Below, one piece after another: positions 1-64,000 of a stretch of DNA of 64,000 nucleotides; the first letter of the stretch is position 1, and each line of letters starts with the position of its first letter. The stretch is taken from the NCBI GenBank assembly GCA_003225175.1, contig QIBA01000035.1, positions 1 to 64,000 of the forward strand. Reading direction: 5' to 3'. The notes beneath the pieces are model-generated. The model had not been told where the DNA came from, did not search any database, and worked only from the letters and a program-made list of their open reading frames with translations. Made by a program: the position numbers and the translations under genes. The stretch comes from Acidobacteriota bacterium. GTDB taxonomy: Bacteria > Acidobacteriota > Terriglobia > Terriglobales > Acidobacteriaceae.

Positions 1-2483
1 CGCTTCAAGGAACGCGCTCTGGTGCACTTTGCCGCCGATCCTGAAGAAGTCCACATGAGCACGCGCCTGCAAGGGCAGGGCACGCACTTTTTGCCGTTCA
101 ATCGCGGCAGCCATCCCGGCGAGGTGCAGTGCGGAGCGGGCAATCCGCAGCATCCTTCCGGATACCGCAGCGGATACTTCTGGGAAGAGGTGCTGCAGCG
201 CGACAGCTTTCTCGATATCCTCGGCCATTTCATGTTCATCGAGAAAAGCGAAGAGAAGATCGACGATGGCCAGGGCGGGCAGCGGCGGATTGAAAAAGAG
301 GCCATGATCTTCCCCCGCTATCATCAACTCGATGCGGTGCGCAAAATTGTGCGCGTAGGGACGACCGGTTGGCCAGCCTGCACGATGCTGCCGACAAGAA
401 GATTTTCGATTGCGTCCTGGTGATCACCGATCGGCGGGTTCTCGACGACCAGCTCCAGGACGCCATCTACCAGATCGAACATGCGCAGGGCGTGGTAAAG
501 GCCATCGATCAGGACTCAAAGCAGCTTGCGGAAGCCCTGATTGACGGAACGCAGATCGTGATTACCACGCTGCAAAAGTTTCCTTTCGTTATGCGCGGGT
601 TATTACACACCGCCGGAGCTGAGAGCCGGGACAAAGCCACCGAGCAGGAGAAGCAGCAGGCCAAAGCGTGGCAGGCGGCCATTGCCAAACGCCGCTATGC
701 GGTCATCGTGGACGAAGCCCATTCCAGCCAGAGCGGTGAAAGCGCGCGAGAGATGAAAGAGATTCTCGGAAGCGTCGGCAACGGCAATGAGGAAACTGAG
801 CCGGATTGGGAAGACCGCCTGAACCAGGTCATCCAGTCACGCGGACACCAGCCAAACCTCAGCTTTTTTGCTTTCACCGCTACTCCCAAGGGCAAGACGC
901 TGGAAGTCTTCGGCAGGACTGGGCCGAGTGGCCTGCCCGAGCCGATACACATCTACAGCATGCGGCAGGCCATTGAAGAGGGATTCATCCTCGACGTGCT
1001 CAAGAACTACACAACGTACAAGATGTATTACGGCCTGCTCAAGGCAGCGGACGACGATCCGCAATTGCCCAAGAAGAAAGCCACCAAGCAGCTTGCCAAG
1101 TTCACCACGCTGCATCCTTACAACATCGAGCAGAAGACTGAAGTGATGGTCGAGCACTTCCGCCACAGCGTGAAACATCGCATTGGCGAGCGCGCAAAAG
1201 CCATGGTCGTGACCGCATCGCGGCTTCATGCCGTACGCTTCAAGCTGGCCTTTGACCGCTACATCGCGGAAAACGGCTATACCGACGTGCGTCCGCTGGT
1301 GGCTTTCAGCGGCACGGTACGCGATCCTGAAACGGGACTTGAATACACCGAGCCGGGCATGAATCTGGACGTGGTGACCGGCAAGCCGATCGGTGAGAGC
1401 CAGTTGCCCAAGCGCTTTGAGTCGATGGACTACCAGATTCTGCTAGTCGCCAACAAATACCAGACGGGATTCGACGAGCCTTTGCTGCACACCATGTATG
1501 TGGACAAGCGCCTGGATGGCGTGCAGGCCGTGCAAACCCTTTCGCGGCTCAACCGCATGATTCCCGGCAAGGACGCGCCGTTCGTTCTCGATTTCGTCAA
1601 CGAATCCGAAGACATATTCCGCGCTTTCAAACCTTATTACGACAAGACCGGCCTGCGGCAGCCATCCGATCCTTCCCAACTTGAGAGATTGAAGCACGAA
1701 TTGAATCAGGAGCAGATTTACCGTCGCACGGAAGTTGAGTCGTTCGCGCAAGTCTTCTACAAGCCAAAAGAGAAACAGAGTCCCGCTGACCATGCGGAGA
1801 TGCAGAAGCATCTTCAGCCCGCGGTAGATCGCTTCAACGCTCTGGAAGATGACGACGGGAAGCAGGAGTTTCGCGACAAGCTCAGCGGCTACGTGCAGCT
1901 TTATTCTTTTTTGAGCCAGATCATTCCTTACGGCGATCCCGAGTTGGAAATGCTTTACAGCTTCGGCAGGTTCCTGCTGCCCTATCTTCGCCTGAGCCGT
2001 GATAACACCCCGATCAACTTCTTCGACGAAGTAGAGCTGCAGTACTACCGGCTGGAGCGCATCTATTCCGGGCCGATTGACTTGCAACAGGGAGACGCCG
2101 AGGGCGTGAAGAGTCCTACAGAGGTAGGCACGGGAAAAGCGAAAGATGAGGGGGCCCCGCTGTCAGAGATCATCAGCGTTCTCAACGAGCGCTTCGGAAC
2201 CAGCTTCACGGATGAGGACCGGCTTTTCTTCCAGCAGATCAAGGAAAAAGCTGTCCACAACGAACAGGTGATTCAGACAGCTCTTGCCAACCCACTGGAC
2301 AAATTCGCCCTCGGAATTCGCAAGCTGATTGATGACTTCATGATCGAGCGCATGGAGCAGAACGACGAGATTGTCACCCGCTATATGGCAGATCGCGAAT
2401 TCCAAGGCGCAGCCTTCCCCATCCTGGCAAGAGAAATATTCGATGCCATACACGCGCCGAAGACGGCAGCGATAAGCGATTAG
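1..2483 (+). pseudogene. hsdR: Type I restriction endonuclease subunit R (HsdR), broken, 5' end outside window
   Basis: HsdR is the translocase and nuclease subunit of type I restriction enzymes. Frame 1 from base 1 to about 355 reads as typical HsdR sequence (RALVHFAADPEEV, FLPFNRG, FPRYHQLDAVRKIVR). From about 366 the match continues in frame 3 (RLASLHDAADKKIFDCVLV) to the stop at 2483. The stretch normally between these blocks, carrying the Walker A P-loop (SAGSGKT type), is absent: a short deletion plus a frame change. Later helicase motifs are intact: VDEAHSSQ (DEAH box), FFAFTATPKG, and QTGFDEPLLHTMYVDK followed by LSRLNR. The nuclease domain would lie upstream of the window. The final codons and stop sit inside a 7-bp repeat array (2469-2489). 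Without a P-loop the motor should be dead. An assembly error at about 355-366 is the main alternative. Confidence 0.85.
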
Positions 2484-2521
2484 CAATAAGAAGGGAACAG
2501 GGGACAGGTTACAGGGGATAG
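2469..2521. repeat. Heptanucleotide repeat array at hsdR 3' end
   Basis: Three GCRATWA heptads (GCGATAA, GCGATTA, GCAATAA) at 2469-2489 are followed at about 2497-2521 by a second 7-bp family (ACAGGGG, ACAGGTT, ACAGGGG). The hsdR stop codon lies inside the second heptad. Confidence 0.8.
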
Positions 2522-2614
2522 AGCAAATCCGACTTCGCTTTCGCTATTGGCTTATCGCGTATCGCTTGGGAAGGCGTCCTGTATAGTCCAGAGATCTCTA
2601 ATCTGGAGCATACC

Positions 2615-3523
2615 TTGGGAACGTCTTTCCGGTTTGTTGCTGTAATCGCGGTTAGCCTTATGCCTGCTGCATTGTCGGCAGCGGTTGTAGACGACAATCC
2701 GTTCGCCTCGCGCGCGGCCGACGTTGATGGCGTTTCGATTCACTACATGACTGCGGGCCAGGGTCCGGCGGTGGTTCTGCTGCATGGATTTGCTGAGACC
2801 TCGCTGATGTGGAAGCCGGTTATTCCGGCGCTGGCGCGGCGGTTTACTGTGATTGCGCCGGACCTGCCGGGGATCGGCGAATCTGCCATTCCCAAAGAGG
2901 GACTAGATATGAAGTCTGCTGCGGTGCGTATGCATGCGCTGGTGCGGTCGCTGGGCTTTGAGAAAGCTGAAGTCGTGGGCCACGACATTGGCCTGATGGT
3001 CGCCTATGCCTACGCTGCGCAGTTCCCTGCTGAGATCACAAAGCTAGTCGTGATGGATGCATTTCTTCCCGGTGTTGGCGGTTGGGAGGAGGTCTACAAC
3101 AATCCGGCGATTTGGCATTTTCGCTTCAATGGTCCGACGCCCGAGGCGCTGGTGCAGGGACGCGAAGGCACCTACTTCGAATATTTCTGGAATGATCTGG
3201 CTGCCAATAAGGCGCGCTCAATTCCCGAATCGGACCGCAGAGCTTATGTTGCGGCCTATTCGCGTCCGGGGCGGATGCACGCGGCGTGGGCTTATTTTGT
3301 CTCGTTTCAGCAGGCGGCTAAAGACTTCGCCGAACTCTCGCAGACTAAGCTGACGATGCCGGTGCTGGCTATCGGTGGAGAGAAGTCGCTGGGAGGAGTG
3401 CTGGCGAATCAGATGAAATTAGTTGCTACGGACGTGAGAGCTGTGGTGCTGAATGATACCGGTCATTGGGTGCTCGAGGAGAATCCCAAGGAGACGACCG
3501 CGGCGTTGCAGAAGTTTTTGTGA
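2615..3523 (+). CDS. Exported alpha/beta hydrolase, epoxide-hydrolase-like
   Basis: This 302-residue alpha/beta-hydrolase begins with a signal peptide (hydrophobic residues about 6-22, ending ALSAA), so it probably acts in the periplasm. The oxyanion motif LLHGFAETSLMW is near residues 50-61. The nucleophile elbow reads VVGHDIG, with Asp rather than Ser as in epoxide hydrolases and haloalkane dehalogenases. The catalytic His is in DTGHWVLEENP near the C-terminus. The start is a TTG with GGAG eight bases upstream. An Asp nucleophile suggests hydrolysis of an epoxide or halide through an ester intermediate; the substrate is unknown. The gene stands alone between the hsdR relic and the repeat-rich region. 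Confidence 0.88.
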   Translation: MGTSFRFVAVIAVSLMPAALSAAVVDDNPFASRAADVDGVSIHYMTAGQGPAVVLLHGFAETSLMWKPVIPALARRFTVIAPDLPGIGESAIPKEGLDMKSAAVRMHALVRSLGFEKAEVVGHDIGLMVAYAYAAQFPAEITKLVVMDAFLPGVGGWEEVYNNPAIWHFRFNGPTPEALVQGREGTYFEYFWNDLAANKARSIPESDRRAYVAAYSRPGRMHAAWAYFVSFQQAAKDFAELSQTKLTMPVLAIGGEKSLGGVLANQMKLVATDVRAVVLNDTGHWVLEENPKETTAALQKFL

Positions 3524-3580
3524 GACAGGCGATGGAAAGGCGGGCCACAGACGCGACGCTCACCTTCGATGTAACAGCTT

Positions 3581-3699
3581 AAAAAAGCAGCAATAAGCAA
3601 TAAGCGATTAGCAATTAGCTAAAGCAACAGCAACAACGAACACCGGCAGTTAGCAATTAGCGATTAGCGAAAACATAGGTGACAGGTTACAGGGGACAC
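3581..3699. repeat. Composite heptad repeat unit, copy b
   Basis: Heptads of the GCAATWA/GCGATTA type are followed by a TAGCTAAAGCAACA linker, more heptads, and an ACAGGTT/ACAGGGG tail. It matches copy c (3912-4053) along almost its whole length in direct orientation. Confidence 0.85.
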
Positions 3700-3701
3700 G
3701 C

Positions 3702-3914
3702 TTGCATCTTCGCCTCTTATTCGCCTATGCTGTTGGCGTGCAAGATGAAGACCCGCGAGACAAAAAGGCGATTCTGGTGGCGGCAGCGATTATCTGTGCC
3801 GTGAGAACCGCGCGAGAAGAGAACATCATGCCAACGTCGCCGCGCATTCTGAGCCGGGTATCGGACTCCATCCTCCTGGCCAGGCTGCTGTGGGACCGGA
3901 TCAGGAGGGGATGA
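3702..3914 (+). CDS. Possible small protein, function unknown
   Basis: This 70-residue ORF lies exactly between two copies of the composite heptad repeat. It starts at TTG with no clear ribosome binding site. The central part (KKAILVAAAIICAVRTAREE) and the tail (RILSRVSDSILLARLLWDRIR) look helical and plausible as protein. I think similar short proteins occur in other Acidobacteria, but I cannot verify this. It may be a chance ORF or a remnant. Confidence 0.3.
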   Translation: MHLRLLFAYAVGVQDEDPRDKKAILVAAAIICAVRTAREENIMPTSPRILSRVSDSILLARLLWDRIRRG

Positions 3915-4053
3915 TTAGCCAGCGATTAGCGATTAAAAAAGCAGCAATTAGCAATTAGCAATTAGCTACGGCAACACCAACAAGGAAAACCGGGAATTAG
4001 CAATTAGCGATTAGCGAGAATATAGGGAACAGGGGACAGGTTACAGGGGACAG
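3912..4053. repeat. Composite heptad repeat unit, copy c
   Basis: This has the same architecture as copy b: GCAATTA/GCGATTA heptads, TAGCTACGGCAACACCAACA linker, heptads, then GGGAACAGGGGACAGGTTACA. Confidence 0.85.
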
Positions 4054-4328
4054 CAAGGATCGGATGATCGGGTCATCCGGTCATTGGGTGAAGTCAGTCA
4101 GAACCCCTGCCATCCTGCACCCCGGCAGACGGGAAACAGCTAGAACCAGACACAGGATCCTTCGGCAGGCTTAGGAAAGGCGTCGCCTGGCCGGGACGCG
4201 GCACATCCCGGCGACACTAACACGGGATTAAGACTCGGAAGTTACTTCGTGTCGCAAGATAGCGCATCGATTTCTGCAACACTGATGTTATCTTCTCACT
4301 ACCGATCCCGCTGTTCCCCTGGTTCCCT

Positions 4329-4589
4329 ATGTCTGCCAAGGCCGGCAAGAAAAAAAACGGCAAGGCTACGCCTACAAACGGCACGCCTACACCTATTGAT
4401 GAGCAGGAAGTGGGGCTCTGGATAGACACGGCTCTGATTTCACGCCTTCACGGGGTGAAGTCATCGCCGCTCAGGACTGAGATGAGTGGCGAAGCCCAAC
4501 GCTTATTGCATTATGCCGACGTTCTGCTCGGTACCGACAAGAAGGAAAAGTTCGTCTCCGCCAAGCCGCAGAAAGAGCGGACGAAGTAA
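4329..4589 (+). CDS. Hypothetical small protein
   Basis: This 86-residue ORF starts at ATG. It is Lys/Thr/Pro-rich at the N-terminus (AGKKKNGKATPTNGTPTPID) and has a plausible helical middle (EAQRLLHYADVLLGTDKKEK). It ends right at the start of another heptad array (4590). No family was recognised and no strong Shine-Dalgarno is visible. Its position between repeat arrays makes it doubtful. Confidence 0.4.
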   Translation: MSAKAGKKKNGKATPTNGTPTPIDEQEVGLWIDTALISRLHGVKSSPLRTEMSGEAQRLLHYADVLLGTDKKEKFVSAKPQKERTK

Positions 4590-4657
4590 CGGCAGCAATT
4601 AGCGATTAGCGATAAGCGATTAGCTAAGACAACAGCGATTAGCGATGGCAACAGCCG
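4590..4657. repeat. Heptad repeat array, copy d
   Basis: GCAATTA, GCGATTA, GCGATAA and GCGATTA heptads are followed by the TAGCTAAGACAACA linker and one more GCGATTA, so it is a shorter version of copies b and c. Confidence 0.8.
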
Positions 4658-4745
4658 GGCGAGGGCGCGCGGCGGTCCCCGCTACCCACCCTATCAGGCG
4701 CAACCGCGGCTGGAGACCCCGATGGCAGGGGGTTCTGACTTACTT

Positions 4746-4802
4746 CACCCGATCACCCGATCACCCGATCACCCGATTCTGACTGACTTACTTCACCCGA
4801 TC
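4746..4802. repeat. Octamer repeat CACCCGAT
   Basis: Four perfect tandem copies of CACCCGAT occupy 4746-4777 and a fifth lies at 4795-4802. Related motifs occur inverted near 4070-4095. Confidence 0.85.
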
Positions 4803-4875
4803 ACCGGGGTCCCCGGCAAGCGCCGCTGTTGCGGTTGCTTGGGTGAGGTCACCCGACGGCCCGATCACCCGATTC

Positions 4876-5010
4876 TTCCGGTTCCCTGTTCCCTATGTTC
4901 TCGCTTTTCGCTCTTCGCTTATTGCTAATTGCTGTTGTCTTAGCTAATCGCTTATTGCTGATTTTCCTGTTTTCGCTAATTGCTAATCGCTTATTGCTGC
5001 CTTTTCCCCC
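4876..5010. repeat. Heptad repeat unit in inverted orientation
   Basis: Read on the minus strand this is the same composite unit as copies b-d: AGCAATAAGCGATTAGC heptads, TAGCTAAGACAACA linker, more heptads, then GAACATAGGGAACAGGGAAC. It forms a large inverted repeat with copies b-d. Confidence 0.8.
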
Positions 5011-5158
5011 CTTGACGCGCTAGGGCAACGTGTCGTAGCAACGAAGAATGGGGATTCGCAGGGAATCTTGGCTGGGGTGGATGCCTTCTGATGCGGGGTT
5101 GGGCTTGTCGGTGATCTCGGCGATTCGCTGTGCCTTCCCTGATCGTTCCCTGCCTGGT

Positions 5159-5325
5159 TCGACTTGTCCCAGTGCTTACGCGGGTTTTATGCAGGAAGAG
5201 AAATTCACTGATAATTCACTGTTAATTCGCTGTTTAATTCGACTTTCCCCGGATTTACGGGGTTTTATGCATGAAGAGAAATTCACTGATAAATTCGCTG
5301 TTAAATTCGCTGTTAATTCACTGTT
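5159..5325. repeat. Tandem duplication of a ~77-bp unit
   Basis: Two adjacent units share TTCGACTT, then GGGTTTTATGCA, GAAGAGAAATTCACTGAT and short AATTCRCTGTT repeats. An open frame runs through (5048-5347, 99 codons) and gives a repeated GFMxEEKFTD peptide, but no family was recognised and I do not call a gene. Confidence 0.7.
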
Positions 5326-5545
5326 AAGCTCCGGATCAGCGAATTAGCAGTGAATTTGAATTCCTGCGATCGCTTCGAAACGGTGGCCGGATTCAGAGGC
5401 CGGAGCTGATCCCCTAGCGCAGCCCCACCAAATCTTTTTCCTATCTTGTCGATTCCCCGATGTCCGCCCGTCTTAGGTATGCGCGGGGGAAGTTATCCGC
5501 ACAGGCAATCGATCTGAACCATGAATCTAATCTAAGGAGATAGTC

Positions 5546-6013
5546 GTGAAAAACAAGGTAAAACCAGTTCCCGATGGCTACAGCACAGTGACTCCCTACC
5601 TCACCATTCGAGGTGCAGCGAAGGCCATCGACTTTTATACGCAGGCCTTCGGCGCTAAGGAACTCTTCCGAATGCCGGCGCCTGACGGCAAGGTCATGCA
5701 CGCCGAGATCCTGATTGGCAATTCTCATATCATGCTCGCCGATGAGTCGCCCCGAAGCGAAACCAAAGCGCCGCAAACGTTGAACGGCAGCACCAGCGGC
5801 ATTTTTCTGTATGTCGAGGATGTCGATGCTGCTTTTCACCAGGCGCTAAAGGCGGGTGCCAGGGAAACGCAGCCTCTTGAGAACCAGTTCTGGGGCGACC
5901 GCTTCGGCAAACTCACTGATCCATTTGGGCACAGATGGATGCTGGCGTCGCATGTCGAAGACGTCTCTCCCGCGGAGATGGAAGAACGAATGTCCGCTGC
6001 TGTTTCGAAATAG
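5546..6013 (+). CDS. VOC-family glyoxalase-like protein
   Basis: This 155-residue protein belongs to the vicinal oxygen chelate superfamily (PhnB/YdcF-like glyoxalase fold). It shows two beta-alpha-beta modules: TVTPYLTIRGAAKAIDFYTQ at residues about 10-30 and IFLYVEDVDAAFHQALKAG at about 90-110. The typical ending WGDRFGKLTDPFGHRW is present. The GTG start is set by a perfect AAGGAG five bases upstream. Family members range from metal-dependent lyases to dioxygenases and resistance proteins, so the substrate cannot be assigned. It is a single gene facing the recR operon. Confidence 0.9.
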   Translation: MKNKVKPVPDGYSTVTPYLTIRGAAKAIDFYTQAFGAKELFRMPAPDGKVMHAEILIGNSHIMLADESPRSETKAPQTLNGSTSGIFLYVEDVDAAFHQALKAGARETQPLENQFWGDRFGKLTDPFGHRWMLASHVEDVSPAEMEERMSAAVSK

Positions 6014-6218
6014 CGCCGCGTATTAAAGAACCGTCGAGCCCGGCGAGTGTTGTTGCAGGCAACTTTCGCAGCATCTGTGAAAGCACGTGACGGCACTCGC
6101 CGATGTGCTCCGGAGTTATTGCTGCCAGCCTCCCCCTAAGCCTCTGTGGAGCTGGACAAGCGAAAGTAGCTCGTTGAGCTGAGCTTGGCGGAAAAGTTTC
6201 CACGAAACGAGTCCGCCG

Positions 6219-6818
6219 TTACAACTCGCGGCGGCCTTCGATTGCTTTGGCCATGGTCACTTCGTCGGCGTATTCGATATCGCTTCCAGCGGGTATGCCG
6301 GTGGCAATGCGCGTGAGCTTTACAGCCGGATTCTTCAGCATGCGGGAGATGTAAGTCGCGGTAGCTTCGCCTTCGACTGTGGGATTGGTGGCGATGATGA
6401 GCTCATCGATGTCACCGCGGTCTACTCGCGTCGAGAGGCTGGTAAGCCGGAGGTGCTCTGGCCCGATGCCGTGCAGCGGTGAAAGGGCTCCGTGCAACAC
6501 GTGATACACACCGTTGTAGCTCCGCGTTTTCTCAATGGCAGCGATGTTCGTAGGCTCTTCGACAACGCAGACCAGGCGCTGGTTGCGGGTGGCACTGCTG
6601 CAATACACGCAGGGATCGACGTCCGTGATGTTGTTGCATACCGAGCAGAGATGAAGGCTGGCCTTAACCTGCCTGATGGATTCAGCAAGCAGCTCGGCAT
6701 CTTCGTCACTAGCGCGCAGGATGTGAAAGGCGAGGCGCTGCGCTGTCTTGCCGCCGATACCGGGCAGCTTCTTGAGTTCCTCGATGAGCCGCGCCATCGG
6801 CTCTGCAAATTTCGACAA
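6219..6818 (-). CDS. recR: Recombination mediator protein RecR
   Basis: RecR works with RecO (and RecF) to load RecA at single-strand gaps. The 199-residue length is normal. An N-terminal helix-hairpin-helix ([18 protein letters not shown]) precedes a zinc finger with Cys58, Cys61, Cys70 and Cys73. A Toprim domain follows ([28 protein letters not shown]), then a C-terminal Walker-B-like segment. The start is a TTG with AGAGGA just upstream. It is the last gene of dnaX-ybaB-recR, a widely conserved replication/repair operon. Confidence 0.97.
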
Positions 6819-6849
6819 CTGATCCTCTGAATTCTTCGATCTTGCTAAA

Positions 6850-7149
6850 TCAGAATGGCAGATTCATGTTGCCCAACATTCCGCCGAGGCTAGATTGCAT
6901 GGTGCTGTCCACTTTGCGGCCCGCTTCATTCACTGCGGCGGTGATCAGATCCTGAAGCATCTCGAGGTCGCCTGATTTCACGGCCTCGGGATCGATCTTT
7001 ACTGAAAGCAGCTGCTTTTGCCCATTCATCTTGACGCTTACCGACCCACCGCCGGCGGATGCCTCAACGCTGGTGGCGCGCATTTTCTCCTGGATCTCCT
7101 GAGAAGCGCGCTGGGCCTGAGCTAACAATTCCTTTGGGTTGAATTCCAT
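6850..7149 (-). CDS. YbaB/EbfC nucleoid-associated protein
   Basis: This 99-residue YbaB/EbfC family protein forms a dimer that binds DNA. The family core is visible: [20 protein letters not shown] helix, [20 protein letters not shown] strand region, and [20 protein letters not shown]. It lies 18 bp after dnaX and 31 bp before recR on the same strand, as in many bacteria. Confidence 0.95.
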
Positions 7150-7167
7150 TGGTGAGGAATCTCCGAT

Positions 7168-9042
7168 TTAGTTCTTCTGTCGCAGATCGACTACGGTACG
7201 AACTTCCGCTCCAAATTTCTCCTGCATGCGACGCACTATGGGATCTTCCGCAGCTCTTTGTCGGGCCACACCCGATCCCTTGCCGTTCCCGTTCGTCACT
7301 CGCTCAACGGGCCCATTCCGGGCCGTGCCTCCGCCGGAGAAGTTCAATTTCATTAGTCGGCCGCAAACACGACTCGCTTCCTGAATCAGCAGACGCTTAG
7401 CTTCGGCGCCGATGCTAAGGTCAATCACTCTTTCGGAGAGCGGAACGCGCAGGTTGATCTGGTTCCCTGTGAGTTCCCATTCTCCGCGTGCAAGCAGGTC
7501 CGCCGCCGTATCCTGGTTTTGTGCTTCGAGCATCGAAACCAAAGCAGAGCGAAGCTTCTCAACCGAAACTTCTGGGACTGAGGCAGGAACAGCCACGGCT
7601 TCTGGAACTTCTTCGATAGCCGTCGCGGTCGAAATCACTTTGTATGCAGCCGTAGATCCGTCGATCGATTCCACGATCGACATCTCCGGTTCGGAGTTCC
7701 GCACCTTCCGCAAGCGATCTGCTTCGAAGGGTGAAACGCGCTGCTGAGTTTGTGGCGAGGCGCCTCCACTCGAAGACGGAAAGGGCGACCTTGATCCGCT
7801 GCTGATTGGCGCGGGACGTACTTCGGCGATTCTTGGCACAGTAGCGAGAGGAGCTCGCGCGGTTTGAAGTACTGGCATCGCTCCTCTGCTTGCATTTTGA
7901 CTGAGGAATTCTTCGAGTGGCAGCAGCCGACTTGCATGCACCATCTTAAGCATGCCTAGCTCAAGATGGAACCGCTGCTCCTGGCGGTAGCCGAGTTCGT
8001 CATGGGTGCGCAGAATAATGTTGAGAAAACGGGTGAGATCTTCTTCAGAGAAAAGCGCGGCTGTACTTGCGACCTTCTTCCGCTCATCTGAAGAGATTTG
8101 CAGCAGCGGGGACTCCTCTCCAGCTACCTTCGCGACCAATGCATTGCGCAGGAAACGCACGAGTTGTTTTGCAAAATGCGAGGGACTCTGTCCTTCGGTC
8201 ATCAGTCTGTCGAGGAGCTTTAATAGCTCTTCGCTGGAGCTGCGGTGCACGCACTCCATCGTTTGCACTAAAACGTCAGACGAGACAGTGCCCATCAATC
8301 CTCGCACTTGCAAGGCCGTCAGCACCGCTCCGGAAGCGCCTTCGAAGACGGCACAGCATGCGATCGCTTGATCCATGATGGAGAGCGCGTCGCGCATCGA
8401 TCCATCACCAGCCTCAGCCAGAGCGGCCAGAGCATCATCTTCTGCCTTGATGTTTTCCTGTGTAGCCAGATCGCGGAGCTGGCGCACAATCTCGTCAAAT
8501 CGAACCGCGTGAAAGCTGAAGTGCTGGCAGCGCGAACGAATCGTTTGCGGAATGTCTTCCGGCTGCGTTGTAGCCATCATGAAGACAATGTGGCTGGGCG
8601 GTTCCTCGAGAGTCTTCAGCAATGCGTTAAAAGCAGCGTCGGTAATCTGATGCGCTTCGTCCAGAATGTAGATCTTGTAGCGATCACGGGCTGGGCGATA
8701 ACGTGCAGCATCGCGCAGTTCGCGGATCTCGTCGATACCACGATTTGTCGCCGCATCAATTTCGATTACATCGATCGAACTACCGGCACGGATCTCCTGG
8801 CATGAATCGCAAACGCCGCAAGGTTCTGGAACAGGTTTTTCCGTCGAACGACAGTTGAGCGCCATTGCCAGAATACGAGCGACGGTGGTCTTCCCGATCC
8901 CGCGGTGCCCGCTGAAAATGTAGCCGTGTGCGATTCGTTCTTGGGTAATCGCGTTCTGCAGCGTACGCGTGACATGTTCCTGCCCTATAACATCGGAAAA
9001 TTTCTGTGGCCGGTATTTTCGGGCGAGGACCTGATAACTCAT
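7168..9042 (-). CDS. dnaX: DNA polymerase III subunit gamma/tau
   Basis: The 624-residue clamp-loader ATPase begins MSYQVLARKYRPQKFSDVIGQ, as is typical. The P-loop GHRGIGKTT is at residues about 45-53, the zinc module has Cys64, Cys75, Cys78 and Cys81, and the Walker B motif is YILDEAHQ. The SRC motif of sensor 1 follows (RSRCQHFSF). Domain III spans about 230-370, then comes a less conserved Pro/Ser-rich region and a tau-like C-terminal domain. No obvious slippery A/T tract for programmed gamma frameshifting was seen. It heads the dnaX-ybaB-recR operon and is divergent from rnj. Confidence 0.96.
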   Translation of the reverse strand: MSYQVLARKYRPQKFSDVIGQEHVTRTLQNAITQERIAHGYIFSGHRGIGKTTVARILAMALNCRSTEKPVPEPCGVCDSCQEIRAGSSIDVIEIDAATNRGIDEIRELRDAARYRPARDRYKIYILDEAHQITDAAFNALLKTLEEPPSHIVFMMATTQPEDIPQTIRSRCQHFSFHAVRFDEIVRQLRDLATQENIKAEDDALAALAEAGDGSMRDALSIMDQAIACCAVFEGASGAVLTALQVRGLMGTVSSDVLVQTMECVHRSSSEELLKLLDRLMTEGQSPSHFAKQLVRFLRNALVAKVAGEESPLLQISSDERKKVASTAALFSEEDLTRFLNIILRTHDELGYRQEQRFHLELGMLKMVHASRLLPLEEFLSQNASRGAMPVLQTARAPLATVPRIAEVRPAPISSGSRSPFPSSSGGASPQTQQRVSPFEADRLRKVRNSEPEMSIVESIDGSTAAYKVISTATAIEEVPEAVAVPASVPEVSVEKLRSALVSMLEAQNQDTAADLLARGEWELTGNQINLRVPLSERVIDLSIGAEAKRLLIQEASRVCGRLMKLNFSGGGTARNGPVERVTNGNGKGSGVARQRAAEDPIVRRMQEKFGAEVRTVVDLRQKN

Positions 9043-9084
9043 GGTGGGACTGTGTCGATTATACCTGTGAAAGAAGGGGCATCA

Positions 9085-9112
9085 GCATTAAGCAGTCAGC
9101 GTTCAGCCTCTC
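9085..9112. repeat. Heptad repeats in the dnaX/rnj intergenic region
   Basis: GCATTAA, GCAGTCA, GCGTTCA and GCCTCTC follow each other with exact 7-bp phase, a degenerate relative of the GCRATWA arrays. Confidence 0.6.
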
Positions 9113-9197
9113 ACCATTCGGGTCGGCTCGTGCACGGCGCGAGGCTCCTGCACTTTGTCCAAAATGCCTTGAAGGAGCACTACAGCGCAAAGTGACT

Positions 9198-9228
9198 GAA
9201 TGCCGAGTGCAGAATGCTGAGTGCTGAA
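9198..9228. repeat. Heptad repeats upstream of rnj
   Basis: GAATGCC, GAGTGCA, GAATGCT, GAGTGCT and GAATTT are in 7-bp phase. They lie about 40-65 bp before the rnj start, within the probable leader. Confidence 0.65.
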
Positions 9229-9264
9229 TTTCTGCACGATTTTGTGTGCTAGCATCGAGCTTCG

Positions 9265-10935
9265 ATGACTTCCGGCAAACTTCACGTTGTGCCCTTAGGC
9301 GGGCTCGGCGAGTTCGGCATGAACTGCATGGCCCTGCGCTGGGGCGACGACATTATTGTCATCGATGCCGGCCTGATGTTCCCCGAGTCCGAGCTGCTCG
9401 GGGTTGACATCGTTGTTCCAGACATTACCTATTTGCTGGAAAATCGCGACAAAGTTCGCGCCATCCTGCTGACCCACGGCCACGAAGATCACATCGGCGG
9501 ACTTCCATGGATTCTCTCCGAGCTGAATCTCCCTGTTTATGGCACGGAGTTCACCCTTGCTCTTGTTGAAGGCAAGCTCGAAGAGCACGAGCTGCTCGAC
9601 TCCGCGCAGCTCAATGAGATCGCGGCAAACGAGCGCTTTCGTATCGGGCCGTTTCTGATCCATCCGGTGCGTGTCACTCACAGTCTGGTAGATTGCGTGG
9701 CGTTGGCGATTCACACTCCGCTTGGCGTTGTGATTCATTCCGGCGACTTCAAAGTCGATCCGACGCCTACCGACGGCAAACTCTTCGACCTTCATCAATT
9801 CGCCGAATACGGCAAAGAAGGCGCGTTACTCCTTTTGCAGGATTCGACGAACGTCGAGCGTCCAGGCTACACGCCCAGCGAACGAGCGGTACGCCCTCGA
9901 TTTGAAGAGATCTTCACGCGCAGCAAGCGGCGACTTTTCGTCTCTTGCTTCTCATCGTCTATACATCGAATCAAGCTCGTCGCCGACATGGCATTCGAGC
10001 ATGGACGTAAGCTTGCCCTTGTCGGCCGCTCGATCAATGAAGCGACCGAGATCGCGCTCGATCTGGGCTATATCCATATTCCCGAAGGAACGCTCATTCA
10101 TCCAGGGCAGATTCGCGACTTCGCTCCAGAGAGGGTCTGTGTCCTTATTAGCGGTACGCAGGGCGAGCCGATGTCTGCCCTGTCGCGCGCGGCGGTTGAC
10201 AATCACAAGCACGCAAAGATCGAGCCCGGCGATACGGTTGTTCTCTCCTCGCGCATCATTCCCGGAAACGAGAAGGGAATCTATCGCATGATCGATCACC
10301 TTTATCGTCGCAATGCACAGGTGATTTATGAAGATGGGTCTGGCTCGCCGGTTCACGTGAGTGGACACGCGAGCCAGGAAGAGCTTCGGCTGCTCATTAA
10401 TCTTGTACGGCCCAAGTATTTTGTCCCGATTCACGGCGAGTATCGTCAGCTCAAACGTCATGCGGAGTTAGCAGCTTCGATGCATGGTGCTGTCGGTAAT
10501 GTAATGATGCTGGAGAGCGGCGAGGTTCTAGAGATCGACGAACTCGGCGCCCGCAAGACAGGAAAAGTCACAGTCGGGCGGGTGTGCATCGACTCCGGCT
10601 CGGCTAGCGACGTAGTTGAAGATCTTGTAATACGCGATCGCCGCCACCTCAGTGAAGATGGCATCGTACTGCCCGTAATCGCGATCAATAAGTTGACCGG
10701 AAAGGTGGAGTCCATTCCCGAAATCGTAATGCGGGGCTTCGCTGCCGCCGGCGCAGAGAATGGATTCCTGGCAGAGGCGCGTGAAGTGATTAGCCGAACC
10801 TTGGAACAGTCGAGCCAGGAAGAGAAGGCTGATTATGGCGTGATCAAAGAGAAGATCCGTCAGGATCTGAAGCGTTATATCAACAAGAGTATGAGCCGCC
10901 GTCCGTTGATTATGCCGGTCATTCTCGAAATCTGA
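9265..10935 (+). CDS. rnj: Ribonuclease J
   Basis: This 556-residue metallo-beta-lactamase/beta-CASP RNase acts in 5' end-dependent and internal RNA decay. The zinc-binding motif HGHEDHIGG is at residues 71-79 (His71, His73, Asp75, His76). Further ligands are in HPVRVTHSLVD and IHSGDFKVD. The beta-CASP segment includes FVSCFSSSIHRI and ISGTQGEPMSAL, and the lactamase fold closes at FVPIHGEYRQL. The C-terminal domain ends RRPLIMPVILEI, typical for the family. The ATG gives a standard N-terminus (KLHVVPLGGLGEFGMN). It is transcribed away from dnaX. Confidence 0.96.
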   Translation: MTSGKLHVVPLGGLGEFGMNCMALRWGDDIIVIDAGLMFPESELLGVDIVVPDITYLLENRDKVRAILLTHGHEDHIGGLPWILSELNLPVYGTEFTLALVEGKLEEHELLDSAQLNEIAANERFRIGPFLIHPVRVTHSLVDCVALAIHTPLGVVIHSGDFKVDPTPTDGKLFDLHQFAEYGKEGALLLLQDSTNVERPGYTPSERAVRPRFEEIFTRSKRRLFVSCFSSSIHRIKLVADMAFEHGRKLALVGRSINEATEIALDLGYIHIPEGTLIHPGQIRDFAPERVCVLISGTQGEPMSALSRAAVDNHKHAKIEPGDTVVLSSRIIPGNEKGIYRMIDHLYRRNAQVIYEDGSGSPVHVSGHASQEELRLLINLVRPKYFVPIHGEYRQLKRHAELAASMHGAVGNVMMLESGEVLEIDELGARKTGKVTVGRVCIDSGSASDVVEDLVIRDRRHLSEDGIVLPVIAINKLTGKVESIPEIVMRGFAAAGAENGFLAEAREVISRTLEQSSQEEKADYGVIKEKIRQDLKRYINKSMSRRPLIMPVILEI

Positions 10936-10977
10936 AATAGCGCGCCACAAATATACCCAGTATCATCTTGGTCTGGA

Positions 10978-11137
10978 TTACGTGGTCCGGCCGCCCTCGG
11001 TCGGTACGCGGCTGAAGAGCCAGCAATGTGTCTTAACGCGAGCAGATTTCTACAACAGAAACGGTGGGGGGCCGCCTAACTCAACAGCATAGAAATCGTC
11101 TGCAGTCTACCGGCCCAGGGCGGCCGGAACCACGTAA
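10978..11137. repeat. ~160-bp terminal-inverted-repeat element, copy A
   Basis: The ends are near-perfect 29-30-bp inverted repeats: TTACGTGGTCCGGCCGCCCT at the left and the complement of it ending GGCCGGAACCACGTAA at the right. Copy B (12179-12336) shares both ends and internal blocks (CGGCTGA..AGCCAGCA, AACAGCATRGARATC) in the same orientation. No ORF is inside. It is MITE-like or a large hairpin-forming intergenic repeat. Confidence 0.85.
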
Positions 11138-11183
11138 GCATCGCCGTGCCAACATCTGGCCCTAACGTGACAAATCACAAAGA

Positions 11184-12161
11184 GTGAGCTTTATCTTGAT
11201 CACCCTAGAAAAAATTCAGCAAGCTCAGGAACGGCTGCGTGGGGTCGCGCTTCGCACCCCGTTACAGCGAGTTTCATTCGGGGAAGGCGAGATATATCTC
11301 AAACCGGAAAATCTTCAGCCCATCGGCTCATTCAAGCTGCGCGGCGCATACAACAAGATTGCGACCTTTTCTTCTGGACAACGGGAGCGCGGCGTCATCG
11401 CTTACTCCAGCGGAAATCATGCGCAAGGTGTCGCTTACGCGGCGCGCGCGATGGGCTGCCATGCCACCATCGTGATGCCTGATAACTCTTCCAAACTCAA
11501 ACTGGAGAAGACGCGAGCGCTGGGAGCGCAAATTGTCATTGTCGGCCCATCGAGCGACGAACGCAAAGCACGAGCTGAGCAACTCGCGCAGGAAAAGGGA
11601 TTCGCTCTTGTTCCGCCATACGACGATGAAGCTATCATCGCGGGGCAAGGCACGATGGGATTAGAGATCCTCGCTGATTTATCTGATGCAACCACCGTCC
11701 TCGTGTGCGTCGGAGGGGGCGGCATGATTAGCGGGATCGCTGCTGCCGTGAAAAATATGAGGCCGAGCCCCAAAGTCTATGGTGTCGAATCGGAGCTAGG
11801 CGCCAAAGCTAAAGCCAGCTTCGAAGCCGGGCAGCGCCTGACTTTCCCGGCTGAAGAGACCACGCGCACGATCGCCGACGGACTGCGCACGCAAAGCGTT
11901 GGCGAGTGCAACTTTGAACACATCCAGCGCTACGTGGATGGGTTCATTGCCGTAAGCGAGGACGAAATCCGTGAATCGGTTCGTCGTTTAGCGTTTGACG
12001 CACATTTGATCGCAGAACCTAGCGGTGCAGTTCCATTGGCAGCCGCCCTGTTTCATCGCAACGAGTTCCCTGCCAGCGGCAAGACAGTAGCCATCGTTAG
12101 CGGAGGAAACATCGCTCCGGAAATGCTGAAAGAGATACTTGCCAAAGGTAAGCAGTCGTGA
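11184..12161 (+). CDS. Threonine/serine dehydratase (PLP-dependent, short form)
   Basis: A 325-residue fold-type II PLP enzyme that deaminates threonine to 2-oxobutanoate, and often serine too. The PLP lysine is Lys51 in IGSFKLRGAY. The asparagine loop SSGNHAQGVA and the phosphate-binding GGGGMISG are both present. There is no C-terminal ACT-like domain, so it resembles catabolic TdcB-type or allosterically simple enzymes rather than full-length IlvA. The GTG start at 11184 has no strong ribosome binding site; a start a few codons later is possible. Two copies of a ~160-bp inverted-repeat element flank the gene, 46 bp upstream and 17 bp downstream. Confidence 0.93.
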   Translation: MSFILITLEKIQQAQERLRGVALRTPLQRVSFGEGEIYLKPENLQPIGSFKLRGAYNKIATFSSGQRERGVIAYSSGNHAQGVAYAARAMGCHATIVMPDNSSKLKLEKTRALGAQIVIVGPSSDERKARAEQLAQEKGFALVPPYDDEAIIAGQGTMGLEILADLSDATTVLVCVGGGGMISGIAAAVKNMRPSPKVYGVESELGAKAKASFEAGQRLTFPAEETTRTIADGLRTQSVGECNFEHIQRYVDGFIAVSEDEIRESVRRLAFDAHLIAEPSGAVPLAAALFHRNEFPASGKTVAIVSGGNIAPEMLKEILAKGKQS

Positions 12162-12178
12162 GCACGTTCTGCTGTTGG

Positions 12179-12336
12179 TTAAATGGTTCCGGCCGCCCTC
12201 GGCCAGTATACGGCTGACAAACCAGCACTGCCTCCCATTACCAGCAATCTTCTCATTGTGAGCATTGTGCTCGTTTAATTCAACAGCATGGAGATCACTT
12301 GCTTTGTACCGGCCGAGGGCGGGCGGAACCACGTAA
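12179..12336. repeat. ~160-bp terminal-inverted-repeat element, copy B
   Basis: Left end TTAAATGGTTCCGGCCGCCC and right end GGGCGGGCGGAACCACGTAA are inverted copies of each other. The element aligns with copy A in direct orientation. It begins 17 bp after the threonine dehydratase stop. Confidence 0.85.
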
Positions 12337-12450
12337 TCGCAGCAGAACATGCGATCGCACGAGGGAAACCAATTCTTCACGCCACGTATAATCGAGTATT
12401 AGCGCGCCAACTCTGCACAATTCTGAGAAGTTGATGTCGCGCTCGACCTG

Positions 12451-13410
12451 ATGATCCAAACCCTGTTCGGCAGCCTCGACGAGGAAAAGAATAAAAAGCC
12501 AGGCTTCTTAGATCGCATGAAGGAGGCGGTCTCGCGCACGCGCGAAAACCTCAGCGATCGCATCGAGGAAATCGTTGCCTTTAATAAGGAAATTGACGTC
12601 AACACACTCGACGATCTCGAAGCCACCCTGATCGCAGCCGACCTCGGAACGACGACAACCCACGAGGTGCTGGAAGCGCTGCGCGAGCGTGCCACTCACA
12701 AGCAGATCGGGGACGTGAACGAGCTCAAGCGCCTGCTGAAGGAACAGATCGCGGGCATTCTCAACGGCGCATCAAATGTTCAGGTGCGCCAGGTTAACGG
12801 TCCCGAAGTGGTACTCATCGTAGGCGTAAATGGTACAGGCAAGACCACAACCATCGGGAAACTCGCAAGTCTTCTTCGTGGCCAGGGAAAATCGATTCTC
12901 CTATGTGCGGCTGATACGTTTCGCGCGGCTGCCATCGAGCAATTAGAAGTTTGGGGCAATCGCACGGGAGTGGAGGTCATCAAGACCAAACCAGGCGGCG
13001 ATCCGTCGGCAGTGCTCTTCGATAGCTTGAGCGCCGCCAAGGCGCGCGGTGCCGACTACGTGATCGTCGATACGGCCGGCCGCCTCCACACTAAGCAGAA
13101 CCTGATGGCAGAGCTCGAGAAGATGCGCCGAACAGCACAAAAAGTAATTCCTGACGCTCCACATGAAATCCTGCTCGTCATGGACGCGACTACTGGGCAG
13201 AATGGACTGCAGCAAGCACGACAGTTCACGCAATCCGCAGGCGTAACCGGCATTGTGTTGACCAAACTCGACGGCACTGCAAAGGGTGGCGTAGTAGTTG
13301 CGATCTCACGCGAGCTCGGACTTCCGGTTCGCTACGTTGGCATTGGAGAAAAAGCCGGCGATCTGTTGCCCTTCGATTCGCAGTTATTTGTCGATTCATT
13401 ATTCGAATAG
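12451..13410 (+). CDS. ftsY: Signal recognition particle receptor FtsY
   Basis: This 319-residue SRP GTPase docks ribosome-SRP complexes at the membrane. The N-domain helices occupy about 15-95. The G-domain contains the P-loop GVNGTGKTTT, the DTFRAAAIEQL insertion-box motif, the G3 motif VDTAGRLHT, DATTGQNG, and TKLDGTAKGG (G4). The acidic A-domain is nearly absent (LFGSLDEEKNKKPG), as in many short FtsYs. Only six bases separate its stop from ribD. Confidence 0.97.
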   Translation: MIQTLFGSLDEEKNKKPGFLDRMKEAVSRTRENLSDRIEEIVAFNKEIDVNTLDDLEATLIAADLGTTTTHEVLEALRERATHKQIGDVNELKRLLKEQIAGILNGASNVQVRQVNGPEVVLIVGVNGTGKTTTIGKLASLLRGQGKSILLCAADTFRAAAIEQLEVWGNRTGVEVIKTKPGGDPSAVLFDSLSAAKARGADYVIVDTAGRLHTKQNLMAELEKMRRTAQKVIPDAPHEILLVMDATTGQNGLQQARQFTQSAGVTGIVLTKLDGTAKGGVVVAISRELGLPVRYVGIGEKAGDLLPFDSQLFVDSLFE

Positions 13411-13416
13411 AACGAC

Positions 13417-14607
13417 ATGCCCGACGAAAACCACGAACGCTCCATGCGTCGCGCATTGGGACTGGCGCGTGAAGGGATTGCGCTCGCCTCTCCCAATCCT
13501 TACGTCGGGGCAGTGATCGTCAGCCCAGCGGGTGAGATCCTCGGGGAAGCTTTTCATACCTACGCAGGTATAAAACACGCTGAGGTAATCGCGGCAGAGC
13601 AGGCGGGAGAGCGCGCTCGCGGCGCAACGCTCTACCTCAATCTTGAACCCTGCTCGCACGCTGGACGCACTGCGGCGTGCTCCGACGCGGTAATCCGCGC
13701 CGGCATCAATCGCGTTTACGCGGCAATGTCCGATCCCAATCCTCTGGTCGCCGGCAAAGGTTTCGAGCGGCTGCGAGCAGCAGGAATCGAAGTGCACATC
13801 GGTCTGCTTGAGTGCGAAGCTCGCAAGTTAAACGAGGCTTTTGCGAAATACATCCTTACGAAGGCTCCGCTGGTAACGCTGAAAGCCGGCATGACACTCG
13901 ACGGCAAGATCGCTCCTCCGTACACCTCTCCAGCCGACGGAGTTGCACTTGCTGATGCTGCGGGAGGATGGATTACCAGCCCTGATGCCCGCACGCACGT
14001 ACAAGAGTTGCGACACGCCGCCGACGCAATTCTTGTTGGGGTGAATACCGTTATCACAGACAATCCTCTACTCACCGACCGCACTGGACTGCCAAGGCGG
14101 CGTCCGTTGTTGCGCGTCGTCAGCGATTCCAAGTTGCGCCTGCCGCTCGAATCACGCTTGGTGAAGACCGCAAACAAGGATGTGATCGTCTTCTGCTCAT
14201 TCGCAGAGGAAAAAAGACGACGGGAATTTGCAGAACGTGGGATTCGCGTTGAGCAGGTCAGGCTGGGGGCGCTCGATGGACGTCCTGATATCGCGGCGAT
14301 TATTGAGCGACTGGGAGAACTCGAAATTACAAACCTGATCATCGAAGGTGGAGCGCTCGTGAATTGGACCGCGCTCGCCGCAAATGTGGTCGATAAAGTC
14401 TTCCTGTTCTATGCACCCAAGATTCTTGCAGGAACTGGGTCGGTACCGTTTGCGAGCGGCCCAGGCTTTCCGCACATCAGCGAAGCCGCCCGAGTGCGCT
14501 CGATTTCACTGCATCGCTTCGGCGAGGATTTTGCGGTTGAAGGATATATAAAGGATCCATATGCAACAGACGAACGTGAAATCAGGCAGATAAGACCGCC
14601 ATCCTGA
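13417..14607 (+). CDS. ribD: Riboflavin biosynthesis bifunctional deaminase/reductase RibD
   Basis: The 396-residue protein carries out two consecutive steps from the GTP-derived pyrimidine. Its N-terminal zinc deaminase domain has His54-Ala-Glu56 and PCSHAGRTAAC with Cys79 and Cys88. Its C-terminal reductase domain (about 155-380) has KAGMTLDGKIA, ILVGVNTVITDNPLLTDR and NLIIEGGALVNW. A short insertion (TSPADGVALADAAGG) precedes the ITSPDARTHVQELRH motif. ribE follows 50 bp downstream. No FMN riboswitch is visible in the six bases after ftsY, so it is probably co-transcribed with ftsY. Confidence 0.95.
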   Translation: MPDENHERSMRRALGLAREGIALASPNPYVGAVIVSPAGEILGEAFHTYAGIKHAEVIAAEQAGERARGATLYLNLEPCSHAGRTAACSDAVIRAGINRVYAAMSDPNPLVAGKGFERLRAAGIEVHIGLLECEARKLNEAFAKYILTKAPLVTLKAGMTLDGKIAPPYTSPADGVALADAAGGWITSPDARTHVQELRHAADAILVGVNTVITDNPLLTDRTGLPRRRPLLRVVSDSKLRLPLESRLVKTANKDVIVFCSFAEEKRRREFAERGIRVEQVRLGALDGRPDIAAIIERLGELEITNLIIEGGALVNWTALAANVVDKVFLFYAPKILAGTGSVPFASGPGFPHISEAARVRSISLHRFGEDFAVEGYIKDPYATDEREIRQIRPPS

Positions 14608-14657
14608 GTCGTAGAATCTAGGATCAGATCCTCCAAAACGGTGCTCCCAGAACGAGA

Positions 14658-15296
14658 ATGTTTACAGGCTTGATTCAGCAAACCGGACGCGTTGCTGCTC
14701 TTGATGTTAGAGAAGGAGCAACACGCATCCGCGTCTCGGCCCCCGGGCTCGCATCGCATTTAAAAAAAGGCGACAGCGTAGCGGTGAGCGGAGTGTGTTT
14801 GACTGCGCTCTCGCCCAACGCCGACAGTTTTGAGGCCGACCTGGCAGAGGAGACCATCGGACGCACTTCCCTCTCGCGCCTGGAAGCGGGAACAATCGTA
14901 AACCTGGAACTACCCACCCCAGCTGGAACTCCACTCGGTGGTCACATAGTTCAAGGTCATGTGGACGCTACCGGCAAGTTGACTTCTCTTGACCTTACAG
15001 GGACAGGAAACCAGGACCGCTGGCTTAAAATCGCAATTCCCGAAACGTTGACTCGCTATGTAGTGCAGAAAGGTTCAATCGCAGTGGAGGGTATCAGCTT
15101 AACCGTGGCATCTATCAGTGGAACCCAGGTTACGATAGCAATTATTCCGCACACCTATCAAGCGACGAACCTTCATTCGCTCAAGCCGGGCGATCCTCTC
15201 AACATCGAAGTCGATGTGCTGGCACGTTATGCAGAGAAGCAGCGCCGGCAGGCGCATCGTTGGACGATCGAGGAACTGGTCAGCCGGGGACTCTGA
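14658..15296 (+). CDS. ribE: Riboflavin synthase, alpha subunit
   Basis: Riboflavin synthase dismutates two molecules of 6,7-dimethyl-8-ribityllumazine. The 212-residue protein has the two tandem lumazine-binding barrels: the first starts MFTGLIQQTGRV and contains VAVSGVCLTA, and the second starts GGHIVQGHVDATG and contains IAVEGISLTVASI. The C-terminal helix includes NIEVDVLARYAEKQ. It probably forms a transcription unit with ftsY and ribD; ribBA and ribH are not in this window. Confidence 0.96.
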   Translation: MFTGLIQQTGRVAALDVREGATRIRVSAPGLASHLKKGDSVAVSGVCLTALSPNADSFEADLAEETIGRTSLSRLEAGTIVNLELPTPAGTPLGGHIVQGHVDATGKLTSLDLTGTGNQDRWLKIAIPETLTRYVVQKGSIAVEGISLTVASISGTQVTIAIIPHTYQATNLHSLKPGDPLNIEVDVLARYAEKQRRQAHRWTIEELVSRGL

Positions 15297-15299
15297 CTT

Positions 15300-15917
15300 C
15301 CAGCCTGCTTCTTGGGCGAGCACTGGCCCTTCTATAGCGCCCATTCACACATTGTTTCCCTTCGGGAAAACGCAAACGCCGTATTGGACTTTCCTTCGCG
15401 CACATCCACTTTGCCTCCTTTTACGACACAGTTTTGCAAAGCGGAATTGGCCAGCGCAGATGTACCAACTTTCGTTAAGTTCAAATTGAGCTCGACTTGA
15501 TGCGACGCTGACCGTTATCTAACTGCGAAAGCTGGTTGCTTCCCAAACTAAGGAAGTCTGTCAGCTCTCCGGTCTTATTGTCTTTGAGCTGGTAAATCTT
15601 TGCGTCCGGATTGTCGGGAGTTCCCTTCATCAAGACCAGATTCCGCTTTCGGAAAAACTCTGTCCTCACCCCTTGCCTTTCAGGACGGTGCGTTTGAGAA
15701 CATATCTCGGCTTTCAATTTCCTGCGGCGATTTGGCATAAAACGTCAGTTCAGTATCCACTCCCGAACAATCGGCACACGGCAGCATGCCGCGGTATGGC
15801 GCAATCAGCTGTATGGAACCAGATGAGGTGGATTGCGGCTCGTAGAATGCATTTCCAAATCGGAAGCAGGAGACCAGGCATGGAAACGACGAGGCGGAAG
15901 CATAATCGCAAAGACAT
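15300..15917 (-). pseudogene. Decayed NlpE-like lipoprotein with DUF333 tail
   Basis: On the minus strand an ATG at 15917 follows a GGAGAGG-type site and starts a signal sequence (MSLRLCFRLVVSMPGLL). A frame change then gives a lipobox-like LVSCFRF and the NlpE hallmark PYRGMLPCADCSGVDTELTF. A second shift near 15720 leads to KGTPDNPDAKIYQLKDNKTG and RIKSS, as in NlpE-family proteins. A third shift near 15487 restores NLNLTKVGTSALANS, followed by a DUF333-like block (QNCVVKGGKVDVREGKS). Another shift gives YGVCVFPKGNN and yet another CEWAL followed by TAG. At least four frameshifts and a stop make this a relic of an envelope copper/stress-type lipoprotein. Fusion of the two domains is inferred from continuity. 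Confidence 0.75.
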
Positions 15918-16119
15918 TCTGCACCTCTCCACGTAAGTTTTGGGAGCGTCACCACACCGAAGAATGACCGTCCTTCCAAGCAGAGTGCAGCCCATTTGAG
16001 ACATCGCAATTTGTCACACAAGACAAACGCTTCCGGACCTCTCACACTCCAGACTGGCATCGCCTGATTCAGAACAACATACCTTGAATCGTTGCCTTAT
16101 TCCTGCGACTCTAGGTCAC

Positions 16120-16635
16120 ATGGAAAGTCTCGATGACCATCAGCAGCCGCGGCCGGTTTCAGATTCCGTCTCCGAAATGGCCGAAGTGGTGCTCCCTAAC
16201 GATGCAAATCCGTTGAACAACCTGCTGGGCGGCAGGCTCATGCACTTCATCGACATTGCAGGAGCGATGGCCGCACACCGTCACAGTCGAAGCTACGTTG
16301 TGACCGCATCTATGGACCACATCGACTTTCTTGCTCCCGTGCACGTTGGCGATCTTCTGATTCTGCGTTCTTCGGTAAACCGTGCTTTTCATACGTCGAT
16401 GGAAGTCGGCGTGAAGTGCTGGGTAGAAAACTACATCGCTGGCACCCGCCGCCATATTGCGTCTGCATACCTCACTTTCGTAGCAGTCGATAATGGCGGA
16501 CGCCGACAACCCGTGCCACCCGTTGTACCCGAAACGGAAGAGGAGAAACAGCGCTACGAAGATGCTGGCCGGCGCCGGGAGCTGCGCAAGCAGGAGCAGG
16601 AGCGCAAGAAGGCCAATCAGCTGGCGCGCGGGTAG
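16120..16635 (+). CDS. Acyl-CoA thioesterase, hotdog fold
   Basis: From the ATG at 16120 the protein is 171 residues; a TTG 36 bp upstream in frame is an alternative start. The hotdog-fold core of YciA/BACH-type acyl-CoA hydrolases is clear: EVVLPNDANPLNNLLGGRLM with the catalytic Asn/Asp region, FIDIAGAMAAHRHS, then MDHIDFLAPVHVGDLL. The C-terminus is a charged predicted helix (EEEKQRYEDAGRRRELRKQE) seen in bacterial homologues. It would hydrolyse cytosolic acyl-CoA esters. It sits 40 bp before mrp, likely in one unit. Confidence 0.9.
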   Translation: MESLDDHQQPRPVSDSVSEMAEVVLPNDANPLNNLLGGRLMHFIDIAGAMAAHRHSRSYVVTASMDHIDFLAPVHVGDLLILRSSVNRAFHTSMEVGVKCWVENYIAGTRRHIASAYLTFVAVDNGGRRQPVPPVVPETEEEKQRYEDAGRRRELRKQEQERKKANQLARG

Positions 16636-16675
16636 CACGGCTCAAACGTATAATCAAAGTTTCAAGGAGCAATCC

Positions 16676-17509
16676 GTGGGACACATGCATGGCGGCCCGC
16701 CGCAGCAAGGGCCAATGCCGCTTCCGGGCGTGCAGAACGTAATTGCTGTCGGTTCGGGTAAAGGTGGAGTGGGAAAAACTACGGTCGCGGTGAATCTGGC
16801 CGTGGCGTTGGGAAAGCTTGGCTACAAAGTTGGTCTACTCGACGCTGACATCTATGGACCTAATGTTCCGCTGATGATGGGCGTCAACCGGCAACCCGAT
16901 GTGCTCGGGGAGAACCGCATCGCTCCAATCACGAACCACGGCATCAAGGTGATTTCAGTTGGATTCATCAGTCCCGGCGACCGTCCCCTCGTGTGGCGTG
17001 GACCAATGCTGCACTCGATCATTAAACAGTTTCTGCAGCAGGTGGAGTGGGGTGATCTGGACTTCCTAATCGTCGATCTTCCTCCCGGAACGGGAGACGT
17101 CGTGATCTCGCTGTTTCAAACCGTTCCGCTGACCGGGGCAATTGTTGTCTCGACGCCGTCAGATGTTTCGCTTCAAGATGCGCGCAAAGCCATCGAGATG
17201 TTTCGTGGTGTGAAGGTAGACGTCTTCGGCGTAGTAGAGAACATGAGCCAATTCCTCTGCCCGCACTGCCATCACGAGATCGACATTTTCTCCAAGGGCG
17301 GGGTGGAGCGCACGGCGAAGCAGTTTGGCGTGCCATACCTGGGCTCGGTTGAGCTCGATGCCGATGTTCGTAAAGGTGGCGATACCGGTTTGCCTGCGGT
17401 ACTTGGAGGCGAGGATTCTCCACATGCCAAATCGTTCTTTGCCTTCGCGCGCCAAATTTCTCAGAGCGCAGCGGAACACAAGACCGAGAGCGTCATCGAG
17501 ATTAGGTGA
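16676..17509 (+). CDS. Mrp/NBP35-family iron-sulfur cluster carrier ATPase
   Basis: This 277-residue ParA-like P-loop ATPase carries and transfers Fe-S clusters. The deviant Walker A GSGKGGVGKTT lies near residues 25-35, followed by LLDADIYGPNVPLMM, VWRGPMLHSIIKQFL and DLPPGTGD. The cluster-binding CPHC is in FLCPHCHHEIDIF. The N-terminal DUF59 domain of larger Mrp proteins is absent. I chose the GTG at 16676 because AAGGAG lies about seven bases upstream and MGHMHGGPP is a sensible N-terminus; the longer frame overlaps the previous gene with unlikely sequence. A TATAAT occurs at 16649, so a local promoter is possible. Confidence 0.94.
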   Translation: MGHMHGGPPQQGPMPLPGVQNVIAVGSGKGGVGKTTVAVNLAVALGKLGYKVGLLDADIYGPNVPLMMGVNRQPDVLGENRIAPITNHGIKVISVGFISPGDRPLVWRGPMLHSIIKQFLQQVEWGDLDFLIVDLPPGTGDVVISLFQTVPLTGAIVVSTPSDVSLQDARKAIEMFRGVKVDVFGVVENMSQFLCPHCHHEIDIFSKGGVERTAKQFGVPYLGSVELDADVRKGGDTGLPAVLGGEDSPHAKSFFAFARQISQSAAEHKTESVIEIR

Positions 17510-17522
17510 ACCCGAGAGCCGC

Positions 17523-17549
17523 TTAGCACTCCCGAACTCGGAGTGCTAT
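17523..17549. promoter_or_regulatory. CIRCE operator (HrcA binding site)
   Basis: TTAGCACTC, nine bases, then GAGTGCTAT matches the CIRCE consensus inverted repeat TTAGCACTC-N9-GAGTGCTAA at all positions but the last. It ends one base before the -35 hexamer of the hrcA promoter, so HrcA bound here should block transcription of hrcA-grpE-dnaJ and relieve it on heat shock. Confidence 0.95.
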
Positions 17550-17550
17550 C

Positions 17551-17580
17551 TTGACAGCATCCCGCTCAGGTTCCTATCAT
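17551..17580 (+). promoter_or_regulatory. Sigma-70-type promoter of hrcA operon
   Basis: A perfect TTGACA (17551-17556) and TATCAT (17575-17580) are separated by 18 bp, immediately after CIRCE and about 62 bp before the hrcA start codon. Confidence 0.8.
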
Positions 17581-17642
17581 CTAACCAGTGGGAGTGTGTC
17601 TTCGCTCTGGTATTATCCAAGCAAAATCAATAAGTTAGCCGT

Positions 17643-18689
17643 ATGCCAAGCTCCAATATAGGCTCTCGGGAACGGGAAATCCTGACCGCCATCGTCGAGA
17701 CTTATATCTCAACCGGGGAACCGGTTGGCTCGCGGACTCTTGCTCGCGCGAACAAGGACGGATTAAGTCCGGCGACGATCCGGAACGTTATGGCCGACTT
17801 GGCGGAAGCGGGACTGCTTGAGCAGCCGCACACCTCGGCAGGACGAGTGCCCTCTCCGCAGGGATATCGGTATTACGTGGAGCAGCTCACCGGCCGCGCG
17901 CAAATCTCCCACGCTGACCAGGAACTGATCACGAATTCTTTTCTCGGGATCGGCGATCCGCAGGAATTTTTGGAGCGCACCTCGCATGTTCTGTCGCTGA
18001 TCTCACGGGGAGTTGGGGTCGCGATATCGTCTCCAGGTCACGATCGTCATGAGCTGGAGCACGTCTACTTCTCGCGCCTCAGCACAGGCAAAGTTCTTGC
18101 CGTAGTTGTGACGAAATCAGGAGTTGTTCGCGACCGCGTACTGCGTATGGATCGGGACGTCTCGCAGACTGAACTCGAGAGCGCCGCGAACTACATCAAT
18201 GTTAACTTTCAGGGATGGACGATTGAGTCGATTCGCACAGAGCTGGCGCGGCGCATCGAGCGGGAACGCAGCGAGTACGACCGACTGATGAGCTCGCTGG
18301 AGCAGCTCTATCGCGGTGGAGCGCTGCATCAGGAGGAAGGCCCCAAAACGGTCTGGGTCGAAGGTGTCTCCAATCTGGTAGTAAAGGATGCTGATCGCGA
18401 GCGCCTGCGCGAAATGCTGCGAGTTCTTGAAGAAAAACAGCGGATCGTGGAACTACTCTCCAGCTATGTTGATACCAGGCAGGAAGCGGTTCGCGTAGTG
18501 ATTGGCCTGGAAGATCGCTTGCCCGAGATGCGCAACCTGGTGCTGATTGGAGCGCCGGCGCGTGTGGGGGGGCAGGTGGTTGGATCTTTGGCGGTAATCG
18601 GTCCGACCAGAATGGACTACGAGCACACGATTACGGCTGTGTCTTACATAGCGCAATTATTTGACAAAGTCTTAAACGAGAACGAGTAA
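17643..18689 (+). CDS. hrcA: Heat-inducible transcription repressor HrcA
   Basis: HrcA represses class I heat-shock genes through CIRCE, and the CIRCE site lies about 94 bp upstream. The 348-residue length is normal. The N-terminal winged helix-turn-helix is visible (REREILTAIVETYISTGEPV, SPATIRNVMADLAEAGLLEQ, HTSAGRVPSPQGYRYYVEQL). The central domain and the C-terminal block (VVIGLEDRLPEMRN, VGSLAVIGPTRMDYEH) are also typical. It is the first gene of hrcA-grpE-dnaJ-rsmE and probably autoregulated. dnaK is not in this window. Confidence 0.97.
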   Translation: MPSSNIGSREREILTAIVETYISTGEPVGSRTLARANKDGLSPATIRNVMADLAEAGLLEQPHTSAGRVPSPQGYRYYVEQLTGRAQISHADQELITNSFLGIGDPQEFLERTSHVLSLISRGVGVAISSPGHDRHELEHVYFSRLSTGKVLAVVVTKSGVVRDRVLRMDRDVSQTELESAANYINVNFQGWTIESIRTELARRIERERSEYDRLMSSLEQLYRGGALHQEEGPKTVWVEGVSNLVVKDADRERLREMLRVLEEKQRIVELLSSYVDTRQEAVRVVIGLEDRLPEMRNLVLIGAPARVGGQVVGSLAVIGPTRMDYEHTITAVSYIAQLFDKVLNENE

Positions 18690-18698
18690 GTTTGAAAT

Positions 18699-19289
18699 AT
18701 GGCAATCGACAAGGAACAGAATCAGACAGTACAGACGGACGACGGGCAACAGAACGGCGCGCACGAATCTTTGCCGCCTGCCGACGCGCAGGAGCTGGCA
18801 CAGGAATCGCAAGGTGGAGTCTCGCGCCAGGAATACGAGCGTGTGAGCCAGGAACGAGATGCTCTGCTAGATCGTCTCGCGCGTCTTCAAGCCGAATTTG
18901 AGAACTATCGCAAGCGCAACGCACGTGAGCAGGCTGAGTTTCGCGAGTATGCAGTTGCGGATGCCGTCAAGAACTTCCTTCCCATTTTGGATAACTTCGA
19001 TCTGGCGCTTCGCAGCCAGAAGAACGAAGGCGCTGAGGCGGCGCTGCGTTCGGGCATCGAATTGATCCGCAAGCAGATGGACGATGTTCTCTCGCGTCTC
19101 GGCGTGCAGGTGATTCCGGCCCAGGGCAGCACCTTCGATCCACGCGTACATGAGGCGATCGAGATGGTCGAGTCCGCAGACCACGCGGATCACGAAGTGA
19201 TTGACGAGTTGCAACGCGGATACAAGCTGAAAGAGCGGCTGCTGCGTCCGGCGATGGTTCGAGTGGCCACAAATCCAACCGGCAAATAA
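18699..19289 (+). CDS. grpE: Nucleotide exchange factor GrpE
   Basis: GrpE releases ADP from DnaK. The 196-residue protein has a polar N-terminal tail, a long coiled coil (SRQEYERVSQERDALLDRLA to KRNAREQAEFREYAVADAVK) and the beta-domain signature FDPRVHEAIEMVES with LKERLLRPAMVRVATNP at the end. It begins nine bases after the hrcA stop and is followed 24 bp later by dnaJ. Confidence 0.96.
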   Translation: MAIDKEQNQTVQTDDGQQNGAHESLPPADAQELAQESQGGVSRQEYERVSQERDALLDRLARLQAEFENYRKRNAREQAEFREYAVADAVKNFLPILDNFDLALRSQKNEGAEAALRSGIELIRKQMDDVLSRLGVQVIPAQGSTFDPRVHEAIEMVESADHADHEVIDELQRGYKLKERLLRPAMVRVATNPTGK

Positions 19290-19313
19290 CGGAGAATCCA
19301 CCTGCCTACAAAA

Positions 19314-20420
19314 GTGAAGCGGGACTATTACGAAGTTCTAGGTGTAAGCCGAACCTGCACCGAGCAGGAGCTGAAGAGCGCCTACCGCAAGCTCGCGATG
19401 CAACATCACCCTGATCGCAATCCCGGTGACAAAGATGCGGAAGAAAAATTCAAAGAGGCGAGCGAGGCATACAGCGTCCTCTCGGATGAGGAGAAGCGCG
19501 CACAGTACGACCGCTTTGGTCATGCGGGATTCGGAGGCGGCGGAGTTGGTTTCGATGCTTCGTCCTTCCAGGATCTCAGCGAGATCTTCGGCGACCTCTT
19601 CGGATTTGGCGACGCCTTCGGCGGTGGTCGCCGCCGCAGTCGCGCACAGCGTGGCGCAGATTTGCGCGCCGACATCACGATCGAGCTGAAGGATGCGATC
19701 TTCGGGAAGAGCACCGAGATTCCCGTTCGCAAGACCGAGACTTGCGATACGTGCCGTGGAACCGGAGCAGCCCACGGAAAGCAGCCGACTACATGCAGCG
19801 CTTGTGGAGGCCGCGGGCAACTTCGGTATCAGCAGGGATTCTTCAGTGTGGCTCGCACCTGCGGAACTTGCGGCGGCACTGGCCAGGTAATCACTGACCC
19901 ATGCAAGACCTGTCGTGGCGAAGGTCGCGTAATTCGCGAACACAAAATGAAAATCGATATTCCGCCTGGAGTGGAGGACGGCACGCGGATTCGTTATCAG
20001 GGAGAAGGCGAGGCCGGTGTTTTCGGCGGCCCATCCGGGGACTTATATGTTGTGCTCGGCGTTAAAGAAGACTCGTTCTACGCACGAGATGGAAACCATC
20101 TGCACTGCATGGTGACAATCGCGTTTCCTCAGGCCGCACTTGGAACGGAAGTCGCTGTGCCGACCTTTGATGGCGAATACGCCCTCAAAATTCCCGCCGG
20201 AACACAGAGCGGCCAGACAATCCCAATTCGGAACAAGGGCGTTCCTATACTGCGCGGACGAGGACGAGGGGACCTAATCGTTCACGTTGAAGTTCAGATT
20301 CCCAAGAAGCTTTCTCCGCGTCAACGCGAGCTTCTGGAAGAGCTCGCGACACTTACACAGGTCGACGAAAAGCAGGACAAGCGCAGCTTCTTTGAACGCA
20401 TGAAGGCACGCCTGCAGTAA
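19314..20420 (+). CDS. dnaJ: Chaperone DnaJ
   Basis: This Hsp40 co-chaperone stimulates DnaK ATPase and binds unfolded protein. The J-domain (KRDYYEVLGVSRTCTEQELK, with HPD in QHHPDRNPG) is followed by a Gly/Phe-rich region. The zinc domain has four CxxCxGxG-type repeats (CDTCRGTG, CSACGGRG, CGTCGGTG, CKTCRGEG), and the C-terminal domains end PKKLSPRQRELLEELA. The GTG start given here lies 20 bp after GGAG, which is far. A CTG at 19302, in frame and seven bases after GGAG, would add four residues and give MPTKVKRDYYEVLGV. Confidence 0.96.
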   Translation: MKRDYYEVLGVSRTCTEQELKSAYRKLAMQHHPDRNPGDKDAEEKFKEASEAYSVLSDEEKRAQYDRFGHAGFGGGGVGFDASSFQDLSEIFGDLFGFGDAFGGGRRRSRAQRGADLRADITIELKDAIFGKSTEIPVRKTETCDTCRGTGAAHGKQPTTCSACGGRGQLRYQQGFFSVARTCGTCGGTGQVITDPCKTCRGEGRVIREHKMKIDIPPGVEDGTRIRYQGEGEAGVFGGPSGDLYVVLGVKEDSFYARDGNHLHCMVTIAFPQAALGTEVAVPTFDGEYALKIPAGTQSGQTIPIRNKGVPILRGRGRGDLIVHVEVQIPKKLSPRQRELLEELATLTQVDEKQDKRSFFERMKARLQ

Positions 20421-20429
20421 ACTGCGGCG

Positions 20430-21146
20430 ATGACCCGCCGTCGCTGGATCGCCGATGAGGTCTCAGGCGACCAAGCCTTTCTTCTGGGAAAAAAAGCTGA
20501 GCATCTCTCCCGAGTTCTGCGTGCGCGTGTAGGACAGCAATTCGAAATCGCGACGCCCTCCGGCGTGCGCATGGGCGAAATCATCGAAATCGAGCCCCAA
20601 CGTATCGTCTTTTCCACCCATGATGTTCCGCGCACCGAGGTCGGACGGGCCACAGCGCAGATTCATCTTTATCTTGCTATTTTCAAATTCGATCGTTTCG
20701 AGTGGGCGGTAGAGAAATGCACGGAGCTCGGGGTCAACAGTATCGTTCCCGTTATCGCGCGACGCACGGATGCACATCTCGCAACCGCGGCTCAAAAACG
20801 TGTCGATCGCTGGCGACGAATCGCGCATGAGGCGGCGCAGCAATCGCGGAGTGAATCTGTCCCCGAAGTCGCCAATCCTGAAAAGCTTGATGGAGTTATT
20901 TCAACCGCTCAGGGCAAACGCGTCGTGTTGGCCGAAACCGAGCATGAGCTTCGGTTGCGAGATGCTATAGGGATGGCTTCGGAGCTGTCCCTGGCGGTTG
21001 GCCCTGAAGGTGGTTGGACCGAATCAGAATTGGCCTCATTTACAAAGAGTCTATGGGTGCATGCATCTCTTGGTGCCACAATCTTGCGGGCGGAAACTGC
21101 TGCCATTGCTGCACTGGCGATTGCGCAGTCGTTCCGCGGTGGCTGA
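20430..21146 (+). CDS. rsmE: 16S rRNA (uracil-1498-N3)-methyltransferase RsmE
   Basis: A 238-residue SPOUT methyltransferase modifying U1498 of 16S rRNA. It has an N-terminal PUA-like domain (RRRWIADEV, AEHLSRVLRARVGQQFEI) and a SPOUT domain with ELGVNSIVPVIARRT and RWRRIAHEAAQQSRS. The SAM-binding trefoil knot reads LAVGPEGGWTESELASF and LGATILRAETAAIAALAI. It starts nine bases after dnaJ and is frequently found next to dnaJ/prmA in bacteria, so it probably belongs to the heat-shock operon. Confidence 0.95.
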   Translation: MTRRRWIADEVSGDQAFLLGKKAEHLSRVLRARVGQQFEIATPSGVRMGEIIEIEPQRIVFSTHDVPRTEVGRATAQIHLYLAIFKFDRFEWAVEKCTELGVNSIVPVIARRTDAHLATAAQKRVDRWRRIAHEAAQQSRSESVPEVANPEKLDGVISTAQGKRVVLAETEHELRLRDAIGMASELSLAVGPEGGWTESELASFTKSLWVHASLGATILRAETAAIAALAIAQSFRGG

Positions 21147-21154
21147 GCCGCGAA

Positions 21155-21179
21155 CACAACCGAGGGCAGCTGTGCCACT
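21155..21179. repeat. Solo end of a terminal-inverted-repeat element
   Basis: CCGAGGGCAGCTGTGCCACT just after rsmE resembles the right terminus of the element at 44065-44272, which ends CAGCTGTGCCACT. No matching left end is convincing here. Confidence 0.4.
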
Positions 21180-21285
21180 GATTTATCCCAACTTCTTGTG
21201 CTCCAGATTTGCACTCGCATCCAGTGATTCCCGTTGTATTGTTCGCCTTTTTTTCGCATAATGCCCTCGGACGCTGAAAGGTTTT

Positions 21286-24264
21286 ATGGGAATCTCGTAT
21301 TCGCAGCTCAATCCGAAGCAGAAGCAGGCGGCCAGTCACGTCCATGGGCCCATGCTGGTGCTTGCCGGAGCTGGGACCGGTAAGACCAGCGTTCTGGTGC
21401 ACCGGATCTCACGGCTAATCAATGCAAGGCACGCTCAGGCCAACGACATTCGTGCATTTACCTTCACTCATAAGGCTGCACGCGAGATTCGGTCGCGGGT
21501 TTCACGATCGTCTGCAGGAATCGCAGCCTCAGGACTACACGCATCCACCTTTCATGGGTACTGCTATCAACTGCTGCGCGAGGCTGGGGAAGACTTCCAG
21601 CTTCTCGATCAGTTCGAGCTATGGACATTCCTGCGCCAGCGAGTCGCAGAACTTCCACTGAATCGCTTTCTTCGGGCTGCCAATCCCGGCCGCTTCCTAA
21701 AGGACCTGCTCACTTTTTTCGATCGCTGCTCGGACGAGTTGGTCAACGCGAGCACTTATGCCGAATACGTTGCGCATGTGCGAGCCGGAGAAATCGCACT
21801 TCCGCGAGTTGCAAAGAAGAAACTGGCGGAAAGCATGAGTCGCGACGAAGTTCTCGAGCGATGTGAGGAAATCTCTGCGATCTTTATCGCCGTCGAGGCG
21901 CTGCTAGCGTCGAATCGTCTGTTGACTTTCGGCGCGCTGGTCCCCCGTGCGATTCAACTGCTGCGAAGCGATGCGCTCCTGCTTGCTCGCGAACGTCGCC
22001 ACACCCGTTTCCTGCTGGTTGATGAATTTCAAGACTCGAATCATGCACAGATCGAGCTCACGCGCGTGCTGGCGGGATCTGAGCAGAATGTCTTCGCGGT
22101 TGGCGATCCCGATCAGGCGATCTATCACTTTCGAGGCGCCTCCAGCGCGGCGTTCACGGAATTCATCAGCGTCTTCGACCGGCTGGAGCAGCGAAACATT
22201 ATTAATCTCGCCGCGAATCAGCGCTCGACGCAGAACATCCTGGACTGCGGCTTCTCCAGCATTCGCCACAATCCAGGATTTTCGCCGGCGGGCAGCCGCC
22301 TGAGTCTCGAGCGCGAGAAGCTGGTGTCGGCCCGCGACGAAGAAGATCGCAATACCGGGAGTGCTTTGCTCTTTGGAACCGAGCCTGTGCATTTGGTTCC
22401 ATATCGGGAATATGCCCAAGAATGCTCAGATATTGCGGAGCGCATGCTCGAATTGCATGCTCAAGGCGCGCGCTGGCCAGACTGCGCCGTTCTCTTCCGC
22501 AGCCACGCCAATGCCGAGGGCCTCGTCGAGGAGCTTGGCGCGCGATCCATTCCCTTCGAGGTACAGGATACTGACGTATTCGAAAGCGATGTGTTGCGTG
22601 ATCTGGTCGCCTGGCTGCACTGCGCAATCTCAGGCTCCGATGATGTTGCGTTCTTCCGTCTCGCGCTGCGCAATGATTCAGGCATTAATCTGAGCGGCTT
22701 GTACGCGAAATTGTCATCATGCGCGCGTGGCACCAAAGTCGTGCAGCTTCTCAACGACGTGTCTGGCGGTCCGGAGCTACTGCACTCGCTTCGGGAATTT
22801 GCGGAGCGTTGCAATGCTGTCGGAGGCGATTTGCTGGAGATCGTCGGGGCTGCAGCTGCCGTTCTGAATATCTCGCAATGCTCTGTTGAGTTCGTTCGCT
22901 TTCGGGATTTCGCCGCGAAATGGCGAGAGAAGCGCATCGCTCGAACCGGCCGATTGGCTGAGTTTCTGGAATATCTCGATTTGTACAAGACCGGCGGAGG
23001 CACACTTCCTCTGACTTCTCCTGAGCGCCCAGAGGAGGAATTCCAGCACTTAAGTTCCCAACATGTTGAGGAAGATCGCGATGCAGCAAAGCTGCTTACC
23101 GTTCATGCTGCCAAGGGGCTGGAGTTCAAGAATGTTTTCGTATTGCGAGTGGCCTCCGGATCACTCCCAACGAACTACAAAGAAACGCTGTTTGAATTTC
23201 CGCGCGAGCTGAGCCGCGGGAACTCGCTAGCGGCAAAAAGCGATGACGACATTCACCGTGAAGAAGAGCGGCGTTTGTTTTACGTCGCTGTTACGCGAGC
23301 CCGCGACACGCTTACGCTGTACGGCCGGTTGCGTGCCGGCAAGAATAAACAGGAGATTCCTTCGGGTTTTCTGCGCGAACTCAATGATGACTCAACGGTA
23401 AAGCATGCGCTCAGAATTCTTGAGCCGCGATATGCCGCTCGAGAAGAAATCCTGCGCGACTTACCCGCCTGGGCCGCTATCGCGCGCGACCCGATATCGC
23501 AAATTGTGGAATTGAGTGCTTCGGCGATTGAGACGTATGCAATATGTCCGCTGAAGTATGCCCTGCAAAAGCATTGGCGGCTTCCTGAAGAGCCATCCGC
23601 AGCGCTGCAGTATGGAGCGGCGATGCACTCTACGCTCAAGGATTTCTACGATGCCGCGCGACGAGGAATCGACCGTGCGGCTGAGGAAAGCGTTGACATC
23701 TTTCTGCGCGAGTTTGAGCAGGCGAAGATCGACGAAGCTCTCCAACGAACGCTATACGAGCGACAGGGGGCCGAGCAGCTTCGGCAGTTTATCGCTCTTC
23801 GCGCACTTGAGCCCAAACCTTGCGTCCTTAGCACAGAAAAGAAATTTCGCTTCGCGATCGAAGATGTGATGATCAACGGCCGCATCGATCGCATAGATCA
23901 GCTCGAAAGCGGTGGGGTTCAAGTCCTGGACTACAAGACCGGCGCTCCGAAGAACAATATGGACGCGGACAACAGCGTGCAGCTTGGTATCTATGCCATG
24001 GCTGCAAGGCTCGAAGAACACAGGGTCGAGAAGCTGGTCTTCTATAACCTGGAAGATAACAGCACTGCCGAAACAACTCGCGTAAACAATGAAGAGAGAA
24101 TTCGAAACAAAGTTCTGGACGTAGCGAATGGAATTCGCGCAGGAGCTTTTCATCCATCGCCTGGGTTTCATTGCAAGAACTGCGGCTACAACAGTCTATG
24201 TCCCGCCACGGTAGAGCGAGTATTTGAACCTGCCGAAACCCCGGTTGCTGGCGTGAGCGCCTGA
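21286..24264 (+). CDS. UvrD/Rep-type helicase with AddB-like Fe-S nuclease domain
   Basis: This 992-residue superfamily 1A helicase-nuclease probably processes DNA ends or forks. Helicase motifs in order are LAGAGTGKT (residues 26-34), FTFTHKAAREI, LVDEFQDSN, VGDPDQAIYHFRGAS, LLTVHAAKGLEFKNV and RRLFYVAVTRARDTL. The C-terminal PD-(D/E)XK nuclease has LDYKTG with Asp882 and Lys884. A probable 4Fe-4S staple is formed by Cys754 (TYAICPLKY) and Cys963, Cys966 and Cys972 (CKNCGYNSLC), as in AddB and Cas4. Both activities on one chain suggest a single-subunit AddAB-like enzyme or a PcrA-nuclease fusion. No addA/addB partner is adjacent. GAAAGG precedes the ATG. Confidence 0.9.
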   Translation: MGISYSQLNPKQKQAASHVHGPMLVLAGAGTGKTSVLVHRISRLINARHAQANDIRAFTFTHKAAREIRSRVSRSSAGIAASGLHASTFHGYCYQLLREAGEDFQLLDQFELWTFLRQRVAELPLNRFLRAANPGRFLKDLLTFFDRCSDELVNASTYAEYVAHVRAGEIALPRVAKKKLAESMSRDEVLERCEEISAIFIAVEALLASNRLLTFGALVPRAIQLLRSDALLLARERRHTRFLLVDEFQDSNHAQIELTRVLAGSEQNVFAVGDPDQAIYHFRGASSAAFTEFISVFDRLEQRNIINLAANQRSTQNILDCGFSSIRHNPGFSPAGSRLSLEREKLVSARDEEDRNTGSALLFGTEPVHLVPYREYAQECSDIAERMLELHAQGARWPDCAVLFRSHANAEGLVEELGARSIPFEVQDTDVFESDVLRDLVAWLHCAISGSDDVAFFRLALRNDSGINLSGLYAKLSSCARGTKVVQLLNDVSGGPELLHSLREFAERCNAVGGDLLEIVGAAAAVLNISQCSVEFVRFRDFAAKWREKRIARTGRLAEFLEYLDLYKTGGGTLPLTSPERPEEEFQHLSSQHVEEDRDAAKLLTVHAAKGLEFKNVFVLRVASGSLPTNYKETLFEFPRELSRGNSLAAKSDDDIHREEERRLFYVAVTRARDTLTLYGRLRAGKNKQEIPSGFLRELNDDSTVKHALRILEPRYAAREEILRDLPAWAAIARDPISQIVELSASAIETYAICPLKYALQKHWRLPEEPSAALQYGAAMHSTLKDFYDAARRGIDRAAEESVDIFLREFEQAKIDEALQRTLYERQGAEQLRQFIALRALEPKPCVLSTEKKFRFAIEDVMINGRIDRIDQLESGGVQVLDYKTGAPKNNMDADNSVQLGIYAMAARLEEHRVEKLVFYNLEDNSTAETTRVNNEERIRNKVLDVANGIRAGAFHPSPGFHCKNCGYNSLCPATVERVFEPAETPVAGVSA

Positions 24265-24267
24265 AAT

Positions 24268-26013
24268 TTAGTCTGCAGCCGCTTGCGTCGGTTTTGACGC
24301 TGCCTGCGAGACGCGCTGACATTTAAGAATTAATGTCTGGTATCCATTCTCATCGCTGCGCAATAGGACTTCCTCATGGGCTTCGGTTGTCTCCGCAGCT
24401 TTCCCGCTTCCAGGAAATCGCACTCTAATCACTATTTCGGCATTCTGAGCTGGCACCTCGAGGACGATTTCACCGTGCGTCAATCTTGCCCGACAGGTTC
24501 GCGACGAGTGCGTCACGAACTTGCGCCGAAGATTGAGGAGCTCGCGGTACCATGCGAACATCTTTTCATCTATCTTCCAAGTCAGTTTCGAGCGCTTGAA
24601 AGTTTCAGGATCCTGCGGGTTCGGCGTTTCTTCCCAGGCGAAATCTTCAAATTCCTTTTTGCGTCCATCGATCACCGCTTGTTGCAGGTTCTTGTCTCCA
24701 TAGTCGGTGAAGAATTGAAAGGGCGCGGGCTCGGCGTACTCTTCACCCATAAACAGCAGCGGTGTCTCTGGCGCGAGAAGTAGCAGTGCCGCTGCGGCTT
24801 TGGCAGCTCCGCGAGGAACGACATGGCCAAGGCGCTCTCCTGTGCAGCGATTCCCAACTTGGTCATGATTCTGGATGCAGAACACATGGCGTGGTAGAGG
24901 AATGCCTTCGGTGCTCGAACCCCGTGAAGCGCGCCAAAAACGATAGTGCTGTCCCTGAAAGACAAAGCCTTCGTTGAGGGCTTTTACGATCTTTTCTGGC
25001 TCTCCATAGTCCTGGTAATACCCGCGGTTTTCCTTGGTCAGGTATGTGTGGACAGAGTGGTGGAAATCGTCGCTCCAGACGGCGTCCAGTCCGAATCCGC
25101 CCTCGCTAGTAGGCAAAATCAGACTACGATCGTTCTGGTCCGATTCTGCAATCAGAGCAATCCGCCGATTGGCGCCTCGCGCGAACTCCTGCACATCACG
25201 TGCGAGTTCTTTGATGATGTGTGTCTTTGAGCTATCGTAGATCGCCTGAATTGCATCGAGACGCAGAGCGTCGACGTGATACTCGCGAATCCAGTGGAGT
25301 GCGTTCTCAATGACGTACTTGCGAACTTGCTGGCTGTCTTCGCCGTCATAGTTGATTGCGTCGCCCCAAACCGTGTGATAACGATCGGTAAAGTACGGGC
25401 CGAACTCGCGCAGGTAATTCCCTTCGGCTCCTAGATGGTTGTAGACGACATCGAGCACCACCGCGAGGCCGGCGCGGTGCGCCGCATTCACCAGCCGCTT
25501 GAGACCTTCCGGGCCACCATAGCTCGCCTGCACAGCGTACAGAGAAACTCCGTCGTACCCCCAGTTGCGCTCGCCAGGAAACGCCGACACCGGCATAATC
25601 TCAATCGCAGTCACGCCAAGCGAATGCAGGTGATCGAGCTTCTTGATCACACCATCGAAAGTTCCTTCCGGCGAGAACGTCCCAATGTGCAATTCGTAAA
25701 TGATGTACTCGTGAAATGAGAGGCCGGTCCAACTCTCGTCGCTCCAGATGAAGGCCTCAGGATCGACGATCTCAGTATGGCCGTGTACGCCTTCAGGTAG
25801 AAAGCGCGAAACCGGGTCAGGCAGGCGTCTCTCGCCGATGAGGTAGCAGTAGCGGTCTCCTGCTTTCGACTTGGCAGTGCCGCAGAAAATGCCTGCCTCA
25901 TCGCGCCTAAGCTCGACTTTGGAGCCGTTCACTTCAACCGAGAGCTGCTCAAGCTTCGGAGCCCAGATTCGGAATTCCACTTTGTCGCAAGCAACCGTGG
26001 CGCCAAACATCAT
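24268..26013 (-). CDS. treZ: Malto-oligosyltrehalose trehalohydrolase
   Basis: TreZ releases trehalose from maltooligosyl-trehalose made by TreY. The 581-residue GH13 enzyme has an N-terminal CBM48-like domain (VEFRIWAPKLEQLSVEVNG), then the barrel with YELHIGTFSPEGTFDG and LDVVYNHLGAEGNYL. The catalytic residues are Asp253 (DALRLDAIQAI), Glu290 (LIAESDQND) and Asp384 (QNHDQVGNR). A C-terminal beta domain ends the protein. treY and treX are not adjacent here. Its stop is four bases from the convergent helicase gene. Confidence 0.93.
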   Translation of the reverse strand: MMFGATVACDKVEFRIWAPKLEQLSVEVNGSKVELRRDEAGIFCGTAKSKAGDRYCYLIGERRLPDPVSRFLPEGVHGHTEIVDPEAFIWSDESWTGLSFHEYIIYELHIGTFSPEGTFDGVIKKLDHLHSLGVTAIEIMPVSAFPGERNWGYDGVSLYAVQASYGGPEGLKRLVNAAHRAGLAVVLDVVYNHLGAEGNYLREFGPYFTDRYHTVWGDAINYDGEDSQQVRKYVIENALHWIREYHVDALRLDAIQAIYDSSKTHIIKELARDVQEFARGANRRIALIAESDQNDRSLILPTSEGGFGLDAVWSDDFHHSVHTYLTKENRGYYQDYGEPEKIVKALNEGFVFQGQHYRFWRASRGSSTEGIPLPRHVFCIQNHDQVGNRCTGERLGHVVPRGAAKAAAALLLLAPETPLLFMGEEYAEPAPFQFFTDYGDKNLQQAVIDGRKKEFEDFAWEETPNPQDPETFKRSKLTWKIDEKMFAWYRELLNLRRKFVTHSSRTCRARLTHGEIVLEVPAQNAEIVIRVRFPGSGKAAETTEAHEEVLLRSDENGYQTLILKCQRVSQAASKPTQAAAD

Positions 26014-26137
26014 CGTAGCGGGAACCTCAAAGAACAGACTCTTGGATGCAGTGAAAGCAGGTCAAGTCTTAGAAAAGAGTGGCACACTTTGGCACAAGCG
26101 AATGGCGTCCTGCAACAGGCGCCATTCTCATTAGAGT

Positions 26138-27337
26138 TTAGGCAGCCCTCGCTCCGTCCGCCCACGGATCGAGGACCACTTTGGTACAGTGATCCTGCTT
26201 GTCGCGGAACATTTTGTACGCTCCCGGAGCGTCGGACAACGGCAGGCGATGAGTGATCACAAAGCTAGGGTCAATCTCGCCGCGCTCGATTCTCTCAAGC
26301 AACGGCTTCATGTAGCGCATCATATGAGTCTGACCCATTTTGAATGTAAGCGCCTTGTTCATCGCGGCTCCGAATGGGATTTTGTCCAAAAATCCCCCAT
26401 AGACGCCCGGAACCGAAACCGTTCCGCCTTTACGGCAAGCCAGAATGCATTGACGCAGCACATTTGGTCGGTCTGTCGAGAGCTTCATCGCCTGTTTCGC
26501 ACGATCGACAAGAAAAGGCAGCGTATGTCCGTATGCCTCCATACCCACCGCGTCGATGCAGGAGTCAGGGCCGCGATTTCCCGTCATGTCTTTGAGTGTC
26601 TGGACTACGTCATCGACAAGTTCGTAGTTGATCGTTTCCGCGTCGCCTTCTTCAGCTAAGCGCAGCCGCTCGGGGAAGCGGTCGATCGCTATCACACGCT
26701 CAGTGCCCAGCATAAATGCGCTGCGGATGGCGAACTGTCCTACTGGTCCGCAGCCCCAGATCGCGACTGTATCACCGCGCTGGATATTGCAGTTTTCCGC
26801 ACCCATGTACCCGGTAGGAAAGATATCTGATAGAAAGACGACCTTCTCATCTGGCAGTCCATCAGGAATTTTGATGGGACCAACGTCAGCGCATGGAACG
26901 CGCGCGTACTGTGCCTGACCGCCAGCATATCCACCCATCATGTGGGTATAACCAAATAAGCCGGAAGGCGAGTAGCCCATCAGCTTTTCAGCGATCCACG
27001 CATTCGGGTTCGTGTTGTCGCACAACGACCAAAGTTGCTGCTCACAAAAAAAACACTTCCCGCATGCAATCGTGAACGGAACGACTATTCGATCACCGAT
27101 CTTCAACTTCTCTTGATCGATTGCGGGGCCGAGTTCGACTACTTCGCCCATGAACTCATGGCCGAGGATGTCCCCCTGCTCGAGTGTGGGCATGTACCCG
27201 TTGTAGAGATGCAGGTCGGAGCCGCAGATGCAGGTACTCGTGATGCGTACAATCGCATCGCGCGGATTGAGAATTTTCGGATCGGGAACGTCTTCGACGC
27301 TTAATTTTTCTATGCCCATCCAACACAATGCTTTCAT
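26138..27337 (-). CDS. Zinc-dependent alcohol dehydrogenase, formaldehyde-dehydrogenase-like
   Basis: This 399-residue medium-chain dehydrogenase binds catalytic zinc through Cys38, His60 and Glu61 ([17 protein letters not shown]). It has a structural zinc site with Cys92, Cys95, Cys98 and Cys106. The Rossmann motif is [10 protein letters not shown]. The [14 protein letters not shown] motif and long central insertion match the glutathione-independent formaldehyde dehydrogenase-like subgroup, whose true substrates vary. A very good AAAGGAG precedes the ATG by six bases. The start overlaps the stop of the SRPBCC gene by four bases, so the two are translationally coupled. Confidence 0.92.
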
Positions 27338-28110
27338 GACGCACTCCTTTCGACTCTGAGTTGACGTAAGCCGGTTTCGAATTCGCTGGGTTTCCGTCGC
27401 TCCGGATATGCCTCTTGAATTGTCTTCACCAGCACAGAACGCGGACCGTGCGTTTGTCCATCGATTGTTGGAACTTCTCCGGCTTCGATCAGTGCTTTGA
27501 AGCGGCGAAGATCCTCACGCATCATGAACTCTGGATCTTTTCCGAGGATTCTTGCAATAGCTCGAACAGAAGCACCGGCAGGCGAGCCATACTGAATGGA
27601 AGCGGTGATGAGCGTTCCGCGATTGCCGGGAGCGCTGCGGAAGTGGGTTGAGCCACGTAGATCGAGATCGGAACCGGGCAGCGAATGCCACACGATCCAT
27701 TCGTTTTTTCGTTCATCGACGATCTCTGCAGTCCAGCGGACGCTTTTTCCGAAGCGTCCCATAACGCTCCACTCCGAATGGCGATTATCAATAACTGTTA
27801 CGGATTCTAGATTGCGCATGAAACGCGGCAGGTTTTCGAAGTTGCGCCAGAACTGATATGCCTTTTCTGGCGTGCAATTAAGGGCGAAACTGCTCTCGAC
27901 GAGAACACCTTGCGCGTTCCAGTCGAGTGCCACGCCGCCGTAGGCTATGATCCCGCCGGCTGCAGCAACAGCGAGGCCTGTTTTGGATCTGCGCGACAAA
28001 CCCAACAAAGCCATTGCGCCACCACCGAGAATCGCGCTCCATCGCGCGAACTCGAGTGATCGCGCCTGGCCGCGCACGCCTTCCGGACGAATGTCGGATA
28101 TTAAACTCAT
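27334..28110 (-). CDS. SRPBCC-domain membrane-associated protein
   Basis: This 258-residue protein has two hydrophobic stretches at about residues 22-60 ([33 protein letters not shown]). A START-like SRPBCC (cyclase/dehydrase) domain of about 140 residues follows ([35 protein letters not shown]). The arrangement matches the family often annotated as cyclase/dehydrase with DUF2892-like segments. The fold binds hydrophobic ligands; none can be named. It is the first gene of a two-gene operon with the alcohol dehydrogenase. AGGAG lies nine bases before the ATG. Confidence 0.85.
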
Positions 28111-28654
28111 GACTTAGCGCTCCTGAATTTTCGGTCAACGATTCATGGATGCGCCGAACAGTTCGCGAGAGCGCCAATGGTTGGAGTTGTCGGATGGTGT
28201 CGCTCGATGAGGTTCTCTAGATTCGGAACTATAGCGCGGAACAGCGTGGGAAACAGGCCTTTTGCGAATTCCCCCGCGAAATCTGGAATTCTGCCCACAA
28301 TTCGCGAAGTTGCGTGAAAACCAGGAAATTAACGGCGAGGCCTATGGATTCTTGGCAATAACAAGACGCACAAAGTGAGTTGGGGGTTCATCGACATTCA
28401 AGAACCTGACAAGGAGTGAACAGAGAATTCCGGTGTCCAACCATCCACCTCCGATGTAACCGCTCCGCAGGAGTCTGGTCTTGGGTTAACACGGTGCTCT
28501 GCAGGCGTTGGAGAACCTTGTTGTACTGCCCTAAGGTACTACCCCCAACTAAGGCGAATTCTTTAATCCGCTTACTAGTCCTGCCGTATACATCCAGAGT
28601 AGATGCTCTCCTACTTTGACCTGACAGTCGGATCCCCCACCGACCGAAAGGTCC
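28111..28654. other. Intergenic region, 5' regions of two divergent genes
   Basis: About 540 bp between divergent genes. No ORF with family features was recognised. The segment around 28520-28560 (CTAAGGTACTACCCCCA) has the look of a conserved regulatory stretch, but I cannot assign a binding protein. AAAGG lies just before the 28655/28658 ATG pair. Confidence 0.4.
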
Positions 28655-29515
28655 ATGATGCACTTGAATCTGAAAGGGTTCAGCGCCATAGGAATACTAT
28701 CCATTGGGATTTTTTCTTTTACCGGTTGCTCAGTTTCGAATGCCAAACCACCATCCACTAGTACTACGACGACACAGTTAATTGGTTCAGGATCGTCTAC
28801 TTCCGTCAGCACCACCCCTGGTTCGGGCAGCAACGGAGGCGCACCGGTTCCACCGTCGGGAGCGACTGTCATCTCCAATATCCAGAACCAGACGGGATGG
28901 CAGACCTGTGGTGGCTGCGGCAACGACGGGGGTACCGGGCAAGGTCCCGTTTACAACCTAACCCAGGGAATTGCGAGTCCAGCACTGAGCGGCAGCTCAG
29001 CTGACTTCTGGATCGCGGGGGGCCCTGCATATTCAGGCGGATACTACTTCATCGAGCAACCTACAGTACCCAATCCATTGAGCTATCTACGCTATGAGTT
29101 CGACCTTTACATTCCAGGGCAATATGCCAGCGCACCGCAAGCTCTTGAATTCGAGTGTCAGCAGAACTCCGAGGGATACACCTACAACTACGCTTGGCAG
29201 GCTGACTACGACAGCAAGTCCTGGCGCGTGTTTAACTACACGACCAAACATTGGGAACCGACAAGCGTAGGTTTCCAACCGTTTGCCCCAGACACTTGGC
29301 ATCACATCATCGCGATCTACCACGCGTCGGGAACCCAGGTCATGCACGATTCCATCACGGTGGACGGCGTCACCTACCCAGTCAACATCACACATGACGC
29401 GTTGTTTACCGGGAACGGGCTCGAACTCACGAACGCATTCCAGGTGGATCTGGATGCGAGTAGCTCGCCTTATCACATCTATCTCGATAACATGACTGTT
29501 TCATTGAAGGACTAA
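28655..29515 (+). CDS. Exported lipoprotein, LamG/concanavalin-like
   Basis: This 286-residue protein has a lipoprotein signal with lipobox SFTGC (Cys about 25) and then a Ser/Thr/Gly-rich linker of about 50 residues. The folded part begins SNIQNQTGWQTCGGCGNDGG and continues with alternating beta-like, aromatic-rich sequence (YLRYEFDLYIPGQY, WRVFNYTTKHWEP, TWHHIIAIYH). TWHHIIAIYHASG and the closing YLDNMTVSL resemble a LamG/concanavalin-like jelly-roll, so carbohydrate or surface binding is possible. I recall related proteins in Acidobacteria but could not check. The second ATG (28658) is better spaced from AAAGG. Confidence 0.8.
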   Translation: MMHLNLKGFSAIGILSIGIFSFTGCSVSNAKPPSTSTTTTQLIGSGSSTSVSTTPGSGSNGGAPVPPSGATVISNIQNQTGWQTCGGCGNDGGTGQGPVYNLTQGIASPALSGSSADFWIAGGPAYSGGYYFIEQPTVPNPLSYLRYEFDLYIPGQYASAPQALEFECQQNSEGYTYNYAWQADYDSKSWRVFNYTTKHWEPTSVGFQPFAPDTWHHIIAIYHASGTQVMHDSITVDGVTYPVNITHDALFTGNGLELTNAFQVDLDASSSPYHIYLDNMTVSLKD

Positions 29516-29523
29516 GATCAGCT

Positions 29524-29571
29524 CCCGCCCTCGCGAAGAGCGAGGGTGGGACAGTCTGCTCGATCGAGCAG
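29524..29571. terminator. Tandem hairpins after the lipoprotein gene
   Basis: CCCGCCCTCGC-GAAGA-GCGAGGGTGGG (29524-29550) folds into an 11-bp stem with one G-U pair. It is followed by the perfect 16-bp palindrome CTGCTCGATCGAGCAG (29556-29571). There is no U-tract, so it may be a REP-like repeat or RNA-end protector rather than an intrinsic terminator. Confidence 0.45.
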
Positions 29572-29653
29572 CCACCCGGCCATCCTAGTCACCCTGCGGC
29601 TTCCATTCGCTTCCCCATTCGTGATAAGGTTCCACGCCTCGATCGGAGTAAGT

Positions 29654-29986
29654 ATGCAGTCGTACGCTCCAGGTACCGGTCTAGCCCGGACACGCCTCGC
29701 ACTAGCACCTCCCATTCTGGGCATCATTTTCCTCTCTCTAAATCTGTCAGCCACAGATTCAAGGACACAAGCGGGGTTACACATCCAGGTCACGGTTGTT
29801 CACGCTGTGCCCAGCCCAATTTCGCCGAAGGAACACTCGGCGTCCGCGAATTCAATAACGATGCCCACTTCATCACTCGAGATTAAGACCGAAAGACACC
29901 TACTGGATTCCAGTTCCATGAAGGGGAAGAAGCAGCAGGAAGGTGTGCGAGCAGTGCTCGAAACCGTTACCGTCGTGGCTCCGTAG
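29654..29986 (+). CDS. Small exported protein of unknown function
   Basis: This 110-residue ORF starts at ATG with GGAG five bases upstream; the open frame extends further 5' but without a ribosome binding site. An N-terminal hydrophobic segment (LALAPPILGIIFLSLNLSA) looks like a signal peptide. The mature part is polar, beta-rich at first (LHIQVTVVHAV), and ends VRAVLETVTVVAP. No family was recognised. Its last 20 bp overlap the end of the usher-like gene on the other strand. Confidence 0.55.
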   Translation: MQSYAPGTGLARTRLALAPPILGIIFLSLNLSATDSRTQAGLHIQVTVVHAVPSPISPKEHSASANSITMPTSSLEIKTERHLLDSSSMKGKKQQEGVRAVLETVTVVAP

Positions 29987-32900
29987 TTGCGTTCTGCTTC
30001 ATCTGACGGAAGCATTGTGCGATTTCACCGACTGATGGCATTGACTCGCAGATTGCCCGATTCACTTCGTCGTAGGAAATGGCATTCTGCCCACGGCGGG
30101 CCGTGGTCGGCTCCGCAGTAGATGGATTCGATGTTTGCTTCTTACTGCTTAACTGAGCAGGGGCCGGTACAACAGTCGCCAAAGGTGCGGAGGACCCAAC
30201 TTCCTTTCCAATCTTGGCAGGTAACGCCGGTTTCGCTTGGGCTACAGGGGAAGGTGCGACTGCCCGGGGTGGCAGCTCTTTGATTCGCTCACGCACGTGC
30301 GTGTATGCCGAAGTGATTGCTTGCTGTGCACCTGCTGTAGGCGCTCTCAATACATCATCAGTCAGGTAAGGAAGCAGCTCTGCATTGGTTATGATGATTG
30401 TTGCGCCCTGAATCTGCAGAGGCTCAGCCGGCAGCTTCACGGTTCCTGTGGGAATATTGATTCCGTGTGGCAATGGTTGTACGGGCTTGATGGAGACGCT
30501 CAGATCGCCAGCTGGCAAATTGCGTAGCAGAAACTTCCCATCTTTGTCGGTGGTTGCCGTCGACGGCCCGGCTGTGACTTGCGCTCCAGCCACCGGAATC
30601 ATCTCTGCCTCTCCACTTTTTTCCGCGTCGCGCTGGGAAGTAGTTTGGTTCTTTTTTGGCGGCTTTGCGGAACTTCCGGAGAGTTCATCTTGCGCCTTCA
30701 GGAGCACTCTTCCCGAAATAGAACGCAGTGCGCGTAGCGGAAATTCTTCAATGACGGTCGACACTGGGCTGATGTGGATCGGGATCGCCTCAACTGGGCC
30801 GATGTAATTGGCTGGCAGTGAAGCGGGATTTAATGACAGCTTGTAGTCGCCGGGAGTGACGTTGTCGATCTGAAAGTCGCCTGAGCCCCCTGTCTCTATC
30901 TTGCGCACAGTCTTACCGTCATCCAGCAATAACTCGATGCTTCCCATTCCCCTCGAATCAGGTTGGCGATGATTGTCAAAGCGCAGATCGTTGTAAACGC
31001 TTCCCATGAGTCGGGCAAAGTCGAGGATGCCGAAGTTCACTGCAGCAATGCGCTGCTGGATCAAGTCGGCTTCCACTTCGGCGCGTGTCGTCATGCGGAC
31101 TGGGAGGTGGAATTGCGTGAGGGCTAGAGAAACCTGATGCTGATCTGTCGAGACAGAGGCGAATTTGAATCTTCCTTGCGCGTCAGTCAGCGCAGCTTGG
31201 CCGTCCTCGAGGCGTACTTCAACTCCTTCGAGTCCAGGTTCGCCAATGTTGTAGGCGCCATTGATATTCATGTCGCGAAAGACGCGGCCTTCGATCACGC
31301 GCTCACGATGTAACAGCATCGACGCGGGAGCCGCCGTGAAGCTCTTCAGGAAGCCGAAGGTGAAGATGGTCGTGCGTACGAGATTCGTCTGGCGACTGTC
31401 GAAGAGGTACACGTTGCTTAGCGAAGAGCGAAATTGCAAAGTCGGACGGAACTGATAATTGAGCGAATAGCCGACCGATTGTGTCCAGTTGTTTTGCTGG
31501 GTGGCATTGCTGCCGTAAGTGAAAGAAAGGCTCGGATTCAGGTGCAGCTTCGATCCAATGGCAAGGTTTGCGGCAGCCGAAACAGTAGTTCCTTTCGGCT
31601 GCTGCGCTGCGAGCAATGCCTTTACTTCAGGCGGAAAGTTCGATGAATCGATGAAAGCCGACGGATTGGCTTGAAACTGCGCTTGCAACACCGGCGACAG
31701 CAAGCTGAGTTCCTGATTGAGCTTTGAGACTAGGGATGGGTTCACGCGATCGTGCTCCACCCCCAGCAGCAATGTCTGAGTCTTGATCGGTAGACTGATG
31801 GAATCGCGAACCGTGAGACGATCCTCCGACGTGATCTGGAGAGGATCCTGAATCGATCCAATCGTTGCTTGGGCGGTGTTCGCGATTCTCTGCGTGATCT
31901 GCGAGCTCAGCGAGACATCGTAGCGATCTCCCGTAGCAGTGGTTGCTGTAAATCCACCGCTGTTTCGGCTATAGGTGTAAGCAAAATAGACAGCCTCGCC
32001 ACGAGAGATCCGAAATCCCATATTAGGACTTAGATAATCGCTGCTCCCTTTGTAGCGATAGATCAATCCTGGAGTTACGTCCGTATGGTCGTAGTAAAGC
32101 CCTTGACTCAGCCGCGAGCTGAGCCGGTAATTAAAACCGGCTCGCGTATTCGACGTTCCTGAGAACAGCGACTGAATCTGGCTCAGCGGAAACGTCTGCG
32201 AAGCGAAAATGCTGCTTGCATATCCGGAAAAGCGAAAGTTGGTGTAAGAAACATCTGCGCGCCCCATCTTGCCGTCATTGCTGATACCGCCCTGCGCGCC
32301 GAGAAGTAGACCTTTGGTCAGGCGAAAGCTGGCTCCGGCATTCTGCATTACGTAGTCGCGACGTTGCAGAGCAGTGCCCACGTTTACGGGAATGTTCAGA
32401 TAGCTGGTACCGCTAAAGAAGCTCAATCGTTCGTTCTGTTTCCGATGAAAAATAAAGCCAGCGGCGTCACGCGAGGCGTTCAGGGCAAGGAAGTAGTAAG
32501 GAATCGTTGTGCCTCCAAAAAACGAGAACTCATTTTTGCCACGATAAAGACTGAGGCTGGCACCGCGCAGTCCGGCGCCTCCTGGCGCTGAGAACTGGTT
32601 AATTCGATCCTCACCGGTTTCGCCGGTCAAACTCTGACTGAAATCAACCAGGTTGAGGGCGAAGCCTGAAGTGCGATACGCAATGCTTCCTGTTCGGAGA
32701 TTAACTGCGTGTCCCCCGAATTGGTTGTTGTTCTCGAACTGACTCACCGCATCGAGGCGATTGTCGCCAACCTGCTGTGACCAGGAAAACGAATCAAAGA
32801 GCGTGTAATTGGATGTACCACCAGAGTTGGAGATCTGGAAATCGCTGCCGAGTGTCCCATGCGCCAGCTCCGATTCGCGACGCAGCAGACTCGGCGGAAT

Positions 32901-33224
32901 AAGCTTCATCGGGCGCTCGATGACGTGAACGATGATACTGACAGGAGCGCCGTTCACATAAGCCAGCGCCACAGTCTCGCCGCGTGAGAGTCCGGCAAAT
33001 GTAATGACCTCGTTGCCGAGTTCGGCGTGAGCGACTTCCTCGTCAAGCACAATTACGCTGGTTACGCCAGGCGCTGTGATGGAGTGAGTCGATTTCCAAT
33101 AGACGTCTACGCTTGAAACAACGCCCGGTTCTGCGGAGAAAACCTGCGATGGGCACAACAGTATCGATGCGAAAAGCAGGCAGGCTGCTCCCGCGACGAT
33201 CCACGCTTTGTTCCCCAACGCCAT
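29967..33224 (-). CDS. Usher-like outer-membrane protein with CpaC/RcpC-type N-domain and beta-sandwich repeats
   Basis: This 1085-residue exported protein has a signal peptide at 1-31 (VFSAEP). Residues about 35-110 resemble the pilus-assembly N-terminal domain of CpaC/RcpC secretins (GVTSVIVLDEEVAHAELGNE, then VIERP). Residues about 115-630 are a long series of alternating aromatic/polar strands typical of an outer-membrane beta-barrel (DSFSWSQQVGDNRLDAVSQF, GFALNLVDFSQSLTGETGE). Three carboxypeptidase-regulatory or SdrD-B-like beta-sandwich domains follow at about 640-730 (EGRVFRDMNINGAYNIGEPG), 735-830 (GSVYNDLRFDNHRQP) and 834-930 (SGRVLLKAQD to DKDGKFLLRNLPAGD). The end is Pro/Ala-rich. 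It starts five bases after the chaperone gene, so usher function is inferred from context. A classical FimD-type usher is not recognisable. Confidence 0.8.
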   Translation of the reverse strand: MALGNKAWIVAGAACLLFASILLCPSQVFSAEPGVVSSVDVYWKSTHSITAPGVTSVIVLDEEVAHAELGNEVITFAGLSRGETVALAYVNGAPVSIIVHVIERPMKLIPPSLLRRESELAHGTLGSDFQISNSGGTSNYTLFDSFSWSQQVGDNRLDAVSQFENNNQFGGHAVNLRTGSIAYRTSGFALNLVDFSQSLTGETGEDRINQFSAPGGAGLRGASLSLYRGKNEFSFFGGTTIPYYFLALNASRDAAGFIFHRKQNERLSFFSGTSYLNIPVNVGTALQRRDYVMQNAGASFRLTKGLLLGAQGGISNDGKMGRADVSYTNFRFSGYASSIFASQTFPLSQIQSLFSGTSNTRAGFNYRLSSRLSQGLYYDHTDVTPGLIYRYKGSSDYLSPNMGFRISRGEAVYFAYTYSRNSGGFTATTATGDRYDVSLSSQITQRIANTAQATIGSIQDPLQITSEDRLTVRDSISLPIKTQTLLLGVEHDRVNPSLVSKLNQELSLLSPVLQAQFQANPSAFIDSSNFPPEVKALLAAQQPKGTTVSAAANLAIGSKLHLNPSLSFTYGSNATQQNNWTQSVGYSLNYQFRPTLQFRSSLSNVYLFDSRQTNLVRTTIFTFGFLKSFTAAPASMLLHRERVIEGRVFRDMNINGAYNIGEPGLEGVEVRLEDGQAALTDAQGRFKFASVSTDQHQVSLALTQFHLPVRMTTRAEVEADLIQQRIAAVNFGILDFARLMGSVYNDLRFDNHRQPDSRGMGSIELLLDDGKTVRKIETGGSGDFQIDNVTPGDYKLSLNPASLPANYIGPVEAIPIHISPVSTVIEEFPLRALRSISGRVLLKAQDELSGSSAKPPKKNQTTSQRDAEKSGEAEMIPVAGAQVTAGPSTATTDKDGKFLLRNLPAGDLSVSIKPVQPLPHGINIPTGTVKLPAEPLQIQGATIIITNAELLPYLTDDVLRAPTAGAQQAITSAYTHVRERIKELPPRAVAPSPVAQAKPALPAKIGKEVGSSAPLATVVPAPAQLSSKKQTSNPSTAEPTTARRGQNAISYDEVNRAICESMPSVGEIAQCFRQMKQNATTEPRR

Positions 33225-33229
33225 CGTTC

Positions 33230-34051
33230 CTACTTACTTGCGGTCTTCGCCGGAATTGTGAACGCAATCTGGCGTGTCTCCACATGAGTGCCGCCATACA
33301 CGACCGAGAGAACCGCGGTGTACTCTCCGGCATTCAAGTCTCCATTCCAGTCCACTTGCATTGTGTCCTTCTGTCCGGGAAGGAATCGCTTGATCAGGCT
33401 CTCCGACTTTCCAACCAACTTATACTGCAGATTCAGAATGGCCAGGCGGGCCTGCGGAAATACGTGAGTGTTGCTCTCGTTATCGACTGAGAAGCTGACC
33501 TTCAGCGCTTCGGTCGCCGTGGGAGGCATAAGTTTCAATTCCTCGAGCCTTACGGCGTATGCCTCAGAGTTCTTGGCCGTCAGCAGCACCAGACAACCGA
33601 GGCGCATGTTTGTGAATATTTTTCGGCCATCCTCGGTGGTTTTGTCGCTGGGGATGGGCTTCGATTCGACGAACAGTACGGCATAGTATCCGCCACGCGC
33701 GCCCACCGGCGGCGTGACAATTGCTCTCATCTTTTGCGACCCGCCGGCAGGAACTTCGAACCTTTCCGGAACAAACTGGATCCAGTTCGCGGCTGATCGC
33801 GGCGAAGTTCCTGGAGCAGCGAAGACTTTTTCGTTTTTGTCGTTAAACCAGAGATCTGTGATTTGCACGTGCAGTTCAACTGGCTGGCTACCGTTGTTCG
33901 CAACAGCCAATGAGTATTCGAAGGGAACTCCGGGCTTGAAGTCCTCGACGATCTGCGCGGGAGCCAAGGCAATCGCCTGCGTGAACGCGGCGCCCGGAAC
34001 GAAAAGGATTAGAAAGATTAGAAAGCGCAGCTTGGGGGAAGTGAGTTTCAT
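33230..34051 (-). CDS. PapD-like periplasmic fimbrial chaperone
   Basis: This 273-residue protein has a signal peptide (LRFLIFLILFVPGAAFTQA). Two Ig-like domains follow with the chaperone pattern: LAPAQIVEDFKPGVPFEYSL, ANWIQFVPERFEVPAGGSQK, MRAIVTPPVGARGGYYAVLF and FSVDNESNTHVFPQARLAIL. The second domain ends GEYTAVLSVVYGG. Proteins of this type hold pilus subunits by donor-strand complementation. The gene overlaps the preceding subunit gene by one base (TAATG) and precedes the usher-like gene by five bases, so the three are translationally linked. Confidence 0.82.
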   Translation of the reverse strand: MKLTSPKLRFLIFLILFVPGAAFTQAIALAPAQIVEDFKPGVPFEYSLAVANNGSQPVELHVQITDLWFNDKNEKVFAAPGTSPRSAANWIQFVPERFEVPAGGSQKMRAIVTPPVGARGGYYAVLFVESKPIPSDKTTEDGRKIFTNMRLGCLVLLTAKNSEAYAVRLEELKLMPPTATEALKVSFSVDNESNTHVFPQARLAILNLQYKLVGKSESLIKRFLPGQKDTMQVDWNGDLNAGEYTAVLSVVYGGTHVETRQIAFTIPAKTASK

Positions 34052-35154
34052 TATTGCACCGTCATTGTGTATGTAAGCGTTGCAGTTTCAGCGGAACCGG
34101 TAACGATCCCAGGCGCGTTTGTGTTGGCAACGAAGAGTCCGAGATATCTCGTGATTGATGAGCCACTCGCGACCGAGTTGGTGATTTGAGTTGGAGATCC
34201 GGAATTGTTGGAAATTGCACTGTAGCCCGATCCGCTGCTGCCGGAATCGTAGAGTTTGAGAATTGCGGAATGAACGAAGTCGGTGCTCACGTAGGTACTG
34301 ATTGTGGTCCCGCTCGTTGCAGTAAAGCCGCTGAATGTCGGTTGGATCAGATAAGGACTTGTGTAGAGAGCCCCGTTGGCTACTTGGCCGTTCACGATCG
34401 TTAGGCCTGCTGCGGGGTTAATGCCAAGGCCATTTACATTTCCGAACCGTGCTGTGAAATCAGGTGTGGATCCCGTGGGCGTAAAGGTCAGGCCCGTCGA
34501 ACTCGCCAAAGTCATCTTGAGCGCGGTCTGGACTGTTTCCGCCGGGTTGGCCAGCGTCAACTGTAAGGTCTGTTGAAGATTATTGTGGCTCGCATCGTAC
34601 ACATGGAAGGTCACCGTTGCCGAATCGCTTGATGTGATCGCGAATCCATTGGTGTTTGCTACGAACAATCCCAGATATGCCGTGTAGTTTGCGTTATTCG
34701 GCGTAGACCCCAGAGCAACTATTTCGCCAGCTGCGCTAGTCGGCAAAGTTGAGTAACTGGTCTCGACCGTGCAAGCTCCGGAGACAGAACAGCTCCGAAG
34801 TTGAATGACGCTGGATGACGTGGTGAAGTTCGTCGATACATAAGCTCTTACTTCACCGTGATGACCGTTGTTTGCTCCGCTCAGGACGATCGTGTACGGC
34901 GTGTAGTACAGCACTCCGCCGGTTGTAGCAATTACCGTTAACCCGCCTGATGGATTTCCAATGGACGGCGTCCCGATTCCCAGGCCGTTCACATTTCCGA
35001 AACCGGCACGGTAAGGAGTTGCTCCTGCGATCGTGACTCCTGATGCATTCGTCTGCAGCGTGGCGCTTTGTGCAGCGCATGGAATCGGAGTGCCAAGATG
35101 TAACCAGCCAGTCAGAGCCAGCGTGAACGCGATTTTTGGGAGGGTCTTCATCAT
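34051..35154 (-). CDS. Exported two-domain subunit, tandem pilin-like repeats
   Basis: From the ATG at 35154 the protein is 367 residues; the open frame continues to 35262. The N-terminus MMKTLPKIAFTLALTGWLHL to CAAQS is a signal peptide. Two homologous domains follow, each with GFGNVNGLGI or RFGNVNGLGI, YYTPYTI or YTSPYLI, AYVSTNF or TYVSTDF, YLGLFVANTN (in both) and a final strand (SATVTFHV, ETATLTYTMTVQ). Both are related to the single domain of the 204-residue neighbour. A C-terminal alternating strand is typical of donor-strand-exchanged pilins. It may be a tip or adhesive subunit. No good Shine-Dalgarno is visible; the start is chosen from the signal peptide and the hairpin upstream. 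Confidence 0.78.
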   Translation of the reverse strand: MMKTLPKIAFTLALTGWLHLGTPIPCAAQSATLQTNASGVTIAGATPYRAGFGNVNGLGIGTPSIGNPSGGLTVIATTGGVLYYTPYTIVLSGANNGHHGEVRAYVSTNFTTSSSVIQLRSCSVSGACTVETSYSTLPTSAAGEIVALGSTPNNANYTAYLGLFVANTNGFAITSSDSATVTFHVYDASHNNLQQTLQLTLANPAETVQTALKMTLASSTGLTFTPTGSTPDFTARFGNVNGLGINPAAGLTIVNGQVANGALYTSPYLIQPTFSGFTATSGTTISTYVSTDFVHSAILKLYDSGSSGSGYSAISNNSGSPTQITNSVASGSSITRYLGLFVANTNAPGIVTGSAETATLTYTMTVQ

Positions 35155-35167
35155 GCCCAAACGTAGC

Positions 35168-35214
35168 AATCCACGCTGAGCCTTGGATTGCTTCCGAGAG
35201 CGCAGCGTGGATTG
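35168..35214 (-). promoter_or_regulatory. 12-bp inverted repeat before the second subunit gene
   Basis: CAATCCACGCTG (35168-35179) and CAGCGTGGATTG (35203-35214) are perfect inverted copies 23 bases apart. In the minus-strand transcript this hairpin lies between the first and second subunit genes, 14 bases before the probable ATG. It could limit read-through, stabilise the upstream transcript or hide the start. Confidence 0.55.
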
Positions 35215-35276
35215 GTTGATCTGACTCGTCAGTGGCATGTTGTTTCCGGTTTTGGGGCTCACTGGAAACCCATACC

Positions 35277-35891
35277 TTAGTTAACGGTTAACGTGAATGT
35301 AACGGTTGCGGAGGTCGCGCCGGTTAGGCCTGCACCGTTCGTGTTAGCAATGCTCACACCGACATAACGCGATACTGCGGTGCCGCTGGTTGCATTCGTC
35401 GCGATAGTATCTGGCGAACCAGAGTTCGTGCTCATCGCGCTGAAGCCGTTAGCTGCAGGAACAGCCGCCGAGTTGGCGGTGTCGCGAACGAGCGAGACGT
35501 TAGCCAACGAGAAGTTCGAAGAGACGTAAGCCGTAACAGTGTTGTTGCTGGTGGCCTGTGACGTGAAGCTCGGGGTGAAACGATATTCGGTGTAGTAAAT
35601 GGCGTTACCACCTGTTGCTGCCGGCGTGTACTTGCTGCCGCAGCCGCCGTTGTTGATTGCCATCCCGTCAACAGTTCCGAAGTTCATTTGAAAATCAGTG
35701 GTAGTTCCAGCGCTGATCGCGCAGGATCCGGCTGCTGCGCCTGTGCTCAGCGTGAGCTGCACAGCTGATTGAATCGTTGCCGATACCTGAAGTGTCGGAG
35801 CAACGGTGTTTGTGCCTGTCGCCTGTGTCGCAGCGAAGGATGTCGATGCCAGCAACAGGGCTGCGAAGATTGCGAGTGTCATGCGTTTCAT
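35277..35891 (-). CDS. Exported pilin-like subunit
   Basis: This 204-residue protein has a signal peptide (MKRMTLAIFAALLLASTSFA). AGGAG about ten bases upstream supports the ATG at 35891; the longer frame lacks a better site. The mature N-terminus (VAPTLQVSATIQSAVQLTLS) could serve as a donor strand. Two Cys (GSCAI, GGCGSKY) could form a disulfide. The body shares MNFGTVDGMAI, YYTEYRFTPSF, TAYVSSNF, RYVGVSIANTN and the closing SATVTFTLTVN with the two-domain neighbour. It is the first gene of the chaperone-usher-like operon and probably its major subunit. Confidence 0.82.
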   Translation of the reverse strand: MKRMTLAIFAALLLASTSFAATQATGTNTVAPTLQVSATIQSAVQLTLSTGAAAGSCAISAGTTTDFQMNFGTVDGMAINNGGCGSKYTPAATGGNAIYYTEYRFTPSFTSQATSNNTVTAYVSSNFSLANVSLVRDTANSAAVPAANGFSAMSTNSGSPDTIATNATSGTAVSRYVGVSIANTNGAGLTGATSATVTFTLTVN

Positions 35892-36415
35892 AATTTCTCT
35901 TCTCCTCTTGAGGTCCCTGTGCCACTCGACCTTGTCGTGTGGATTTAGGGGAAAGAACAAATTTTTAAATTGCTTGGCCCGAAATCCACAGTGGGAAGTC
36001 AGCGTAGGAAATCTTCTTTCCAGTCGCCCTGTCGGACTATCCCACCCGAAATTATTCCCATTTTGGTACCCGCGAAGATACCGAAAGGACTATGTACTTC
36101 GGGTGCGATGTGCCGAGATTATGATGGGCCTATGAAGGGGTCAACGTAACGCGCGAGTACGCACAAGTAATGTCCACTTTCGTGGGAGAGCAGCAAAAAG
36201 CCGCGATTTCGAAGGACCCCAGGTGGTAAGTGTCTGATTTAGAAAGGCTTGTTCAAAGGAAGGCCTATGGGTATTCCTGCATTGTTGCTGACCGGAGGCC
36301 CTCGTGACCGGCGAAATACCGGTTACTTCAATAACTGTCGAAGTTGCGCTGAATCCTTCAGAAAATCGATTTTTGGAAGGCGGGGACAAGCTGGAATGGG
36401 GTTTCAAAACGACAC

Positions 36416-36444
36416 GACCCGCGCGGTTATCACCGCAGCGGGTC
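36416..36444. other. Strong hairpin GACCCGC...GCGGGTC
   Basis: GACCCGC-GCGGT-TATC-ACCGC-A-GCGGGTC pairs along 12 bp with one bulged A. No U-run follows on either strand, so it is not a clear terminator. It lies about 350 bp before the ABC operon. Confidence 0.5.
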
Positions 36445-36692
36445 GCCGGTAAGCTGTTGGGATTGGCTTGAGGCGGTCACTCTATGCGAATGGCCTCTGC
36501 AAACCTCCAATGTGTAGCGGAGTTCGCCAGGTCTTTAGAGCTGAACGCCCTAAGCCTCAGCCACCTCACGTTTATTACTACTACCATCAGAACTTTTCAT
36601 ATATGTTGGATCGCCCTCCTTTCCCGTGTGATCTAAAGGATATTTGCTGCTAATTTCAAAGTCAACCGGCAGAATCGCGTTGCTAAACGACA

Positions 36693-36713
36693 GCGATTAG
36701 CAATAAGCAATAG
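36693..36713. repeat. Heptad repeat array
   Basis: GCGATTA, GCAATAA and GCAATAG are the same family as the arrays at 2469-5010, about 85 bp before the ABC ATPase start. Confidence 0.75.
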
Positions 36714-36798
36714 CTGAGAGGCTATAGCACGTTCAGCTTGCAACTTTTGCCCTCATGCAGGCGTAATAAAAATATTCACTACCGAGTCATAAATCTTA

Positions 36799-37512
36799 AT
36801 GCCGACCGACACTATGAAAGGCGCCGACATTGAGGCGCAGAAGCTTTGCCGCAGCTATCGCATGGGACAATCCGAGATTCGGGCCGTAAACTACGTGAGC
36901 TTTTTGATCCAGTCCGGAGAGTTCGTCGCCTTGCTCGGAACATCCGGATCTGGCAAGTCTTCCCTGCTGAACCTCATCGCCGGCCTGGATACTCCGAGTG
37001 CTGGTTCAGTTTCGGTTGACGGACGCGACCTCGCGCGCATGTCTCGCGAACAACTTGCCCGTTATCGACGGAGCACTGTGGGCATGGTTTTTCAGGCGTT
37101 CAATCTCGTCGCGGCGATGACTGTGCTCGAGAATGTCGAACTGCCGATGCGCTTCGCCGAAGTACCGCGCGACCAGCGCCTGAATCGCGCTCGAACGGCA
37201 CTCGAACGCGTGGGCTTAGGCCATCGTCTCAATCATCGTCCATCAGAACTTTCTGGAGGCGAGCAACAGCGAGCTTCCCTAGCACGAGCATTAGTCAACT
37301 CGCCGCAGTTGTTGCTCGCCGATGAACCTACGGGAAACCTCGACAGCCGCACGGGAAGCGAAATCATGGAGTTGATCCATACGATTAACGGGGAGGGCAC
37401 AACCGTGTTGATGGTCACCCATGAGCGTCCTCTAGCGGAACAATACGCATCGCGGTTCATATTCCTGCGCGACGGAAAACTGGTTAGCGATCCCTCCGAG
37501 GTGCCAGCATGA
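36799..37512 (+). CDS. ABC transporter ATP-binding protein, MacB/LolD type
   Basis: This 237-residue ATPase pairs with the permease that follows. It has Walker A GTSGSGKSS, Q-loop VFQAFNLV, signature LSGGEQQRASLARALV, Walker B LLLADEPTGNLD and the H-loop THERP. The family signature GNLDSRTGSEIMELI places it in the MacB/LolD/FtsE group, which powers mechanotransmission rather than classical transport. No clear Shine-Dalgarno precedes the ATG. Its stop overlaps the permease start by four bases (ATGA). Confidence 0.95.
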   Translation: MPTDTMKGADIEAQKLCRSYRMGQSEIRAVNYVSFLIQSGEFVALLGTSGSGKSSLLNLIAGLDTPSAGSVSVDGRDLARMSREQLARYRRSTVGMVFQAFNLVAAMTVLENVELPMRFAEVPRDQRLNRARTALERVGLGHRLNHRPSELSGGEQQRASLARALVNSPQLLLADEPTGNLDSRTGSEIMELIHTINGEGTTVLMVTHERPLAEQYASRFIFLRDGKLVSDPSEVPA

Positions 37513-38954
37513 AGACGGGTGATCTAGTCGAACTTGCCGCGCGAAATTTGCGTGAGTCTGTGCTGCGCAATTCCCTTACCACGGTGGGAATCTCCGTCGG
37601 GGTCGCGTCGCTGGTCGCCATGCTGTCGCTGGGCATCGGTCTACAACATCTTGCCGCATCACGTCTGGCGAAATCGGGATTGTTCGACAGCATCTACGTG
37701 ACTTCCGGGAGGCGCATGCAAGGGCCGAACGGTCGGATGGAACGAAGAAAGGGACCGCCACCTCCGCTGGACGAGCCCGCGCGTCAGAAGATGGCACGCT
37801 TTACTGAAGTCTCAGAGGTGTACCCAGACATCCGCTTCCCCGCGGAAGTGAGACTTGACTCTCCGAGCAACATCGAGGATCCTCCGGCGCAAGAACCGAG
37901 CTCCACGAAGTCCGAATCGGGAAATACGACTGAATCCGGAGAACGCTCTGGAAGTCGCGAGTACCAATTGGTCAGTGGGTTGCCTATGTCTGCGCGACAA
38001 CTCGAGACGTTCGATAACATAAAGGGCAGATACTTCTCGGCGCCTGATGCTGCTGAAGTAATACTGCAGGCAGATGAGGCTAAAAGTCTGAGTGACAAAC
38101 CTGAAGAGGTCGTCGGCAAAGACATTGTTCTTCGCTACGCCTCTCGGCACCTTCTTAAAGATGATGCGACGAACTCGGCCGCTTCCGAGTTCGGTGCGGC
38201 TAGCGAACTAAGCGTCTACGCCGTGACGCCGGTAGAGCGAAAAGTAAAGATTGTTGGTCTGGTCGAGTCGAAGGCCGACGCCGGAATCCGCGGTGCAGGC
38301 AGCGCTGGAGCATATGTCCCTATCGCCTTTGCGCAACAGCTCGAGCCGATGCAGATGACGCAAGTGCGCCTTGCAGGCGATCGCGATCCACTGTCGAACA
38401 GCTACCAGGCGCTGATCGTGCGAGTCAGCCGGTCTGCCCAGGTGGAACCAGTCGAAGACAAGATCAAGCAGCTCGGCTACAATACCTTTTCCCTTCTCGA
38501 TGCTACGCGCAGCTTGAGGAAGTTCTTCGCCATCCTCGATCTCTTCCTCGGCATTTTCGGGAGCCTCGCGCTTGCGGTTGCATCGCTCGGGATCATAAAC
38601 ACGCTGGTGATGTCAATCCTCGAGCGTCGCCGCGAGATCGGGATCATGAAGGCGATAGGAGCCAGCGATGGCGACGTGCAAAAGCTCTTCTTCGCCGAAG
38701 CCGGAGCCATGGGCATCTTTGGGGGCACGCTCGGTGTCGTGCTTGGATGGATCATAGGCCGCGTCATCAACTTCGGCACGCGCGTTTACATGCAGCGCCA
38801 GCAGCAATTCACTCCAGACGACGTGTGGCTGGTGCCTCTGTGGCTGGTCTTGGGGGCGATCGGGTTTTCGCTGATGGTGAGTCTGGTTGCCGGACTGTAT
38901 CCCGCGGCTCGTGCGGCTCGCCTCGATCCGGTGCAAGCCCTGCGTTACGACTGA
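37509..38954 (+). CDS. ABC transporter permease, MacB/FtsX family
   Basis: This 481-residue membrane protein has one N-terminal transmembrane helix (NSLTTVGISVGVASLVAMLS), a large periplasmic domain of about 290 residues and three C-terminal helices (FLGIFGSLALAVASLGI; AMGIFGGTLGVVLGWIIG; LVLGAIGFSLMVSLVAGLYP). The ending GLYPAARAARLDPVQALRYD is diagnostic of the FtsX/MacB family. Such pairs export peptides, siderophores or lipoproteins, or move them within the envelope. No membrane fusion protein gene is adjacent, so the partner and substrate are unknown. The periplasmic domain has a low-complexity acidic stretch (SSTKSESGNTTESGERSGS). Confidence 0.93.
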   Translation: MKTGDLVELAARNLRESVLRNSLTTVGISVGVASLVAMLSLGIGLQHLAASRLAKSGLFDSIYVTSGRRMQGPNGRMERRKGPPPPLDEPARQKMARFTEVSEVYPDIRFPAEVRLDSPSNIEDPPAQEPSSTKSESGNTTESGERSGSREYQLVSGLPMSARQLETFDNIKGRYFSAPDAAEVILQADEAKSLSDKPEEVVGKDIVLRYASRHLLKDDATNSAASEFGAASELSVYAVTPVERKVKIVGLVESKADAGIRGAGSAGAYVPIAFAQQLEPMQMTQVRLAGDRDPLSNSYQALIVRVSRSAQVEPVEDKIKQLGYNTFSLLDATRSLRKFFAILDLFLGIFGSLALAVASLGIINTLVMSILERRREIGIMKAIGASDGDVQKLFFAEAGAMGIFGGTLGVVLGWIIGRVINFGTRVYMQRQQQFTPDDVWLVPLWLVLGAIGFSLMVSLVAGLYPAARAARLDPVQALRYD

Positions 38955-39026
38955 AACAGGCTGGCGACTGTCAGCTATCGGCTTTCGTGCAGCAGCCGTT
39001 ATCGTATCAAACCCAAATGCGTTTTG

Positions 39027-39054
39027 GCCGAACGCCGAGTGCCGACAGCTTGTT
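39027..39054. repeat. Heptad repeats before guaA
   Basis: GCCGAAC, GCCGAGT, GCCGACA and GCTTGTT are in 7-bp phase, ending 33 bp before the guaA start. Confidence 0.5.
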
Positions 39055-39086
39055 GAATATGCGCGTAAACTCTGAGAAAGTAGATC

Positions 39087-40670
39087 ATGGAACCCCAGTC
39101 GATCGTCATCCTCGACTTTGGCTCGCAATACACGCAGCTGATTGCACGTAGAATTCGCGAACAGCGCGTCTTCTCTGTCGTACTTCCCTGCACTGCCCCG
39201 CTCGACGAAATCCAAAGCTATCGCCCTGCCGGAATCATTCTGTCTGGCGGTCCTTGCTCCGTCTATGACGACGATGCGCCTCCAGCGGACGAGCGTGTGC
39301 TCTCGCTCGGGCTTCCCGTTTTGGGCATCTGCTACGGACTGCATTTCATTACGCACAAGCTCGGAGGAAAAGTAGTTCCGGGGCCGAAGCGCGAGTACGG
39401 TCATGCGCAGGTCGAGGTAGTCGAACGAGAGTCTTCGCTCTTTCGCGACTTGCCGGCATCGCTCTCGGTGTGGATGTCTCACGGAGACGAGGCGCGCGAG
39501 CTGCCCTCAGGGTTTCGAATAGTAGCAAAGAGCTCCAGCGCGCTTGCAGCAATCGAGAATCCGGAGCGCAAGACATGGGCAGTGCAGTTTCATCCTGAGG
39601 TTCATCACACGAAGCTTGGCACCGATCTGCTGCGTAACTTCGTCTTCGGCATCTGCCATGCCGAGCCCAACTGGACGGCGCAACGATTCATCGACGAGAC
39701 CGTCGCGTCGATTAAAGAGACGGTCGGCGATGGACACGCGATCTGCGCGCTTTCTGGCGGCGTGGATTCCTCCGTGGCGGCCGTTCTGGTGCAGCGTGCC
39801 ATGGGAGACCGGCTGACCTGCGTCTTTGTCAACAATGGCGTATTGCGCAAAGACGAATTCCAGAAAGTACAAACCAATCTTCGCGACCGGCTTGGACTCA
39901 ACCTGGTAGCAGTGGATGCGAGTAATAGGTTTTTGTCGAAGCTTGCAAGCATCACCGATCCGGAAAAGAAGCGCAAGATTATCGGAAACGAGTTCATCGC
40001 GGTCTTCGATGACGAAGCCGAAAAGCTCATACGGAAATATCAGCAGCAAAAGGCCTCGAACGGCAGCGGTGTTAAGAAAGCTGAGTTTCTCGTTCAAGGG
40101 ACGTTGTACCCAGATGTGATTGAGTCACGCTCAGTCCGCGGACCTTCACAGACAATCAAGACTCACCACAATGTCGGCGGACTGCCAGAGAAGATGAATC
40201 TGAAGTTAATTGAGCCGCTAAAGGATCTCTTCAAGGACGAGGTACGCCGCATCGGTCGCGATCTGGGCATGCCCGCGGAGATCCTGCAGCGTCAGCCCTT
40301 TCCCGGTCCGGGACTCGCAGTCCGCATTCTTGGCGAAGTCACTCCCGAGCGCGTGAAATTACTTCAAGATGCTGACGACATCGTTGTCTCTGAAATCAAA
40401 GCCGCCGGGCTCTACAACCAGATATGGCAAGCATTCGCGGTTCTGCTGCCCGTGATGTCCGTTGGAGTCATGGGCGATTACCGCACTTACGCGTACACCT
40501 GCGCGATTCGCGCTGTGCATTCCGAGGACGGCATGACCGCAGATTGGGTCCCCCTTCCGTATGAGGTACTGCGCACCATTTCGAGCAGGATCGTTAACGA
40601 AGTCCTTGGGATCAACCGAGTAGTGTATGACATCACTTCAAAGCCGCCGGGCACGATTGAGTGGGAGTGA
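39087..40670 (+). CDS. guaA: GMP synthase (glutamine-hydrolysing)
   Basis: GuaA converts XMP to GMP using ATP and glutamine. The 527-residue protein has a class I amidotransferase domain with Cys82 (GICYGLH) and the His/Glu pair in [11 protein letters not shown]. The ATP-pyrophosphatase domain has the PP-loop [12 protein letters not shown]. The dimerisation domain ends with the typical [27 protein letters not shown] pattern. It stands alone, between the ABC operon and secA. Confidence 0.97.
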
Positions 40671-40685
40671 TTCCTTCGTGGTGTT

Positions 40686-40772
40686 TGTCATTCCGAAGCG
40701 CAGCGAGGAGTCTGTACCACACGGATGCGCACTCGTAAGAATAAAAATGCTTCGCTAGACTAGGAAATGACA
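40686..40772. repeat. Short element with TGTCATTCC/GGAAATGACA ends
   Basis: TGTCATTCCGAAGCGCAGCG at the left and GCTTCGCTAGACTAGGAAAT plus GACA at the right form an imperfect inverted repeat of about 87 bp. I recall similar TGTCATTCCGAGCGAAGCGAGG-type repeats in many Acidobacteria and other phyla. Confidence 0.55.
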
Positions 40773-41019
40773 GTGTGTTAGGCGTGCATGGCTTCGGCGG
40801 AAATCAGCTCATCACCGCATCCGCAGCCTCATGCTTTAGCAGCGTCCGCGACTAACTCAGCTACGCCTTGAGGTCTCCATTCGCTCCATTGCGACCTCCT
40901 CAAACCGTGAGCATCCAATGTGTTAGGCTTTCCCATGGACCTCTCCGCCCAGGGCACCGTCTCCGAGGGCAGTGGATTTGTGTCCCCGCCTCAGCCATCG
41001 GGATAAAGGAACAAAGGTT

Positions 41020-43995
<2,976 letters not shown>

Positions 43996-44064
43996 GCTTA
44001 CCTCCGCTTTCAAGGACTGTTCTGAAAGTGAGTTGAAAGGCACGCCTGAGGCCTGTGGGGACGT

Positions 44065-44272
44065 CTAGTGGCACAGCCGCCCTCGGCCGTGGCTACCCAA
44101 GTTCAGCAAAAAATCGACACGCTATGGCCTATCGATGTGCTCCCACGGCTCCCACTCCGCTCTGCGGAGCAATTCTTCAGTTGTGTTGAATAGGTAAGAC
44201 ATCTCGCACCGTAGGCATTTCCACATGTGTGGACCTGGGCGGAGCCACAGTCTAGGCCAGCTGTGCCACTAG
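44065..44272. repeat. ~208-bp terminal-inverted-repeat element, MITE-like
   Basis: CTAGTGGCACAGC at the left (44065-44077) is matched by GCTGTGCCACTAG at the right (44260-44272), a perfect 13-bp inverted repeat. Imperfect pairing extends inward (GGCCGTGGCT / AGCCACAG..GGCC). There is no ORF inside. CTAG at both ends could be part of the repeat or a target duplication. Confidence 0.7.
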
Positions 44273-44303
44273 TTCAAATTTAGAGTATGAGATACCCAAG
44301 ATC

Positions 44304-45122
44304 CTATTCCGGCAGCGGCATGGGCCCATGATTCAGCAAAGCGACGAATCTTGGATCCTTGCGGAAGCTCACAAACTCGTGGTCTTTTTGGAAGTTCTCT
44401 GCGACTTTAAATCCTTCCTCCATCGCCTTCTTGAGATATAACAGGCAGTGCTCGGCATCGCCACGTCCCGCGAACATCTTCGCGACTACGTACGAGTAGC
44501 GCGCTCGATCCTCTGGAGAAGACATCTGCATCGAGACGCCTATTTGTGAGTGGCGCTCGAAGATCTCTGGATCGAGGGAAAGGGCCGTCGCATATTCTTC
44601 GCTCGCTTTGTCATATTTGTGGGTCGCGAAATACGCGGTGCCGAGATTGCTATGGAAACTCGCAGACTCGGGGTTCAGCACGATCGCTTTACGGTAGAGC
44701 TTGATGGCCTTCCCGTAATTGCGAGTGTTGTAATGAACCACGCCGAGGTTGTTGGTGGCTTCTGGATATTTCGCGTTGCCCTTGATCGCGTGCTCAAACA
44801 TGCGCTTGGCTTCGTTGAAGTGCAGCATCTGAAGTTGAGCGATTCCTTCTTTATTATAAAGCTGCGCTGCAGACGAACTTTTACGGATCGCGGCTTCGTA
44901 GTAGTCGATAGCGTCGGCGTAGTACTTCTCTGCGCGCAGGATGTCTCCACGTTGCTCGAGCTGCTCGACAGTCGCGGTCGGAGAGGGCGGTTCAATGCGG
45001 CGCAGTTGCACCGGAGTCGTCATCGTGACCGACGAACTGTCTGTAGCTGGATTATTGGCTTGCCCGAAAGCACAGCAAACAGCGGCTAGAGCGAACGTGA
45101 AAGCGAACCTTGCACGAGACAT
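44304..45122 (-). CDS. Exported TPR-repeat protein
   Basis: From ATG 45122 (GGGAGG five bases upstream) the protein is 272 residues with a signal peptide (ARFAFTFALAAVCCAFGQA). At least five tetratricopeptide repeats follow between about 55 and 215 (AEKYYADAIDYYEAAIRKS, EAKRMFEHAIKGNAKYPEA, YGKAIKLYRKAIVLNPESA, YDKASEEYATALSLDPEIF). The C-terminal part (DRARYSYVVAKMFAGRGDAE, DPRFVALLNHGP) matches a TPR_end-of-protein pattern common in Acidobacteria. It is a periplasmic scaffold of unknown partner. The PBP gene ends 32 bp upstream on the same strand, so it may help peptidoglycan assembly. Confidence 0.88.
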   Translation of the reverse strand: MSRARFAFTFALAAVCCAFGQANNPATDSSSVTMTTPVQLRRIEPPSPTATVEQLEQRGDILRAEKYYADAIDYYEAAIRKSSSAAQLYNKEGIAQLQMLHFNEAKRMFEHAIKGNAKYPEATNNLGVVHYNTRNYGKAIKLYRKAIVLNPESASFHSNLGTAYFATHKYDKASEEYATALSLDPEIFERHSQIGVSMQMSSPEDRARYSYVVAKMFAGRGDAEHCLLYLKKAMEEGFKVAENFQKDHEFVSFRKDPRFVALLNHGPMPLPE

Positions 45123-45154
45123 GGTGGCCTCCCAGGTCACTTCCGTCGCGGGTT

Positions 45155-47770
45155 CTACCTTGGTGCAGGCGGGGGCGGCGAACTCTGCGGCGAATTTTGG
45201 TCCTTATTATCCCCCTTAATTGCCCCAAAAAGCTTGCCAAAAAAGCCCTTCTTCTTCTTGTCGTCCTCGGTACTTTGGGCCGCCTGGGACGACTGCACTA
45301 CCGGTGGGGACGAGAGTGGCTGGGATGTCGCCTGAGCTGGATTAGAAACCGCAACCGGGGGTGTCGGATGGGGTCCGACGCCAAATATCTTTTGGAAAAA
45401 ATTGCGTTGGTCGCCCGCGGTCATTTCGCAGGTCTGATTGGGTTCGGTGCCGGCGATGAATGCTGCCTCATAATCGTTCGGACACACGGGGGTAGCGAGG
45501 TAGTTTGTTACCTTATCGAGCTTTACGTCGACCACGCCGGCAGGCGGAGTAAACGATTGAACTCCATCCTTATATTGCGGTAGAGCCACGGCGCGCTTCA
45601 TGAATTGCGCCCAAATCGGAGCTGCTGTTTTGGCCCCTTCCAGCTTCAGGTCGCTGTAGTCGTCGTAGCCTACCCAGACTATGCACAGAAGGTTCGTGGT
45701 GTAACCTGCGAACCAGGCGTCGTGAGAGGTGCCAGTCTTGCCTGCGGCGGGAGCAGCGAAGCCTTCACGGCTGCGGACTCCAGCAGCCGTGCCATAGTTC
45801 ATCACGCCTTCCATCATCGTGGTGGTGACGTATGCTACGCGCGGATCGATCACCTGCCGGCTGTCCGTCGTGAAGTCTTGGAGAATATCGCCCTTTGCAT
45901 CGCGCACGGAGCTGACAAAGATCGGTGAAATGCGCGTGCCATTATTGGCAAAGATCGTATAGGCCCCGGCCATGTCCATGGGCGTGGCGTCGTACGAACC
46001 GATTGCCATGGCAGGAGTGGCGCGAACTGATTTGATTCCGGCGGAGCGGGCCAGGGCAACAACCTTGTCGTAGCCAATCATCTCGGCGACTTTTATAGTC
46101 GCGTTGTTGAGCGAGTGCGCGAGAGCGAAGCTGGCGCTCACCGGTCCATAGTATTTGTCCTCAAAATTCTTGGGTGTGTAGACCTTGTCTTCGTATTGGA
46201 AGACAGTAGGTGAATCGTCAACGATCGTAGCTGGCGTGAAGACCGATTGTGCTCCGCTCAGAGCCGTGTTGACTGCAGTCGCGAAAACGAATGGCTTGAA
46301 GATCGAGCCGGTCGGACGGCTCGCTACGACGTGATTCAACTGACTCATACCGTAGTTGCGTCCTCCGGAAAGCGCGAGGACTGCTCCGCTATGGGGATCG
46401 ATGCACACCAGCGCCACCTGCGCTTCAGGTCCCGGTTTAATCGTCGTCACGATCTTGGCGTTCTTGCCTTTACCCTCCCGAACCTTCTTAGTCCTTTGCT
46501 TGCGGACAAGTTCGTCAACCTGCTTCATGCCGATATCGATTGCTTCAGCAGCCGCATGCTGTAAGTCGAGATCGAGCGTCGTGTAGATGCGGTATCCATT
46601 CCCGTTGAGTTCGGTGTCTTTGTACTGCGAGAGCAAAGACTCGCGCACCATGTCGACAAAGTACGGCGCATCGCTGGCTTCCACGTTAGGCGGAGCAAGC
46701 TTCAGAGACGCGGCCTTGGAGCCGTCAGCCTGCGCTTGCGAGATCACCTCGTTGTCGACCATCGCCTGCAGTACGATGTTGCGTCGTTCCAGAGCGCGAT
46801 CGGGATGGCGATATGGTGAGAAGTATGTGGGGCCATTTACAATTCCGGCCAGCAGTGCCGCCTCGGGAAGCGTGAGATCTCCAATATCTTTCCCAAAATA
46901 GGCCTGCGAAGCCTCACCGAATCCTTTGATCGTGAACGAGCCGCGCTGGCCCATGTCCACCTGGTTTACATAGAGTTCGAGAATCTGCTTCTTCGAGAGA
47001 CGCTGCTCGAGCTCGGTAGCGATCAGCATCTCGGTCAGCTTGCGCTTGATGGTCTGCTGCGGAGTAAGGAAGAATCCGCGAGCGAGCTGCATGGTCAGCG
47101 TCGATCCGCCCTGCTTGTGTCGCGAGCGCAGATCAATCAGTGCGGCTTCGAGGAAGCGGAAGTAATTCACGCCACTGTGCTGGAAGAAGCGGCGATCCTC
47201 GATGGAGAGGATTGCATTCACGAGGAGGGAAGGCATGTCCTCGTATGTGATCAATCGACGCTTGGATCGGTTCTCGCGGTCGAACAGTCCGGTGACGAGT
47301 TGAGGCTCGAGTTCATACGCATCGAGTGCGCCGCCGTTCTTCTGAGTGATGCGATCGACCTTGCCATCAGAGACATGGATCGTCGCAGACTCGGGTGTGT
47401 GATACGACTCGGGTCCGGGACTAACTTCGATGGATGAGACGCCATCTTTGTACGTGCCCACTCGCGATCCGTTGCGGTCGCTCTCCTCGGTATATCCAGC
47501 ACGACGGAGGTCGGCGGCGATGCTGCTGATTTTTGTAGTCTCGCCGACTTTCACCGTTTCGGGCGCAGCGTAAATCTTTGCCGAATTGGCGAAGATAGGT
47601 CCGCTCAGGCGTTTATCAACAATCTTCTGGTACTTGACGTAGTAGTACGCAAACACGCCAAACAGAACCGTACATACGATGATGAAGCCGGCTACAGAAG
47701 CCTTGACGACGGGGTGCGAGAGGCGAGCATGAATGCCTTTGCCGCGGGGGATTTTTAGCTTGATGGCCAA
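45155..47770 (-). CDS. Class A penicillin-binding protein (PBP1B-like)
   Basis: This 871-residue bifunctional peptidoglycan synthase is anchored by one transmembrane helix (residues about 22-45). A UB2H-like domain follows (IYAAPETVKVGETTK, RRAGYTEESDR). The GT51 transglycosylase has catalytic Glu191 in SIEDRRFFQHSG plus GGSTLTMQLARGFFL. The transpeptidase has Ser489-x-x-Lys492 (RPTGSIFKPF), SLNNA (SxN) and AGKTGTS. Presence of the UB2H-like region favours the PBP1B lineage. The C-terminal tail is unusual: a Pro/Gln/Ser-rich linker and then a basic amphipathic segment (KKKKGFFGKLFGAIKGDNKD) and a poly-Pro end. Confidence 0.94.
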   Translation of the reverse strand: MAIKLKIPRGKGIHARLSHPVVKASVAGFIIVCTVLFGVFAYYYVKYQKIVDKRLSGPIFANSAKIYAAPETVKVGETTKISSIAADLRRAGYTEESDRNGSRVGTYKDGVSSIEVSPGPESYHTPESATIHVSDGKVDRITQKNGGALDAYELEPQLVTGLFDRENRSKRRLITYEDMPSLLVNAILSIEDRRFFQHSGVNYFRFLEAALIDLRSRHKQGGSTLTMQLARGFFLTPQQTIKRKLTEMLIATELEQRLSKKQILELYVNQVDMGQRGSFTIKGFGEASQAYFGKDIGDLTLPEAALLAGIVNGPTYFSPYRHPDRALERRNIVLQAMVDNEVISQAQADGSKAASLKLAPPNVEASDAPYFVDMVRESLLSQYKDTELNGNGYRIYTTLDLDLQHAAAEAIDIGMKQVDELVRKQRTKKVREGKGKNAKIVTTIKPGPEAQVALVCIDPHSGAVLALSGGRNYGMSQLNHVVASRPTGSIFKPFVFATAVNTALSGAQSVFTPATIVDDSPTVFQYEDKVYTPKNFEDKYYGPVSASFALAHSLNNATIKVAEMIGYDKVVALARSAGIKSVRATPAMAIGSYDATPMDMAGAYTIFANNGTRISPIFVSSVRDAKGDILQDFTTDSRQVIDPRVAYVTTTMMEGVMNYGTAAGVRSREGFAAPAAGKTGTSHDAWFAGYTTNLLCIVWVGYDDYSDLKLEGAKTAAPIWAQFMKRAVALPQYKDGVQSFTPPAGVVDVKLDKVTNYLATPVCPNDYEAAFIAGTEPNQTCEMTAGDQRNFFQKIFGVGPHPTPPVAVSNPAQATSQPLSSPPVVQSSQAAQSTEDDKKKKGFFGKLFGAIKGDNKDQNSPQSSPPPPAPR

Positions 47771-47862
47771 AGTAAAAAACTTCTACCTACATAGATTAGA
47801 CGAAAGCTGGCCGGTGATGGCTCCTGATTCTGCATTGCCTCAAGATTCAAGCAGTTAGCCGC

Positions 47863-48234
47863 CTATTGAAGGACTCGGTTAGGAATCGGATCGATCTTGG
47901 TTCCGTTCTTCGCGGCCGCATGGAAGTCCATGTCAAAGGGACGAAACATAGCATCAACGTGCACCGTATAGTTTACCCCGATGATGCAGTCCCCTCCGCC
48001 CTTTGCAACCCAAACCAATTCAGGATTTACCGGGACGCCGATCTCTGCGATCTGTTTTCTCACCTCGCCACGAATGGCATTCTCATCCAATGGAGAGTAT
48101 TCGTTGTTGCGAGAGATGCTCTGAAGCTCCTCCTGGAATTGATACGCCTGGATATATGGCGGCATCATCTTCCACAAAAGATAGACGACCGCAGCTACTA
48201 CAAAAATGCCAAAAAGCGATTTGAGCCTCGTCAT
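47863..48234 (-). CDS. Small membrane-anchored protein, DUF4845-like
   Basis: This 123-residue protein has one N-terminal transmembrane helix (LFGIFVVAAVVYLLWKMMPP). A short extracytoplasmic domain follows (YQFQEELQSISRNNEYSPLD, RKQIAEIGVPVNPELVWVAK, IIGVNYTVHVDAMFRPFDMD). The layout resembles DUF4845-type proteins but I am not certain of the family. It lies between proS (24 bp) and the PBP gene (92 bp) on the same strand and probably belongs to one operon. Confidence 0.82.
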   Translation of the reverse strand: MTRLKSLFGIFVVAAVVYLLWKMMPPYIQAYQFQEELQSISRNNEYSPLDENAIRGEVRKQIAEIGVPVNPELVWVAKGGGDCIIGVNYTVHVDAMFRPFDMDFHAAAKNGTKIDPIPNRVLQ

Positions 48235-48258
48235 GTTAATCAGAGAGCCAGAGCTGAT

Positions 48259-50022
48259 TTATTGCGCAATTTGCCGCAATTTTTCAGTAATTTCGGCCAT
48301 GCTAGCATCGACGGATTGACGTGTCGAGCGTTGTACGAGCTCCACTTTCCCTTCGGTAACCTTCTTGCCAACATTGATCCGATAAGGGATTCCCACTAAA
48401 TCGGCATCCTTGAACTTCACCCCCGCCCGGTCCTCACGATCGTCGAGCAGGACATCGAATCCAGCAGCTGTGAGCTTTGCTGACAGCTCGTCGCCTGCGC
48501 TGCGAATCGCTGAATCGCTCACATTCGTAGGCGTTACCACTACGTCGAACGGAGCGATATTGTAAGGCAGCCAGAAACCATCGTTGTCGTTACTTTGCTC
48601 GATCGCCGACGTAAGGATGCGCTCAATGCCAATGCCGTAACTGCCCATAATGGGAGCAACTTCTTTCCCCGACTGATCCAGCACTCGCGCTCCCATGGAC
48701 TCGGAGTACTTGTAGCCAAGCTTGAAGATGTGCCCAATCTCAACGGCCTTCGCTACAACCATCGGGGTGCCGCAGTTTGGACAGCCTTCGCCAGGCTGCA
48801 CGTTACGCACGTCTGCGTACTGTTTTACCGCGAAATCGCGGCCGGGAGTTACGTTACGCAAGTGGTAGTCCTCTTTGTTCGCGCCCGCAATCAGGTTAGT
48901 GCGGCCTTCCAATGCTTTATCGACGTAGACCATCTTCATGCCTTCCACACCGCCGGCGTTGAAGCCATCCATATCGAGGCCGACGGGTCCGAGAAAGCCG
49001 CCAGGAGCTTTGAAGATGGATTGAATCTCTTCCCCATGCATCGGCCGGATTTCTCTCGCGCCAGTTACCGCGAGCAGCTTGGCTTCGTTGAGCATGTGAT
49101 CGCCGCGGACGAAAACCGCGATGGGCCACTCGAGACGCTTGCCTTCCTCGGTGATCCAAGTACCGACCATTGCCAGCGTCTTGATCTTCTGCTTCGGTGA
49201 CACGCCGAGGTACTTGGATACTTCTTCGATGGTCTTCATCCCCGGCGTTTGGACCAATTCGGGAGAGCCATTGCCGGAGGCCTTGAGATCCTCGACTGGC
49301 TCCAGCCGCGATGTCGCCTTCTCCAGATTGGCGGCGTAGCCGCACTTCGGACAGCTCGCAACCATGTCTTCGCCCGCATCGGTATAGATCATGAACTCGT
49401 GCGATTGCGATCCCCCCATGGCTCCCGAATGGGCTTCGACGACCACGAATTTCAATCCGCAGCGAGTGAAGATCGCAGCGTAGGTGTCGTAATGTTTGCG
49501 ATAGGAAACATCCAGTCCGTCGGCGTCGATATCGAAAGAATATGCGTCCTTCATAATGAACTGCCGCACGCGGAGCAGTCCCGATTTAGGACGAGGCTCG
49601 TCCCGAAACTTGGTCTGTATCTGATACCAGATCTGGGGAAGCTGCTTGTAGCTGCGCAGCTCCTTCCGCGCGATCTCCGTCATCACCTCCTCGTGCGTCA
49701 TGCCGAGACAAAGATCGCGTCCGCCGCGGTCCTTGAGCCGGAACATGTTCTCGCCCATCACCGACCAGCGGCCACTAGACTCCCACAGCTCCCGCGGATG
49801 CAGCGCCGGAAGCAGGAACTCCTGGCCGATCTTGTCCATCTCATCACGAACGATGGAGATGATCTTATTAATGGAACGCTGCCCTAGAAAAAGGTATGAG
49901 TAGATGCCGGCAGCGAGCTGACGAACATAACCCGCGCGAACCAGAAATTTGTGGCTCGCGACCTCCGCGTCGGCAGGCGCTTCGCGCAGAGTGGGAATAA
50001 ACAATTGAGACCAACGATGCAT
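48259..50022 (-). CDS. proS: Prolyl-tRNA synthetase (bacterial type, with editing domain)
   Basis: This 587-residue class II synthetase starts [24 protein letters not shown] lies five bases before this ATG, while the longer frame adds eight unlikely residues. Motif 2 is [19 protein letters not shown]. The editing (INS) insertion lies at about 220-390. Motif 3 is in [18 protein letters not shown]. The C-terminal anticodon-binding domain contains [19 protein letters not shown]. It heads a minus-strand cluster with the DUF4845-like, PBP and TPR genes. Confidence 0.96.
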
Positions 50023-50108
50023 GTGGCTCCGTGAGCTATGAGGCAAAGGATTTATTGTAGCGAGGAATTGCGGCCGCGTGCGTTGGCCGCAGCCGCGACT
50101 TGCAGGAG

Positions 50109-50951
50109 TTAACTCAGGGCGCCCCGCATGAAACCGAGCGATTCGGCCATGCCCATAAATGGATCCTTCGGTTCAATCTCATACTCTAATTGAGCCTCTC
50201 CCTTGTAACCTGACCGCACCAGTTCGCGCAGCACAGGAACAATTGGCATTACGCCCAGTCCGACAGAAACGCCTTTCGCATCTACTTGATCCGACTCCAA
50301 GTCCTTAACGTGCATGCTATACAGTCGATCCCACGTCTTCTTCACGTCCGAAACGAGGTCTTCGTGCATGCGAAAAGTGTGGCCGAGATCCATGCAGATG
50401 CCTATTTTCGGATCAAGTCCTTTGATCGCGTCATATATCTCAAGCGGTGATGGGAAGCGCTTATCTTTAGGGCCATGGTTGTGAATGGCAGCTTTCAGGT
50501 CATAGCTGCGAATTACTTTGTCTAGCGTCCGCAATTGCTGAGGGAAAACCCCCACGACAGCGAGTGAGGCGCCGAGATCGTGAACGTAGTCGAATGCCTG
50601 ACGCATCTCCGCCTCGGTATCTTTAAGATAGATCACCCCACAGCTCGTGATCGAGAGTCCCAAATCCTCAGCCTGCATTCTGACTTGTTTCCGCTGATCG
50701 GACGTTGAAGTCAATGGCAGATGAACATCTTTCAGTGACAAGTAGCGCACGCCGAGGCGATGAATCGTTTGCAATGTCCCGGCCAAGGGAAAAGACTTCA
50801 GTGAATACGAGCAAACTCCCACACGCAATCCATGGAATTGTTTGTCATCGCTCGCTTGCGGCCCTGCGGCGAATGAAATGAAAGGACGCATCGCACTGCA
50901 TGCAGCGCTTAGGCCGGCGGCTTTTATTACACGACGACGGGTGAGACTCAT
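50109..50951 (-). CDS. Tat-exported sugar phosphate isomerase/epimerase-like TIM barrel
   Basis: From ATG 50951 (AGGAGG four bases upstream) the protein is 280 residues. The N-terminus [20 protein letters not shown] is a twin-arginine signal. The xylose-isomerase-like TIM barrel shows [29 protein letters not shown] (metal His), [20 protein letters not shown] and a final [12 protein letters not shown] with the metal-binding Glu. Such periplasmic proteins isomerise, epimerise or eliminate sugars; known relatives act on 3-keto-sugars. It is divergent from an exported Gfo/Idh/MocA oxidoreductase, a common partner. Confidence 0.9.
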
Positions 50952-51081
50952 CGATCCTCCTACAATCACGCCACTCACAAGTTATCGATTGAATCGAGGT
51001 TTACAGAATGAAATGCCGATTCGCTCGCGGAAGTTATACTATGCGGCTTGCGGGCTTGATTCCAATCCAAGGGGTTGTCAT

Positions 51082-52494
51082 ATGTCGATCGATCGCCGAG
51101 ATTTTCTTAAGACTACGGGGAAAGCAATCACCGTTGGAGCAGCAACACTCGCTCTGGGCGGACGAGTACTCGGTGCCAATGATCGTGTTCGCCTCGCGAT
51201 TTGCGGCGTACGCGGCCGCGGCAATGATCATCTTCACGGCTTTGCGAAAGTTCCCGGTGCGGAAATTGCTGCGTTCTGCGACATCGATGAGAGCGTTTTG
51301 AATCAACGCGTCGGCGACATGCAGAAGCTCGGTCTCGCCAAACCCAAAACCTATGTCGATATCCGCAAGCTCCTCGAGGACAAAGATATCGATGCAATTT
51401 CGATCGCAACTCCCAACCACTGGCATTCGCTCATGGGTATTTGGGCCTGCCAGGCTGGTAAAGACGTATATGTAGAGAAACCGTGTTCTCACAACTCTTT
51501 TGAAGGTCGCCGGTTGGTGAGCGCGGTGAAGAAGTACAACCGCATCTGCCAGCACGGAAGTCAGTCCCGGTCGAATCCCGGCATGATCGACGCCATACAA
51601 AGAGTCCAAAACGGGACAATAAGCGACGTCTACCTCGCCCGCGCACTTTGCTACAAGTGGCGGCAATCTATCGGACGGGCCACGCCTGAACCTGTGCCCG
51701 CAGGCGTCAATTACGACCTATGGACTGGTCCCGCGCCACTGAAGCCATTCACGCGCAACCGCTTTCATTACAACTGGCATTGGATCTGGGACACCGGCAA
51801 TGGCGAAATCGGCAACCAAGCCATTCATGAGATCGACATCGCGCGCTGGGGACTCGGTGTTCGCTTCCCTGTCCAGATTTCCGCAATGGGCGGGCACTTC
51901 ATGTTCGACGACGATCAGGAAACACCCAATGTGCTGAACGCGACCTTCTACTTCGAGGACACCAACAAGAAGCGCAAGATGATGGAGGTCGAAGTCCGTC
52001 ACTGGATCACCAATCACGAGGCTGAGATCGGCTCAGGCGCCTACGGAAGGTCTGCCGTACCAGCCGCCGGTTTGACTGCCGGCAATGGAAAGAAGGCCAG
52101 TAACGAGCAATCGCTTGGCCCGAAGGATGCGAAGACCAATACCATCGGTAATCTCTTTTACGGCTCGAACGGCTATGTCGGCATTGACGGGTACGATGCA
52201 TACAAGACCTGGCTCACGGAGGAGGCTGTGGCGGGACCCTCCGGTAAAGCGGCAGGCGACCATTTCGCAAACTTCATTGATTGCATTCGCAGTCGGCGTG
52301 CGGAAGATATTCATTCGCCGATTGAGGAAGCTCACATCTCCACGACGCTGGTGCATCTTGCGAACGCCTCATATCGGCTGGGGCGCACGCTGCAATTCGA
52401 TCCCGAAAAGGAAGAAGTCGTTGGAGATGAGGAAGCAAACCGCATGCTGCGCGGCACATATCGCGCGCCATACGTTGTGCCAGAGCAAGTCTGA
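51082..52494 (+). CDS. Tat-exported Gfo/Idh/MocA-family oxidoreductase
   Basis: The start at 51082 (AAGGGG upstream) gives 470 residues beginning MSIDRRDFLKTTGKAITVGA, a twin-arginine signal; the frame extends 240 bp further without support. The Rossmann part contains RLAICGVRGRGNDHLHGFAK and AAFCDID. The EKP motif of the family is present (VYVEKPCSHN). The C-terminal domain has HEIDIARWGLGVRFP. A sugar is expected as substrate, oxidised with tightly bound NAD(P), since the protein should work outside the cytoplasm. It sits between two TIM-barrel sugar isomerase/epimerase genes. Confidence 0.92.
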   Translation: MSIDRRDFLKTTGKAITVGAATLALGGRVLGANDRVRLAICGVRGRGNDHLHGFAKVPGAEIAAFCDIDESVLNQRVGDMQKLGLAKPKTYVDIRKLLEDKDIDAISIATPNHWHSLMGIWACQAGKDVYVEKPCSHNSFEGRRLVSAVKKYNRICQHGSQSRSNPGMIDAIQRVQNGTISDVYLARALCYKWRQSIGRATPEPVPAGVNYDLWTGPAPLKPFTRNRFHYNWHWIWDTGNGEIGNQAIHEIDIARWGLGVRFPVQISAMGGHFMFDDDQETPNVLNATFYFEDTNKKRKMMEVEVRHWITNHEAEIGSGAYGRSAVPAAGLTAGNGKKASNEQSLGPKDAKTNTIGNLFYGSNGYVGIDGYDAYKTWLTEEAVAGPSGKAAGDHFANFIDCIRSRRAEDIHSPIEEAHISTTLVHLANASYRLGRTLQFDPEKEEVVGDEEANRMLRGTYRAPYVVPEQV

Positions 52495-52604
52495 ATTGAT
52501 TGTGTCCAGTGGCAGGAGCATGTAAGAATCCGGAGCGCCGGGATACCTCCCGTCGCTCCGAGGCTTGCCCATCGAATAGGGAGGTGCAGACCGCACCCTG
52601 CGCC

Positions 52605-53444
52605 ATGATCACAAGACGAGCACTCCTCGCTTCATTGGCCGTGTCGCCATTCTTCATGGCTTTCAAGTCCAGCGAAGATATCAAGATCGGCGTTTGCACT
52701 CGCGATTGCGCCAGCGCAGCGAAGTACGGTTTTGATTACATCGAACCGGCAGCCGCTGAGATCGCGGTCATGAGCGATGACGAATTTCGGGATTACTCTG
52801 AGGAGGTACTCGCTTCTCCAATCCGTTGCCGGGCGTTTAACAGTCTTATTCGTCGACCTGACCTGAGAGTCGTCGGCAACGAAGTCTCAATTTCCGTCTT
52901 GAGAGATTATTTGGAGCCCTGCCTTGCACGTTGCCGACGCCTTGGAGCCTCGGTTGCGGTTTGGGGCAGCGCCGGATCGCGCAATGTTCCGGAGGGATTC
53001 TCCCGGCATCGAGCTCACGAACAGATCGTCCAATTCCTTCGGATGGCTGGTGATGTTGCTCGCCATCACGATCTCGTCGTCGCGATCGAGCCGCTTCGCC
53101 GCCAGGAAAGTAACATTCTGAACACTGGCGGCGAGGCACTGGAGATGGTGCGCGCCGCGAAGCACGCCAACGTGCGCATGATCATCGACTACTATCATCT
53201 TCGCGAGGAGAACGAGGATCCGAAGGTCCTCGAGACAGGTCAACGAGAAATTGTCCATTTGCATTTCGCAAACCCTCATGGACGCGTCTGGCCACACGAT
53301 CTGAACGAGGATGATCACTACATCGATTTCTTCCGTTATCTCAAGAAGATCGGTTATTCCGGCGGTATTTCAGTCGAAGGTAAAGGGACGTTTGAGAATG
53401 ATGGCGCCGCAAGCCGAGCGTTCTTTCGGATGGCGACGGCCTGA
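52605..53444 (+). CDS. Exported sugar phosphate isomerase/epimerase-like TIM barrel
   Basis: From ATG 52605 the protein is 279 residues; a GTG 21 bp upstream is an alternative start. The N-terminus (MITRRALLASLAVSPFFMAF) is a signal peptide with two arginines, possibly a Tat signal. The AP-endonuclease-2/xylose-isomerase barrel has KIGVCTRDCASAAKYGFDYI, VVAIEPLRRQESNIL (metal Glu), MIIDYYHLREENED, IVHLHFANPHGRVWP and a final ISVEGKG. It is distinct from the one at 50109. Its start is 110 bp after the oxidoreductase stop and it probably acts on the same sugar pathway. Confidence 0.88.
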   Translation: MITRRALLASLAVSPFFMAFKSSEDIKIGVCTRDCASAAKYGFDYIEPAAAEIAVMSDDEFRDYSEEVLASPIRCRAFNSLIRRPDLRVVGNEVSISVLRDYLEPCLARCRRLGASVAVWGSAGSRNVPEGFSRHRAHEQIVQFLRMAGDVARHHDLVVAIEPLRRQESNILNTGGEALEMVRAAKHANVRMIIDYYHLREENEDPKVLETGQREIVHLHFANPHGRVWPHDLNEDDHYIDFFRYLKKIGYSGGISVEGKGTFENDGAASRAFFRMATA

Positions 53445-53449
53445 GAAAA

Positions 53450-53752
53450 ATCGACTGGACGAATCCTTTAATGAGACTCACGAATCTGCGCAGACTGGCA
53501 CTACACCTACCAAAGAACACAAAAAAGTTGTGGTCGAGTTTAACGTCTTGCCATGGGCAATCACGTTCGAGCCTCAGGGTGAATTAGAACATGCAGAACT
53601 GGAATTCGTGACACGAGCATTTGACATGAAGGGAAAGTCAGTGGGCGAAACTCAGGCAACCACCGTCACGGCAGACCTGAAGCCTGCGATATACAAAGAA
53701 GAGCACTATGATCGGCACGCTGGTAGCGAAGGTTGAAGTACCTCAGGGATCC
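53450..53752 (+). pseudogene. C-terminal relic of an acidobacterial VWFA-related protein
   Basis: An open stretch overlapping the end of the previous gene encodes KKVVVEFNVLPWAITFEPQG, ELEHAELEFVTRAFDMKGKS and TVTADLKPAIYKEE. This matches the C-terminal segment I associate with acidobacterial VWFA-related secreted proteins (ADLKPETY pattern). After a stop-producing shift the next frame continues LVAKVEVPQGS and stops. No start codon, signal peptide or VWA domain is present, so it looks like the tail of a deleted gene. Confidence 0.5.
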
Positions 53753-53836
53753 TGAACCTTTTGTGAGTTCAGACTGTCTTTTCTGGTGTTGACAACGGAG
53801 CGCCGGCGCGAGGCCGTCCGATGCTCCGCTGGAATC

Positions 53837-55369
53837 TCAGGCTCCTCCTGCATAGGACACCCGATCAGACATTTGATTCCTGAAGCTCGGCTTACCGACA
53901 GCCTTCACATACACGGCGTAGGAACCCGCGGCGAAGTGATAGGAAGATAAATCAAGTGTGCGGGTTCCTACGGGTACTTCCGACAACGGCATCAGATTCT
54001 CGCCGTCAACCGAGATAAAAGGAACGTAATGATCAATCGTGTTCTCGTTCCCTGTTACGGTCCAATGAAGCTGGCTTCCGGAAACTGACGCCGAAACTGT
54101 GATGCAGTTGTCGATTCCGCTTTCAATCTCAGTCGCTTCCTCGTAGTCGTTCCATGTCACTAACTGCAAGGATTCAAGCTGAGTAGCTTTGGAGTAATAT
54201 TTCCCGATTTCGGAAAATGTCGAGAGCCAGGTTTGTCCACAGTTTTGATTGATGGTTCGATTGGACGACCAGTCGGCCAAAGTGTCGTTGAAACCTTTGT
54301 ACGTTGCCCCGAAAACGTGGCTGGGCAAGGCTGTAACCCCGGCAGCGTAGAAATTATCGAGATAGGATTGCGCCCAGTCATTCGCATCCGAATCGATGAT
54401 GACCCAGGAAATGCTGCCGTTGCTCTGCGGGTGACTAAACCCCCCAGGATTCTGGAATATAAGCAGCGGGTTTCCGGGCACGCTTGCCACAATCCTGCCC
54501 CAGTCCAGCGTCCCAAATCGGTCTGGATCAAAGAAGAACACGGCAGGACGGCCATTGATCCTCATGTATGCCGAAGATGTCTCGAAATTGTTGTAAGCGT
54601 ACGTAAGATCCGTGATCATCTGACCACTTAGGTCGCATCCGGCAGTCGCGCTGCAATGGTTCAATGCGCCGCCATCCTCCATGATCGCGAAGACGAACTC
54701 CCCGTTTCGACTCTCCGCTTCAGCCTTTAGCGAAAACGCGGTCGCGTTGGGCATGGCGTTGTTTTGGCCATACCAATCTTCGATAAATCCAGAGATGCCG
54801 CGACTCAACGCATCGCTTACCTGCCGCTTGATTTGCGCCGGATCGCTTGACGTGTAGCCAACGTCCATGTGGCTCGATTCTCCAAACCAAGCCATGAAAT
54901 GAGCGTAAATCCTGGTCGCCGCACCAGGATAGAGCAGCATTCGTGTATCGACTTTGCTGACATTGGATAAGCCTGCATTGCCGTTAAGCTGCCGGCCAAA
55001 AGTTGTCGCCGCACTCGTGTTGCCGGACGTTTCAGCGGTCACTGAGGTTGTGGGCTTTACTGGTGTCGGCATTGGTGTAGGAGTTGGCGGGGGGGCTGGC
55101 GTTGGTGTAGGAGTAGGGGTCGGCGTTGGTGTGGGGGTTGGCGTTGGTGCGGGCGTCGGCGTCGGTGTGGGGGTCGGGGTCGGGCTTGGTGTGGGCGTGG
55201 GAACTGGAGTTGGTGTCGGGGTTACGGAGGTTGGCGTAGATCCGCTGCCAGCCGTAGCCGATGCTGGAGTTGACGTGAAGCTAGAAGCGCCACCTCCCCC
55301 GCATCCAGTAACAAGTGCTAAACAAACGAGCGTGCACGAACAAAAACAAACGCGTGAAGTACGCTTCAA
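53837..55369 (-). CDS. GH71/GH99-like glycoside hydrolase lipoprotein with Pro-Thr linker
   Basis: From TTG 55369 (GGAGG six bases upstream) the protein is 510 residues starting MKRTSRVCFCSCTLVCLALV with lipobox LVTGC (Cys23). A GTG 48 bp upstream is possible but lacks a ribosome site. Residues about 45-110 are a Thr-Pro repeat linker encoded by hexameric DNA. The catalytic domain follows: RIYAHFMAWFGESSHMDVGY, SRGISGFIEDWYGQNN, RPAVFFFDPDRFG, and TWNDYEEATEIESGID, the last typical of GH71/GH99-type glucanases and mannanases. A small beta-sandwich closes the protein. It is probably displayed on the cell surface to cut alpha-glucan or alpha-mannan. Confidence 0.82.
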   Translation of the reverse strand: MKRTSRVCFCSCTLVCLALVTGCGGGGASSFTSTPASATAGSGSTPTSVTPTPTPVPTPTPSPTPTPTPTPTPAPTPTPTPTPTPTPTPTPAPPPTPTPMPTPVKPTTSVTAETSGNTSAATTFGRQLNGNAGLSNVSKVDTRMLLYPGAATRIYAHFMAWFGESSHMDVGYTSSDPAQIKRQVSDALSRGISGFIEDWYGQNNAMPNATAFSLKAEAESRNGEFVFAIMEDGGALNHCSATAGCDLSGQMITDLTYAYNNFETSSAYMRINGRPAVFFFDPDRFGTLDWGRIVASVPGNPLLIFQNPGGFSHPQSNGSISWVIIDSDANDWAQSYLDNFYAAGVTALPSHVFGATYKGFNDTLADWSSNRTINQNCGQTWLSTFSEIGKYYSKATQLESLQLVTWNDYEEATEIESGIDNCITVSASVSGSQLHWTVTGNENTIDHYVPFISVDGENLMPLSEVPVGTRTLDLSSYHFAAGSYAVYVKAVGKPSFRNQMSDRVSYAGGA

Positions 55370-57451
<2,082 letters not shown>

Positions 57452-57560
57452 AAATCCCGGAGCGCGCGAGTATGAATACAAAATGTTTGAGGCTTCGTGA
57501 CCTCCGAAGGCCGCCTTCGTGACGGGCGTGTTCGCCCTCGGGTCTGTTACTCTCCGTTGA

Positions 57561-58397
57561 ATGGAATTTGAGGTCGGTAACGTCCACGTAGGTTCGGGTG
57601 AACTCTTCCTGATCGCTGGACCGTGTGTGATCGAGAGTGAAGCCCATACTCTCAAAATGGCTGAAGCTATCAGCACTATTACGCGCGAAATGCGCATTCC
57701 CTACATCTTCAAAGCTTCCTACGACAAGGCCAATCGAACTTCACTGAAGAGCTTCCGCGGACCCGGCCTCAAGGAAGGTACTCGCATTCTGCGAAAGGTC
57801 GCGGAGACTCATCGCGTTCCGGTGCTGACTGATATCCATGCGCCTGAACACGCGGAGCCAGTCGCGGAAGCTGTCGACGTCCTTCAGATTCCCGCTTTCC
57901 TCTGCCGTCAGACCGATCTCCTGGTTGCGGCCGCGAAGACCGGACGCGCAATCAATGTCAAGAAGGGACAGTTCGTCGCGCCCTGGGATATGCGACACGC
58001 CGTCGAAAAGATTCGGGAGAGCGGCAACGGACGAATCTTCCTCACCGAACGTGGATCAAGCTTCGGCTACAACAATCTCGTGGTGGACATGCGTTCCCTG
58101 TCAATCATGCGAAAACTCGCTCCCGTGGTCTTCGACGCGACTCATTCCGTTCAGCTTCCCAGCGCAGGAACTGGCGAGAATGGCCAGCCGAAGCAGAGCG
58201 GCGGACAACCGGAGTTCATTCCCATACTCTCACGGGCTGCCGTGGCCGTCGGTGTTGATGGAGTATTCCTGGAAGTGCACGACAATCCTTCGCAAGCAAA
58301 GTCCGACGGAGCCAATGCGTTGCCCCTTTCAAAGCTGAAGGAGACTCTGCAGCGGTTACTCGCGGTACATCGCTCAGTAAATCTGCCGGCACAGTAA
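57561..58397 (+). CDS. kdsA: 3-deoxy-8-phosphooctulonate synthase (metal-dependent class)
   Basis: KdsA condenses arabinose-5-phosphate and phosphoenolpyruvate into Kdo-8-phosphate for lipopolysaccharide. The 278-residue barrel begins with [15 protein letters not shown]; Cys22 in this motif marks the metal-dependent class (Asn replaces it in the metal-independent class). [28 protein letters not shown]-like [42 protein letters not shown] and [18 protein letters not shown] follow in order. It implies an LPS-bearing outer membrane. Confidence 0.96.
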
Positions 58398-58527
58398 GTA
58401 CTTTTTCGAATCTCTGTCACGGCACAATTACGCATTTTTTTTATTGATTATTTCAGCGTTCCGTCGTACTAGGAATAAGCGGGGGAATTTGTGATTGTGT
58501 CATAATGGGAAAAACCCGATGGTGGGC

Positions 58528-58597
58528 ATGAGATCGACTAGATATCTCATGAGATCGGATGAGATCTCGCCATCTAAGTCCTTTGGATGATGAGATC
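58528..58597. repeat. Four helically phased ATGAGATC repeats
   Basis: Direct copies of ATGAGATC start at 58528, 58549, 58559 and 58590, so spacings are 21, 10 and 31 bp, near whole helical turns. One copy is part of the perfect palindrome ATCTCATGAGAT. The cluster lies between the convergent ends of kdsA and the CocE-like gene. Confidence 0.7.
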
Positions 58598-58636
58598 GAA
58601 CAAAATTTCGGCACGTCCCGAAGAAGCATGCCGACT

Positions 58637-60556
58637 TCACTGTCCTCCCGGAACGATTGGCAGCAGAATCTGTGACGCGTGTTGGGCGTCATGGTAGATA
58701 GTATTGATCGCAATCGCCCAACGCCGATTATCGTTCAGGGGCTCCCCTGTGTTGGGATTTACATCGAACCGCGGGAAATTGCTGCTCGAAATATCCACGC
58801 GAATGCGATGGCCCTTCTTGAATACAAGGGACGTCGGGTACATCTCGATCGTGAACGGATACACTTCGCCCGGCTTCATCATCTCAGCATGTTGGAGTGA
58901 GTTGCGATAGCGGGCGCGCACGATGCTGTCACCGATGTTGAGATTTACACCATCGGGGAAATCTTTGTTCGCCGGGTAAACGTCGATCAACTTGGCCGTG
59001 AAATCCGTGTCGGGAGCGCTCGACGAAGCCCACAATTTCACGATGAGCCTTCCGGTGACCTCGACATCCTGCGACAACGGCTCAGTCTGAAAAACCAGGA
59101 CATCACTACGAGTCGATAGCGGCAGCGTATCGTCGCAGGTCCAGATTGAGACTCGACATCGCTGATCGTAAGGCCCTTGTTCCATCAGGTTTTCCGAGTC
59201 TCCCGGACGCTCAATGGTGTTGTGCCTTGACGGCGGAGCGTTGTGCGACGAGATGTTGCCACCGAGCGTTGGCACCGGACGGTGCGGATCGAACTTGAAA
59301 GACTTCGGCGACTCGGCAACTGGTTTCTGGATCGATAGCCACCCATTAGCGTGGAGGTAGTACGGAGTGGCAACTGCGCGCGCGAGTGGCCATTCCTGCT
59401 CGTCGCGCCAATATCCCCCTACAAAGATGCGGCTCTCAGGCGTTTTGTGCGCATCGCCGCCGCCCATAACGAAGATACGCACCGGAGGCTCGCGATCTAC
59501 TCCGTTGTCGATTCCCTTCAGCCAATGATCGAACCAGCGTTGCTCGAAGGCGAGAAAATCAATCGCCGCATCAGGGCCGAACTCGGCCTCGCCCGCATAG
59601 CTGCGCGTGCGACCTCCATGTGTCCACGGTCCCATAATGAGGCGCTGCAGGCTCTTTTTATTTTTCGTCAACGTAACAAAGTTCATGTTGGCGACCTGTG
59701 CGCCCCATGAGTCGTACCACCCGCCGAGGTGATAGACGGGAATGTCCTTGTAATCAGCGACATGCGCGACTACATCGACGCCCTTGTCTTTCCAGAAATC
59801 GTCGTAATCACCGTGAGCCATCGCCTGTGTGAGCCAGTCTTCATAATCCGGCGCGTGCTTGAGAGCAGTGGTTCCCGGACGAAACGGCAACGCCTTCGCA
59901 TACTCGCGAACGTGCTCTCCCAGATGCAACAACGCCTGCTGTGTAGCCGGATCGCGTGCAGCATCGCTTCCCTGTGGTCCGCCGATGTTGAAGATCCAGT
60001 TCATCCAACGCATTTCGAAGGCACCGTTGTGGCGCACTCCATAAATTCCGTAATCCGACATTGCGTCGGCAGGAATCATCGTGGTGAGATATGGCGGATT
60101 CGACAACGCAAGCGCGTGCTGCGTGCCTCCGGGATATGAAGTACCAACCGTCCCGATCTTGCCGATTGACCATGGCTGTTTGCCGATCCATTTAACCGTG
60201 TCGTAGCCGTCGCGACCGTCATCGCGGTACGGCCACCAGTGCCCTTCCGAGTTGTAGCGGCCGCGAATATCCTGAGCCACTCCAATGTAGCCACGCGGCA
60301 CGAAGTACTTCGCCCACGGCTCACTCGTTTTCTTTCCATAAGGAGTGCGTTCCAGAATGACCGGAAACTTCCGTTCAAGGGCCTTGCCATTTTGCGCTGG
60401 ACGATAAATATCACACGCCAGCTTTACACCATCCCGCATCGTGATCATCACATCGTGATCGACCACGATCTCGTACTGCGGTTGTGAAGCAGTCTGGACA
60501 ACGGCTGCTGCGCTCAACCAAAGAAGAAGGGCGAAATGAAGGCGCATGCGAAGCAT
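58637..60556 (-). CDS. Exported CocE/NonD-family hydrolase (X-Pro peptidase/esterase type)
   Basis: From ATG 60556 the protein is 639 residues with a signal peptide (MRLHFALLLWLSAAAVVQTA). The alpha/beta-hydrolase part contains MRDGVKLACDIYRP, QDIRGRYNSEG, and the nucleophile motif GTVGTSYPGGTQ (Ser140). The acid is in LGGWYDSWG and the His in GPWTHGGRTRSY. A C-terminal jelly-roll domain (PEP_C type) begins near SRSDVLVFQTEPL and ends VDISSSNFPRFDVNP. Members include cocaine esterase, glutaryl-7-ACA acylases and X-prolyl dipeptidyl peptidases, so the substrate (a dipeptide, amide or ester) is not defined. Confidence 0.92.
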   Translation of the reverse strand: MLRMRLHFALLLWLSAAAVVQTASQPQYEIVVDHDVMITMRDGVKLACDIYRPAQNGKALERKFPVILERTPYGKKTSEPWAKYFVPRGYIGVAQDIRGRYNSEGHWWPYRDDGRDGYDTVKWIGKQPWSIGKIGTVGTSYPGGTQHALALSNPPYLTTMIPADAMSDYGIYGVRHNGAFEMRWMNWIFNIGGPQGSDAARDPATQQALLHLGEHVREYAKALPFRPGTTALKHAPDYEDWLTQAMAHGDYDDFWKDKGVDVVAHVADYKDIPVYHLGGWYDSWGAQVANMNFVTLTKNKKSLQRLIMGPWTHGGRTRSYAGEAEFGPDAAIDFLAFEQRWFDHWLKGIDNGVDREPPVRIFVMGGGDAHKTPESRIFVGGYWRDEQEWPLARAVATPYYLHANGWLSIQKPVAESPKSFKFDPHRPVPTLGGNISSHNAPPSRHNTIERPGDSENLMEQGPYDQRCRVSIWTCDDTLPLSTRSDVLVFQTEPLSQDVEVTGRLIVKLWASSSAPDTDFTAKLIDVYPANKDFPDGVNLNIGDSIVRARYRNSLQHAEMMKPGEVYPFTIEMYPTSLVFKKGHRIRVDISSSNFPRFDVNPNTGEPLNDNRRWAIAINTIYHDAQHASQILLPIVPGGQ

Positions 60557-60661
60557 GGAGCTAACCTTATACAAGAACGTTCTGAAAAAAACACAACGCG
60601 GAATTCAAAAACCTGAGTCCGACTCTGATGAGTGGTCATATTTTCGCTGATGGGGGCAAGA

Positions 60662-60973
60662 ATGATTGCCAGAATTTGGCATGGCTTCGCCACAAGAGAG
60701 AACGCTGACAAGTACGAAGCGATGCTCAAGCCGGACGTCCTGCCCGGTCTCGACAAAGTTGCCGGCTATCGAGGCAGCTATCTGCTGCGAGGAGATCGTG
60801 GAGATGAGGTTGAGTTCATCACGCTGATGCTCTGGGAGTCTGTTGATGCCATTCGCGCCGTTGCAGGCGAAAACTACGAACTTGCAATCGTTCCTGAGGA
60901 GCGGAGGAGAGTCCTATCTCGTTGGGATGAACGAGCTCAGCACTACGAGGTTGTGCAGGGTCCGGCAAAGTAG
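60662..60973 (+). CDS. Antibiotic biosynthesis monooxygenase-like protein
   Basis: This 103-residue protein has the dimeric alpha/beta-barrel (ABM) fold pattern: MIARIWHGFATRENADKYEA, KVAGYRGSYLLRGDRGDEVE, FITLMLWESVDAIRAVAGEN. GGGGG lies five bases before the ATG at 60662; the frame extends upstream without support. Homologues are cofactor-free oxygenases or haem-degrading proteins, and many have no known role. Its stop is one base from the convergent menG stop. Confidence 0.85.
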   Translation: MIARIWHGFATRENADKYEAMLKPDVLPGLDKVAGYRGSYLLRGDRGDEVEFITLMLWESVDAIRAVAGENYELAIVPEERRRVLSRWDERAQHYEVVQGPAK

Positions 60974-60974
60974 T

Positions 60975-61736
60975 TCACTTGGCGGCGCGATAGAGTCCAG
61001 CAATTCCAAAAGTGTACGGACGCCACGTCGCGTTGCGATAATGCGCGCTTCGCATACGCCCAAGCATCTCGTCAGGTGACGGAAAGCTCGACACCGAGGC
61101 AGGCAGATAATTATAGGGTCCACGCACGCCCGAAATAAACGTTCCGATTCTCGGAAGGACCTTTTTGAAGTAGAAGCTGTATAGCTTTCCGAGCAGACCG
61201 CCAGGTTCACTAAAATCTAAAATGCCGATTTCGCCGTTTGGGCGAAGAACTCGATAAATCTCCGCCAACCCTGCATCGTAGTTCGCAAGATTGCGAAAGC
61301 CGAAAGCTGACACTACGAGGTCGAAGCTTCCATCAGGAAATGGCAAGCAAAGAGCGTCGGCTTCCACTGCTTCGATACGTTGAAGGAAAAATTTCCTTAA
61401 TCCGCGGGTTAGCATTCCGCGCGAGAAATCGGCGCCTACGATCTCAATTCCTGAGGCTTGCCGGCGAAGCGCGGCTGCCATGTCCCCTGTCCCACAACAC
61501 AGATCCAGAGCTCTTGCACCAGGGTTTCCCAATACAGAACGAAAGAAACGTGCAGTCCGCCACCACCACAGCCGATCGACATTCATCGACAAGATATGAT
61601 TGAGCAGGTCATATCGAGGCGCGATCTCATCGAACATCTCGCGTACGGCCAGCGCAGCCGAGCGTTCGCCTGCCGAGCCTTGCGGAGCAGCGCCAATCAC
61701 TTGTGGTCGATCTTTTAGAGGAACAGGCATCGTCAA
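60975..61736 (-). CDS. menG: Demethylmenaquinone/2-polyprenyl-benzoquinol methyltransferase (UbiE/MenG)
   Basis: This 253-residue class I SAM methyltransferase performs the last methylation of (mena)quinone. The SAM motif LDLCCGTGDMAAAL is near residues 75-88. VGADFSRGMLTRG, FDLVVSAFGFRNLANYDAGL and ILDFSEPGGLLGKLYSFYF match the UbiE signatures. Acidobacteria use menaquinone, so MenG is the likelier role. Its start overlaps the aroB stop by four bases (ATGA). Linking chorismate supply (aroB) to menaquinone completion makes sense. Confidence 0.93.
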   Translation of the reverse strand: MTMPVPLKDRPQVIGAAPQGSAGERSAALAVREMFDEIAPRYDLLNHILSMNVDRLWWWRTARFFRSVLGNPGARALDLCCGTGDMAAALRRQASGIEIVGADFSRGMLTRGLRKFFLQRIEAVEADALCLPFPDGSFDLVVSAFGFRNLANYDAGLAEIYRVLRPNGEIGILDFSEPGGLLGKLYSFYFKKVLPRIGTFISGVRGPYNYLPASVSSFPSPDEMLGRMRSAHYRNATWRPYTFGIAGLYRAAK

Positions 61737-62833
61737 TTGCGAGAGAGATAATGCAATTCCTCAACCGCGTGCGCCACTACATCGTCGGGGACGCGGTTGA
61801 AAATTTCCACTTTTCCGACTGAAGTCGCCAAAACGAAGTGGACCTTACCATTAAAAGCCTTTTTGTCGCCCTGAATACGTTTCACGATGTCCTCCGCCCG
61901 GCTATTGACTTCAGGCAGCGGAGAATATGCAAGCACACATGACACTATCCTCTGTGCCAATTCGGGAGAAGTCCTTCGCACAGCGGTACCGATCATGGCA
62001 GCCGCAGCCATGCCCCAACCGACAGCTTCACCATGTAAAAAATGACGATATGCCGTATCAGCTTCCAGCGCATGTCCAATGGTGTGTCCAAAATTCAAGA
62101 TGCGCCGCAGATCAGATTCCTTTTCATCGGCAGCCACCACTTCAGCCTTAATGCGCGTACAATCGTGAATCACACGTTCAAGGATATCCTGATCCCTTGC
62201 CAGCAATCGTTTGCGTTCGCTCTCCGCGATCTCGAACAGCTTTCGGTCGCGGATCACTCCCGACTTGATCACCTCGAACAATCCAGCGCGGAATTCGCGA
62301 TCCGGCAATGTAGTCAGCAACTCCGGATCCGAGATCACCGCGAGAGGTTGATGGAACGTTCCAACGAGATTCTTTCCTGCACGCAAGTTGGCCCCGGTCT
62401 TTCCGCCGATCGCGGCATCGACTTGCGCCAAAAGGGTTGTAGGCACCTGGATAACAGGTACGCCGCGCATGTAGACCGACGCCAAAAAACCAGCGAGATC
62501 GCCAACCACGCCTCCACCAAACGCAATAACGACCGAATTCCGATCCGCGCCTTTCATTGCCATTCGTTCAGCCAGGTGTTCCACACTTGCAAAACTCTTG
62601 GCGCGCTCACCATCCGTCATTTCCAGGACACTGAAGTCGAGCTTCGCGCTCGCCAATGCTTTCTTGAATGTCTCGCCCCACAGCGTCCAAACCGGAGCGA
62701 CGGTGACGACGAAGCATCGAGATTTCTTGCTGGGAAGCAGCTTAGCGATGGTCTTTCCAACCTGAGTAAGCACGCCACGCTCGACTAGCACTGAATACTC
62801 TGCTGACTTCGTTTTGACGGTGATTTTGTTCAC
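61733..62833 (-). CDS. aroB: 3-dehydroquinate synthase
   Basis: AroB makes 3-dehydroquinate, the second step of the shikimate pathway. The 366-residue enzyme has the nucleotide-binding run FGGGVVGDLAGFLASVYMRG, the VPTTLLAQVDAAIGGKTGAN motif, FEVIKSGVIRD and the zinc ligands in LNFGHTIGHALE and FLHGEAVGWGM. The ATG follows a region divergent with nadB (84 bp apart). It is translationally coupled to menG. Confidence 0.97.
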   Translation of the reverse strand: MNKITVKTKSAEYSVLVERGVLTQVGKTIAKLLPSKKSRCFVVTVAPVWTLWGETFKKALASAKLDFSVLEMTDGERAKSFASVEHLAERMAMKGADRNSVVIAFGGGVVGDLAGFLASVYMRGVPVIQVPTTLLAQVDAAIGGKTGANLRAGKNLVGTFHQPLAVISDPELLTTLPDREFRAGLFEVIKSGVIRDRKLFEIAESERKRLLARDQDILERVIHDCTRIKAEVVAADEKESDLRRILNFGHTIGHALEADTAYRHFLHGEAVGWGMAAAAMIGTAVRRTSPELAQRIVSCVLAYSPLPEVNSRAEDIVKRIQGDKKAFNGKVHFVLATSVGKVEIFNRVPDDVVAHAVEELHYLSRN

Positions 62834-62917
62834 GAGCTTTCATCATATCCCATGCGCTGCGGACGTCAGTCCGATCGGGAATGGTCCCGATATCGCGTGC
62901 TACCATCGAAATTTCTC

Positions 62918-64000
62918 ATGCCTTGGTTTTCATCTGAGACAGATTTCATCGTTGTTGGAGGCGGAATCGCTGGATTGCGCGCTGCAATCGGACTTGCCGA
63001 GGGTGGCCGTGTGTTGGTCGTCACGAAGCAGGAGGTCACCGAGAGCAACACGCAATATGCTCAAGGTGGAATTGCAGTGGCCTTAAGCGACGACGATGAA
63101 GTCGAGCTTCACCTGCAAGACACCATCGATGCTGGTGATGGACTTGTAAATGTTGAAGCCGCTCGTGTGCTTGTCAAAGAAGGTCCCGCACGCATTCAAG
63201 AGCTGATCGACTGGGGGACCGAATTTGACCGAAGTGGGAGTAAGTTAACGTTCACCCGCGAGGGCGCACACAGCCGCTCGCGCATCCTGCACGCTCACGG
63301 CGATTCTACTGGCCGCGAGATCGGACGGTCTCTAATTGCTAAGGCTCAGAAGATCCCACAAATCGCCTTCACCGAATTTGAATTTACGACAGACCTTTGC
63401 CTTGATGGCGAACAAGTGACCGGAGTAGCTATGCTCGCCGCCGACGGCACGCCCAAAACGGTTCGCGCCAAAGCGGTGCTCCTGGCGACTGGCGGCGCAG
63501 GCCAGGTTTACTCAGACACGACCAATCCCCCGGTGGCCACCGGAGATGGAATTGCAATGGCATACCGAGTGGGCGCTTCTATCAGTGACATGGAATTTTT
63601 TCAATTCCATCCTACAGCGCTCTCTGCGCCCGGAGCTCCTCGCTTTCTACTTTCAGAAGCACTACGGGGAGAAGGAGCACTGCTGCTCAATCCAGCGCGC
63701 GAGCGCTTTATGCCTCGATATCACCCTCTGGCGGAACTCGCACCGCGAGATGTTGTCGCTCGCGCCATCGTGCAGGAAATCAGAACAAGCAAAGCCACAC
63801 CTGCGGTAGCATATCTCGATCTGCGGCATCTCAACGCAGCACATCTGCGCGAGCGCTTTCCGCGAATCTATATGACGTGCAAACAATACGGCATCGACAT
63901 TACCGCCAATCTGGTGCCTGTCCGCCCCGCCGCTCATTATTTGATGGGTGGGATCAAAACAGACCTTCATGGACGAAGTTCGCTGCGTGGTCTCTATGCA
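62918..64000 (+). CDS. nadB: L-aspartate oxidase, 3' end outside window
   Basis: NadB oxidises aspartate to iminoaspartate in NAD synthesis. The first 361 residues are in the window. The FAD motif FIVVGGGIAGLRAAIGL lies at residues 10-26. Further motifs of the succinate dehydrogenase/fumarate reductase flavoprotein family follow: ESNTQYAQGGIAVALSDDD, FTREGAHSRSRILHAHGDST, LATGGAGQVYSDTTNPPVAT, EFFQFHPTAL, SEALRGEGALLLN, APRDVVARAI and PAAHYLMGGIKTDLHG. The open frame runs uninterrupted off the right edge. Confidence 0.96.
   Translation, partial: MPWFSSETDFIVVGGGIAGLRAAIGLAEGGRVLVVTKQEVTESNTQYAQGGIAVALSDDDEVELHLQDTIDAGDGLVNVEAARVLVKEGPARIQELIDWGTEFDRSGSKLTFTREGAHSRSRILHAHGDSTGREIGRSLIAKAQKIPQIAFTEFEFTTDLCLDGEQVTGVAMLAADGTPKTVRAKAVLLATGGAGQVYSDTTNPPVATGDGIAMAYRVGASISDMEFFQFHPTALSAPGAPRFLLSEALRGEGALLLNPARERFMPRYHPLAELAPRDVVARAIVQEIRTSKATPAVAYLDLRHLNAAHLRERFPRIYMTCKQYGIDITANLVPVRPAAHYLMGGIKTDLHGRSSLRGLYA

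Follow-up and report, generated by a model that had tools for sequence, protein, structure and literature searches.

In Escherichia coli, pili are built by the chaperone-usher (CU) route, and CU pili are known mainly from Proteobacteria. An N-terminal docking domain and a plug are thought to be essential in the usher FimD. A review of outer-membrane pores places fimbrial ushers only in Proteobacteria, Spirochaetae, Cyanobacteria and Deinococcus/Thermus, and none in Acidobacteria (PMC4827864). Here we describe a locus in 64,000 nucleotides of DNA from an Acidobacteriota bacterium (the window, meaning the whole stretch that was analysed) that is very probably a divergent chaperone-usher pilus operon. 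The kind of system is already known; the branch is new: usher models miss it, its N-domain has been replaced, a plug was not detected, and the C-terminal domains number three. We found no description of the window system in the open-access literature, and subscription papers or database annotations may hold one.

How does this locus compare with the described classes of CU pili? With the classical systems (FimA-FimC-FimD-FimH, Pap) it shares the gene logic, the homology of the chaperone, the predicted barrel fold of the usher, a two-domain subunit of the tip type and an N-terminal extension, but the sequence of its usher matches none of PF00577, PapC_N and PapC_C, and the protein appears to lack a plug and is predicted to contain about 26 strands rather than 24. 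Its likenesses to the alternative (alpha) pili (CFA/I, CS1, Ecp) are these: CfaB and CfaE are the best fold match of the subunit, EcpB ranks first among CU chaperones by sequence, and the usher EcpC is likewise without PF00577 and shows a weak CarboxypepD_reg signal within its CooC_C domain, so that C-terminal domains of this sort can be regarded as usher-like and not as foreign. Unlike these pili, however, the window system has no CooC_C, TcfC, EcpB_C or MatB domains, its usher seems to be devoid of a TcfC-type plug, to carry a secretin-type N-domain and to end in three C-terminal domains where EcpC shows a single signal, and its host belongs to the Acidobacteriota. Archaic pili (Csu type) have in common with it the chaperone superfamily, including a same-phylum archaic-type chaperone at locus L155 (3.7e-12), and a spread outside Proteobacteria; they differ in that the window usher is without PF00577 and in that the residue aligned with Arg89 is alanine.

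The initial annotation had described four co-directional, tightly coupled minus-strand genes running from 35891 down to 29967, encoding a pilin-like subunit, a two-domain subunit, a PapD-like chaperone and a large exported protein, and had taken them for a distinct surface-fibre assembly system. All four open reading frames are present where they had been placed, and the assignments of the two subunits and of the chaperone hold in the analyses given below. The features are as follows.

35277..35891, minus strand: major-pilin-like subunit, exported (open reading frame, signal peptide and ribosome-binding site; conserved family A6)
35769..35828, minus strand: pilin N-terminal extension (about TQATGTNTVAPTLQVSATIQ), proposed donor strand (alternate hydrophobics in 9 aligned pilins)
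34051..35262, minus strand: two-domain, tip-type subunit, 403 aa (GTG start; alternative in-frame ATG at 35154)
34531..34581, minus strand: inter-domain linker strand, proposed to supply domain 1 with its G strand in cis (model strand 165-181; hhalign to the pilin extension)
33230..34051, minus strand: PapD-like periplasmic chaperone, 273 aa (hhalign to CU chaperones and invariant Pro95)
29967..33224, minus strand: usher-like outer-membrane protein, 1085 aa (AF2 model; PDB matches 1-11 are FimD/PapC)
32919..33113, minus strand: predicted N-terminal small beta-domain of the T2SS/T3SS pil_N (CpaC) type (model residues 38-102; PF13629 in 6/18 members)
31335..32861, minus strand: predicted transmembrane beta-barrel of about 26 strands (model residues 122-630; aligned with FimD/PapC translocation pores)
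31593..31745, minus strand: predicted low-confidence insert of four short helices, lying between strands 21 and 22 (model residues 494-544)
30390..31298, minus strand: three transthyretin/SdrD_B/CarboxypepD_reg-like C-terminal domains (Pfam; model residues 643-945)
29982..30074, minus strand: predicted helical tail at the C terminus, following a linker rich in Ala and Pro, low confidence (model residues 1051-1081)

The pilin starts at the ATG at 35891, which is preceded by GAGGAGAAGAG, a purine-rich ribosome-binding site. The coupling of the genes is also as first described: the chaperone gene shares 1 bp with the two-domain gene (TAATG at 34051) and is separated from the large gene by a gap of 5 bp (33225-33229).

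When family HMMs were applied to the open reading frames of fetched loci, the order of pilin, two-domain subunit, chaperone and large protein was recovered in 17 genomes, the window included; seven of these (L091-L097) were retrieved via the chaperone and are therefore not independent of it. The initial annotation had made its reading depend on conserved co-occurrence of the four genes, and their recurrence in the same order in 16 other genomes argues that the set did not come together by chance. Among loci found through the large protein, the chaperone gene lies directly upstream on the same strand in all 17 that are assessable, the remaining one (L073) beginning within the large gene and thus not being assessable upstream. 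Queries with the large protein retrieved relatives in four genomes of the same genus, near full-length matches in two further genera of the same family, and further relatives more widely across the class. Contigs among the relatives carry the name 'Acidobacteria bacterium gp1' (congeneric) and, in the wider set, 'Acidobacteriaceae', 'Candidatus Angelobacter' and 'Terriglobia'. An usher profile matched 222 of 299 genomes of the class, a raw tally that we do not use because most of the matches are carboxypeptidase-regulatory repeats of unrelated proteins; matches spanning the barrel occur in about 14 genomes.

The chaperone extends the family further. Single-protein search of genome contigs found no relatives, and a search with the chaperone alignment found 15. 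In the phylum as a whole, a chaperone match occurs in 30 of 199 genomes, and at the 13 loci listed with their neighbours every chaperone is clustered with an open reading frame of 547-1312 residues, nearly all of these clusters containing pilin-like open reading frames as well. At more distant loci the chaperone family adjoins other barrel proteins together with one to several pilin-like genes, and a profile of nine such distant barrels aligns with the barrel family of the window (99.9%, 3.9e-34).

The chaperone gave no Pfam match above threshold, only a sub-threshold Ig-like signal. Profile-profile comparison by hhalign nonetheless links its family to the seven CU chaperones of E. coli K-12 over both domains (92.4%, P 5e-7), to EcpB alone (87.6%, 3.5e-6) and to the chaperone of L155 (97.6%, 3.7e-12), which itself matches PapD_N with 54 bits and adjoins a PF00577 usher; the controls, E. 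coli pilins and the system's own subunits, scored 4% and 0.6%. In a published comparison, one residue alone, Pro60 of EcpB, is reported to be invariant throughout the CU superfamily, and Arg89 to be common to archaic and alternative chaperones (PMC4654587). The superfamily proline corresponds to P95 of the window chaperone, is invariant in the alignment with EcpB, FimC and SfmC, and has an equivalent in 25 of 28 chaperones of the wider family. The residues that anchor the subunit carboxylate in known chaperones have no secure counterpart here: at the position aligned with the archaic anchor Arg89 the window chaperone has alanine, as mentioned above; R150, in a G1-type strand, aligns with an arginine of EcpB (ARIGT), and the chaperones of relatives with simple operons have PMR and R motifs. 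By these profile links, the protein can be assigned to the PapD superfamily of periplasmic chaperones.

What would such a chaperone hold? The two-domain subunit was modelled with AF2 as two beta-sandwich domains (pLDDT 87.1, pTM 0.80), and a Foldseek search of the PDB returned CFA/I pilins at the top five positions, led by the CfaE-CfaB fusion 3f83 (E 2.3e-7), with the adhesins FimH, LpfD and CupB6 among the later matches. Between these later adhesin matches stand beta-sandwich proteins that are unrelated, among them peptidylarginine deiminase and integrins. VIA gave Z 8-10 over residues 3-340 (CfaB-CfaB, Z 10.0; FimH, Z 8-9), and a PDB sequence search with the subunit profile found no match. 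In the model, residues 165-181 form a long strand after the F-type strand of domain 1; domain 2 stops at its own F-type strand, without a G strand. By hhalign (99.9%, 1.4e-36) the pilin over its whole length is the homologue of the linker plus domain 2, and the linker is the part that aligns with the extension at the pilin's N terminus. An Ig-like fold without the G strand is thus predicted for domain 2 from the model and, by homology with domain 2, for the pilin. The N-terminal segment of the pilin has hydrophobic residues at every second position (L-V-A-I pattern) in 9 of 9 homologues; domain 1 of the two-domain subunit begins at its first strand, with no extension ahead of strand A. A donor-strand-type extension therefore appears to be present in the pilin and missing from the tip-type subunit. 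The simplest reading is that the two-domain subunit would form the tip, with domain 1 closed in cis by the linker and the groove of domain 2 left open.

The large protein is where the initial annotation departed furthest from known pili, and here its claims fared unevenly. The carboxypeptidase-regulatory-like domains that it had reported are confirmed by Pfam, which places repeats of the carboxypeptidase-regulatory/SdrD_B/SpaA type at about residues 647-945 and matched no other region. The absence of a recognisable FimD core holds at the level of sequence: the Usher, PapC_N and PapC_C models have no match in the window protein (control FimD, 1e-228), TcfC and CooC_C have none in 18 members of its family (the control EcpC matches both), and PF00577 is absent from the host genome and present in 1 of 100 genomes searched. 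Because no Pfam usher model detects this branch, it is hidden, and annotation that relies on PF00577 misses it. The predicted fold, however, does not bear out the absence of an usher core or the proposal of a distinct assembly machine. With an AF2 model of moderate confidence (pLDDT 70.6, pTM 0.41), Foldseek placed FimD/PapC ushers at ranks 1-11 of the PDB matches (E 3.1e-18 to 2e-14), followed by a Bacillus surface protein (4e-12) and more ushers; barrels of other kinds come next, at about 1e-9. Since ushers tie with porins by VIA Z-score alone, the argument for an usher rests on the Foldseek order and on the VIA aligned length, which is 427-443 residues for full-length ushers (barrel plus C-terminal domains) and about 240-310 for porins. 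An hhalign comparison with E. coli ushers gave 7% and no significant link; this is not counted as evidence against an usher, because EcpC, an annotated usher, scored 3.6% against the same profile. The large protein thus appears to be an usher that has diverged, and not a machine of another sort.

In several respects this predicted usher is unusual. Its N-domain had been annotated as CpaC/RcpC-type, and PF13629, the CpaC-type N-domain, is indeed found in 6 of the 18 family members (best E 9e-5), but the window protein itself is unmatched, the assignment there drawing on the model and on these family members. No beta-sandwich plug of the FimD type is seen in the model, where the sole inter-strand stretch longer than 25 residues is the helical insert 494-544, a region of low local confidence. 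This insert has a conserved SP..L..F..NP motif, and we propose that it may act as a lid or plug substitute. A secretin-type N-domain, a missing beta-sandwich plug and a set of three C-terminal domains are the features that, on the model, set this usher apart. The C-terminal tail has a similar counterpart in congeners.

Might the barrel instead serve another purpose? It could belong to a distinct secretion system that exports single or lattice surface proteins, the chaperone merely solubilising them and no donor-strand polymer being formed. Consistent with this, the plug and the classical N-terminal domain are both missing from the barrel protein, and several relatives have peptidoglycan-binding tails (LysM, SPOR, OmpA), so that the barrel might serve as a static platform at the surface; in a PDB sequence search, moreover, the chaperone profile matched Gram-positive WxLIP (3.6e-6) somewhat better than EcpB (3e-4), these being its two best families. 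We nevertheless consider such a system unlikely, given the donor-strand-type extension that the pilin has and the tip-type subunit has not, a subunit fold that is closest to donor-strand-complemented pilins, and the duplication of pilin genes to several copies in relatives. It is more improbable still that the operon is related to the WxL/WxLIP cell-surface system of Gram-positive bacteria and represents a diderm form to which a barrel was added. The alignment with the two-domain WxLIP covers most of the chaperone, the monoderm clusters likewise combine small and large surface proteins with a partner, and one relative matches PF06030 (WxLIP_PGBD) at E 6e-6, just below the cut-off; yet no WxL domain occurs in the window subunits or the relatives scanned, the window system has a barrel protein and a diderm host, the link to the archaic CU chaperone (3.7e-12) is at least equally strong, and CU pili are what the arrangement of the whole operon and the folds of subunit and barrel indicate. 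Least probable of all is that the large protein belongs to the secretin-like or other known outer-membrane proteins that are not ushers and lies by chance beside a chaperone-pilin cluster, as the CpaC/RcpC-type N-domain in 6 of 18 members might suggest, for the single-chain barrel of about 26 strands with its usher-type match and the chaperone directly upstream at each assessable locus both speak against it. Secretin identity as such was rejected because no secretin domain is among the families listed for the 18 members; in this the family differs from CpaC/RcpC secretins, whose pil_N domain is found in only 6 of 18 of its members.

A divergent chaperone-usher pilus operon is thus the reading that we prefer, and of the initial annotation the chaperone-usher-like fibre operon is retained, whereas its separation from CU machinery is not, the predicted fold of the large protein matching ushers. 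Weighing against our reading are the failure of all usher Pfam models on the barrel protein, the moderate confidence of its model, the tie with porins by VIA Z-score, the missing plug of the FimD type and the chaperone's insecurely placed anchor residues. How might a fibre be built? We envision a scenario whereby the subunits reach the periplasm by Sec and the chaperone lends a strand to the incomplete Ig fold of each (donor-strand complementation). The two-domain tip subunit would go first, and chaperone-subunit complexes would be received by the barrel protein via its N-domain or its C-terminal domains. In an exchange catalysed by the usher, the N-terminal extension of an incoming pilin would displace the chaperone strand, and the barrel protein would extrude the growing fibre. 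What the data show is the homology of the chaperone, the predicted folds of the two-domain subunit and of the usher, an extension that the pilin has and the tip subunit has not, and the conserved order of the genes; polymerisation, docking, gating and the function of the fibre we infer.

The family also varies around its barrel. The N-domain is of the pil_N type in the window family and of the copper-amine-oxidase N-terminal type in L144 and L032, and none was detected in L079-type members. Some members end in tails of the peptidoglycan-binding type, namely LysM (L034), SPOR (L151) and OmpA (L037), which bind peptidoglycan elsewhere. The pattern suggests that docking and anchoring vary while the barrel stays constant. 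Tentatively, the Acidobacteriota may possess a branch of CU systems in which the usher works without a plug and an N-terminal domain of the FimD type, docking is carried out by a secretin-type domain (in cousins, by one of the copper-amine-oxidase-N type), the helical insert closes the pore, and several members are tied to peptidoglycan through LysM, OmpA or SPOR tails. Such proteins would be natural ushers in which parts considered essential in FimD are apparently replaced, and the minimal needs of an usher thereby become directly testable. The operon also suggests one route by which soil Acidobacteriota may attach to surfaces.

One further gene, absent from the initial annotation, borders the operon.

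29546..29986, plus strand: small exported protein (probable ATG at 29654; conserved next to the usher gene at about ten loci)

It is convergent with the usher gene and shares 20 bp with its 3' end, and it adjoins the large gene in other genera too.

Is the periplasmic chaperone of the operon related to proteins outside the chaperone-usher world? Its family (33230-34051) matches the WxL-interacting protein of Gram-positive WxL cell-surface clusters (PDB 9i25, 9i1y) at 3.6e-6 over most of its length, and as a sequence match this protein outscores every chaperone-usher chaperone in the PDB. Such a match raises the possibility that WxL clusters and chaperone-usher systems are evolutionarily linked.

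Two plus-strand genes of the window lie beside the operon:

29546-29986, plus strand, small exported protein, convergent with the usher gene (20 bp overlap)
28655-29515, plus strand, lipoprotein-like ORF, weak concanavalin-A-like (Laminin_G_3) match

The small protein carries an LHIxVTVV motif close to its mature N-terminus and a VxTxTVV motif at its C-terminus, and in roughly ten loci from several genera a homologue adjoins the usher gene; conceivably, the protein is an extra pilus component. At least two congeners, L025 and L028, also have the lipoprotein-like ORF next to the operon.

In related systems, some usher-like barrels have a peptidoglycan-binding domain of the LysM, SPOR or OmpA kind at their C-terminus, and others carry PF07833 (copper amine oxidase N-terminal type) in place of the CpaC-type N-domain, pil_N (locus coordinates):

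L034 4985-8101, L151 1152-5087, L037 1286-4210, LysM, SPOR or OmpA end
L144 3292-5838, L032 6081-8723, PF07833-type N-domain

Archaic-type chaperone-usher clusters occur in other genomes of the phylum (L155, L146), and L031 holds a chaperone-usher pair:

L155 35-3617 (PapD_N + PF00577), L146 14574-18753, archaic-type clusters
L031 4541-9893, chaperone-usher pair

Upstream of the L031 pair no pilin gene was recognised; the pair is followed by an ORF resembling a type IV pilus PilX-type protein.
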